From: Thermomicrobiales bacterium
GTDB lineage: Bacteria; Chloroflexota; Chloroflexia; Thermomicrobiales; CFX8
Assembly: GCA_023954495.1 (NCBI GenBank)
Contig: JAMLIA010000028.1
Span: forward strand, 1 to 39,631
DNA: 39,631 bases
Direction of reading: 5' to 3'
Shown here: piece after piece, positions 1-39,631 of the stretch
Position numbering within the stretch: the stretch's first letter is position 1
Layout: each line of letters opens with the position of its first letter
Notes under the pieces: generated by a model
Database searches by the model: none
What the model saw: only the letters and a program-made list of their open reading frames with translations
Told to the model about the DNA's origin: nothing
Program-made: the position numbers and the translations under genes

Positions 1-4
1 TGGT

Positions 5-55
5 GGCTCCGCTTGATAGACCGATCGGCTCGACACCATCAGTCTATCCGGAGCC
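5..55. other. Long imperfect hairpin at window edge
   Basis: GGCTCC (5-10) and GATAGAC (15-21) pair with GTCTATC (42-48) and GGAGCC (50-55) around a 20-base loop, with a small asymmetric bulge. It could be the terminator of a gene to the left or the end of a repeat element; the window edge hides which. The rest of 60-349 shows no convincing gene, only repeat pieces. Confidence 0.35.
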
Positions 56-249
56 ATCTCTTCTTTAATGCGACAACGTTGTGCCTCGCGCTGTCATCGC
101 CGTGAGGCGACCCTCTCGTGCAGAGTCCAAAGTACTTGGCGTCCTGTGGCACGGCGTGGGGCGGGCATTGCATCGAACATCTAGCGCATCGTCATGGGGT
201 TCAGTCGTGGCCTGCGCAGGTTCGAGACACGACGGCTCAGCGCGGGAAC

Positions 250-292
250 GTCGCCTCACGGCGAGGGCAGGACCCGGCCTGTCCGTACGGAA
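250..292. repeat. Dispersed palindromic repeat, family A, copy 1
   Basis: A GTCGCCTCACGGCGA block is followed by a degenerate copy of the core GGACAGGACCCGGCCTGTCC and then GTACGG. Related copies occur near 4278, 9264, 20071 and 20337. A partial block (GTGAGGCGAC) also lies near 100, and another at 344-353 contains the stop codon of the neighbouring MFS gene. Confidence 0.6.
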
Positions 293-349
293 AAGGCGCA
301 CTCCTCGCCGCTCATAGAGGGGCTATTCCTCTGAAAGGGGATGGTCGCC

Positions 350-1693
350 TCACCCCGGCCGACGATCCGCCACACCTGCCGCCTCCAGCCGAGCCTGCTC
401 CTCCTCCAGTTGTGCGTCAGCATCCAGCTCAGCCAGGCGCGCACGCGTCATGCGCGGCAATAATGCCCCCATCGCCACCGACGCCGCGACGACCGCCGCG
501 CCACCCAGGAACATGGCCAGCCGCGGTCCAACCAGCCCGGCCATCATCCCGCTCTGAAACTCTCCCAGCCGTGGCCCGCCGGACGCCATCGCCGAATGCG
601 CCGCCGCAACCCGCCCACGCAGTGGGTCCGGCGTCGCCAACTGCCGGATCACCGCCCGCATGGCAACGCTCACCGAGTCGGACGCCCCAGCACCCGCCAG
701 CGCCAGCAGCGCGACAACTAGCGTCGTGCTCAGGCCAAACACCATCAGGCTTGCGCCATAGCCGATGACCGCCCCGACCATCACCAACCCCGGGCGATCC
801 GGCTGCGGGACGAGACTGACCAGCAACCCACCAATTACCGCCCCTGCCGCCGGCGCAGACAGCAGCAGGCCGAACCCTTCCGGCCCGATTTTCAGCACGT
901 CGGTCGCGAACACCGGAGCAAGACCCACCGTCGATCCCAGCAATGTCGCAAGGAAGTCCAACAGGATGACACCCCAGATCACCGGCGTCTTGCGGATGAA
1001 CGCCAGACCCTCTGCAATCGCCTCAAAATGGTTGCGGCGCACAAGTGGTGGCTCCAGCCGCGTCTTCATTGCCAGCAACGCACCAATAACGAAGATGAAC
1101 GACGCCGCATCGAGCAGGTAGGTGCCCGATAAGCCAATGCGTGCGACGGCCACCCCACCCACCGCAGGACCGACCATCCGCGCCACCGCAAAGACGAGGA
1201 TATTCAATGACATCGCAGGTGCCAGCTCGTTGCGCGGCACCAGCGCCGGGATCAACGCCTGCCGCGCCGGACCGTCGAACGCCGAAATCGCAGCCGCGAT
1301 CGCTGCGACAGCGTAAAGCAGCACGATCGTGACATTCCCGTTCGCCGTCGCGCCCGCAATAACCAGGCTGATGGTCATCAGTCCGGCCTGCGTCAGCAGC
1401 AAGACACGCCGTCGATTGAACGCGTCCGCGACCGACCCACCGATCAACGACGTCGAGAAGATGGCAAGCGCCCGGATCAGGCCAAGAATGCCAAGCTGAA
1501 CCGCCGACCCTGTCATGTCGTATACCTGCCAGGACAGCGCCGCAGCGTGCATCTGCGTGCCCAGCATCGAAACGAACTGACCCATCCAGATGTATCGATA
1601 ATCCCGGTGCCGCAGCACGTGCACCGGTAACCGACGTCGTCCGTCGCTATCGACCCCGCTCAGACATGTCCCCCATCCACCCCGACCCACCAC
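350..1693 (-). CDS. MFS exporter (MFS_3/enterobactin-exporter-like)
   Basis: A predicted integral membrane efflux protein of 447 residues in the major facilitator superfamily. The N-terminal half carries the loop 2-3 motif A as GGSVADAFNRRR (about residues 90-101), followed by alternating hydrophobic segments consistent with 12 helices and a charged C-terminal tail. The GTG start at 1693 gives a 25-residue leader before the first family-like segment (LRHRDYRYIWMGQF), so the true start may be further inside. It diverges from the MFS gene at 1801 across about 107 bases. Its TGA stop (350-352) lies inside a family A repeat block. The substrate cannot be read from sequence; family members export drugs, siderophores or other small molecules. 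Confidence 0.85.
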   Translation of the reverse strand: MVGRGGWGTCLSGVDSDGRRRLPVHVLRHRDYRYIWMGQFVSMLGTQMHAAALSWQVYDMTGSAVQLGILGLIRALAIFSTSLIGGSVADAFNRRRVLLLTQAGLMTISLVIAGATANGNVTIVLLYAVAAIAAAISAFDGPARQALIPALVPRNELAPAMSLNILVFAVARMVGPAVGGVAVARIGLSGTYLLDAASFIFVIGALLAMKTRLEPPLVRRNHFEAIAEGLAFIRKTPVIWGVILLDFLATLLGSTVGLAPVFATDVLKIGPEGFGLLLSAPAAGAVIGGLLVSLVPQPDRPGLVMVGAVIGYGASLMVFGLSTTLVVALLALAGAGASDSVSVAMRAVIRQLATPDPLRGRVAAAHSAMASGGPRLGEFQSGMMAGLVGPRLAMFLGGAAVVAASVAMGALLPRMTRARLAELDADAQLEEEQARLEAAGVADRRPG

Positions 1694-1743
1694 GCGTGCG
1701 CTACAGGCGGGTCAGGATACTGGCACGTCTGGAATCACGCCAC

Positions 1744-1771
1744 TTGTGCCCACGTAGCAGTGGAGTATGAT
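1744..1771 (+). promoter_or_regulatory. Sigma-70-like promoter for the MFS gene at 1801
   Basis: TTGTGC (1744-1749) and TATGAT (1766-1771) are separated by 16 bases, and AGGGGAG at 1791-1797 is a ribosome site just before the ATG at 1801. Confidence 0.45.
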
Positions 1772-1800
1772 CGCCTCGCCAATGGGGATCAGGGGAGTAC

Positions 1801-3072
1801 ATGACGTCCAGCGAGAGCGCGACACCATCTGAAGCGCCCACTGATGCAGTGGTCGATCCACCGCGTGATACCGCACGCTTCGGCGCGCTCGAGGCTCCGG
1901 TCTTCCGCAACTACTTCCTGGCAACCATTGTCTCGAACATCGGCTCCTGGATGCAGATCTCCTCGCCCAGAGCTGGCTCATCCTTGAGCTGACCGACTCG
2001 CCCCGTTCTACCTCGGTCTGGTCGGCCTCGTGCGAACCGTCCCGCGATCGGTCTGCTCGTCGGCGGCGTCCTGGCCGATCGCTTCTCGCGCACGCTCATT
2101 CTCATGATCACCCAGACCGTCATGGCGCTCTCATCGCTGGTCATCGCCATCCTGACCGTTGCCGGAGTCATCACCGTCTGGCACCTGCTCATCATCTCGT
2201 TTATTTCGTCGGTCTTCTTCTCCGTCGACAACCCTACCCGCCAGGCGCTCGTTCCCGACCTCGTCGGGCGCGAAAAGCTCGCCAGCGCCATCGGACTGAA
2301 CTCCGCCGCCTGGAACGCCGCCGCGATCATCGGCCCGTCCGTTGCCGGCATTCTCATCGCCGCCGTCTCTATCTCCGGCGCGTTCTTCCTCAACGCAGCC
2401 AGCTACATACCCGTCCTCATCGTCGTCGCCATGATCCCGCGCGTTGAACGCAAAGCAACAACATCACGCTCGATGACGCGCCAACTCAACGAAGGACTCG
2501 CCTACATCAAGTCCGACCGCATCATCTGGGGCATCTTGCTCCTGATCGCAATCCCCAGCGTCGTCGCTCGCCCCTATACGCAGATGATGCCAGTCTTCGC
2601 CCGCGACGTCCTCGGCCTCGGCGCAACCGGCTTCGGTGTCCTGATGGCCGCCAGCGGGCTGGGCGCGCTCGTCGGCGCACTCATCACTGCATCCCTCGGC
2701 GGCTTTGCCAAACGCGGCTGGCTGCTTGTCATCAACACAGTCGTCCTCGGCATCACCCTGGTCGGGTTCGCCCAGTCGCGATGGATCATTCCCTCAATCA
2801 TTCTGGTGATCTTCGTCGGTGGCACATCGACGCTGATGATGTCGCTCGCCAACACGCTGCTGCAGGGACTCGTCCCCGATACCATGCGCGGCCGCGTGAT
2901 GAGCGTCTACACGTTGATTGCCGGTGGATTGATGCCGCTCGGCTCGATGATCCTCGGCGCAGGCGGTGAGAAGATTGGTGTGCCACTCGCCGTCGGCATT
3001 GGCGGTGTCATCACGATCATCGTCGCACTCGGTTTTGTCCGTGGGTTTGAGGATGTGCGCCGCGTCCGCTGA
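1801..3072 (+). pseudogene. MFS exporter with clustered frame disruptions
   Basis: A second MFS_3-type exporter of about 420 residues if repaired. It has a promoter, a ribosome site and an ATG at 1801, and reads normally to NIGSWMQI, where the frame is lost. Three frame changes fall between about 1960 and 2046: the coding signal moves to another frame for the segment LAQSWLILELTDSP, to a third for FYLGLVGLVRTVP, and returns to the starting frame at AIGLLVGGVLADRF. A TGA at 1990-1992 stops the original frame. From 2050 to the TGA at 3070-3072 the protein is intact and conserved-looking. Three changes in 86 bases with net zero shift suggest a local sequence-quality problem or a recent lesion in an otherwise well-kept gene. 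Confidence 0.75.
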
Positions 3073-3073
3073 G

Positions 3074-3265
3074 TTAGCGGCCCAGCGCCAGATACAGCAG
3101 CAAAATGCAGCCCAACGCCACGACCGTCATCACCAGACCCGTGAGCACGCCCCAGATCGCCGCGCGCCGCCGACCCTCGCGCACAAGCGCTTCGTGGGCG
3201 GCCTCAGTCTGACGTGCCGAATCGTCAATCTGCGTCGACGATGTCGCATCGGTTTCTGGCTGCAT
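3074..3265 (-). CDS. Small single-pass membrane protein
   Basis: A 63-residue protein not recognised as a known family. The first 35 residues are polar and acidic, then EGRRR precedes one hydrophobic segment (about residues 38-60) ending LALGR, so it is probably anchored with a cytoplasmic N-terminus. The ATG at 3265 is chosen because AGGTGG lies about 8 bases upstream; a TTG at 3292 would add nine residues. It converges on the MFS gene ending at 3072 with a one-base gap and diverges from the hydrolase gene at 3366. Function unknown; the coding call rests on a plausible start site and membrane segment only. Confidence 0.5.
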   Translation of the reverse strand: MQPETDATSSTQIDDSARQTEAAHEALVREGRRRAAIWGVLTGLVMTVVALGCILLLYLALGR

Positions 3266-3272
3266 CTGGTCG

Positions 3273-3286
3273 TCCACCTGGGTGGA
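3273..3286. repeat. Iterated palindrome TCCACC-TG-GGTGGA
   Basis: A near-perfect copy of the palindrome found intact at 13269-13286 and 16259-16274. Here it sits between two divergent start codons and contains the ribosome site of the small membrane protein gene. Confidence 0.5.
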
Positions 3287-3365
3287 GTCCAATCGTTCGG
3301 ATTGCTCTTCGCCGCAATCGGTCGATAATCAATCGCGACGCATCTGTCGGAGAAAGCAGGATACC

Positions 3366-4352
3366 ATGGCAACGCAGGTTCAATCGCTCACCGTTCTCGA
3401 CCTCGGGCGCGCCAACATCGACATGGGCACCGTCATGGCACCCGGCGATCTGGATGGCGTCTGGGCGGTCTGCGCCTTCCCCGGCTACCTCGTCGAGCTC
3501 ACCGATGGTCGCCATATCCTGATCGACACCGGCCCGAATCGTCGCCACATCCGCGAGCCGATGTATGAGTATGTCGGCACCAGCTTCGGCGACCACCTCA
3601 TCCCCCAGCTCACCGACGCTGACGACATCCGCAACCGCCTGGCCGAACTGAGCCTGACGCCCGCCGACATCGACATCCTCGTCCTCACCCACAATCACTT
3701 CGACCATGCCGGCAACGTCGCCGACTTCGCGGACAGCGAAATCATCATGCACCGCGCCGACCACGCCGTCGGCATCGAGCGCGGCCAGAATGGCCTCCCC
3801 GGCGGCATCCCCGCACACGCCGACGATGGCCGCGCCTTGCGCTACACACTGATCGACGACGACACCGAGCTCGCCCCCGGCTTCACCCTGGTCCACACGC
3901 CCGGCCACAGCCCCGGGCACCTGTCGATCGGGCTCGACCTCCCCGATACCGGCTCCGTCATCCTCGCCATCGACGCCATCTACTCCGCCACGAACCGCGA
4001 GCTTGGCAACTACCGCATCGGCAGCGACCCCGCCGCAGGCGCACGCTCCGCCACCCGCCTCATCGACCGCGCCACCCGCACCAACGCCCTGCTCATCTAC
4101 GGCCACGACCCGTCCAATGGCCATCACTCCGCAAAGGCACCCCAGAAATACACCCTGACCGCCCATCCAGAACCTTTCGTAAGGACTGCTTTCAGCGCAG
4201 TCCGTCGCCATGAGGCGACACCCCCACATCGGATGTGCACCTGTTCACCAAGTGCCGTCCGCGCGCAAACATTCCGTGCGGACAGGACCCGGCCTGTCCA
4301 CCGTGAGGCGACCCCCCCGCGCCGGATGCCGACGCCACCACGCCGCACCTGA
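3366..4352 (+). CDS. Metallo-beta-lactamase-fold hydrolase (AHL-lactonase-like) with repeat-derived tail
   Basis: A soluble zinc hydrolase of the MBL superfamily, 328 residues. The metal motif HNHFDH (H-x-H-x-D-H) lies near residue 111, a later ligand in HTPGHSPGH near 180, an aspartate in LAIDAIY near 203, and a histidine in LIYGHDPSNGHH near 245. This layout matches N-acyl-homoserine lactonase-like members, but the substrate is not determined. The ATG at 3366 is preceded by GGAGAAAGCAGG. The recognisable domain ends near residue 265; the last 60 or so residues are Arg/Pro/Thr-rich and are encoded by family A repeat DNA (about 4190-4320), and the TGA stop coincides with the edge of a MITE-like element at 4351. 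An out-of-frame TAA after CCTTTCG (about 4180) hints that the native stop was lost by a small frame change. Confidence 0.8.
   Translation: MATQVQSLTVLDLGRANIDMGTVMAPGDLDGVWAVCAFPGYLVELTDGRHILIDTGPNRRHIREPMYEYVGTSFGDHLIPQLTDADDIRNRLAELSLTPADIDILVLTHNHFDHAGNVADFADSEIIMHRADHAVGIERGQNGLPGGIPAHADDGRALRYTLIDDDTELAPGFTLVHTPGHSPGHLSIGLDLPDTGSVILAIDAIYSATNRELGNYRIGSDPAAGARSATRLIDRATRTNALLIYGHDPSNGHHSAKAPQKYTLTAHPEPFVRTAFSAVRRHEATPPHRMCTCSPSAVRAQTFRADRTRPVHREATPPRRMPTPPRRT
4200..4316. repeat. Dispersed palindromic repeat, family A, copy 2
   Basis: Contains the perfect core GGACAGGACCCGGCCTGTCC at 4278-4297, flanked on the left by GTCGCCATGAGGCGAC (about 4203) and on the right by CACCGTGAGGCGAC. The whole segment is translated as the tail of the hydrolase gene. 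Confidence 0.65.
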
Positions 4353-4480
4353 AAGGTAGAGGCGTTTGGCATACGCCCGTTCGGCACCCCGACCTGTTCC
4401 GACCGACAGTAACGGTGTCCGAGCGCATCTCCTGAATGGTCGGTGCCCAACACGGGCGTATGAATACGCCCATACATGCA
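4351..4480. mobile_element. MITE-like element, family B, copy 1
   Basis: About 130 bases with inverted ends that are themselves palindromic: GGCATACGCCCG at the left end and GGGCGTATGAATACGCCC at 4454-4471. The interior aligns with the copy at 19891 (shared GTTCCGACCGACAG-like and TGAATGGTCG-like blocks). It has no coding capacity. It begins within the TGA stop of the hydrolase gene. The remaining 4481-4545 holds nothing recognised. Confidence 0.6.
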
Positions 4481-4545
4481 CATGGACAATTCGTCATCAC
4501 TGAGCGATTCGACTCGGGGCGATTAAGCGCCTTACATGCGCCCCC

Positions 4546-5763
4546 CTACACCACCCCCAACGTCCCCGCCTTCACCAACTCCACGATTTCACTCTCCGAC
4601 AACCCAATATCCGCCAGAATCTCCGCACTGTGCTGCCCAAGCACCGGCGGCGCGTGGCGCACTCCCCCCGGCGTGTCGCTCAGCTTCACCGGCAGACCCA
4701 GCAGGTGCAGTAGCCCGGCGGTCGGATGCTCGATCTCCACGACCATGTCGCGATGTCGCACTTGCGGATGATCCAGCGCATCATCCACGCCCAGGATCGG
4801 TCCGCACGGCACACCAGCGTCGTTGAGAATCGACTCCCACTCCGCCGACGTCTTCGCCTGCAGCTTCGCGCTGATCAGCTCGGCCAACTCCATTCGGTTG
4901 GCGTGGCGACCACCATTCGTCTTGAACCGCTCGTCCTCCAACAGCTCCGGCGCCCCGATCGTCTTGCAGAGAATCGGCCAACGTTTGTCACCCGTCCCGC
5001 CGACCGTCAGGTAGCCGTCCTTCGAGCGGAACACGCCGTACGGCGCGTTGATTGGATGGTGGTTGCCGGCCGGTGGCGGGACATCACCGCCATTCAGATA
5101 GCGCGTCGCCTGGAACGCCAGCATCCCGACCATGCTCTCCAGCAGCGACGTCTCAACGCGCTGCCCTCGCCCCGTCTGCTGCCGCGCTTTCAGCGCCGCC
5201 AGCACGCCGTAAGCACCGAACAATCCAGTTAGCAAATCGGCGATCGGGATGCCAACCCGCGTCGGCTCGCTGTCCTCAAAGCCGGTAATGCTCATCAGGC
5301 CCGACACACCCTGGATGATCTGATCCAGACCCGGCCGACCGGCGAACGGTCCATCCGCACCAAACCCCGAGATCGAGCAATAGATGACACCAGGGTTCGT
5401 CGCCGACACCCGCTCATATCCGATGTTCAGCGCGTCCATTACGCCGGGACGGAAGTTTTCAACGATCACATCCGCCGTCGCGGCCAGTTTCCGAAAGACC
5501 TCTTGCCCCTCCGGCACCTTCAGGTTCAGCGCCAGCGAGCGCTTGTTGCGGTTGGCGGCCAGGAAAAACGCGCTCTCGCCGTTGAAGAACGGGGGTCCCG
5601 ACGATCGCGCGTCCTCACCCTTCCCCGGATTCTCAATCTTGATGACATCGGCCCCCAGGTCTCCGAGCCACATCGCCGCCGTCGGTCCGGCCAGATGGCG
5701 ACCCAGGTCAATCACACGGATGCCAGATAGCGGCATCGTCTCCTGTGCAGACGACATACTCAC
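4546..5763 (-). CDS. Class III CoA-transferase (CaiB/BaiF family)
   Basis: A cytoplasmic family III acyl-CoA transferase of 405 residues, the usual length. These enzymes move CoA between carboxylic acids through an aspartyl-CoA thioester. The N-terminal PLSGIRVIDLGRHLAGP, the ENFRPGVMDALNIGY block near 102, and the motif GIPIADLLTG with the likely catalytic Asp176 are all present, as is the glycine-rich NHHPINAPYGVF segment. The substrate is unknown; carnitine, oxalate/formate, succinate and aromatic acids occur in the family. The start overlaps the stop of the upstream crotonase gene by four bases (5760-5763), so the two are translationally coupled and probably act in one acid-activation or breakdown pathway. 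Confidence 0.9.
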   Translation of the reverse strand: MSMSSAQETMPLSGIRVIDLGRHLAGPTAAMWLGDLGADVIKIENPGKGEDARSSGPPFFNGESAFFLAANRNKRSLALNLKVPEGQEVFRKLAATADVIVENFRPGVMDALNIGYERVSATNPGVIYCSISGFGADGPFAGRPGLDQIIQGVSGLMSITGFEDSEPTRVGIPIADLLTGLFGAYGVLAALKARQQTGRGQRVETSLLESMVGMLAFQATRYLNGGDVPPPAGNHHPINAPYGVFRSKDGYLTVGGTGDKRWPILCKTIGAPELLEDERFKTNGGRHANRMELAELISAKLQAKTSAEWESILNDAGVPCGPILGVDDALDHPQVRHRDMVVEIEHPTAGLLHLLGLPVKLSDTPGGVRHAPPVLGQHSAEILADIGLSESEIVELVKAGTLGVV

Positions 5764-6554
5764 TTCCCCTGCCAGTTCGGCTTGCGCTTCTCGAGGAACG
5801 CGTTGACGCCCTCTTTGAAATCCTCGCTCATGTAGGCGCGGACCACGAGGTCCGTCTCGCGCGGCGGACGTCGCGAGTGCAGCACCCGTCGCACCGCCTC
5901 CTTGGTCACCTGCAGCGTGATCGGCGCATGCCCGGCGATCTTCTCGGCCAGCGCACTCACCCGCTCGATCAGATCCTCGCCCTCGACGATCTCATTCACC
6001 AGCCCGGCCGCCTGCGCATCCTGCGCCGTTACCATCTCTGCCGTGAAAATCATCGCCTTCGTTCGCGCCGGACCAATCAGATCAACTAGCCGCGCGTAAC
6101 CACTCATCGACAGGCAGTTGCCCAGCGTCCTGGAGATCGGCACGCCAAACTTCGCGTCCGGCGTGCAGACTCGCATGTCGCACGACAGCGCGATCTGCGC
6201 CCCGCCACCAACAGCGTAGCCACGCACCGCCGCGATCGTCGGACGCTGCAACGCCTCCAGCCGCGAGAGTGCGCCTTCAATCCGCGCCTCGTACTCGATC
6301 GCGTGCTTCGGTTCCTTGAATGCGCGGAACTGGCTGATGTCCGTCCCGGCGACGAACGCCTTCTCACCGGCGCCGGTCAGCACCAGCACTCGAACATCCG
6401 GGTCATTCTCAACCTCGTCGCAAATCCGAACCAGCTCGTCATACATCGCAAACGTCATCGCGTTGCGTGCCTCCGGGCGATTGAATGTCACCCAGGCGAT
6501 CGGCCCACGACGCTCAAACAACACATGCTGATTCGTCTCAGTGCTGGTAGTCAC
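5760..6554 (-). CDS. Crotonase-superfamily protein (enoyl-CoA hydratase/isomerase-like)
   Basis: A 264-residue crotonase-fold enzyme acting on an acyl-CoA thioester in the cytoplasm. The oxyanion-hole segments are clear: AFVAGTDISQF and GYAVGGGAQIALSCDMRV. The two acid/base glutamates of classical enoyl-CoA hydratase (in GGGCE and FGQPE of the rat enzyme) align with Gln (GGGAQ) and a non-acidic residue (FGVPIS), so simple hydration is doubtful and another crotonase reaction is likely. The GTG at 6554 is preferred because GAGGGAG lies just upstream; a longer frame to 6617 lacks such a site and its first 21 residues look non-coding. It is first in an operon with the CoA-transferase. Confidence 0.85.
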   Translation of the reverse strand: MTTSTETNQHVLFERRGPIAWVTFNRPEARNAMTFAMYDELVRICDEVENDPDVRVLVLTGAGEKAFVAGTDISQFRAFKEPKHAIEYEARIEGALSRLEALQRPTIAAVRGYAVGGGAQIALSCDMRVCTPDAKFGVPISRTLGNCLSMSGYARLVDLIGPARTKAMIFTAEMVTAQDAQAAGLVNEIVEGEDLIERVSALAEKIAGHAPITLQVTKEAVRRVLHSRRPPRETDLVVRAYMSEDFKEGVNAFLEKRKPNWQGK

Positions 6555-6652
6555 GCGCTCTCCCTCTGTTCGCCACCATCGTTGCCCAAACGCTCTTCGC
6601 CGCATGGTAGCCGCCACCAGTCAACCTGCGCAACGGCGCAACGGCCTTCTGG

Positions 6653-6681
6653 TTGCGCATCACCTGTCTACATGCTAGGCT
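6653..6681 (+). promoter_or_regulatory. Possible promoter of the ABC-F gene
   Basis: TTGCGC (6653-6658), 17 bases, then TAGGCT (6676-6681). The -10 match is weak. It leaves a leader of about 130 bases containing a GCGCAT/ATGCGC palindrome. Confidence 0.25.
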
Positions 6682-6816
6682 GTCTCCCTGATCGGCGCAT
6701 CCATGCGCGACGTGTGGGAGACTCCCTTGACGACAGACCTGTAACCAGATCGAACAACGACCGGTGCATTCCGGCTCGTGTCGTCCATCGTCAAACGATG
6801 AGGTTGCAGGTACCCT

Positions 6817-8523
6817 ATGTTGCTCAGTGTCTCTCAGATATCCATGTCTTTCGGCCCCATTTCCGTGCTCAACGACGTGTCATTTGTCGTCAATACCGGC
6901 GATCGCGTAGGCCTCGTCGGTGCCAACGGCGTCGGCAAATCAACGCTGCTCCGCATCATCACGGGTGAGATCGCGCCCGACAGCGGCACGGTTCTCATTC
7001 CCGACGGCATCACGCCCGGCTATCTCGCCCAGCAGCCCCCCCTGCTGCCGAATGCCACCGTCGACGATCTGATCTATGAGATCCTCGGGGCATTACGTCA
7101 ACTGAAAACGCGACTCCGTGAAATCGAAATTCGGCTCAGCGACTCCGAAGGCGATGTGGACACTTTGCTCGTGGAGTATGGCGAACTCCAGGAACAGTTC
7201 GAGCGCGCTGGAGGCTACGAGATCGACCACCAGATTGAGATCGTGATCGACGGCCTCGGTCTCGGCGACCTCGACCGCCAGCGACAGTTCGCCTCACTTT
7301 CCGGCGGCGAACAGGAACGGGTCCTCCTGGCAACCTTGCTCCTGCGCTCCCCCGATCTCCTGCTGCTCGACGAACCCACCAACCATCTCGATTTCGACGC
7401 CCTGGGCTGGCTGGAGAATTACCTGTCCACCTATCCCGGCGCGATCCTCGCCGTCTCGCACGACCGCGCGTTCCTCAATACGACCGCCACCCGCATCATC
7501 GAGATTGATGAACGCACCCGCACTGCCAGCCAGTACGTCGGCAACTACGATGAATTCGCCGAACAGCATGAGCGCGAACGTGCAGAATGGGTTGCGCAGT
7601 ACGCCGCCCAGCAGGATGAAATCCACGAGCTGCGCCGCGCGATGCGCGTCACGAGCCGCCAGGTCGCGCCGAACCGCGCGCCGCGCGACCCCGACAAGAC
7701 CGCCTACGACTTCAAAGCCGGACGCATTGATATCGCCATCGCTCGCGGCGTTCGAGCCGCAGAGGAACGCCTGCGCCGCATAGAATCCGACGCAATCGAG
7801 AAGCCGCCCAGCACGCTACGCATCCTGCCCAGGTTCGATGTGGCCACCCTGCGCAGTGCCGAGGTCATTGCAGCAACCAACCTGCGCCAGGAATGGGACG
7901 GCAAGGTCATCCTCGATGATCTGTCCTTCGTCGTCGGCGCTGGCGACCGCATTGTCATCGTCGGCCCGAACGGTGCCGGAAAGACGACGCTGCTCAACAT
8001 CATCGCTGGCCGCGCGGCACCAACCGGCGGCGAGGTTCACGTCGCGCGCGATGTCCTCCTCGGCTACCTCGATCAGGCTGCCGACCTCAGCGCCGAATCC
8101 GGCTGTGTCCTCGATGTCTATCGCCACGGACTGGATCTTGATCAGCAAACAGCAATTGATGAACTCATCCGCTACGGACTGTTCACGATCGAAGACATCT
8201 GGAAGTCGGTCAGTGTCCTGAGTGCCGGTGAGCGACGCAAGCTGCAACTCGCACGCCTGTTGGCGGAGCATCCCACCGTCCTCCTGCTCGACGAGCCAAC
8301 GAATCACCTCAGCTTCGATGTCCTGTCCCGTCTGGAGCACGCGCTGTTGGAATACCCCGGCCCGCTCATCTGCGTCTCGCACGACCGCTGGTTCATCGAG
8401 CGCTTCACCGGCATCGTCTGGGAGATCACGAACGGTCGCATCGTCGTCCATCACGGTGCACCGTCCGATGCACTCGAACGCCTGTCAAACCCCGCCGCAT
8501 CAGGCATTCCGGATGTATCATGA
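6817..8523 (+). CDS. ABC-F family ATPase (ribosome-associated)
   Basis: A soluble protein of 568 residues with two ABC nucleotide-binding domains and no membrane segments, the hallmark of ABC-F proteins that act on ribosomes (translation factors or antibiotic-protection proteins). Domain 1: Walker A GANGVGKST near residue 35, signature LSGGE near 162, Walker B LLLLDEPTNHLD. Domain 2: GPNGAGKTT near 383, signature LSAGE near 468, LLLDEPTNHLS. Between them lies a charged linker (about 245-330) with an Arg-rich stretch, where the P-site tRNA interaction motif usually sits. The ATG at 6817 begins at the first beta-strand of domain 1. pdxH follows after 57 bases on the same strand. Whether it is a housekeeping or a resistance factor cannot be told from sequence alone. 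Confidence 0.9.
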   Translation: MLLSVSQISMSFGPISVLNDVSFVVNTGDRVGLVGANGVGKSTLLRIITGEIAPDSGTVLIPDGITPGYLAQQPPLLPNATVDDLIYEILGALRQLKTRLREIEIRLSDSEGDVDTLLVEYGELQEQFERAGGYEIDHQIEIVIDGLGLGDLDRQRQFASLSGGEQERVLLATLLLRSPDLLLLDEPTNHLDFDALGWLENYLSTYPGAILAVSHDRAFLNTTATRIIEIDERTRTASQYVGNYDEFAEQHERERAEWVAQYAAQQDEIHELRRAMRVTSRQVAPNRAPRDPDKTAYDFKAGRIDIAIARGVRAAEERLRRIESDAIEKPPSTLRILPRFDVATLRSAEVIAATNLRQEWDGKVILDDLSFVVGAGDRIVIVGPNGAGKTTLLNIIAGRAAPTGGEVHVARDVLLGYLDQAADLSAESGCVLDVYRHGLDLDQQTAIDELIRYGLFTIEDIWKSVSVLSAGERRKLQLARLLAEHPTVLLLDEPTNHLSFDVLSRLEHALLEYPGPLICVSHDRWFIERFTGIVWEITNGRIVVHHGAPSDALERLSNPAASGIPDVS

Positions 8524-8580
8524 CGAGTGGTCGCTGCGTCGGCAGCAACCTGAGTTGGCTTGCGGCAGGGACGGGGATGA

Positions 8581-9243
8581 ATGACCGACACAACGAAGGC
8601 TGAGTTGTCAATCGCAGACATGCGTCGCGAATATCGCCAGCCGGGGTTTGACGAAGCCGACGTCGACGATGATCCGTTTCTGCAGTTTCAAGCCTGGTTC
8701 GAGGACGCCGTCCACGCCAACGTGATCGAATCTAATGCCATGATCCTCGCGACATCCACACCGAACGGCTCACCTTCCGTCCGCGTTGTCCTGCTGAAGG
8801 GCATGGACGAAGACGGCTTCGTCTTCTACACCAACTACGAAAGCCGCAAAGGTCACGAGCTCAACGCCAATCCCCGCGCCGCGCTTCTCTTCTATTGGCC
8901 GGAACTGACCCGCCAGGTCCGCATCGAAGGCCGCGTCGAGCGCGTCAGCCGCGAAGAATCCGCTGAGTACTTCCACTCACGCGCCCACCTCAGCCAGCTC
9001 GGCGCCTGGGCATCGCACCAGAGCACCGTCATCGACAGCCGGGAAGAGCTCGAAACACGCATGGCCGACCTCGTCGAGGAATACGACGGTAAAGAAGTGC
9101 CGTTGCCATCATTCTGGGGCGGCTACCGCCTGCACCCCGACCACTTCGAGTTCTGGCACGGCCGCCCCAACCGCCTCCACGACCGCATGCAATACACCCT
9201 TCAACCCGACGGCAGCTGGGACATCCACCGCCTGTCGCCGTAA
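8581..9243 (+). CDS. pdxH: Pyridoxamine 5'-phosphate oxidase
   Basis: An FMN-dependent cytoplasmic oxidase converting pyridoxine or pyridoxamine 5'-phosphate to pyridoxal 5'-phosphate, the last step of vitamin B6 salvage. At 220 residues it has the family length. FMN- and substrate-binding blocks are clear: RVVLLKGMDEDGFVFYTNY, SRKGHELNANPRAALLFYW, QVRIEGRVERVS, the SQLGAWASHQS segment, WGGYRLHP, and the C-terminal dimerisation segment FEFWHGRPNRLHDR ending HRLSP. The ATG at 8581 follows GGGGATGA. It may be co-transcribed with the ABC-F gene upstream. A family A repeat starts about 15 bases after its stop. Confidence 0.93.
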   Translation: MTDTTKAELSIADMRREYRQPGFDEADVDDDPFLQFQAWFEDAVHANVIESNAMILATSTPNGSPSVRVVLLKGMDEDGFVFYTNYESRKGHELNANPRAALLFYWPELTRQVRIEGRVERVSREESAEYFHSRAHLSQLGAWASHQSTVIDSREELETRMADLVEEYDGKEVPLPSFWGGYRLHPDHFEFWHGRPNRLHDRMQYTLQPDGSWDIHRLSP

Positions 9244-9256
9244 TCGCCCCCAACCT

Positions 9257-9300
9257 TCCGTACGGACAGGACCCGGCCCGTCCTCGCAGCGCGGCGACAC
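9257..9300. repeat. Dispersed palindromic repeat, family A, copy 3
   Basis: TTCCGTAC followed by the core at 9264-9283 (one arm reads CCCGTCC instead of CCTGTCC), then GCGGCGACACTCCCGCGC. It lies just after the pdxH stop. Confidence 0.55.
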
Positions 9301-9505
9301 TCCCGCGCAGATAATTGCGGTATCGGCGTATCGCCACCATTGTTGTCCGGCTTGGAGAATGAGCGCCTCACCGCGATGGTCAAGCCGGGTCACATCCCGC
9401 CGGATGTATCGGCGGCGGCTCGCTCACCTGTCAGGATCGGTGTAATCGACCATTGGCCGACTCATCAATGTCAAGTTGTCCGATCCGACAGCCACCCCCG
9501 AAACC

Positions 9506-9536
9506 TGTCATTTCGAACCGCAGTGAGAAATCTCCC
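9506..9536 (+). repeat. Dispersed repeat, family C, copy 1
   Basis: TGTCATTTCGAACCGCAGTG followed by AGAAATCTCCC. It matches the two copies at 31967-32117 with a few differences, and the similarity continues into CGACGCTCGACTTCAGAAGG. The rest of the 9244-9654 gap shows no convincing gene. Confidence 0.6.
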
Positions 9537-9654
9537 CCCGTTAACGACGCTCGACTTCAGAAGGTCACATTCCGAACCGTCTCCCACACACAGCAAAAAG
9601 GCGCGAGCGGCACCCCTGCCACTCACGCCCTGAACTACCTGTTACGTCTACCCC

Positions 9655-12195
9655 TTACACGGGCACCTTACCCGTATAAATCCGGTCGTGCGTCCGCTGC
9701 GCGACATCCGCAGGATCGAGCGTGGTGCGTGCGACGCCCGTCTCAATCGCGGCACGCGCCACCGCAGCAGCCACTGCCGGCGGTACCCGCAGGTCGAGCG
9801 CAGCCGGCATGACATAGTCCGGCTCCAGCTCATTTTCCTTGACCAGATCGGCAATCGCGTAGGCCGCCGCAACCTTCATCTCATCGTTAATGTCCAGCGC
9901 CTTCACATCCAGCGCCCCACGGAAGATGCCAGGAAATGCTAGCGAGTTGTTGACCTGATTTGGATAGTCTGAGCGGCCTGTCGCAACGACCAGCGCGCCA
10001 CTTTCGTGCGCCAGAGACGGTTCAATCTCCGGGTTCGGGTTGGCCAGCGCAAAGATGATCGGTTGTCTGTTCATCACACCGATATCGTCTGGGGTGAGCG
10101 CTCCGGCACCGGACACGCCGATGAACACGTCTGCGCCAGCCAGCGCGTCGTGGAGCGTTCCGCTGACATTCTCTCTGTTCGTCAGTTCCGCCATCTCGCG
10201 CTTCGGGCCGTTCATGCCGGTCTTGCGGTCTCGCGAAATGATGCCGAGACGATCGCACATGATGATGTCACCTACGCCTGATGACAGCAGGAGCTTCGAC
10301 ACCGCTATGCCCGCTGCTCCGGCACCATTTACCACGACCTGCACACCCTCGATCGGCGTCCCGCGTAACCGCAGTGCATTCAGCAACGCCGAGAGCACCA
10401 CTACAGCGGTTCCATGTTGATCGTCGTGAAAGACCGGCAGCTTCACGCGCTCCTTCAGCCGCCGTTCGATCTCAAAGCAGCGCGGCGCGGAGATGTCCTC
10501 CAGGTTGATGCCGCCGAACGACGGCGAGATACCAGCGATGATGTCCACAATCCGCTCCGGATCGCGCTCAGAGATGCAGATCGGGAAGGCCTCAACGCCC
10601 GCCAGCGTGTGGAACAGGACGGCCTTGCCCTCCATGACCGGCAGCGCAGCCTCAGCACCGATGTCACCCAACCCCAGCACAGCCGTGCCGTCGGTCACGA
10701 TCGCGACGATGTTGTCCTTCACCGTCAGCTCGAACACCGACATCGGGTCGCGGTAGATTTCCGCAGCCGGGGCCAATGCCGCCGGTGGGACATACAACAC
10801 ATTCAGAATGTGGTGGTCCTTGATCGGGATCTTCGAGCTGATTTCAAGCACGCCCCCAAATCGCCGCCGAAGGTCGAGCACTTCCTCGCGCAAGGTGCTC
10901 GGTTTGGTGCGCACAGCCGGGCGTGTCGCGCCGTTGGACGACGAGCGCGGCAGCATGACGCCCTCGTAGACGAATCGACGTGTGCGTTCAGCAACTGCCT
11001 CTGGATCTACATCGTAGAGCGCCTCGCCCGTCTCGATTGCCGCCTGCACTACTGCTGCCGCAACCGCCGGAGCTACGCGGTAATCGAAGATTCGCGGAAC
11101 AATGTTATCCGCGTTCAGCTCGTTTTCCGGCACAAGCGATGCGAGCGCGTCGGCGGCATACAGCAGCGTCCGCAGCCGGATATTGCGCGCCCCGCTGTCC
11201 AGCAATCCGCGGAACACACCCGGGAACACCAGCGAGACATCCATCATGTTCGGATGGTCCGAACGCCCGGTGGCTACGACCGCGGCTCCGGCTTCCTTCG
11301 CATCCGACGGGTCGATCTCCGGATGTGGAATCGACATCGCCAGCACAATCGGATCCTCGGCCATCGACGCGACCATCTCGCCAGTGAGGATGCCCTCCGA
11401 CGAGACTCCGATGAACACGTCTGCGCCGTGCAGCATGTCCGCCAGCGACCCACATCGCCGCTCGATGTTCGTCTCCTTGGCGAGATACTGCTTCGCCCAG
11501 TTCATGCGTTCCGGGCGTCCAGAATAAATCGCTCCGGCCCGGTCGCAAACGACGATGTCGCGCACTCCAGCCCGATGCAACAGGCGCGAAACCCCAACCC
11601 CGGCAACGCCAGCCCCGGCGATGACGACCCGGCAATCTTCCAGCCGGCGGTTCGTAACCTTCACCGCATTACGCAGCGCGCCCAGCACGAGCACAGCCGT
11701 GCCATGATGCTGGTTGGAGAACACCGGAATCGTCGACGCCTTCTCCAGATGGTCGGCAATCGTGAAACAACGCGGCGCACTGATGTCGTCAATACAGATC
11801 GCGCCAAATGTTGGCGCCAGTGCCGACGCCGCATTCACAATGTCAATCGGATCAGTTATGTTAAGAGCGATCGGAAAAGCGTCGATGCCGGCAAAAGTCT
11901 TGAACAGGACGCTTTTCGCTTCGAGGATTGGCAGGACTGCTTCTGGTGAGCCGCCCTCACGGCCGAACAGGTCGGAGCCGTCAGAAATAATCGCAACCGT
12001 ATTTCCACGACTGGTCAGGTCAAATGCGGACTCAGGATGCTCGACGATCTCGAGGCATGCTTCTGCGACGCCAGGTGTATAGACGAGGCCGAGGATCGAC
12101 CTGTCGCGAATCGGTACCTTACTGTTGATGCCGATCAGGCCCTGGTAGCGCCTGCGGTAGTCCAATCCCTCTTCTTCGTGATCGATGCGGTACAA
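9655..12195 (-). CDS. Tandem-fused malic enzyme with one degenerate half
   Basis: Two prokaryote-type malic enzymes in one 846-residue chain (about 1-410 and 435-846). Malic enzymes oxidatively decarboxylate malate to pyruvate with NAD(P) and a divalent metal. The C-terminal copy keeps Lys524 (MEGKAVLF), EDISAPRCFEIE near 566, FHDDQHGTA near 589 with both aspartates, and the Rossmann loop NGAGAAG near 623. The N-terminal copy keeps YTPGVA (Tyr39), EAKSVLF and GAGVAG, but its metal segment reads FSNQHHGTA, losing both aspartates, and NPNPEI becomes IPHPEI. Conversely the C-terminal copy has YVPPAALA in place of YTPGVA. An in-frame TAG two codons upstream makes the TTG at 12195 the first usable start. 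No phosphotransacetylase domain is present. The molybdoprotein gene lies 69 bases upstream on the same strand. Confidence 0.88.
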   Translation of the reverse strand: MYRIDHEEEGLDYRRRYQGLIGINSKVPIRDRSILGLVYTPGVAEACLEIVEHPESAFDLTSRGNTVAIISDGSDLFGREGGSPEAVLPILEAKSVLFKTFAGIDAFPIALNITDPIDIVNAASALAPTFGAICIDDISAPRCFTIADHLEKASTIPVFSNQHHGTAVLVLGALRNAVKVTNRRLEDCRVVIAGAGVAGVGVSRLLHRAGVRDIVVCDRAGAIYSGRPERMNWAKQYLAKETNIERRCGSLADMLHGADVFIGVSSEGILTGEMVASMAEDPIVLAMSIPHPEIDPSDAKEAGAAVVATGRSDHPNMMDVSLVFPGVFRGLLDSGARNIRLRTLLYAADALASLVPENELNADNIVPRIFDYRVAPAVAAAVVQAAIETGEALYDVDPEAVAERTRRFVYEGVMLPRSSSNGATRPAVRTKPSTLREEVLDLRRRFGGVLEISSKIPIKDHHILNVLYVPPAALAPAAEIYRDPMSVFELTVKDNIVAIVTDGTAVLGLGDIGAEAALPVMEGKAVLFHTLAGVEAFPICISERDPERIVDIIAGISPSFGGINLEDISAPRCFEIERRLKERVKLPVFHDDQHGTAVVVLSALLNALRLRGTPIEGVQVVVNGAGAAGIAVSKLLLSSGVGDIIMCDRLGIISRDRKTGMNGPKREMAELTNRENVSGTLHDALAGADVFIGVSGAGALTPDDIGVMNRQPIIFALANPNPEIEPSLAHESGALVVATGRSDYPNQVNNSLAFPGIFRGALDVKALDINDEMKVAAAYAIADLVKENELEPDYVMPAALDLRVPPAVAAAVARAAIETGVARTTLDPADVAQRTHDRIYTGKVPV

Positions 12196-12264
12196 CGTCT
12201 ATCCAAGCCGTTCCCAGTTCTGCACATTCATGTCAGCGCTCAATTCTACGCCACCCGTCCGCGA

Positions 12265-13812
12265 TCAGATCACTCCGATCTCGATTGAGTGATACCCGGT
12301 CGCGCCCGACGGAATCGGATCGCGCCGCGACGACGTCTGCACCTCGCCATTTCCGTCAGTCGCACGCGCCAGAACCCGGTACGCACCGGCAGTTTGGGCG
12401 TTCCACGTGGAACGCCAGATCACCCACGATAGCGCTGAAATCTGCTGGATCTCATCGACGGCCTGCCAACTGGTGCCGCCATCAAAGCTCAGCTCGACCG
12501 CCGTGATGCCCCGGTCTCCCGCGTAGGCGATGCCGCCCAGCTCGACTGCCCCACGCTCGACGACCGCCCGATTCGATGGCAGGTCAATGCGCGAGAACGT
12601 CTGGATGGTTCCGTCCTCAGTCCAGCCGCGTTGTTGCCAGTAGCCACGGAAATCGCCGGCTACCAGATCGATCCGCTCGATCCACTTCACGTTCTTAATG
12701 CCGTACTTCCCCGGCACGATCAATCGCGCTGGCGCACCATGCGTCGCGTTCAGTGGCTCGCCATTCAGCTGCACCGCCAGCAGGACATCCTCGCCCATCG
12801 CGCGCGTCACCGGGATCGACTCGGTGTAGCCATCCGCCGCGTAGAGCGCAAGATCGACCGCGTCCGGCTGCACGCCGGCCCGCGTCAGCAGGTCCACCAG
12901 CCGAACTCCACGCCAGACACCATTCGACACGAGGTCGCCGCCGATCTTGTTCGAAATACAGGTCAATGTCGTCGGTTGCTCGACACTGGCCATGCCGGCC
13001 AGGTCGACGTACGCCAGCGTCATCGGATTCGCTACCAGCCCGCTGATATGAAGCGCCCAGCGATCAACGTCCGGGTCCGGGTCAAGGACATTCTTCGACA
13101 CGACGTAAAACTGACTTTGCGGAGTGATCGCAGTTGGAATGCCCGCCTTCTTGCCACCAATCGCACCCTTCCGCACGTCGACAACCAGCTTGCCGAGGTA
13201 CCCAGCGCTGATCGCAACGAGCGCTGTCGCCCCGCCAACCAGCAGCCGTCGCCGACCCTGATCGAACGAGTCCACCCGGGTGGACTGTCGAGCGAAAGCA
13301 CTGATAAGCGCCGGATATATCAGGTATGCGGCCAGCGCAAAGACGAATGCGTCAATCGCCGAACTGACGCCAATGTCGATCAGGCTTCGGTTTGTGAGCG
13401 CCGTCTCGCTGTTTGCTTCAGCCAGCAGGACGAAGAACGCCAGCGGGAACCAGGCCCCGATCGCCATCGAAATGAGCCGGACGATCCGACGTCGGACCGT
13501 CATGACTTCCATCAGAGATGGCTGCAACAGCGCCATGCCGCCTCCGACAATCCCCATGCCAACGACCACCCCGACGACGAGCAACGGTTTGGCGAACGAT
13601 CGCAGCGATTCAAGCAGGAACGAGAACAGGCCCGTCGGCAGCGCCTTCAGCGCCGTCTGTGCAGCCAGCTGAATGAGCGGATCGCCGGCTGGTGCGCCCC
13701 GCCGAGCCAGCGACAACGCCAGCATCACCAGTGTCGCCAGGCATCCCGACAGAAATAGCGCCCGCGTCTCGGTTCGATTGGTGCGTGTGGAATCATCCAT
13801 CTTGACCGTCAT
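12265..13812 (-). CDS. Membrane-anchored molybdopterin oxidoreductase (sulfite-oxidase family)
   Basis: A 515-residue protein. The first 200 or so residues form several hydrophobic helices (about 17-36, 75-96, 110-132, 145-173, and 191-209 just after GRRRLLVGG). The remainder is a molybdopterin-binding domain with TLTCISNKIGGDLVSN, where Cys285 is the expected Mo ligand, followed by WRGVRLVDLL, APARLIVPGKYGIKNVKWI and a C-terminal dimerisation-type domain with AVELSFDGGTSW. It probably sits on the outer face of the membrane and oxidises or reduces a small inorganic or organic substrate; sulfite cannot be assumed. The twin-arginine-like string sits before the last helix rather than at the N-terminus. 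An iterated palindrome lies within the coding sequence at 13269-13286. Confidence 0.85.
   Translation of the reverse strand: MTVKMDDSTRTNRTETRALFLSGCLATLVMLALSLARRGAPAGDPLIQLAAQTALKALPTGLFSFLLESLRSFAKPLLVVGVVVGMGIVGGGMALLQPSLMEVMTVRRRIVRLISMAIGAWFPLAFFVLLAEANSETALTNRSLIDIGVSSAIDAFVFALAAYLIYPALISAFARQSTRVDSFDQGRRRLLVGGATALVAISAGYLGKLVVDVRKGAIGGKKAGIPTAITPQSQFYVVSKNVLDPDPDVDRWALHISGLVANPMTLAYVDLAGMASVEQPTTLTCISNKIGGDLVSNGVWRGVRLVDLLTRAGVQPDAVDLALYAADGYTESIPVTRAMGEDVLLAVQLNGEPLNATHGAPARLIVPGKYGIKNVKWIERIDLVAGDFRGYWQQRGWTEDGTIQTFSRIDLPSNRAVVERGAVELGGIAYAGDRGITAVELSFDGGTSWQAVDEIQQISALSWVIWRSTWNAQTAGAYRVLARATDGNGEVQTSSRRDPIPSGATGYHSIEIGVI
13269..13286. repeat. Iterated palindrome, 18-bp perfect copy
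   Basis: AGTCCACCCGGGTGGACT is perfectly self-complementary. Its 16-bp core recurs at 16259 and, with a central mismatch, at 3273. Confidence 0.6.
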
Positions 13813-13894
13813 TCGGTTATTTCGGCGCTGACCAGCGTGTCAGCCACTGCCGCGCGGCCCATCACCGCCTGCGACGTTGACAATCTGGGACACC

Positions 13895-13923
13895 TTGCGG
13901 TTGGCAGCCTGCCACCGTATGCT
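13895..13923 (+). promoter_or_regulatory. Promoter of the ThyX-like gene
   Basis: TTGCGG (13895-13900), 17 bases, then TATGCT (13918-13923). It lies upstream of the palindrome at 13923 and the ATG at 13969, which has an AGGGGG ribosome site. Confidence 0.4.
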
Positions 13924-13936
13924 GTGTACGTACACA
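13923..13936. promoter_or_regulatory. Palindromic operator candidate
   Basis: TGTGTACGTACACA is a perfect 14-base palindrome overlapping the -10 edge and the expected transcription start. A dimeric repressor bound here would block initiation. Confidence 0.4.
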
Positions 13937-13968
13937 TGTGAATCTTCGCAGTCGATCCAGGGGGAACC

Positions 13969-15651
13969 ATGTCCGCACTGCCGGAGACTGCCTCCGATAA
14001 CTTCTATCCGCTCGCATCAAAGCCGCCGACAATTCGCCTGCTCCATGAAGAATCAGCCGCGCACCCGTTCGCGCTGACGGTCGCTGCCGCCTGGTCGTGT
14101 TATGGCGCGCGTCCGGCGCGAGTCGAGAATGTCCTGAAGCTCATGGACTCGACGCTCGATGACGGCGACGAGTTGCGTCCGCATCGTCGTAGCCGCGCCC
14201 AACGCCTGTACCGCGACCTGTTCGACGCTGGTCATCACACGACGTTCCAGCACGCCAACTTCGTCTTCGTGCTGGACGGCGTGTCGCGGCTGGCGATCTG
14301 GTCGTTCTTCCATCACCATCCACATTACAACTCGGAGCAAGTGTCCCAACGCTATCGAGAAGTCTCGGGCAAGGTGATGGTGACGCCGGGACTGAACGAA
14401 CAGCAGGAACAGATCTACCGCGCTGCCCTGCAGCGTGCGGTCGACGGCTACCGTTCGCTTACCGAGATCCTCACACCGACGCTGGCCGAGCGCTACGGGA
14501 AGGTCTTCCCGTCCCGCGTTCGAGCAACCGGGCAGGAGGCCGAGCGCCGTGTCGCCGATGCCGTCCAGAAGCGCGCACAGGAAGTCGCGCGCTATGTCCT
14601 GCCGCTCGCGACGCCCGCGCACCTCTATCACACGATCAACGGCCTGACGTTGCTGCGCTATTACGTGCTGGCCAATCAGATGGACGTTCCGGCCGAGGTG
14701 CGCTACATCGTGAACACGATGGTCGCCGAAGTCCTGCGCATCGATCCGTACTTCCTCGGCGCGCCCGGCTACGAGCTGGACCTGCAGATCCTCGCCGCAC
14801 AGGACACGCTTGAGTATGAAGCGCTGTCCGAGATGCAGCAAACGATTACGTCAAGCCGAGATGATCGCTTCTTTCAGGAGTTCGATGCGGAGCTGGGCGG
14901 CGTGAACTCGCGCCTGGCGAGCTACGACCCAGCGGCTGAACAGACGCTGGCCGCTGCAGTTCGAACGGTCCTTGGCCGGACTGCCGAGGAGATGAGCGAC
15001 GAGGACGCGTTGCTGGCTGTGCTTGATCCAGCTCAGAACGCCTACCTCGGTCACTCGCTCTTCCTGGCGATGAACTCCAAGCTGATGCAGACGATGAACC
15101 ACGTGTCGTTCACCTTCCAGAAGCGCATCAGCGGTGCGGAAGATGCACAGAACCAGCGCCATCGCGGGACGCTGTCGTCCTCGCCGGTGCTGGCGGCACA
15201 CCTGCGCGAGCAACCGGATGTCATCGTTCCGCACGAACTGTTGGAGAACGAAGCGGCGCTGGCCGAGTACCACGCGACCGTCCAGGCGCTTTGGGATGCC
15301 AAGAACCAGCTGCTGGATGACGGTGTCGCTCCGGAGAACGTGCTCTATCTGCTGCCGAACAGCCACCGGTTGCGGTTCTACGAGACCGGCACGCTCATGA
15401 CCTACTACTGGAAATGGGTCAAGCGGCAGTGCTACAACGCGCAGCGCGAGATCTTCGAGACGGCAGTTCAGGAAACAGCGCAGGTCCGCGAAGTCTTCCC
15501 GACAATCGGCCAGTTCGTCAGCGGGCCGCCGTGCGTGCTGCGTTCGCGGGCCGGCACCAAGCCGTTCTGCCCCGAGGGTGAGCGCTACTGCGGCATCCCG
15601 GTCTGGCGCAACTTCGATCCGGATACGCTCGTCAAGCGCCGGATTCTGTAA
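13969..15651 (+). CDS. Double-domain ThyX-like protein (flavin-dependent thymidylate synthase relative)
   Basis: A 560-residue protein related to ThyX, which methylates dUMP using folate, FAD and NADPH; ordinary ThyX is about 220-250 residues. The first half resembles the ThyX core: HHTTFQHANFVFVLDGVSR followed by HHHPHYNSEQVSQRY (115-129), which aligns with the family block RHR-x-x-S-x-x-x-x-S-x-R-Y but with HHH in place of RHR. The second half has a matching layout (GHSLFLAMNSKLMQTMNHVSF) and an RHR at 397-399. It may therefore be a fused pseudo-dimer with divided functions. Near the C-terminus a Cys-containing segment (PPCVLRSRAGTKPFCPEGERYCG) has spacing that could hold a metal. Start: ATG with AGGGGG. 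No classical thyA is in view. The activity is inferred, not certain. Confidence 0.7.
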   Translation: MSALPETASDNFYPLASKPPTIRLLHEESAAHPFALTVAAAWSCYGARPARVENVLKLMDSTLDDGDELRPHRRSRAQRLYRDLFDAGHHTTFQHANFVFVLDGVSRLAIWSFFHHHPHYNSEQVSQRYREVSGKVMVTPGLNEQQEQIYRAALQRAVDGYRSLTEILTPTLAERYGKVFPSRVRATGQEAERRVADAVQKRAQEVARYVLPLATPAHLYHTINGLTLLRYYVLANQMDVPAEVRYIVNTMVAEVLRIDPYFLGAPGYELDLQILAAQDTLEYEALSEMQQTITSSRDDRFFQEFDAELGGVNSRLASYDPAAEQTLAAAVRTVLGRTAEEMSDEDALLAVLDPAQNAYLGHSLFLAMNSKLMQTMNHVSFTFQKRISGAEDAQNQRHRGTLSSSPVLAAHLREQPDVIVPHELLENEAALAEYHATVQALWDAKNQLLDDGVAPENVLYLLPNSHRLRFYETGTLMTYYWKWVKRQCYNAQREIFETAVQETAQVREVFPTIGQFVSGPPCVLRSRAGTKPFCPEGERYCGIPVWRNFDPDTLVKRRIL

Positions 15652-15681
15652 AGCGTATTCCGTATTCGCAGCACCAGGTTG

Positions 15682-15709
15682 CCGCCCGTCGGGTCAGTCC
15701 GGCGGGCGG
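15682..15709 (+). terminator. Strong hairpin after the ThyX-like gene
   Basis: CCGCCCGTCGGG and TCCGGCGGGCGG form a 12-base stem (two G-U pairs) with a TCAG loop, 31 bases after the stop. No T-run follows, and a TATACT -10-like hexamer comes next at 15715-15720, so it may insulate the two genes. Confidence 0.45.
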
Positions 15710-15765
15710 TCGCCTATACTGAACGTCTATCGACACAGGGTCTGAACCTTGGAAAGGCGTACTGG

Positions 15766-16209
15766 ATGGATTTTAAAGGTGATGTATCGATCGATGCCCC
15801 ACGTGAAAAGGTCTATGCGTTTCTGACGGATCCGAACCAGGTGACGCAATGTGCGCCGGGTCTGCAGAGCGTCGAGATCATCGACGAAAACAACTTCAAG
15901 TGCACCGTCAAGGCCGGCGTCGGCATGATCCGCGGGACATTCAACTTCGACATTGAGTTCCAGAAGCGCGAGGAGCCGTCGCACGCCACAATCGTTGCAT
16001 CAGGCAAGATGCCCGGTTCGGCAGTCTCGATGACCTCAACGATGGATCTGGCCGAGGAAGGTGCCGGTACCGTCATGCACTGGGCGTCGGACGTCAAAGT
16101 TAGCGGCACGATCGCCGGCGTCGGAGCGCGCCTGATGGGTGGCGTGGCCGACCGCATGACCAAGGACATCTTCGGCTGCATCAAGTCAAAGCTGGAAGCC
16201 GAATCCTGA
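15766..16209 (+). CDS. CoxG-like SRPBCC-fold protein
   Basis: A 147-residue cytoplasmic protein of the CO dehydrogenase subunit G (CoxG) family with the START/SRPBCC helix-grip fold, a hydrophobic pocket or a membrane-recruitment module. Family features are the opening MDFKGDVSIDAPREKVYAFL, CAPGLQSVE near residue 30, VKAGVGMIRGTFNFDIEF, and the ending GVADRMTKDIFGCIKSKL. The ATG at 15766 is preceded by GGAAAGG; a longer frame to 15679 would run back through the terminator hairpin. No molybdenum hydroxylase (coxMSL) genes are nearby, so a role in CO oxidation is not supported here; stand-alone members are common. Confidence 0.85.
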   Translation: MDFKGDVSIDAPREKVYAFLTDPNQVTQCAPGLQSVEIIDENNFKCTVKAGVGMIRGTFNFDIEFQKREEPSHATIVASGKMPGSAVSMTSTMDLAEEGAGTVMHWASDVKVSGTIAGVGARLMGGVADRMTKDIFGCIKSKLEAES

Positions 16210-16235
16210 TCCGCTGACTGAATGCAGCAGCCGTC

Positions 16236-17822
16236 CTACTGCGACGCGGGACGCGCCTGTCCACCCGGGTGGACTCGTTCCGCGTCGTTTGATGCTTGCT
16301 GCGCACGACTTCCGCCCATCCCGCCCTCGGCTGACTGGAGATCCTCGACCGATCCACGCGGGAAGAAGAACACGACAATGATCGCCGCAGCGACCGCCAA
16401 GCCAAACATCGTCATGAAGACGACGTGCAGCGACGATGAGAGCGCCGTGGTCAAGAAATCCAACAGATCGGCGGACAGGCTTTTGCGCACCTCAAGGTCA
16501 AGCAGGGCATTCGCGCTCTGCAGCGAGCTGTCGAGGCTCGACAGCCGCGAAGTCAATTGCGCGGTCAGCAGCGTGCCAAGGACGGCCACGCCGATCGCGC
16601 CACCGATCGTGCGCGAAAACTGCACCAGTGCGGTTGCGACACCGCGCTGATTCCAGCCGACCGAATTCTGGACGGCAATAAGCATCGCGGTGGCGGAAAG
16701 GCCCATGCCGATGCCAACGAGCCCTGCGCCGGCTGCGGCGGGCAGGCGTCCGGTTTCCGATGAGACCATGAGCAGCGAGACACAACCGGCGACGGCCGAT
16801 AATGCACCCGCGACGACCGAGATACGGTATCCGGCACGCGTGATGATCTGACCGGAGACGACCGAGGCGACTGACCAGCCGATTGAGAACGGCGCGACCG
16901 TCAGACCTGCGTCGATCGGAGAGCCGCCGAGGACGCCCTGGACATACAGCGGTACGAACGACGAGATACCGAACATAACGCCGCCGATGAGGGTGCCAGC
17001 TCCGGTGACAACAGCAACGATCGGCGACCTGAACATGCCCAGCGGCATCATCGGGCTGGGGAAGCGGCTCTCGTGGATAACGAACCAGATCAGGATCACG
17101 ACGGATAGTAGCATCAACCCACCCGTCCGCAGCTCCAGCCATGACGCTCCTTCGCCAACGTCGAGCAGGCCGAAGAGGAACGCGGTGATGCCGGCCGTCA
17201 GCAGGATGGCACCGAGGTAGTCGATGCGGCTGCGCTCGACAGTGTGGTCCTCGTGGAGCGAGCGCCACATCAGCCAGACAGAGACGATGCCGAACGGTAG
17301 ATTCAAGTAAAAGATCCAACGCCAGTCGACGACCTCTACAACCAGACCGCCGAGCGTCGGGCCAGCGACGGCAGACGCGCCCCAGATGGCTGAGAAGAGC
17401 CCGGCCATCTTGGCACGCTCTTCGACGGAGAAGAGATCGCCGAGAATCGTGAATGTAACCGGGACGATGCCACCGGCACCGAGACCCTGGATGGCGCGGA
17501 AGGCGACGAGCTGTTCCATGCTCTGAGCCAGACCGCACAGGGCCGAGCCGAGGACGAAGAGGGCCGCGCTGATCACGAAGAGCGGCTTACGCCCGTACAT
17601 GTCGCTGAGCCGACCGTAGAGCGGAACAGTGGTCGTCGATGTCAGCAGATAGGCTGAGAAGACCCACGAGTAGAGCGACAGGCCGCCGAGCTGGCCGATA
17701 ATTGTCGGCATCGCGGGGCCGACAATGCTTGAATCGAGGGCGGAGAGAAAGGTCCCAGCCATCGCCGCGACGATGACGAGGCGACGATTGGTGATCCCAG
17801 AGCTAGTCGATTGGCTGAACAT
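16236..17822 (-). CDS. DHA2-family multidrug exporter (EmrB/QacA type)
   Basis: A 528-residue membrane antiporter of the 14-helix drug:H+ subfamily. Motif D1-like TFLSALDSSIVGPAMPTI is in helix 1, motif A is YGRLSDMYGRKP near residue 68, motif C is GLFSAIWGASAVAGPTLGG near 147, and WRWIFYLNLPFG follows. The C-terminus after the last helix (FFFPRGSVED...) is a short polar tail. It likely exports hydrophobic or cationic compounds by proton exchange; the substrate is unknown. It is transcribed alone, converging on the CoxG gene with a 26-base gap. The iterated palindrome at 16259-16274 lies in its final codons (ERVHPGGQA). Confidence 0.9.
   Translation of the reverse strand: MFSQSTSSGITNRRLVIVAAMAGTFLSALDSSIVGPAMPTIIGQLGGLSLYSWVFSAYLLTSTTTVPLYGRLSDMYGRKPLFVISAALFVLGSALCGLAQSMEQLVAFRAIQGLGAGGIVPVTFTILGDLFSVEERAKMAGLFSAIWGASAVAGPTLGGLVVEVVDWRWIFYLNLPFGIVSVWLMWRSLHEDHTVERSRIDYLGAILLTAGITAFLFGLLDVGEGASWLELRTGGLMLLSVVILIWFVIHESRFPSPMMPLGMFRSPIVAVVTGAGTLIGGVMFGISSFVPLYVQGVLGGSPIDAGLTVAPFSIGWSVASVVSGQIITRAGYRISVVAGALSAVAGCVSLLMVSSETGRLPAAAGAGLVGIGMGLSATAMLIAVQNSVGWNQRGVATALVQFSRTIGGAIGVAVLGTLLTAQLTSRLSSLDSSLQSANALLDLEVRKSLSADLLDFLTTALSSSLHVVFMTMFGLAVAAAIIVVFFFPRGSVEDLQSAEGGMGGSRAQQASNDAERVHPGGQARPASQ
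16259..16274. repeat. Iterated palindrome, 16-bp perfect copy
   Basis: GTCCACCCGGGTGGAC, identical in its core to 13269-13286, within the 3' end of the DHA2 exporter gene. Confidence 0.6.
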
Positions 17823-17949
17823 AATGACTCCCAGGTCGTCTGGGCGGTCGACCCGGGCGACGTGACGCAGTTGCCGTTCATTGAAGCGCCGGGGTATTGT
17901 AGCAACGCCGTTCGAATCCGCCAGTTCCTAGCCGAACGGAGAATGAGAA

Positions 17950-18996
17950 ATGAGTAATGCACAAGTCAATGACGGTCGTTCGATTGATCTGATTCGGAAG
18001 CTCCTGGAGCGCAACCTGGTCGACCGGGCGGTGCTGCTCGGCGAGGGGCGCTGGCCGGGGTCCGGGCCATTCATTCAGCTGGCTGCCGAATGGCAGCACC
18101 TGTCACCAGACGAGCGAGCGACGCGCTTGCGGGAGATCGGCCCAGATGGACTCGAGCGCGCCCGCGCACTGTCGGATGTCCATCCGGAGATCGGACGCGT
18201 GCTCGATACGCTGGAGGCGCAGGGGATCCTCACGCACGACGGCAGGGCGTTCGCTGTCGAGGCTGCTGATGTGGAGCAGAGATCGGACGCGCAGCCTGTC
18301 CCACCAGCAGCCGAGCTGGAGGAGCAAGCAGCTGAGCCTGTCCCCGACGATGCAAGCGCAGGGGAGGGTAGCAACGCACCCGCCGACGTAATCGCCGCAC
18401 CGCTCCCGGTAGTGGTCGAACCTGCGGCTATCGACGGCCTGCCGGAAACGCTAGCGACACAAGCTGCGACGGCCGACAGGGTCAGCCTGAGGCCGGAAGT
18501 TGACGAGGAGGCGGTCGCTGCGGCTGAGGCGATCCTGGAGCGCGTTCATGAGCGCGTGCAGGCCACGATCGAACACACGGATGCGACACCGATGCCCGTG
18601 CCGGAGCCTGAGCTTGTGGCTCTGCCGCCGGAGCCGAACCAGCGTGACGAACTGCCGGAGATCGGGGTGACGAATGGTGTCGCGCGTGAGCGGGTGCTGA
18701 GCATTCGGCGAGCGACTGCGGCACAGCGTGTCGACTACACGGAGCTCGACACAGGGGAACTCAGTCGGCGGGAGCTGTTCGGTGCGCTCGAACGGACCGA
18801 GCGGGGGGTAGAGACGGTCGTTGGGGCCTTGCCGCAGGCGCTGAGTCGGGCGGGTGTTGTGGTCGTAATCGGGCATGTGCTGCCGAAGATGGTCAAGCGG
18901 CTGCAGGATGGCTACTGCGACATACCGGGGACGCGATCGACGGTGCGGGTGCATCCCGAGAGCCGGATCGTGCTGGTGAGTGGCAGCCGAACATAA
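17950..18996 (+). CDS. Unrecognised protein with acidic Pro/Ala-rich linker
   Basis: A 348-residue protein I do not recognise. The N-terminal part (1-100) is helical and charged (IDLIRKLLERNLVDRAVLLGEGRW, then LSPDERATRLREIG). Residues 105-235 are low-complexity, rich in Ala, Pro, Glu and Val, like a flexible linker. The C-terminal part (about 250-348) is more ordered, with TELDTGELSRRELFGALERTERGVE, a hydrophobic ALSRAGVVVVIGHVLPKMV, and a basic or beta-rich end. There is no signal peptide and no clear transmembrane helix. The ATG follows GGAGAATGAGA. It is transcribed alone, diverges from the DHA2 exporter and ends at a good terminator. Confidence 0.75.
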   Translation: MSNAQVNDGRSIDLIRKLLERNLVDRAVLLGEGRWPGSGPFIQLAAEWQHLSPDERATRLREIGPDGLERARALSDVHPEIGRVLDTLEAQGILTHDGRAFAVEAADVEQRSDAQPVPPAAELEEQAAEPVPDDASAGEGSNAPADVIAAPLPVVVEPAAIDGLPETLATQAATADRVSLRPEVDEEAVAAAEAILERVHERVQATIEHTDATPMPVPEPELVALPPEPNQRDELPEIGVTNGVARERVLSIRRATAAQRVDYTELDTGELSRRELFGALERTERGVETVVGALPQALSRAGVVVVIGHVLPKMVKRLQDGYCDIPGTRSTVRVHPESRIVLVSGSRT

Positions 18997-19015
18997 TCAG
19001 CAATCCGTGCGACGA

Positions 19016-19041
19016 CGCGGGAGCGCCAAGCTCCCGCGTTT
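19016..19041 (+). terminator. Rho-independent terminator
   Basis: CGCGGGAGC and GCTCCCGCG form a perfect 9-base stem with loop GCCAA, followed by TTT. It lies 20 bases after the stop at 18996. Confidence 0.75.
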
Positions 19042-19449
19042 GTCACCGTCTATTCCGGATGGAGCATTGATCGGGCACTGCCCTGCGGCGTAGGAACGTC
19101 GCTATTGAATAGCCGGACTCGTACCGGCTGTCCATCCGTATCAGCAGCCAGGCAAAGCTCCTGACTCCTGTTGTATTTCATTGCCGCTATGACCGGGTGC
19201 TGGAACGATGATCCGTGGATCCGGTGATTCAGGCTCCCGGCCTGAGGCTGTCTTCGAGGAGTGGGCAGAACATCCAGATGGTGATGTCTCTGCCGGCGTA
19301 GCCGAGGCGTCGCGTCACCTTCACTCCTCCTTTCATGTGCGGTTCCACAATTCGTTTGCCGGAGTATATGATCGGTGTCACGGTTACGCAAGCGCTTATA
19401 CACGCATTGGTATATGCTCAACTCGCGTAATGACACGACGTATCCAGCA
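19042..19449. other. Intergenic region, no confident gene
   Basis: The minus strand holds a possible very short frame starting at ATG 19336 or GTG 19318 and stopping at 19229; AAAGGAGG directly precedes the GTG and would be a strong ribosome site. Upstream on that strand TTGAGC and TATAAG near 19390-19420 look promoter-like, though only 15 bases apart. The peptide (about 29-35 residues, including GYAGRDITIWMFCP) matches nothing I know. Base composition is less GC-rich than its surroundings. It could be a remnant or an RNA gene. Confidence 0.3.
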
Positions 19450-19477
19450 CGAAAGCCGACGGAAGTGTCGGCCTTCG
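19450..19477 (-). terminator. Hairpin after the copper chaperone gene
   Basis: CGAA-A-GCCGAC pairs with GTCGGC-C-TTCG around a GGAAGT loop, with one mismatch. It lies about 32 bases beyond the stop of the chaperone gene on the minus strand. Confidence 0.5.
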
Positions 19478-19508
19478 CGTGGGCTTGTATTCGTTGAGAA
19501 CGCGGGGA

Positions 19509-19721
19509 TTATGCCGAAGCGGCGATGTCGTATCCTGCCTCCGAGAGACCGGCCACGAGGGTTGCATCGGTCACACTGTCGGCAGCGCGGACGGTGACGA
19601 TCTTTGTGGGGATATCGACGGTGACGTTCTCGACGCCATCAATCTGGGATAGCTCGTTGGTGATGGCTCGGACGCAATGCTCGCAGCTTACATCCGGCAC
19701 CAGGAAGGTCTTCTCGACCAT
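19509..19721 (-). CDS. copZ: Copper chaperone, heavy-metal-associated (HMA) domain protein
   Basis: A 70-residue cytoplasmic metallochaperone of the CopZ/Atx1 type, which carries Cu(I) to a P-type ATPase or regulator. It has a single HMA domain: MVEKTFLVPDVSCEHC with the CxxC metal ligands (SCEHC), then the family's AITNELSQIDGVENVTVD, VTVRAADSVTDATL and C-terminal LSEAGYDIA. The usual Met before the first Cys region (GMxCxxC) is replaced by DVS. The start at 19721 follows GGAGGAGAA, a strong ribosome site. A CsoR-like operator lies 29 bases upstream, supporting copper control. No copper ATPase or csoR gene is in the window. The symbol is by family resemblance. Confidence 0.88.
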   Translation of the reverse strand: MVEKTFLVPDVSCEHCVRAITNELSQIDGVENVTVDIPTKIVTVRAADSVTDATLVAGLSEAGYDIAASA

Positions 19722-19749
19722 TTCTCCTCCTCGATCGGTGATTCTCAAT

Positions 19750-19766
19750 ATACCCCGCTGGGGTAT
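19750..19766 (-). promoter_or_regulatory. CsoR-type copper operator
   Basis: ATACCCC-GCT-GGGGTAT is a perfect inverted repeat with three-base spacing, matching the known CsoR half-site pattern (TACCC...GGGTA). A minus-strand -10-like TACAAT (19775-19780) puts the operator over the start of transcription of the copper chaperone gene. Confidence 0.6.
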
Positions 19767-19890
19767 CTGGTGTGATTGTAGCACGGGCGGAGTGGGAGTG
19801 GTGCCACGATGGCGGGCAGACGGGTTTGTCAGGCGCTCCCACTTGAAGATTGACTGCTGGGCGCGAGGTTGTATGTTGGTGCGCCGCCCC

Positions 19891-20019
19891 GAAATGCAGG
19901 GGTGTATCGCAAACGCCCGTTTGACCTCCAACCCATTCCGACCGGCAGCCCCGGTGTCAAGGTGCCCTCCTGGATGGTCGTGTTTCTGGCCGGGCGTATG
20001 CGATACGCCCCTACATTTC
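19891..20019. mobile_element. MITE-like element, family B, copy 2
   Basis: A 129-base element bounded by inverted ends GAAATG...CATTTC. Each end contains a palindrome (right end GGGCGTATGCGATACGCCC at 19992-20010), and the two ends match over about 29 bases with three differences. The interior aligns with the copy at 4351-4480. It carries no gene. Confidence 0.65.
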
Positions 20020-20070
20020 AGGGCGACGTGGTAGTGATGCGTCGAAAACGCACGTGTTTGTAGCGGGGGT

Positions 20071-20110
20071 GTCGCCTCACGGCGATGGCAGCGCCAGCGC
20101 TGTCCCTGCG
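20071..20110. repeat. Dispersed palindromic repeat, family A, copy 4
   Basis: GTCGCCTCACGGCGATGG is followed by a diverged core (CAGCGCCAGCGCTGTCC). It lies about 50 bases beyond the MITE-like element. Confidence 0.5.
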
Positions 20111-20189
20111 AGGGGATCGGGGGACGGCTCGTTTAGTTGACAGAATCATTGCGGTCGACAACCCAAGGGAACAGTGCGGGAGGTGGGGA

Positions 20190-20306
20190 ATGAGGCGGAA
20201 AGGGCGGGCTGGTGGGGACGGGACGGTGAGCGTCGCGTTGGGGTGTGCGTTTGCGGGGGCGTTGGTGGTGATGCTGGGGTTGGTGGTGTATTTGTGGGTG
20301 CTGTGA
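20190..20306 (+). CDS. 38-residue single-pass membrane protein
   Basis: A very small predicted membrane protein: basic N-terminus MRRKGRAGGDG followed by one hydrophobic helix (about residues 13-38: TVSVALGCAFAGALVVML then GLVVYLWVL). The ATG at 20190 has GGAGGTG five bases upstream, one of the best ribosome sites in the window, which is the main support. It lies between two family A repeats. Function unknown. Base composition is strongly G-biased, so a chance frame is possible. Confidence 0.45.
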   Translation: MRRKGRAGGDGTVSVALGCAFAGALVVMLGLVVYLWVL

Positions 20307-20320
20307 TGCCAGCAGGCGGG

Positions 20321-20356
20321 ATCGCCTCATGGCGATGGACAGGCCGGGTCCTGTCC
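20321..20356. repeat. Dispersed palindromic repeat, family A, copy 5
   Basis: ATCGCCTCATGGCGAT is followed by GGACAGGCCGGGTCCTGTCC (20337-20356): the core is inverted relative to copy 2, while the GTCGCC-type block is still on its left. Confidence 0.6.
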
Positions 20357-20436
20357 GAACGCACGCTTAGAGCGCGGTTCTCTCGCTCAGCACGCTTCAT
20401 AGCTTGAAGATCCGCGGGTCTCGACGCGGTGAGGGG

Positions 20437-21267
20437 CTATGGACCGCGGCGGTCGTCGGAGGAGATGACGCCGTCGGACAGGGTGACAACGCGGTCGGCA
20501 AGGCCGATGAGGATCGGGTCGTGGGTAGCGACGAGGGCGGTGACGCCTTCGCTGCGGACCAGTGCGCGGATGAGTTGCATGATCGTGCGGCCGGTTTGCG
20601 AGTCGAGCTGGCCGGTCGGCTCGTCAGCGAGCAGGATGTCGGGGGCGTTGGCGAGGGCGCGGGCGATGGCGACGCGCTGCTGCTCACCGCCGGAGAGTTC
20701 GTGCGGGCGGTGACGCGCGCGATCGCCGAGGCCGACGAGCTCCAGCAGGACGCGGACGCGCTCGTCGCGGCGGGCGACGGGAGCCTGGGCGAGGCGGAGC
20801 GGCACTTCGACATTTTCGGCAGCTGTGAGGATCGGGATGAGGCCGAAGGCCTGGAAGATGAAACCGATCCGGTGGCGGCGCAGCTCGATCAGGCCGCTCT
20901 CGGGGAGCTCTGAAACGACCATGCCGTCGATGGTGACCTGGCCCTCGGTTGGCCGGTCGAGGCCGCCGATGATGTTCAGCAACGTCGTCTTGCCGGAGCC
21001 GGAGCGGCCCTGTAGCGCGACGAGTTCGCCGCGTCCGATGGTGAGGTCGACGCCACGCAGGGCACGGACAACCGATTCACCCATCGGGTAGTCGCGGGTG
21101 ATGCCTTCGATGCGGATGACGGGCTGGAGCAGGTCGGTGGTTGAGGCGCGGCGCTCCGAGGCCGGACGCGTGCCGAACGGCTCGCGATCTTCTTCCTGGG
21201 TAACGAAAGGGGAGCTGGATCTGCTGCGCTGCGAAGGCGGTCGCCAGCGCTCGTTGGCATCACTCAC
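20437..21267 (-). CDS. ABC transporter ATPase, LolD/MacB type
   Basis: A 276-residue nucleotide-binding subunit for the FtsX-type permeases upstream in the same operon. Walker A GRSGSGKTT is near residue 88, the Q-loop is IGFIFQAFGLIP, the signature [15 protein letters not shown], Walker [13 protein letters not shown] and the H-loop THD. The first 50 residues are a polar, Ser/Arg-rich extension not needed for the fold. Its start overlaps the stop of the preceding ATPase by four bases (21264-21267). Members of this family drive mechanotransmission or lipoprotein/peptide export rather than classical substrate channels; the cargo here is unknown. Confidence 0.9.
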   Translation of the reverse strand: MSDANERWRPPSQRSRSSSPFVTQEEDREPFGTRPASERRASTTDLLQPVIRIEGITRDYPMGESVVRALRGVDLTIGRGELVALQGRSGSGKTTLLNIIGGLDRPTEGQVTIDGMVVSELPESGLIELRRHRIGFIFQAFGLIPILTAAENVEVPLRLAQAPVARRDERVRVLLELVGLGDRARHRPHELSGGEQQRVAIARALANAPDILLADEPTGQLDSQTGRTIMQLIRALVRSEGVTALVATHDPILIGLADRVVTLSDGVISSDDRRGP

Positions 21268-22223
21268 GAGCCACTCTCCGGGTCTGTTCGCGGCTGATCC
21301 GGCCAGACGCCGATGTGATCGGCTTCCAGCTCAAGACGGACCCGCCGTTCGAGCTCCAATGTGTCGACATAATCACGTGGCAGTTGCAGGCGACCGGCGC
21401 GATCGAGGACTGCATATTCCTCGGCGATGATCTCATGCTCGCCCTCGTCTCCGACGGCGATGCGGCGGAGCGTCTCACTACTGGTTCGACCATCGCGGAT
21501 CGCGATGGTGCGATTGACCTGGGTTGAGACGAGCGGATCGTGGGTCACAACGACGACGGTGACACCGAGCTGGGTTGCGGCTGAGCGCAGCACCTCGAAG
21601 ATCTGAGTTGAGGTGGCGGTGTCGAGTTCGCCGGTCGGTTCGTCGGCCAGCAGGACGGCCGGCGCGTTAGCGAGGGCGACGGCGATCGCGACACGCTGCT
21701 GTTCACCGCCGGAGAGACGGTCGGGGCGGTGATCGGCGCGATCGGCGAGGCCGACGAGCGTGAGCAGCTCCAGTGCACGCTCGCGGCGAAGGCTGGCGGG
21801 CATGCCGTCGAGGATCATCGGCAGCTCGACGTTCTCCTGGGCATTGAGGTAGGGGAGGAGATTGCGCGCGGTCTGCTGCCAGACGAAGCCGATGACCTGG
21901 CGTCGATAGCGGGTGCGCTCCTGCTGGTCCATGTTCAGGAGGTCGTAGCCAGCGACGATGGCACGCCCGGCGGACGGGACATCGAGGCCGCCGAGGATGT
22001 TGAGCAGGGTCGACTTGCCGGAGCCAGACGCGCCAACGATGGCGATCAGCTCACCGGGCGCGACGAGCAGGTCGAGGCCCTGCAGCGCGACAACTTCGAG
22101 GTCGGCGATCTTGTAGATCTTGACCAGGTTGTCGCAAATGATCTGCGAGCCACCGCCGAATTGCGGGCGCTCCGCGTTGGCGGCGCGCTCGGCAAGCGAG
22201 CGGAAGTCGAGCGTGTCGGTCAT
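21264..22223 (-). CDS. ABC transporter ATPase with AbrB-like C-terminal tail
   Basis: A 319-residue LolD/MacB-type ATPase. Walker [10 protein letters not shown] is near residue 64, Q-loop [16 protein letters not shown], signature [15 protein letters not shown], Walker [14 protein letters not shown]-loop THD. After the ATPase fold (about residue 262) the last 57 residues read [19 protein letters not shown], then [20 protein letters not shown], which resembles the swapped-hairpin AbrB/SpoVT fold (D-x-x-G-R-x-x-x-P). In this context the tail may mediate dimerisation or regulation rather than DNA binding. The start overlaps the permease stop by four bases (22220-22223). Confidence 0.88.
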
Positions 22224-25068
22224 CGATCCCCCAATCGGAGCACTTCACCGAGGCTGATCTTACGCGCAAAGCGGGTTGTCAGAAGTATTGCAACTGTCGT
22301 CACGACCAGGACAACGACGACGAGAACGGCGATGGCGGGCCAATCGATCTGGAGCTCGACCGGCAGGCCTGGGCCGATGAAGGCCAGCAGATCGAGCCCG
22401 GGCGCAACGAGCCAGGCCGCAGCCACGCCGAGGCCGACACCGGCAGCGATGCCGACGATGATGCCCGGTGCCTGCTCGACGATGGTGAGGCCGAGTGACT
22501 GCTCGCGAGAAAGGCCAAGCGTGCGGAGGTAGGCCTGATCACGAGCGCGCGCCTTGCCGCGCAGGAGCATGGCGAAGGCGACCGCGACACCGGCGTAGAG
22601 CGCTGTGACGATGAGTCCGAGCCGGAAGCCGGTCGCGACACCAGCGATGAGCGGCGCGTCGTGGACAGCGTCGTAGATCGCCGCTCGCGAGGAGAAGTTG
22701 GCACCGTTCGACTGCGAGCGAATGGTGGCGTCGAGGCCGCTTTCGATTTCGCGCGGTCCGCGGACGAACATGTCGGTCGCGCGAATCGGGCGGGAGGGGT
22801 TGGCCAGCGCAACTGACGGGAGCGGAGCGATAACGAACGGGCGATCGGCGGGCAGGCCGGAGAAGCGCTCGCGGACTTCAACGACGACGAATGTCATCTC
22901 GCGGCTGAGGACCGTCATGCCAAAGGTGTCATCGACGGAGAGACGGCCACCGGCGGCGGATGGCGAGATGATCGCCGGAATCGGGTTCGTCGGCTGGCCG
23001 ATGTCATTGCCGGTTTGCTCACGCATCATCACCTCGGGCATGTGTGCGTCGGCAGGTGTACCTGCGGTGACGTCCTGCAGGCGAGCGGGTTCGACGAGCA
23101 TGAGCTGAGCAACGCCGGAACCGGGCACGCGACCGGAGAAGATTGCGTTCGAAATGACGGCATTTGCAACTGCCTCGACACCGTCGGCCTTAAATGGATC
23201 GACCATGCTGTAGAGATAGCCGGTTTCGCCGGACGAGACGCGGTAATCCGCGCCGACCTGCTGCCAGGAGGCGGCGACCTGCCCGCGGGAGATCGTCGTG
23301 GTCAGGACCATGGCGAAGGATGAGACAGCCAGCGACAGGAGCAGGACGAGGACCGGCAGGCTGGTCGCGCCCGGCTGGCGACTGGTGCGGCGGAATCCGA
23401 GGACCGGCACGAGGTCACGGCGCAGGCTGCTGAGCCAGCCGAAGAGGCGGACCGGCAGGGGATAGAGGCGGACGATCAGCAGGCCGACGGCGAGGCCAAG
23501 CAGAACGGGAACGGCGGCGAGCCAGGGGTCCATCGTCGATATCTCGTTCGTCGAGGAGCTTCCGGCGATGCCACGGCGGCGCACCAGATAGACGCCGACG
23601 AGGGCGAGGGCGACGACGAGAATCTCGATGACCAGGCGACGGACGCCAACGCGGTCGATGGCGACTTCGCCTTGCTCAAGGTCGCCTAGCGGGCGGCGTG
23701 CGAAACCGGCGTGGGCGAAGATCAGGAGCAGCGTCATTGCCGCCGCGACGCCGATGGCGGCTGCGAACGACAAAATGCTGCTTCGGCCACTAATGAGCAT
23801 GGTTGTGATGAACCAGGCGACGACTGCACCGGGCAGGCTGAGCAGCAGACCTTCGATCAGTTGTGAGCCGAGGATCTGGCGCGCAGAGCCGCCGCGTCCG
23901 CGGATCAGCAGCAGCGCATCGCGGCGACGATCGGCGGTGATGCCGGCGACGAGAGCGAGGACTGCGCCTCCGACGCCGATCAGGCCGACGGTCATGAGCG
24001 AGAGGATGGCGCGGGTCAGGTTCCGCTGGCTGCTGTAGTCGCGCAGGATGCGGGACAGGCCCGAGGTGACGGCGATCTTGGTGGGATCGGTGAAGACCGC
24101 ACCGTACTGGGCGTCAAGCTTGCGCATGTCGGCGGTGAGCGCGCTGAAGTTGCCGGCGTCGAACTTCGAAGAATCGACGAAGTAGCGCCAGTAGTACTGG
24201 AAGGGCAGCTCAACGCCTGAGCCGCCACCGAGTGTGGAGTAAGCGTCCGGGGCGAAGAGCGCGGTGGCGAAGATCTGGACGACCATGCCATCGTCGAACT
24301 CAAGCGCCCGATTCAGGCGGGTGTCGCTGATCCAGTACTCCTCGTCAACGTCGTTCACCTCGAACAGGCCAGAGATGCGAATCGCAATCGGGTGAATCTG
24401 GTTATAGGGAATGCGGCGGACAATCGGATCATCGGCGGACGGCCGCAAGAAGCAACCCAGTCGCCAACAGCAACCTGAATCTGGCGCGCCGTCTCAGTCG
24501 AGATTGCGACCTCAAAGACTGCGGCTTCCTGCGGCGGATCAGCACCGGCGACCGGGACGGACTCGTCGACGACCTGCGGCATCGCGCCTTCGACAAGGGT
24601 CAGGTGCTGTTCGACATCCTGCTGGTAACGCAGGGTGACAAAGCGTGGGAACGGGAATGGGTGATCGGGGTCGTTCTCGACAGTGTAGCGGGTCGTATCA
24701 ATGATGAACGACGGGTCGCTGGTCACCTCCTGAATCGAGGAGGCCAGGGAAGAGCGGAACTCGCGACCGGCGTCGTCGACCGGGCCGAGGACGTTATCAG
24801 GGCTGCCGGCCGGGATGCTGGCGACCTGTCGGGCGATGAGGTTGCGTGAGATGGAAGAGGCGTTGTCGATAGCGTAGCGCATACCGTCGTCGGCCATGCG
24901 GTTGAACAGACGCGGGATAGCGGCGAAGACGATCGTCGTGATGATGACGGCGGCGATGATGACGATGACGAGCTCGCGCTCACCACGGAGGCGGCGCAGG
25001 AGCGCGGACACGACGCCGATGAATGGCGCTGAGGAAGACGGTCGGGCGGGGGACTTTGCATCAGCCAC
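22220..25068 (-). pseudogene. FtsX-family ABC permease, frameshifted
   Basis: A permease of about 949 residues if repaired. The N-terminal part (from 25068) has one helix (ERELVIVIIAAVIITTIVFAA) and a long external domain; it loses frame after QIQVAVGDWV near 24453. The rest (readable from about 24455 to 22220) resumes at LRPSADDPIVRRIPYNQIHP and contains the FtsX helix blocks, ending [19 protein letters not shown]. Restoring one base in the GTTGCTTCTTGCGG stretch (minus strand) gives a continuous VGDWVAFLRPSADDP. A single clean break in an otherwise intact gene between intact operon partners favours a sequence error or a very recent mutation. Its first codon follows the upstream permease stop after three bases. 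Confidence 0.8.
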
Positions 25069-25071
25069 GCG

Positions 25072-28000
25072 CTACTCCTCCCCCAGACGCAGCAGGCCAC
25101 CGAGACCGACGCGCCGCAACAGAATGCCCGAAACCAGCACAACCAGGACGAGCAGGCCGATGATGGCTAGCTCCAGCAACAGGATGGTCGCCCACGGGAT
25201 CGTCACGATCACCGCAGGGATTACTGCTCCTGCCGATTGGGTCAAGGTGACGAACGGCAGGACGAGCCAGGCGAGACCGAGGCCGAGCAGCGTGCCGCCA
25301 ACGACGCTCATCGCGACGAGCAGGCCGTTCTCCAGCGAGAGCCAGCCGCTGAGCTGACGCGGGGAGAGGCCGAGCGCGCGGAGCAGGGCGAATTCAGTCA
25401 GACGCTCGTGGGCCGAGACGGCGGAGCTGACGATGAAGCCAACGGAGGCAAAGAGAGCGGCGGCAACGAAGCCGACCGAGAGTGCGCCGATGATGCCGAG
25501 CGCGACCGGGTCGGTCTGGAGCGCCTGCACGCGAGCGTCGCCGGACTGGAGCTTCCAGGTGGAGAACGGCGCGGCATCGAGGGTTGTTTCGACTCTGTCG
25601 GACGAGCCGGGCCGGACCGCGATCCACCACTCCTCGACCGGCTGGAGCAGGCCACTGTTCAGGTAGCTCAACGTTTGCAGGGTCGGCAGGTCAACGACGA
25701 TCGATGGACGGTTCGATGCGGTCGTTGGAAACGCTTCGATCGCGCCGACGATGTTCACATCACGCCGCGTGCCACCGAGGTCCATCTGGACCGTGTCGCC
25801 GACAGCGGACTCGGTGCCTTGCAGGAAGGAGGTGGAGGCGACGATCGGGACTGTCGCGGGGACTTCTATCGTTCCGGGGCGGAGTGAGTAGACCATCGGG
25901 AGCAGGATGTCGCGGGTGACTGAGCCGGTCGAAATGTGAGCCGAAGGGACGCCATCGGCGGCAATGAGATCGATGGTGGCAGCGTCGGCAAGGCCACTCA
26001 CGCTGCTCAACGATGCAACCCATCCTGCACCCAGATCGACAGGCGTCCAGTCATCGCCATCGAGCGTTGGGCTGACGGCGAGTGTTGGGATCGCGAACTG
26101 GCCGGTGCGGGCAATGGCACGAGGCACGATCGAGCGGATATCGATACTGACGATCGAGAGCGGGGACGTCGGAGCAGCGACGCTGTCCTGCGACATGGCG
26201 GACGCCAGCGGAATCTCCAGCACTGTCTGGCTTGCGAGTCGGGCAGTATCGACGCGATAGAGGACGCCGGTGCCGTCGCGCACGATGAGTGACAGGCTGA
26301 ATGGCGGCGGTTCAGGCTGCACGTCGACGCCCTCAACTGGATCGAGCGTGATGCTGGCGGTCATGCGCAGACGCTGCACATCGCCGGGGAGCTCGAGGGC
26401 CGGGAGGCTGGGTCGACCGTCCAGGAGCGACTGCATCAGATCGGGGAAGGCAGTCTCGGACAGGTCGGATCGGAAGTGCACGACGGACGGCGCAGTTGAA
26501 GCTTCGAGCGCGATGATCTGGCCGGTGCCGGCTGACCGCGAGACGCTGGTGACATCGCGAATGGTTGGCATTGAGTTCTGGACACCGTCGATCTGGGCGT
26601 AGCCGTTGGCGAGGTTCCACTGCGGGAGGGCGGTGCCAGTGCGCAGATCGGGGGTAACACGGAAGTCGCTGCCGACCTGGAAGGCGGCTTGGTCGATTTG
26701 CGAGCGCCGCCAGGTGGCGGTGTAGGAGACGGCGAAGAGGCCGATCGAGAGCGCCAGGATCAGCAGCAGGGCGGCTCGGGCGTAGCGGGCAGGACGACGG
26801 GACACTTGCCAGACGCCGAGTGAGGCGATCAGGCCACGCGTCCGGACGACTGCGCGGTCGATGGCGCGCGCGCCGAGCGGGATGATGCGCAGTGCGGCGA
26901 CAGCGCCGGCGAGCATGCCGATCGCCGGGGCGGCGACGAGGAACGGGTCCAGCCCGAGGCGGCCCTGGACGGTCTCGGTGATCGGCGCGCCGTAGCGACG
27001 CAGCTGCCAGTAGCCGAGGACGCCGATGGCGAGCAGGGCGAGGTCGATGCCGCCGCGCTGGGCGAAACCACGAGCGCCTTCGCGGCCAGCGCCGGAGCGG
27101 GCTTCGATGAAGGTGCGGGCGGTGAGGCCGGCCGGCAGCACGAGAGCGATGACGCAGGCGACGGCGGCGACCGCCGAGAGCAGGTAAGCGAGCGGCGATA
27201 TCTGCGGCTGGAGGCGCAGCTCGATCGCTGTCAGCGGTCCGACAACATTCAGCAGACGCAACGTGGCGGCGGCGATGAGCGGCCCGGCGATCGCTGCGGG
27301 AATGGCCAGTAGCAGGCCCTCCATCAGGGCCATCGCGGCGATCTGACCGTTGCTTGCGCCACGAGAGCGCAGCAGCGCAGTCTCGACGCGGCGTTGCTCT
27401 ACCAGCAAACCGGCGGTGAGGACGAGTGCGTAGCCGGCCAGGATGGCGAGCTGCAGGGTCAGGATCATGACACCGGTGCGGGTAACGAGCAGTGAGCGCT
27501 CGGCACGGCGCAGGATATTGACCAGGTCGGTATCGACGGCGACGCGGTTGCGTACGCCGAGGTCGGCCTCCAGTCGTGCGCCGAGATTGTTCACGTTCGA
27601 GCGGAGCTGGGCGATTTCGTTGACCTGCAGCTGCTCGACAACCGGATAGATACGCCAGAGGACTTGCGAGGACGAGGGCGTTACGGCGGACGAAAAGAAG
27701 GTCGCGGGCGTGACGATGAACGGGCCGTAGGTGGTGAAGGACTGACCGTCCTTGACACCGACGAGCACCTGCTCGTCGTCCCACCAGAACGGGTCGGAGG
27801 CGTCGTTGATGTGGAAGATGCCGACGAGACGGATGGTGGTGTGGACGTCGACATCGCGGCGATTCGCGAGGGTGAGCTCGTCGCCAATCGAGAGGCCGAG
27901 CAGCTCGGCAGAGGCGTCGGAGATGGCAGTTTCGACGATGCCGGAAGCAGTCTCCGGCCAGCGACCGTCAGCGATGGTGGCGTGTTGCTCGATGCCATCG

Positions 28001-28374
28001 TAGAAGCTGAAGATGGCGAGGTCGCGGACGTTCTCCTGATCGGGCAGAGCGTAGGAATCTGAGACACCGACGCGGACGATTGGGCCGCCGGTTGCGGCGA
28101 ACGCGTCGCCGGCGATCCTGACGACAGCGTCATCGAAGCGGCGGACGTCGTCGGGGACGATGCGGGCGCTGATCTGGACGTTCGACTCGGCGACGGGCGC
28201 GTCATTCAGCGTACGATGCAGGCCGCTGAGGCCGACTGCCGACGCGTAGATCGGGCCGGAGGAAAGCAGGGTCGTCGCGAGGGTCACGATCAACAGCGCA
28301 GCGGCGAGGATCAACCAGTCGGCCCGGCCACGTTGGATGATGACTCGCCAGGCGGCGGCGAAGATAGCGACCAT
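25072..28374 (-). CDS. Large FtsX-family ABC permease
   Basis: An 1100-residue membrane protein with two FtsX-type permease modules. The N-terminal helix (RADWLILAAALLIVTLATTLL) is followed by a large extracytoplasmic domain (about 40-300), a first helix bundle (about 310-540), a second external domain (about 560-950), and a final helix bundle ending LRRVGLGGLLRLGEE, which resembles the end of the partner permease. It is first of a four-gene operon (permease, permease, ATPase, ATPase). The architecture is that of lipoprotein-release or macrolide-type exporters; the size of the external domains suggests handling of a surface lipid, lipoprotein or peptide, but the cargo cannot be named. Confidence 0.88.
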   Translation of the reverse strand: MVAIFAAAWRVIIQRGRADWLILAAALLIVTLATTLLSSGPIYASAVGLSGLHRTLNDAPVAESNVQISARIVPDDVRRFDDAVVRIAGDAFAATGGPIVRVGVSDSYALPDQENVRDLAIFSFYDGIEQHATIADGRWPETASGIVETAISDASAELLGLSIGDELTLANRRDVDVHTTIRLVGIFHINDASDPFWWDDEQVLVGVKDGQSFTTYGPFIVTPATFFSSAVTPSSSQVLWRIYPVVEQLQVNEIAQLRSNVNNLGARLEADLGVRNRVAVDTDLVNILRRAERSLLVTRTGVMILTLQLAILAGYALVLTAGLLVEQRRVETALLRSRGASNGQIAAMALMEGLLLAIPAAIAGPLIAAATLRLLNVVGPLTAIELRLQPQISPLAYLLSAVAAVACVIALVLPAGLTARTFIEARSGAGREGARGFAQRGGIDLALLAIGVLGYWQLRRYGAPITETVQGRLGLDPFLVAAPAIGMLAGAVAALRIIPLGARAIDRAVVRTRGLIASLGVWQVSRRPARYARAALLLILALSIGLFAVSYTATWRRSQIDQAAFQVGSDFRVTPDLRTGTALPQWNLANGYAQIDGVQNSMPTIRDVTSVSRSAGTGQIIALEASTAPSVVHFRSDLSETAFPDLMQSLLDGRPSLPALELPGDVQRLRMTASITLDPVEGVDVQPEPPPFSLSLIVRDGTGVLYRVDTARLASQTVLEIPLASAMSQDSVAAPTSPLSIVSIDIRSIVPRAIARTGQFAIPTLAVSPTLDGDDWTPVDLGAGWVASLSSVSGLADAATIDLIAADGVPSAHISTGSVTRDILLPMVYSLRPGTIEVPATVPIVASTSFLQGTESAVGDTVQMDLGGTRRDVNIVGAIEAFPTTASNRPSIVVDLPTLQTLSYLNSGLLQPVEEWWIAVRPGSSDRVETTLDAAPFSTWKLQSGDARVQALQTDPVALGIIGALSVGFVAAALFASVGFIVSSAVSAHERLTEFALLRALGLSPRQLSGWLSLENGLLVAMSVVGGTLLGLGLAWLVLPFVTLTQSAGAVIPAVIVTIPWATILLLELAIIGLLVLVVLVSGILLRRVGLGGLLRLGEE

Positions 28375-28388
28375 GATCCTCCCCGACA

Positions 28389-28407
28389 GTCGACAGACGT
28401 TGTCGAC
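28389..28407. promoter_or_regulatory. Inverted repeat upstream of the ABC operon
   Basis: GTCGACA-GACGT-TGTCGAC is a perfect 7-base inverted repeat, 15-33 bases before the first gene of the four-gene operon. It could be an operator or a leader hairpin. Confidence 0.35.
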
Positions 28408-28420
28408 CGGCGCACCACAC

Positions 28421-28440
28421 GCTCGGCTTCAAGGCCGAGC
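28421..28440 (-). terminator. Hairpin between the Wzt and FtsX operons
   Basis: GCTCGGC-TTCAAG-GCCGAGC, a perfect 7-base stem with a six-base loop, about 87 bases beyond the stop of the Wzt-like gene. No T-run follows on the minus strand. Confidence 0.4.
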
Positions 28441-28526
28441 GAGCATCAGACAGCTCGTTTACCGATGCTGGACGATGCTAACAGAAGTTACGGGGAGCGC
28501 CAGTGGTTTGGACGCAACAGAGGGGG

Positions 28527-29786
28527 CTATTTGCCGATGCGCTTCGCCGTCGGACCACCGGCTTCGACAGATTCAGGTGCTTGCCAGGACCACTCATGGT
28601 TCAGGCGGAGCAGGCCACGGGATTGGTCGCTGGACGGTGCGACGGTGATCTGCGACTCGCTGCGATCGACGACATCGCGGTCGTCGCCACCGAGGTTGGT
28701 GAGCGTCGCGATCAGGCGGACTGTCGTGGCCGCCAGCGGAAAGGCGTTGATGCAGAGGCGGGCGACGCGCGTGTCCGGCTGATCGCCGGCGCGCTGGATC
28801 GCCTGCGGGGCCAGCGGTAGCTCGGCCGGCAACTCGCCGCCAGCGCTGAAGAGATGGGTGCCGGATTCGTCAACCATGTCGATTTGCAGGCTGAGACCGG
28901 CGGTACCGGAACCATTCGGGGCGCGAAGAAGGATCTCCAGACGGAGGTCGTCGCCGGAGATGACCTCGTCGGTCGGCACGCCGAGCGGATCGACAGGGCG
29001 AACGCGGAGCAGGCTGACGCGCGGCTCGGTCTCGTGGAGCAGGCGCTGGTAGTGATCGACGATGTCCTCGGCCAAGCCGACGTCGATGAGCTGACCACCC
29101 GAGAGCAGCGCGGCGCGATCGCAGAACGAGCGAACGGCGTTTGCGTCGTGCGAGACAAACAGGATGGTCGTACCGCGGGACTTCAGCTCGTCGAGCGCGC
29201 GATAGCACTTCTGTTGGAATGTCTGGTCGCCAACGGCGAGGACCTCGTCGATGACGAGGATTTCGGGATCCATATGGACGGCGATGCCGAAGCCGAGGCG
29301 GGCGTACATGCCGGACGAGTAGTGCTTGACTGGTGTGTCGATAAAGCGCTCGAGCTCGGCGAACTGAACGATCTGATCGAAGCGGCGCGCCATCTCCTTG
29401 CGGCTGAAGCCGTAGAGACTGCCGTTGAGGAAGACGTTGTCGCGTCCGCTCAGCTCGGGGTGGAAGCCAGCACCGAGCTCCAGCATGGCGTAGGTGCGGC
29501 CATTGACCCTGACAGCACCGCTGGACGGCTCAAGGATGCGGGTCACCAGCTTGAGCATGGTGCTCTTGCCGGCACCATTGCGACCGACCAGACCGAACGT
29601 CTCGCCGCGCCGGACGGTGAATGAGACATCACGGAGGGCCCAGAATTCCTCGGCTGCGCCGCGCGGACGGATCAGACCGACAAACCAGTCCTGGAACGAG
29701 GCGCGGCGCTCGTGGTGCAGCACGAAGCGGCGCGACACATCGCGAAACTCGATGGCGGGTTCGGCGGCGCGGGCAATCAGCGCCAT
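28527..29786 (-). CDS. Polysaccharide exporter ATPase (Wzt/TagH-like) with C-terminal cargo domain
   Basis: A 419-residue ATPase of an ABC-2 polysaccharide or teichoic-acid exporter. It opens AIEFRDVSRRFVLHHERRAS, typical of Wzt/RfbE; Walker A is GRNGAGKST near residue 77, followed by GAGFHPELSGRDNV, the signature YSSGM in place of LSGGQ, Walker B ILVIDEVLAVGD and H-loop FVSHD. Residues about 270-419 form a beta-rich domain resembling Wzt_C, which in O-antigen exporters binds the glycan terminus. It directly follows the permease gene with no gap, so the pair forms an exporter. No glycosyltransferases are in the window, so the glycan is unknown. Confidence 0.88.
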   Translation of the reverse strand: MALIARAAEPAIEFRDVSRRFVLHHERRASFQDWFVGLIRPRGAAEEFWALRDVSFTVRRGETFGLVGRNGAGKSTMLKLVTRILEPSSGAVRVNGRTYAMLELGAGFHPELSGRDNVFLNGSLYGFSRKEMARRFDQIVQFAELERFIDTPVKHYSSGMYARLGFGIAVHMDPEILVIDEVLAVGDQTFQQKCYRALDELKSRGTTILFVSHDANAVRSFCDRAALLSGGQLIDVGLAEDIVDHYQRLLHETEPRVSLLRVRPVDPLGVPTDEVISGDDLRLEILLRAPNGSGTAGLSLQIDMVDESGTHLFSAGGELPAELPLAPQAIQRAGDQPDTRVARLCINAFPLAATTVRLIATLTNLGGDDRDVVDRSESQITVAPSSDQSRGLLRLNHEWSWQAPESVEAGGPTAKRIGK

Positions 29787-30608
29787 CTAGAGTCGCTCCC
29801 CGAGTTGGTGGCTGACGCGATTGAAAAGGAAGTAGCCAACGACGACCATGGCCAAAGATGTGGCGAACGTGCGGGCCATGAAGAACGGGTCGGGCACGCC
29901 GCCGTAGTACAGGATCGTGTGCAGCTCGGCAATGATCGAGGCCATCGGGTTGAGCCGGTACATCAGGGAGACATAATCAGGAGCAACGTCCTCGACACGA
30001 TAGAAGATCGGGGTCATGAAGAACCAGGCAGTCAGGCCGACTTCCACCAACACGGTCGTGTCGCGGAAGTAGATGTGGATGGCGGACAGGATCAGGACTG
30101 CGCCGACGAGAAAGGTCATCTGGACGAAGACGATCACCGGCAGGTAGAGCAACCAGGGCGTGAAGTCCATGCGCGCGACCAGCATGGCGGCGAAGATCAC
30201 CGGCAGGGCGAGGACGTAGTTGGCCATGTTGGAGGCGACGACCGAGATCGGCAGCAGAATGCGGGGGAAGTAGACCTTGTTGATCAGCGAAGCGTTGTCA
30301 ACGAGGGATGTCGTGCCCATGCCAATACTGGTCGAGGTCCAGTTCCAGGAGAGCAGGCCGATCAGGACGAAGACGGAGAAGTTGGGAATGGTCTCGCCGA
30401 GCAGTTGCGTGAAGACGAAGGTGAACACCAGCATCATCAGCAACGGATTGAGCAGCGACCAGAAAAACCCCAGGATCGAAGATTTGTAGCGGACCTTCAG
30501 ATCCTTGGCTACAAGATTCCCGATCAGGCTACGATAGCGAAAGATCTCGGCAGTCTGCGATACCACGTTCCGACTTCCAATCGGCGGTGGCCCGTGCCGC
30601 CGCGACAT
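29787..30608 (-). CDS. ABC-2 polysaccharide export permease (Wzm/TagG-like)
   Basis: A 273-residue inner-membrane subunit pairing with the adjoining Wzt-like ATPase. The amphipathic entry RYRSLIGNLVAKDLKVRYKSS is diagnostic of the family, followed by six hydrophobic helices (for example FFWSLLNPLLMMLVFTFVF and the MTPIFY segment before PMASIIAE) and a short C-terminal RVSHQLGERL. The start is uncertain: ATG 30608 gives the usual N-terminal length and leaves the promoter of the divergent gene outside it, while an in-frame start at 30698 would add 30 residues. Neither has a clear ribosome site. Confidence 0.85.
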   Translation of the reverse strand: MSRRHGPPPIGSRNVVSQTAEIFRYRSLIGNLVAKDLKVRYKSSILGFFWSLLNPLLMMLVFTFVFTQLLGETIPNFSVFVLIGLLSWNWTSTSIGMGTTSLVDNASLINKVYFPRILLPISVVASNMANYVLALPVIFAAMLVARMDFTPWLLYLPVIVFVQMTFLVGAVLILSAIHIYFRDTTVLVEVGLTAWFFMTPIFYRVEDVAPDYVSLMYRLNPMASIIAELHTILYYGGVPDPFFMARTFATSLAMVVVGYFLFNRVSHQLGERL

Positions 30609-30660
30609 TGCAGTATGGCCCAGACGAACGGTGCGCGCCAACCTGTCGCGAAACGATGTG

Positions 30661-30688
30661 TTGGCGTAGGGGCAGTGCGTGATATGCT
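30661..30688 (+). promoter_or_regulatory. Promoter of the serine hydrolase gene
   Basis: TTGGCG (30661-30666), 16 bases, then TATGCT (30683-30688), 97 bases before the ATG at 30786. Confidence 0.4.
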
Positions 30689-30785
30689 CCGGCGTCATCC
30701 GGCGACGACGCTCGCTACCTCAGCTTGCAGTTAGCCCGCCCGGCCAGATTCGGCACGTACTCCGACGACCCCAACTGGAGTTTTC

Positions 30786-31886
30786 ATGAAGAGCGCTCGC
30801 TCGCGTACGCGCACCTTCGCCGGTCTTCTCATTGTCATCCTTATCATCTCGTTGCTCGCGGCGTGCGGCGGATCCGATTCGCAGGATTCGACTGCGCCCG
30901 GCAGTGTGACGACGAGTGCACCAACTGCTGTCGCTACACTGCCATTGTCTGTAGCGACCACTGACCCTGAGCCGACGGCTACCGAAGAGACCGCCGATGA
31001 GCCAGAAGAATCCGAAGACACCGAGGAGCCAGCCGCGCCGCCGCTCGATCCGTCGGCGTTGCAGGGTGAGATCGATGCGCTGATCGCCGATGTTGATGGT
31101 CTGACGGCGATTGAGATCGAAGACCCGGACGGGACAACGCTCGCCACATCGAACGCCTATGAGCAGTTGGAAGCGGCATCGCTCTACAAGCTCGCGATCA
31201 TGGTCGAGACGTATCGGCAGCGACAGATGGGCATGCTGACGTTCGACGATGCTGTGGTGCTGGAGCCGTATCACTTCTCGCAGGGTGAGGACGTCTACAC
31301 CGAGGACGAGATTGGCTACACGGTTGATGTCGGATCGCTGCTTGAATCGATGATCACGCTGTCGAGCAATGTCGCTGCAACTGCGCTCCTGGAATACGTC
31401 GGGACAGACAATATCAATGAGACGCTGGCGTCGCTCGGGCTGACAAGCACGGAGATTCGCTGGTATCCGGGGCCGGGTGGCTCGATCGAGAATGACTCAG
31501 GCCGCGCCTTGCTGGGCGTTTCGGATGGGCGGATGCTCGCCGACTTGCGCGCCGATCAGGCGTTTAACGTCACCTCGGCTGCGGACGTGGCGGCGCTGAT
31601 GCGGATGCTGCTGGCCGGTGAGGTCGTCGACGCGGAGTCGAGCCAGGAGATGATCGACCTGCTGGCGCGGCAGCAGATCAACGACCGGCTGCCGGCCTAC
31701 CTGCCGGAGGGCACCGAGGTCGCGCATAAGACGGGCAACCTTGACGGGCTGATGCACGACGCCGGAATCATCTTCGCTCCGGCCGGACCGGTGATCGTCG
31801 TTGTCATGACGGAAGACGTCGACGAGTGGGTCTCGACGGACCTGATCGCGCAGATCGGGCTGCTGGCCTACCAGACGCATGAGTAG
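30786..31886 (+). CDS. Beta-lactamase/penicillin-binding-type serine hydrolase, lipoprotein
   Basis: A 366-residue exported lipoprotein: basic start, hydrophobic stretch and lipobox LLAAC with the lipidated Cys27, then a Thr/Glu/Pro-rich linker (30-90). The hydrolase domain has the class A-like triads: S-x-x-K at Ser132-Leu-Tyr-Lys135, S-x-N at Ser193-Ser-Asn195, and KTG at 315-317 (HKTGNLDG). This order matches class A beta-lactamases and related D-Ala-D-Ala-type hydrolases. A clear omega-loop E-x-x-x-N motif was not identified, so true antibiotic hydrolysis is unproven; a cell-wall or peptidase role is equally possible. It is transcribed alone from its own promoter, divergent from the exporter pair. 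Confidence 0.85.
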   Translation: MKSARSRTRTFAGLLIVILIISLLAACGGSDSQDSTAPGSVTTSAPTAVATLPLSVATTDPEPTATEETADEPEESEDTEEPAAPPLDPSALQGEIDALIADVDGLTAIEIEDPDGTTLATSNAYEQLEAASLYKLAIMVETYRQRQMGMLTFDDAVVLEPYHFSQGEDVYTEDEIGYTVDVGSLLESMITLSSNVAATALLEYVGTDNINETLASLGLTSTEIRWYPGPGGSIENDSGRALLGVSDGRMLADLRADQAFNVTSAADVAALMRMLLAGEVVDAESSQEMIDLLARQQINDRLPAYLPEGTEVAHKTGNLDGLMHDAGIIFAPAGPVIVVVMTEDVDEWVSTDLIAQIGLLAYQTHE

Positions 31887-31966
31887 GTGTCGATAGCCGA
31901 CCGATCTGTTTGTCGCCGGCCGGTGTGCGCGAGAGGGGCCTCTTCTACGTTAGACCGGTGCGGACG

Positions 31967-32117
31967 GGTGGGAGATCTCTCACTGCGGTTCGAGATGACA
32001 GATTACGGGGATGGCTGTCGGATCGGACTCCTCGTCATTGCTGGCATTGACAACCCGTTGGCTTGGCAACCTGCTTTTTCTCTTGTCATCTCGAACCGCA
32101 GTGAGAGATCTCCCACC
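31967..32117. repeat. Dispersed repeat, family C, copies 2 and 3 as an inverted pair
   Basis: Two 34-base arms (31967-32000 and 32084-32117) are perfect reverse complements, with 83 bases between. The arm core reads TGTCATCTCGAACCGCAGTG, continuing AGAGATCTCCCACC. Weaker similarity continues outward to about 31937 and 32150 (AGAAGAGGC blocks). A third copy is at 9506. The remainder of 31887-32196 shows no gene. Confidence 0.7.
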
Positions 32118-32196
32118 TGCTCGACGCAGTCCGACTCAGAAGAGGCTTCTCATTGGCGCTCAAAGCGACAGGCGCGGGCGACACATTCACGGGGCA

Positions 32197-33489
32197 CTAG
32201 CGCAGGCTGCGCATTTCGGGGCGCAGGAGAATGGTCCAGAGGCCGGCGAGGACGAGCATGATGCCGGCAACGGCGAAAGCGCCGGAGGTGCTGGTGAGCT
32301 CGGCGATGGTGCCGAGGATCAGGAAACCGATTGGCATCAGGCCGTTCACCATCGACTGCGCCGCGACCGCGCGGCCACGAAAGCGATCCTCGGCGAACGT
32401 CTGAACGAGCGTGTCGCTCTGGATGATGTAGGCCATCTGGAACAGTCCGGTGACGAAGAGTCCGACGGCGATGACCGGGAAGGAGTCGCCGATCGCGACG
32501 AGCAGCAAGCCAACTCCAGTACCCAGCATCCCAACATAGATCGTCGCGCCACGCAGGCCGCGTCCGGTCAGGAGGCCGGCTGCAATCGTGCCCAGCATCG
32601 CGCCGGCCCCGGTGACGGAGTAGAGCGTGCCGAGCGTCCCAGCGTTGCCGTTTAGCGTATCGCTGGCAACAGCCGGCAGCAGCGCGACGTGGGACATGCC
32701 GAAGAGGTAGGGGAAGATGTCGTTCGCCAGTGCGGCGCGAAGCATCCGGTTCGAGCGGATGTAGGCAACGGCGTCGCGCAGATCACCGACAACCGACGGT
32801 CGCGCGGCCTCTTCGAGCGGGCCACCCGCGGAGGTGATAGCAGCGGCGGCGAGCAGCGGAACGAGCATGACCAGAAAGGCCGCCGGGACGTACAGTCCCA
32901 AACCGAGCAGCAGCACGGCAGCGACGCCGGAGACATCTACCAACAAGCCGGCGATTGGTGGCACGGCCACGCGCGAGACATTGCCGAGCATGGCGTTGAT
33001 CGCGATGGCGCTTTGTAACTTGCCCATCGGCACGAGGCTCGGCAAGAGCGACGAGCTGGCGGGATAACTGAACGACGCGGCGATGCCCATGACGACGACG
33101 GTCGCGGCGATCGCCGGGACGGTGAGCCAGTCGAGCAGGGCTAGTAGACCCAGGAAGCCGAGCCCAAGCCCCTGCACCAGATTCTGCAGCGCCAGGATCC
33201 GGCGACGGTCGAAGCGATCGACGAAGACGCCGACGACCGGCGCGAGCAACAGGCCGGGCACCATCTGCATGAACGAGACGAGGCCGAGGAGGAAGTTGCT
33301 GCCGGTGAGGTCATAGACGATGTAGCCGATGATCGTCGTCTGCAGCGAGCGACCGGCCATGGCGAGCGACTGCGCCCAGAAGAGGCGGCGAAACGATGGA
33401 TAGTGCCAGGCGGCCAGGGCACGCGAGCCAACCAGTCGCCCGCGTGGCGGCTGGCTTGAGTGCTCGATATCAGGTTCGGTATCCAGCAC
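32197..33489 (-). CDS. MFS exporter (MFS_3 type)
   Basis: A 430-residue major facilitator protein, the third of this subtype in the window. After a 30-residue polar leader it reads WHYPSFRRLFWAQSLAMAGRSLQ, then motif A VVGVFVDRFDRRRILAL near residue 84 and repeated Gly/Ala-rich helices, consistent with 12 membrane segments. The segment SYPASSSLLPSLVP between helices 4 and 5 is characteristic of the group. The start is a GTG at 33489. It is transcribed alone and diverges from the small gene at 33579. The exported compound is unknown. Confidence 0.87.
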   Translation of the reverse strand: MLDTEPDIEHSSQPPRGRLVGSRALAAWHYPSFRRLFWAQSLAMAGRSLQTTIIGYIVYDLTGSNFLLGLVSFMQMVPGLLLAPVVGVFVDRFDRRRILALQNLVQGLGLGFLGLLALLDWLTVPAIAATVVVMGIAASFSYPASSSLLPSLVPMGKLQSAIAINAMLGNVSRVAVPPIAGLLVDVSGVAAVLLLGLGLYVPAAFLVMLVPLLAAAAITSAGGPLEEAARPSVVGDLRDAVAYIRSNRMLRAALANDIFPYLFGMSHVALLPAVASDTLNGNAGTLGTLYSVTGAGAMLGTIAAGLLTGRGLRGATIYVGMLGTGVGLLLVAIGDSFPVIAVGLFVTGLFQMAYIIQSDTLVQTFAEDRFRGRAVAAQSMVNGLMPIGFLILGTIAELTSTSGAFAVAGIMLVLAGLWTILLRPEMRSLR

Positions 33490-33578
33490 CGTGCGCTGCC
33501 TCCTCGTGACGACGACCGCTGAACAATAGCATTAGTCGTAGGCTTGGGGCAGGAATGGAGTATTGGACGGGATGAGCG

Positions 33579-33947
33579 ATGCGACTGACTGTCGATCGTG
33601 AGGCAAACACACTTGTCGTAACGCCGGACAGCGACCAGCAATCGACGCGGACCGTGATCGCAGACGGGACGCTGGATGTCGGCGAAGGCGGCGTGCTACT
33701 GGGCGTTGAGGTGCAGGTGTCGGAGGCTCTGGGAGATCTCGCTGGGCAGTTCGGCGGCTGGGACGACGCGGTGGATACCGACGACACTTCGGCGTATCTG
33801 ACGTTGATGCCGGGGGATGATAGCCACGCGCGCTCGACGCCAATCGCCGTCAAGATCGGGCTGGCCGCGTCCGGGCAGGTGACGAGTCTTTCAGTGCCTC
33901 GTCGTGGTGAGGGGTACGAGATCACCTATCCGAGCGGGAATCGTTGA
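33579..33947 (+). CDS. Small protein, DUF2283-like (possibly duplicated)
   Basis: A 122-residue soluble protein, beta-strand rich and acidic. The first part (MRLTVDREANTLVVTP, then TLDVGEGGVLLGVEVQVSEAL) has the pattern of DUF2283, with a short strand, a D-x-x-G turn and a GVE/GIE strand. The second part (SAYLTLMPGDDSHA through LAASGQVTSLSVPRRGEGYEI) looks like a diverged second copy. The ATG follows GGGATGAG. No function is known for the family; such small proteins are often near toxin-antitoxin or regulatory genes, but none is seen here. Confidence 0.6.
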   Translation: MRLTVDREANTLVVTPDSDQQSTRTVIADGTLDVGEGGVLLGVEVQVSEALGDLAGQFGGWDDAVDTDDTSAYLTLMPGDDSHARSTPIAVKIGLAASGQVTSLSVPRRGEGYEITYPSGNR

Positions 33948-34135
33948 TGGACGGTTGCCCGGCCCGGTGGGTCGGATGGGTGGGTTTGTGAGCTGTAAGG
34001 AAGAGCGGTAGTTGGATGGGTGGTGCGTGCTGCTTTGACGGTGGTTGGATGAATGCAATATGCCCAGGCATCACGCTGGACACGTGTTTCTCACCGGCCC
34101 GAGGCACAGGATATTTGGGCCCGTGCGTATCGCTC

Positions 34136-34297
34136 ATGCAGGGGCGTATTGCATACGCTCGTGCAAAAGCCAACCCAACTGAACGTCGAGCAGCGGCATC
34201 GTAATGGTCCGACTTGGGCGGGTTGCAAACCCGACCGAATTGCACGTGCCGAGATGGTCGTGGGGTTAACCGGGCGTATGCGATACGCCCCTACATT
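34136..34297. mobile_element. MITE-like element, family B, copy 3
   Basis: A 162-base element. The left end is ATGCAGGGGCGTATTGCATA and the right end contains GGGCGTATGCGATACGCCC then CTACAT (34272-34296); the ends are inverted relative to each other and each is an imperfect palindrome. The interior is longer than in copies 1 and 2 but shares the GAGATGGTCGTG-like block. The rest of 33948-34359 has no convincing gene. Confidence 0.6.
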
Positions 34298-34359
34298 TGG
34301 TTAAGTTGCCGCCCAATGGTCGTGGTGGATGAGCAGGTGAATATGGCGGCGACACGTTG

Positions 34360-35154
34360 CTATTGGCGGCTTTGGCGGACGGCTTCGTAGAGAAGCACCC
34401 CAGCGGCGACGGAGACGTTGAGCGATGTAGCGGTGCCGAGCATCGGGATGCGAACGGTGACATCGCAGCGGGAGACGGTTTCCGGGCTGAGGCCGCGGGC
34501 TTCGTTGCCGACGATGATTGCGACGGGCGCATGCAGGTTGGTGTCCCAGAGCTCGCCGGGGGCGTGGGCCGAGGTGGCGACGGTGCGGCAGCGTCCTGCC
34601 GTCCAGGCGAAGAGCTCGTCGTGGGATGCGGCGGCGTGGATCGGCAGGTGGAACGACGTGCCCAGGCTGGCGCGCATGGCGGATGGATGGGCCGGGTCGG
34701 TGCCGCCGAGGACGATCAGCGCCTTGCCGCCGGCTGAATCGGTGGCGCGGACGAGTGTGCCGAGGTTGCCGGGGTCGTGGATGTCGTCGGCGATGAGATA
34801 GATACCGTCCGCGTCGATTGCCAGATCACTGAGCGGCGCAGGGGTCCAACGCACGATCGCGACGAGTCCGATCGGGTTGTCGCGCGACGATATGCGCTCC
34901 ATGTCACGGCTGGTCAGCTCGACGAGCCTTGCGCCGCGCTCGACGGCATCGTTGACGGCGGTCCAGGCAACGTCGCTGTGGAGACGCGCCGGATCGACCA
35001 GCAGCGCCTCCACGTCTTGACCCGTCTCGACCGCCGACGCAACCTGGCGAATGCCCTCGACGATGCAGCAGCCATCGGCCTCGCGGGTGCGTCGGTCGCG
35101 AAGATCGCGCACTCGCCGAAGCCAGGCTCGCGACGAGCGCGCCGATTCGCTCAT
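34360..35154 (-). CDS. SpoU/TrmH-family RNA 2'-O-methyltransferase
   Basis: A 264-residue SAM-dependent methyltransferase of the knotted SPOUT class, acting on rRNA or tRNA ribose 2'-OH groups. The three SpoU motifs are present: DPGNLGTLVRATDSAG (motif 1, about 126-141), VGNEARGLS (motif 2, about 215-223) and IPMLGTATSLNVSVAAGVLLYE (motif 3). The N-terminal 100 residues form the substrate-binding domain with the EGIRQVASA helix typical of the RlmB/TsnR group. The exact target nucleotide is not determinable. The start overlaps the M20 peptidase stop by four bases (35151-35154). Confidence 0.9.
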   Translation of the reverse strand: MSESARSSRAWLRRVRDLRDRRTREADGCCIVEGIRQVASAVETGQDVEALLVDPARLHSDVAWTAVNDAVERGARLVELTSRDMERISSRDNPIGLVAIVRWTPAPLSDLAIDADGIYLIADDIHDPGNLGTLVRATDSAGGKALIVLGGTDPAHPSAMRASLGTSFHLPIHAAASHDELFAWTAGRCRTVATSAHAPGELWDTNLHAPVAIIVGNEARGLSPETVSRCDVTVRIPMLGTATSLNVSVAAGVLLYEAVRQSRQ

Positions 35155-36530
35155 TCCGACTTCGCTCCGGTTGCGGCCATGCCGAGGAAGACGCGGGCGG
35201 TCTGGCGAATGCCGTTGATGAAGTCGTCGATGCGGACGTTCTCGTTCGGCGCGTGGGCAGCCGAATCGGGGTAGCCGATACCGACGTTGGCAACCGGCAC
35301 GCCGAGATGGCGGACGAACGAATCCATCGGGCCGGACCCGCCGCTGGTCGGGTGAACAACTGCCGGGCGGTCGTAGACATCCCAGGCGGTCTCGGCGACC
35401 AGCTTGACGAACGGATCGTCAGGATCGACACGAGCCGCGTCGTAGCCGCCGTGCTGGATGACCTCGATGTCGTCGAAGCCTTCGGCGATGAGGTGAGCCT
35501 TGAGCTTCTCCAGCAGGTCGGCCGCACTCTGGTTCGGCACCAGCCGGAAATCGACCTTGGCCATCGCCTCGGCTGGCAGGACGGTCTTGGAGCCCGGCCC
35601 CTGGTAGCCACTGGACAGCCCGGAGATGGTGCAGGTCGGCTCGAACAGCGAGCGGCGCTTCAGCTCCAGTCCTTCGGCATCGAGCAGGAAACCGGAGAGG
35701 CCGTAGGTCGACTGCAATCGGTCCGATTCGTCCGGTAGCGCGGCGAGAAGCTCCATGTCGCGAGCGCTGGCATCGCGCACATCGTCGTACCAGCCGGGGA
35801 TGCGGATGCGCTCGTCCTGGCCCTTCAGCGTGGCAAGTGCCCAGGTCAGCCGCCAGGCGGCGTTCTGGAACATCGAGCCGCCCAGACCGGAGTGGGCGTC
35901 GCGGTTGGCTGTCTTCGCGCGCAGCTCGACGTAGAGATCGCCACGCATGCCGGCGAAGATCTGCGCCTGGCCGTCGTAGTCGACGCCGCCGAACTCCCAG
36001 AGGCAGCCGTCGGCCTTGAACAGGTCGGCATTGTCCTTGATGAAGGCGTCGAGACTGCCGGAACCGATCTCCTCCTCGCCTTCGATCAGGAACTTGATAT
36101 TACAAGGCAGGCTGCCGGTGACGGCACGGACAGCGTCGATCGCTGCCAGCCGGCAGATGATATGGCCCTTGTCATCGCCGACGCCGCGACCCCAGACGTG
36201 GCCATCGCGCACCTGGGCATCGAACGGCTCGGAGTCCCAGAGCTCGAGCGGCTCGGCCGGCTGGACATCGTAATGGTTGTAGCAGAGGACGGTCTTGTCG
36301 ACATCGCCGGACGCCTCGCCGTAAACGACTGGGAAGCGGACGGTCGGCATGATGTTGGCGCTAACTCCGTACTTTTCCAGCAGAGTGCGGGTCAGCTCAG
36401 CCGTTTCGTCGATGGCGCGGGACTGGGCGGCGACGCTCGGCAGTTGGCACAGTGCTGCGAGATCAGCCAGGTAGACGTCGAGATTTTCTTCAATGTGACG
36501 GTCGATTTTTGTCGAGAGGTCGTCGGACAC
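35151..36530 (-). CDS. M20-family metallopeptidase (dipeptidase-like)
   Basis: A 459-residue cytoplasmic dizinc peptidase, the length of the carnosinase/DapE-like M20 group. Metal and catalytic residues are visible in NHYDVQP (His86, Asp88), GRGVGDDKG (bridging Asp near 119), the LIEGEEEIGS block with the catalytic Glu near 152, and AHAPNENV near the C-terminus. The dimerisation lid (about 205-330) includes DAHSGLGGSMFQNA. It likely hydrolyses dipeptides or N-acyl amino acids. The GTG start at 36530 has GGGAG just upstream. It is first in a two-gene operon with the methyltransferase and divergent from pyrD. Confidence 0.9.
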   Translation of the reverse strand: MSDDLSTKIDRHIEENLDVYLADLAALCQLPSVAAQSRAIDETAELTRTLLEKYGVSANIMPTVRFPVVYGEASGDVDKTVLCYNHYDVQPAEPLELWDSEPFDAQVRDGHVWGRGVGDDKGHIICRLAAIDAVRAVTGSLPCNIKFLIEGEEEIGSGSLDAFIKDNADLFKADGCLWEFGGVDYDGQAQIFAGMRGDLYVELRAKTANRDAHSGLGGSMFQNAAWRLTWALATLKGQDERIRIPGWYDDVRDASARDMELLAALPDESDRLQSTYGLSGFLLDAEGLELKRRSLFEPTCTISGLSSGYQGPGSKTVLPAEAMAKVDFRLVPNQSAADLLEKLKAHLIAEGFDDIEVIQHGGYDAARVDPDDPFVKLVAETAWDVYDRPAVVHPTSGGSGPMDSFVRHLGVPVANVGIGYPDSAAHAPNENVRIDDFINGIRQTARVFLGMAATGAKSE

Positions 36531-36575
36531 AGTTTCTCCCTTTCGCTTCGGTACACTGGCGCGGATAGTAGCACG

Positions 36576-36642
36576 GACCTCACCCCCCTTCCCTCTCTCC
36601 TGTGAAGAGAGGGGGTGGCATTAGCCGGGTGAGTAGGGGTGC
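36576..36642. repeat. Dispersed repeat, family D, copy 1
   Basis: GGACCTCACCCCCCTTCCCT followed by CTCTCC, then GAGAGGG forming a 7-base hairpin (36590-36612), then AGGGGTGCC. It lies between the divergent M20 and pyrD genes. Confidence 0.6.
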
Positions 36643-36683
36643 CTTCCCAATGAACCTTCTCTGAGAATGGGGGGTGGTGGCGA

Positions 36684-37769
36684 ATGTATGGGTGGTTGTA
36701 CCGGAATGCGCTGGCGCGGGGGGATGCGGAGCGGGCGCATCATCTGGCGATCGGGGCGCTGGGGGCGGCTGAGGGCATGCCGGGGGGGATCGCGTCGCTG
36801 CGGGCGCTAGCACCGGATCCTGATGAGCGGCTGCGGGTACGACTGTGGGATCTGCCGTTCGCGAATCCGCTGGGGATCGCGGCCGGATTGGATAAGGACG
36901 CGCGGGCGGTGCCGGCGCTGCATGCGCTGGGGTTCGGGCACGTCGAGGTGGGTACGGTGACGTTGCGGCCGCAACCGGGCAATCACAAGCCGCGCATCTG
37001 GCGCGCGATCGAGCAGAGCGCGCTGGTGAACGCGATGGGGTTTCCGAGCGACGGCGCTGCGGCGGTACGAGCGCGATTGATCGGGCAACGACCGGCGGGG
37101 ATCGTGGGGGTCAACATCGGGAAGAACCGCGACACGGAGCTGGAGCGCGCGGTCGAGGATTACGCGGCGCTGGTGTCGGCGCTGTTCGATGTTGCCAACT
37201 ACATCACAGTCAATGTGTCGTCGCCGAACACGCCGGGACTGCGTTCGCTGCAGACGGCAGGCGAGTTGCGAAAAATTCTCGATGCTGTGAATGCGGCCAA
37301 CGCAGAGGCGGCAAGGCTGGCAGGTCTGCGACCGCGCCCAGTGCTGGTGAAGATTGCGCCGGATCTGGAGGATGACGAGCTCGCGGCGATCGCCGAGGCG
37401 GCGCTCGAAGGCGGGGCGAGCGGGATTATCGCGACGAACACGACGACGAGCCGGACGGGGCTGCCGGAGCGATTCGGCGAGATGCCGGGCGGAACGAGCG
37501 GCAAGCCGCTGCGGGAGCGCGCGAACGCAGTCTGTCGACTGCTGTATCAGCGGGTTGGCGGACGGCTGCCGATCGTCGGGGTCGGGGGGATCAGCTGCGG
37601 TGCAGACGCGGTGGAGCGTGTACGCTCGGGCGCGTCGCTGATTCAGGTGTATACGGGGTTCACGTACGCGGGACCGAGGTTTGCGGAGTCGCTGCTCGGG
37701 GCGCTTTCGGCCGATGCGGATGCGCGGGGGTGGCGGAGTGTTGGGGATGTGGTGGGGGCGGATGTGTAG
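36684..37769 (+). CDS. pyrD: Dihydroorotate dehydrogenase (quinone), class 2
   Basis: An FMN flavoprotein oxidising dihydroorotate to orotate in pyrimidine synthesis and passing electrons to membrane quinone. It has 361 residues, the class 2 length with an N-terminal quinone-tunnel extension (about 1-45). Motifs: NPLGIAAGLDKD, GFGHVEVGTVT, PQPGNHKPRIWR, NAMGFPSDG, VNVSSPNTPGLR with the catalytic Ser at 179-180, KIAPDLEDDEL, NTTTSRTG, GGTSGKPLR and GVGGISCGADAVERVRSGASLIQVYTG. The ATG at 36684 follows a G-rich stretch (GGGGGGTGGTGG). The coding strand uses unusually many GGG/GCG triplets. A family D repeat begins directly after the TAG stop. Confidence 0.95.
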   Translation: MYGWLYRNALARGDAERAHHLAIGALGAAEGMPGGIASLRALAPDPDERLRVRLWDLPFANPLGIAAGLDKDARAVPALHALGFGHVEVGTVTLRPQPGNHKPRIWRAIEQSALVNAMGFPSDGAAAVRARLIGQRPAGIVGVNIGKNRDTELERAVEDYAALVSALFDVANYITVNVSSPNTPGLRSLQTAGELRKILDAVNAANAEAARLAGLRPRPVLVKIAPDLEDDELAAIAEAALEGGASGIIATNTTTSRTGLPERFGEMPGGTSGKPLRERANAVCRLLYQRVGGRLPIVGVGGISCGADAVERVRSGASLIQVYTGFTYAGPRFAESLLGALSADADARGWRSVGDVVGADV

Positions 37770-37820
37770 GACCTCACCCTCCCCGGCTCTCCCTCTCCTC
37801 TGAGGCGAGGGAGGGTGTCA
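37770..37820. repeat. Dispersed repeat, family D, copy 2 (terminator-like)
   Basis: GACCTCACCCTCCCC directly follows the pyrD stop (TAG). CTCCCTC (37788-37794) pairs with GAGGGAG (37808-37814) in a strong hairpin, so it could end pyrD transcription. Confidence 0.6.
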
Positions 37821-37880
37821 TGAATCCGAAATCATAGCAGCCGTGACATAACGTCCAGCTCGCACACATCGTGGCGCAGG

Positions 37881-37920
37881 GCACCCCTCCACCCACAGGA
37901 GAGGGGAAGGGGGTGAGGTC
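37881..37920. repeat. Dispersed repeat, family D, copy 3 (inverted)
   Basis: The reverse complement of copies 1 and 2; read on the minus strand it starts GACCTCACCCCCTTCCCC immediately after the TAG stop of the lipoprotein gene. With copy 2 it forms an inverted pair between two convergent genes. Confidence 0.6.
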
Positions 37921-38469
37921 CTACTCGATCTCGACGCCGAAGGTTTCACCGATCTTGTTGCCGGTGGTAGCGTCGAAGATCCAGTAGGCGACGGTGCCGG
38001 GGACGGGGGTGCCTTCCAGCTTGACGCCAGGTGGCAGGCTCGGAATCCATTCGCCGGTTACGGTGACGAGGGCGAGCAGCTCCGTGTCTGGTCGATAGAC
38101 GGAATGGCCAACTTTGCGGGCCACGTCGCAGGCCGGCATGAATTCCACACTCTTGAGAGCGATAGGTGTCTCACTCTGCATGGCGTCGATGTAGGCCTGC
38201 ACGTCTGCTTCCGTGAATGCTGGGTTGCCGGGAGAAGGCGTCAGTGACGGCTGGATCCCCGGCGAGCCTTGCATTTGGCTACTGCCGTGTTCGACGTAGC
38301 CGCAGTATTCGTCGCTTGAGACGGGCGAACCTGACGCGGGCGTAGACACCGGAATGGTCGCAGTCGGCAGTTCCGGGGCGTTAGCGACAGAGTCGGCATC
38401 TGCGGTGCCGCAGGCCGCAGTGAGTGCGCCGAGCGCGATGACGACCAGGGCGATGGCGAATGTGCGCAT
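37921..38469 (-). CDS. Hypothetical lipoprotein
   Basis: A 182-residue exported protein I do not recognise. It starts MRTFAIALVVIALGALTAAC, a signal with a lipobox (LTAAC, Cys20), so it is probably lipidated. A Pro/Ser/Thr-rich linker (about 22-55) follows, then a domain with YCGYVEHGSSQM, FTEADVQAYIDAM, FMPACDVARKVGHSVYRPDTE, LLALVTVTGEWIPSLPPGVK and VAYWIFDATTGNKIGE. Two cysteines of the mature domain (in EYCGY and PACDV) could form a disulfide. The ATG at 38469 is preferred over one 36 bases upstream because it begins the signal sequence properly. It converges on pyrD. Confidence 0.75.
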   Translation of the reverse strand: MRTFAIALVVIALGALTAACGTADADSVANAPELPTATIPVSTPASGSPVSSDEYCGYVEHGSSQMQGSPGIQPSLTPSPGNPAFTEADVQAYIDAMQSETPIALKSVEFMPACDVARKVGHSVYRPDTELLALVTVTGEWIPSLPPGVKLEGTPVPGTVAYWIFDATTGNKIGETFGVEIE

Positions 38470-38727
38470 GGAGCGATCCTGTCCGGGAGCGGAGGCGAGC
38501 GGCACGGCAGCGGATGCAGCAATTGTCTCACAAGGGGGAGTGGCTCATGATGCGAGCCACGACACCTTGCCAACGTTGGTCGGGAGCCATCGCCCAAGGG
38601 GCACCCGGGCAGCGGCCGGGGGTGAGGGCCGCGCCAACTTGTCTCGACAGGCGATTTAGCGCAGGATATCCGGGCGTGCGGTGATAGGGCCGGGCGCGGG
38701 GATCAGAGGTTGAGAGAGGCGGAGTCG

Positions 38728-39546
38728 ATGGAGAAGATCGCTCCACATCTGCCCGGGCCGGAGGAGCTGCCAGGGCGGACGCCGCTGCTGGGGCAGCCGG
38801 CGCCGGAGTTTCAGATGAAGGACGAGGAGGGGAACTTCGTCACCCTCCGCAGGCTGGTGAGACAGCGGCCGATTCTGCTGCACCTCTACCGGGGTGCCTG
38901 GTGACCCACTTGACGACTGTACCTGTCGCAGTTGCGACAGCACTACTGGGAACTGCGCGGCCTGGGCATCGACCTGATCGCGGCCGCAAACGATACTCCT
39001 GAGACAAATCGCGACCTGCGCGAGCGCTATGATCTGCCGTTCACCGTCCTGAGCGACGAGAACGGAGACGTGGCTGAGACGTATGGCGTGCTACACGAGA
39101 ACGAGCCGCGCGATCGACGGATCGCCCGTGTCTCGATGTTCCTGATTGAACCTGCTTCTGAGGGAGCGAAGATCGCCTGGGAGTACGCCGGGCCGACCTC
39201 GCGACATCGCGTTGCGCCGTCGCGGTTGAGCCAGGAGGTGCAGACCTACCTGGGCTTCGCGCACCAGACGGTCAGCCTGATCGTACCGTCGGCGTGGCGG
39301 GTCGAGCAGGTGATTGCCGGATTCCAGGACCCACCACTTGGGCTCTATCGCACGCCGGAGGAGATCAACGAGCCGGGCGTGATGGTGTATCGCGACTACA
39401 TGCGTGAGCTGGCGATGCAGGCGCACGGCGAGGTGTTCCGGCTGCAGAGCTCGGGCTGGACGCTGGCGGCGGTCTCGCCTGAGATGGAGGGCGAGATCAA
39501 TGTTGGGCAGCGCTATGTGTTCACACGAGATGTGGATGCGGGGTAG
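38728..39546 (+). CDS. Redoxin with double-selenocysteine UxxU motif (SelL/Prx-like, AhpC-TSA fold)
   Basis: A 272-residue thioredoxin-fold protein. From the ATG at 38728 it reads PAPEFQMKDEEGNFVTLRRL, then RPILLHLYRGAW, the lead-in to a redox motif that in relatives is Cys-x-x-Cys. Here the motif is TGA-CCC-ACT-TGA (38902-38913), i.e. Sec59-Pro-Thr-Sec62, and the same frame continues RLYLSQLRQHYWELRGLGID, LRERYDLPFTVLSDENGDVA and on to the TAG at 39544-39546. The fold, including the strand VSMFLIEP, continues seamlessly, so this is recoding rather than truncation. A SECIS-like hairpin follows at once. A diselenide UxxU is known in the SelL family. Its probable role is peroxide or disulfide reduction. 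The start has GAGAGGCGGAG upstream; a TTG at 38710 would add six residues. Without Sec insertion only a 58-residue fragment would be made. Confidence 0.85.
38923..38940 (+). promoter_or_regulatory. Bacterial SECIS-like hairpin
   Basis: CTGTCGC-AGTT-GCGACAG is a perfect 7-base stem with a four-base loop having G in its second position. The loop begins 16 bases after the second TGA and 25 after the first, within the 16-37 range described for bacterial SECIS elements, so one hairpin could serve both codons. GT/AC outside the stem may extend it past a small internal loop. Confidence 0.7.
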
Positions 39547-39566
39547 CTGTCCGCTTTACGAGAACG

Positions 39567-39631
39567 ATGAACGTCCCTCCCGTGCTTGATGGGGTCGAGT
39601 CGGGGGAGATCGTTCATCGCTTCTGGGCTGA
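39567..39631 (+). CDS. Possible start of a further gene, cut by the window end
   Basis: An open frame from ATG 39567 runs to the window end (MNVPPVLDGVESGEIVHRFW...). It begins 20 bases after the redoxin stop on the same strand, so it may be co-transcribed. No strong ribosome site is seen and only 21 residues are visible; no family can be named. Confidence 0.3.
   Translation, partial: MNVPPVLDGVESGEIVHRFWA

Follow-up and report, generated by a model that had tools for sequence, protein, structure and literature searches.

A peroxiredoxin-like gene of a Chloroflexota bacterium that almost certainly encodes two selenocysteines in a UxxU motif

Introduction

SelL, a diselenide protein found in aquatic animals and in certain bacteria, carries two selenocysteines (Sec, U) in a UxxU motif. 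Bacterial proteins with such motifs have been listed as a class, the "Prx-like thiol:disulfide oxidoreductase, PF00578, UxxC/UxxU", with one or two Sec per protein (PMC9312934, PMC13188914), and "Prx-like 2" from the GOS data is a bacterial UxxU protein described as a distant Prx homologue with low similarity to pfam04592, the SelP N-terminal region (PMC2398784). The bacterial SECIS (bSECIS) has been summarized as a hairpin with a loop of 3-9 nt, a stem of 4-16 bp, a spacing of 16-37 nt, an energy of -7.5 kcal/mol or lower, and a G within the first two loop positions (PMC13188914). Here, we analyze a gene in a Chloroflexota stretch of 39,631 nt (hereafter the window); we find it to be real, and its two in-frame TGA codons almost certainly encode two Sec at the active site of a redox enzyme.

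Results

The gene and its reading frame were delimited as follows (window positions):

38721-38724, + strand: Shine-Dalgarno-like GGAG just 5' of the ATG, a putative ribosome-binding site read directly from the letters
38728-39546, + strand: UxxU Prx-like selenoprotein gene, 272 codons plus TAG, translated with TGA as U
38791-39153, + strand: AhpC/TSA (Prx-like, thioredoxin-fold) domain, residues 22-142
38902-38904, + strand: TGA read as Sec59 (Cys in CxxC relatives, TGA in orthologues)
38911-38913, + strand: TGA read as Sec62 (Cys in UxxC and CxxC relatives, TGA in orthologues)
39256-39543, + strand: C-terminal DUF4177-like domain, approximately residues 177-272

With TGA translated as U, 58 codons precede the first TGA and 210 follow the second, and the redox-site motif reads RGAW-U-P-T-U (U59-P-T-U62). 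The preliminary description of this DNA had placed the two TGAs at both cysteines of the redox motif, and the translation and the alignment with CxxC relatives agree. Conventional ORF calling returns only a 204-aa ORF with a TTG start (38932-39546), which is the headless product that had been predicted for ordinary gene finders; standard annotation would split or drop a clean, conserved bacterial UxxU gene. The protein is a member of PF00578 (Pfam AhpC-TSA: 89.2 bits, cut-off 26). The C-terminal ~95 residues, modelled as beta-alpha-alpha-beta-beta, match DUF4177 below the Pfam cut-off in two orthologues (E = 3e-4 and 8e-4), and the match is not significant in the window copy in the Pfam profile search.

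TGA terminates eight of the 20 long ORFs in the window, and is therefore not generally reassigned. Nothing was found to support a reading in which this organism translates UGA as Trp or Gly, and both sites align with Cys in relatives; we regard its probability as negligible.

We searched 61 genomes, i.e., the window's own and 60 relatives, for orthologues. Three are full length, with protein identities of 63% (G002), 53% (G004), and 51% (G003), and each has exactly two in-frame TGAs. They come from the same Chloroflexota family as the window but from three other genera, one each (Chloroflexi bacterium CFX8 and two Chloroflexia MAGs), and their motif region aligns without gaps (YRGxWUPTURL). 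No further orthologue was found at 1e-25 among 400 genomes drawn from the phylum, where the sole other match was a CxxC relative (FYRGAWCPYC). The sister family f2 has UxxC (FLRGFAUPHC, FRGHWUPPC), and the f3 relatives have CxxC (FYRGHWCGAC). Outside the phylum, a Bacillota MAG (FK3.bin120, L074:7977-8447) encodes a 157-aa UxxU redoxin with two TGAs (FYRGYWUGPURKQ) and the same downstream hairpin as the window gene, without the C-terminal domain, which suggests either that the UxxU clade extends further or that the gene was transferred horizontally. Since UxxU, UxxC, and CxxC relatives all align at residues 59 and 62, the exchange of Cys and Sec across the family falls on exactly these two positions; the alignment of CxxC homologues there had been proposed as a check on the gene.

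The UxxC redoxins of the sister family, each with one in-frame TGA, lie at L033, L034, L035, and L036, and the same hairpin is present at L034 and L036. A tRNA-Sec was found in G020, G022, and G040.

Both UGAs are under selection, because all four orthologues (the window gene included) and the Bacillota homologue keep them. When the window gene is compared with G002, codons 63-210 differ at 40, 32, and 71 first, second, and third codon positions, respectively, and this enrichment at third positions indicates that the part 3' of the TGAs is under protein-level selection. These results bear on the possibility that the gene is a pseudogene or a product of sequencing error, i.e., a CxxC redoxin with two chance stops. 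The sequence does come from a MAG assembly, in which selC is missing. Against this, independent assemblies covering four genera of the family as well as the Bacillota MAG share the same two TGAs, the downstream part is under selection, and the hairpin is conserved. The preliminary description had considered two chance stops unlikely, and with both TGAs kept in the three orthologues of other genera and in the Bacillota homologue, comparison of the sequences makes pseudogene or error very improbable, the orthologues refuting it in practice.

A scan of viral contigs gave no match to the gene, and plasmid matches were distant (<60% identity), the best ones being annotated as ordinary peroxiredoxins. 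Neighbouring genes are not conserved from one orthologue locus to the next: the window has dihydroorotate dehydrogenase, and the other loci have genes for an MFS transporter, a phosphodiesterase-like protein, or ketol-acid reductoisomerase. Gene context is thus silent on function.

Downstream of the two TGAs lies a candidate element for Sec insertion:

38923-38940, + strand: putative bacterial SECIS hairpin CTGTCGC-AGTT-GCGACAG, 7-bp stem, 4-nt loop at 38930-38933

We aligned seven UGA-containing genes without gaps from the first UGA. The hairpin is at a fixed place in all seven, with 95.9% of the cells paired, and the loop is AGUU, or GGUU in one gene. Five of the seven stem pairs are invariant, and the outermost pair is broken in two genes. 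Pair 25/36, whose 3' side falls on the degenerate third position of an Arg codon, is U-A, U-G, G-C, or A-U and remains paired in every gene. The covariation score was matched by two of 500 shuffles, and every slid register scored lower, none coming close; coming from seven related sequences with one clearly covarying pair, this covariation supports the hairpin but does not prove it. The Leu codon on the loop side is TTG in all seven genes (TTG accounts for 8% of the Leu codons in the window). The energy of the window hairpin is -10.5 kcal/mol, only moderately better than that of shuffled sequences (z = -1.9), and no Rfam model matches it.

The loop lies 25 nt after UGA59 and 16 nt after UGA62, and the hairpin agrees with the published bSECIS rule from either UGA, 16 nt being the shortest spacing that the rule allows. 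A single hairpin may thus serve both UGAs, with no need for a second. That there is one hairpin for two UGAs, one of them at the spacing limit, would also fit a gene in which one UGA is decoded efficiently as Sec while the other mostly terminates or takes another residue, giving a mixed main product. Both UGAs are, however, kept in the four orthologues and the Bacillota homologue, and we consider such a mixed product unlikely.

Of the Sec machinery, the window's own genome encodes selA, selB, and selD, which score above the curated cut-offs with 495, 328, and 355 bits, respectively. An in-frame TGA also occurs in selD, at the usual Sec/Cys site of SelD (U30 in LASCAGUAAK), and a strong hairpin follows it. 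This locus (L017:1408-2496, - strand, G000:C99) is a second selenoprotein gene in the genome. Directly upstream of it is a thioredoxin-like gene (L017:2516-3364, - strand) encoding 282 aa with CGPC. The contig of selB (G000:C57) carries a T-box leader (L044:9175-9446, + strand, 101.9 bits).

The gene for tRNA-Sec, selC, was not recovered from the own assembly with the Rfam tRNA-Sec model, for which 150 of the 440 candidates were scored. Neither a DNA similarity search nor an exact pattern for the anticodon arm revealed it, although this pattern does recover selC in G002, G003, and G004, where tRNA-Sec(UCA) scores 75-78 bits. The best match of the tRNA-Sec model in the own genome (42 bits) is an ordinary tRNA-Ser, and all six matches to an anticodon plus T-arm pattern are non-tRNA. 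A homologue of a gene that lies near selC was located in the own genome (C6:24054-26147), where the context differs and no tRNA is nearby, so synteny is uninformative on the position of selC. Thus, of the sel genes that the preliminary description had proposed to look for, selA, selB, and selD are present in the own genome, whereas selC was found only in relatives. Lack of selB and selC from a complete genome had been named as evidence against a selenoprotein; this assembly, with 152 contigs and an estimated completeness of 96.45%, is incomplete, and its lack of selC is not of that kind.

The missing selC is the main weakness of the case, and a gap in the assembly is its simplest explanation. 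It could also mean that the family is a genuine selenoprotein family in which this lineage recently lost selC, leaving the gene no longer decoded. In keeping with such a loss, the same-genus genome G001 (89% complete) has neither a UxxU orthologue nor a recognizable selC, for which reason the use of Sec may be unevenly distributed within the genus. The own-genome selA, selB, and Sec-type selD are nevertheless intact and far above their cut-offs, and 152 contigs leave room for an absent gene of 97 nt; we give a recent loss little probability.

The closest solved structures by sequence and predicted fold are the PrxQ/Bcp proteins 2cx3, 4gqf, and 3hjp. Our structure model was built from only four sequences and has a mean pLDDT of 76.6, so that it is used for the fold only. 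In it, the W-U-P-T-U motif opens the first long helix (residues 60-78). U62 aligns with the peroxidatic Cys of PrxQ, and U59 corresponds to the first Cys in the thioredoxin/ResA-type WCxxC. The PxxxTxxC motif of peroxiredoxins is absent (R55 replaces Pro and U59 replaces Thr), and the protein is therefore Prx-like and not a canonical peroxiredoxin. No signal peptide or membrane anchor was seen. Fold and motif, with U59 as the first Cys of WCxxC, favour a cytosolic selenol/diselenide oxidoreductase, which probably reduces peroxides or disulfides and is recharged by a thioredoxin-type partner.

Discussion

Our interpretation, which we hold to be very probably correct, is that this is a selenoprotein gene in which one SECIS hairpin causes both UGA59 and UGA62 to be read as Sec, to yield a Prx-like selenol oxidoreductase. 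SelB and tRNA-Sec would decode both codons, with the hairpin downstream directing both insertions. In the cytosolic product, Sec59 and Sec62, at the N-terminal end of the first long helix of the thioredoxin fold, would alternate between the selenol state and a diselenide formed within the molecule, and peroxides or disulfides would probably be reduced with electrons from a thioredoxin-type donor. A double-Sec UxxU redoxin in Chloroflexota, as the preliminary description had proposed, is borne out by the orthologues, the conserved SECIS-like hairpin, and the genomic selA, selB, and Sec-type selD.

The gene offers a compact system for studying how one SECIS hairpin might serve two nearby UGAs, and with UxxU, UxxC, and CxxC states all among its relatives, one can ask what a diselenide gains. 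It also indicates that a Chloroflexota family known here only from metagenome assemblies uses Sec. We lean toward viewing the gene as a distinct Prx-like branch with a DUF4177-like fusion, one SECIS for UGAs nine nucleotides apart, and an obligate diselenide enzyme in Chloroflexota.

Several known systems share the motif or the fold. Membership in the SelL family, suggested in the preliminary description, did not hold by the NCBIfam model: the two have UxxU in a Prx-like fold in common, but SelL lacks the extra C-terminal domain, and the window protein scores 35.2 bits against a cut-off of 120 with the SelL-related NF040769. The shorter relatives, UxxC ones and the Bacillota UxxU protein, come nearer to this cut-off but also fall below it (82 and 69 bits, respectively). 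PrxQ/Bcp proteins, the best structural matches, have their peroxidatic Cys at the position of U62 and, unlike the window protein (R55, U59), retain PxxxTxxC. The ResA/TlpA-type oxidoreductases share the W-C/U-P-x-C/U motif, and the NCBIfam ResA match is significant at 42 bits, although below the cut-off of 170; the window protein differs from them in having no visible signal peptide or anchor and in its C-terminal half. The GOS "Prx-like 2" (PMC2398784) likewise has UxxU, whereas the window protein is a clear PF00578 member, a distinction drawn from the published description.

The best fit is the listed PF00578 UxxC/UxxU class, with which the window protein shares the AhpC/TSA domain and Sec in a CxxC-type motif. 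It differs from the class as described, of which WP_010940744.1 is the listed example, in its additional DUF4177-like C-terminal domain, and its branch spans four genera within a single Chloroflexota family. No description of this branch was found in the literature searched, of which coverage was partial. Because UxxU Prx-like proteins are already a listed class, the gene is a member or branch of a known kind, and arguably a new branch of it.
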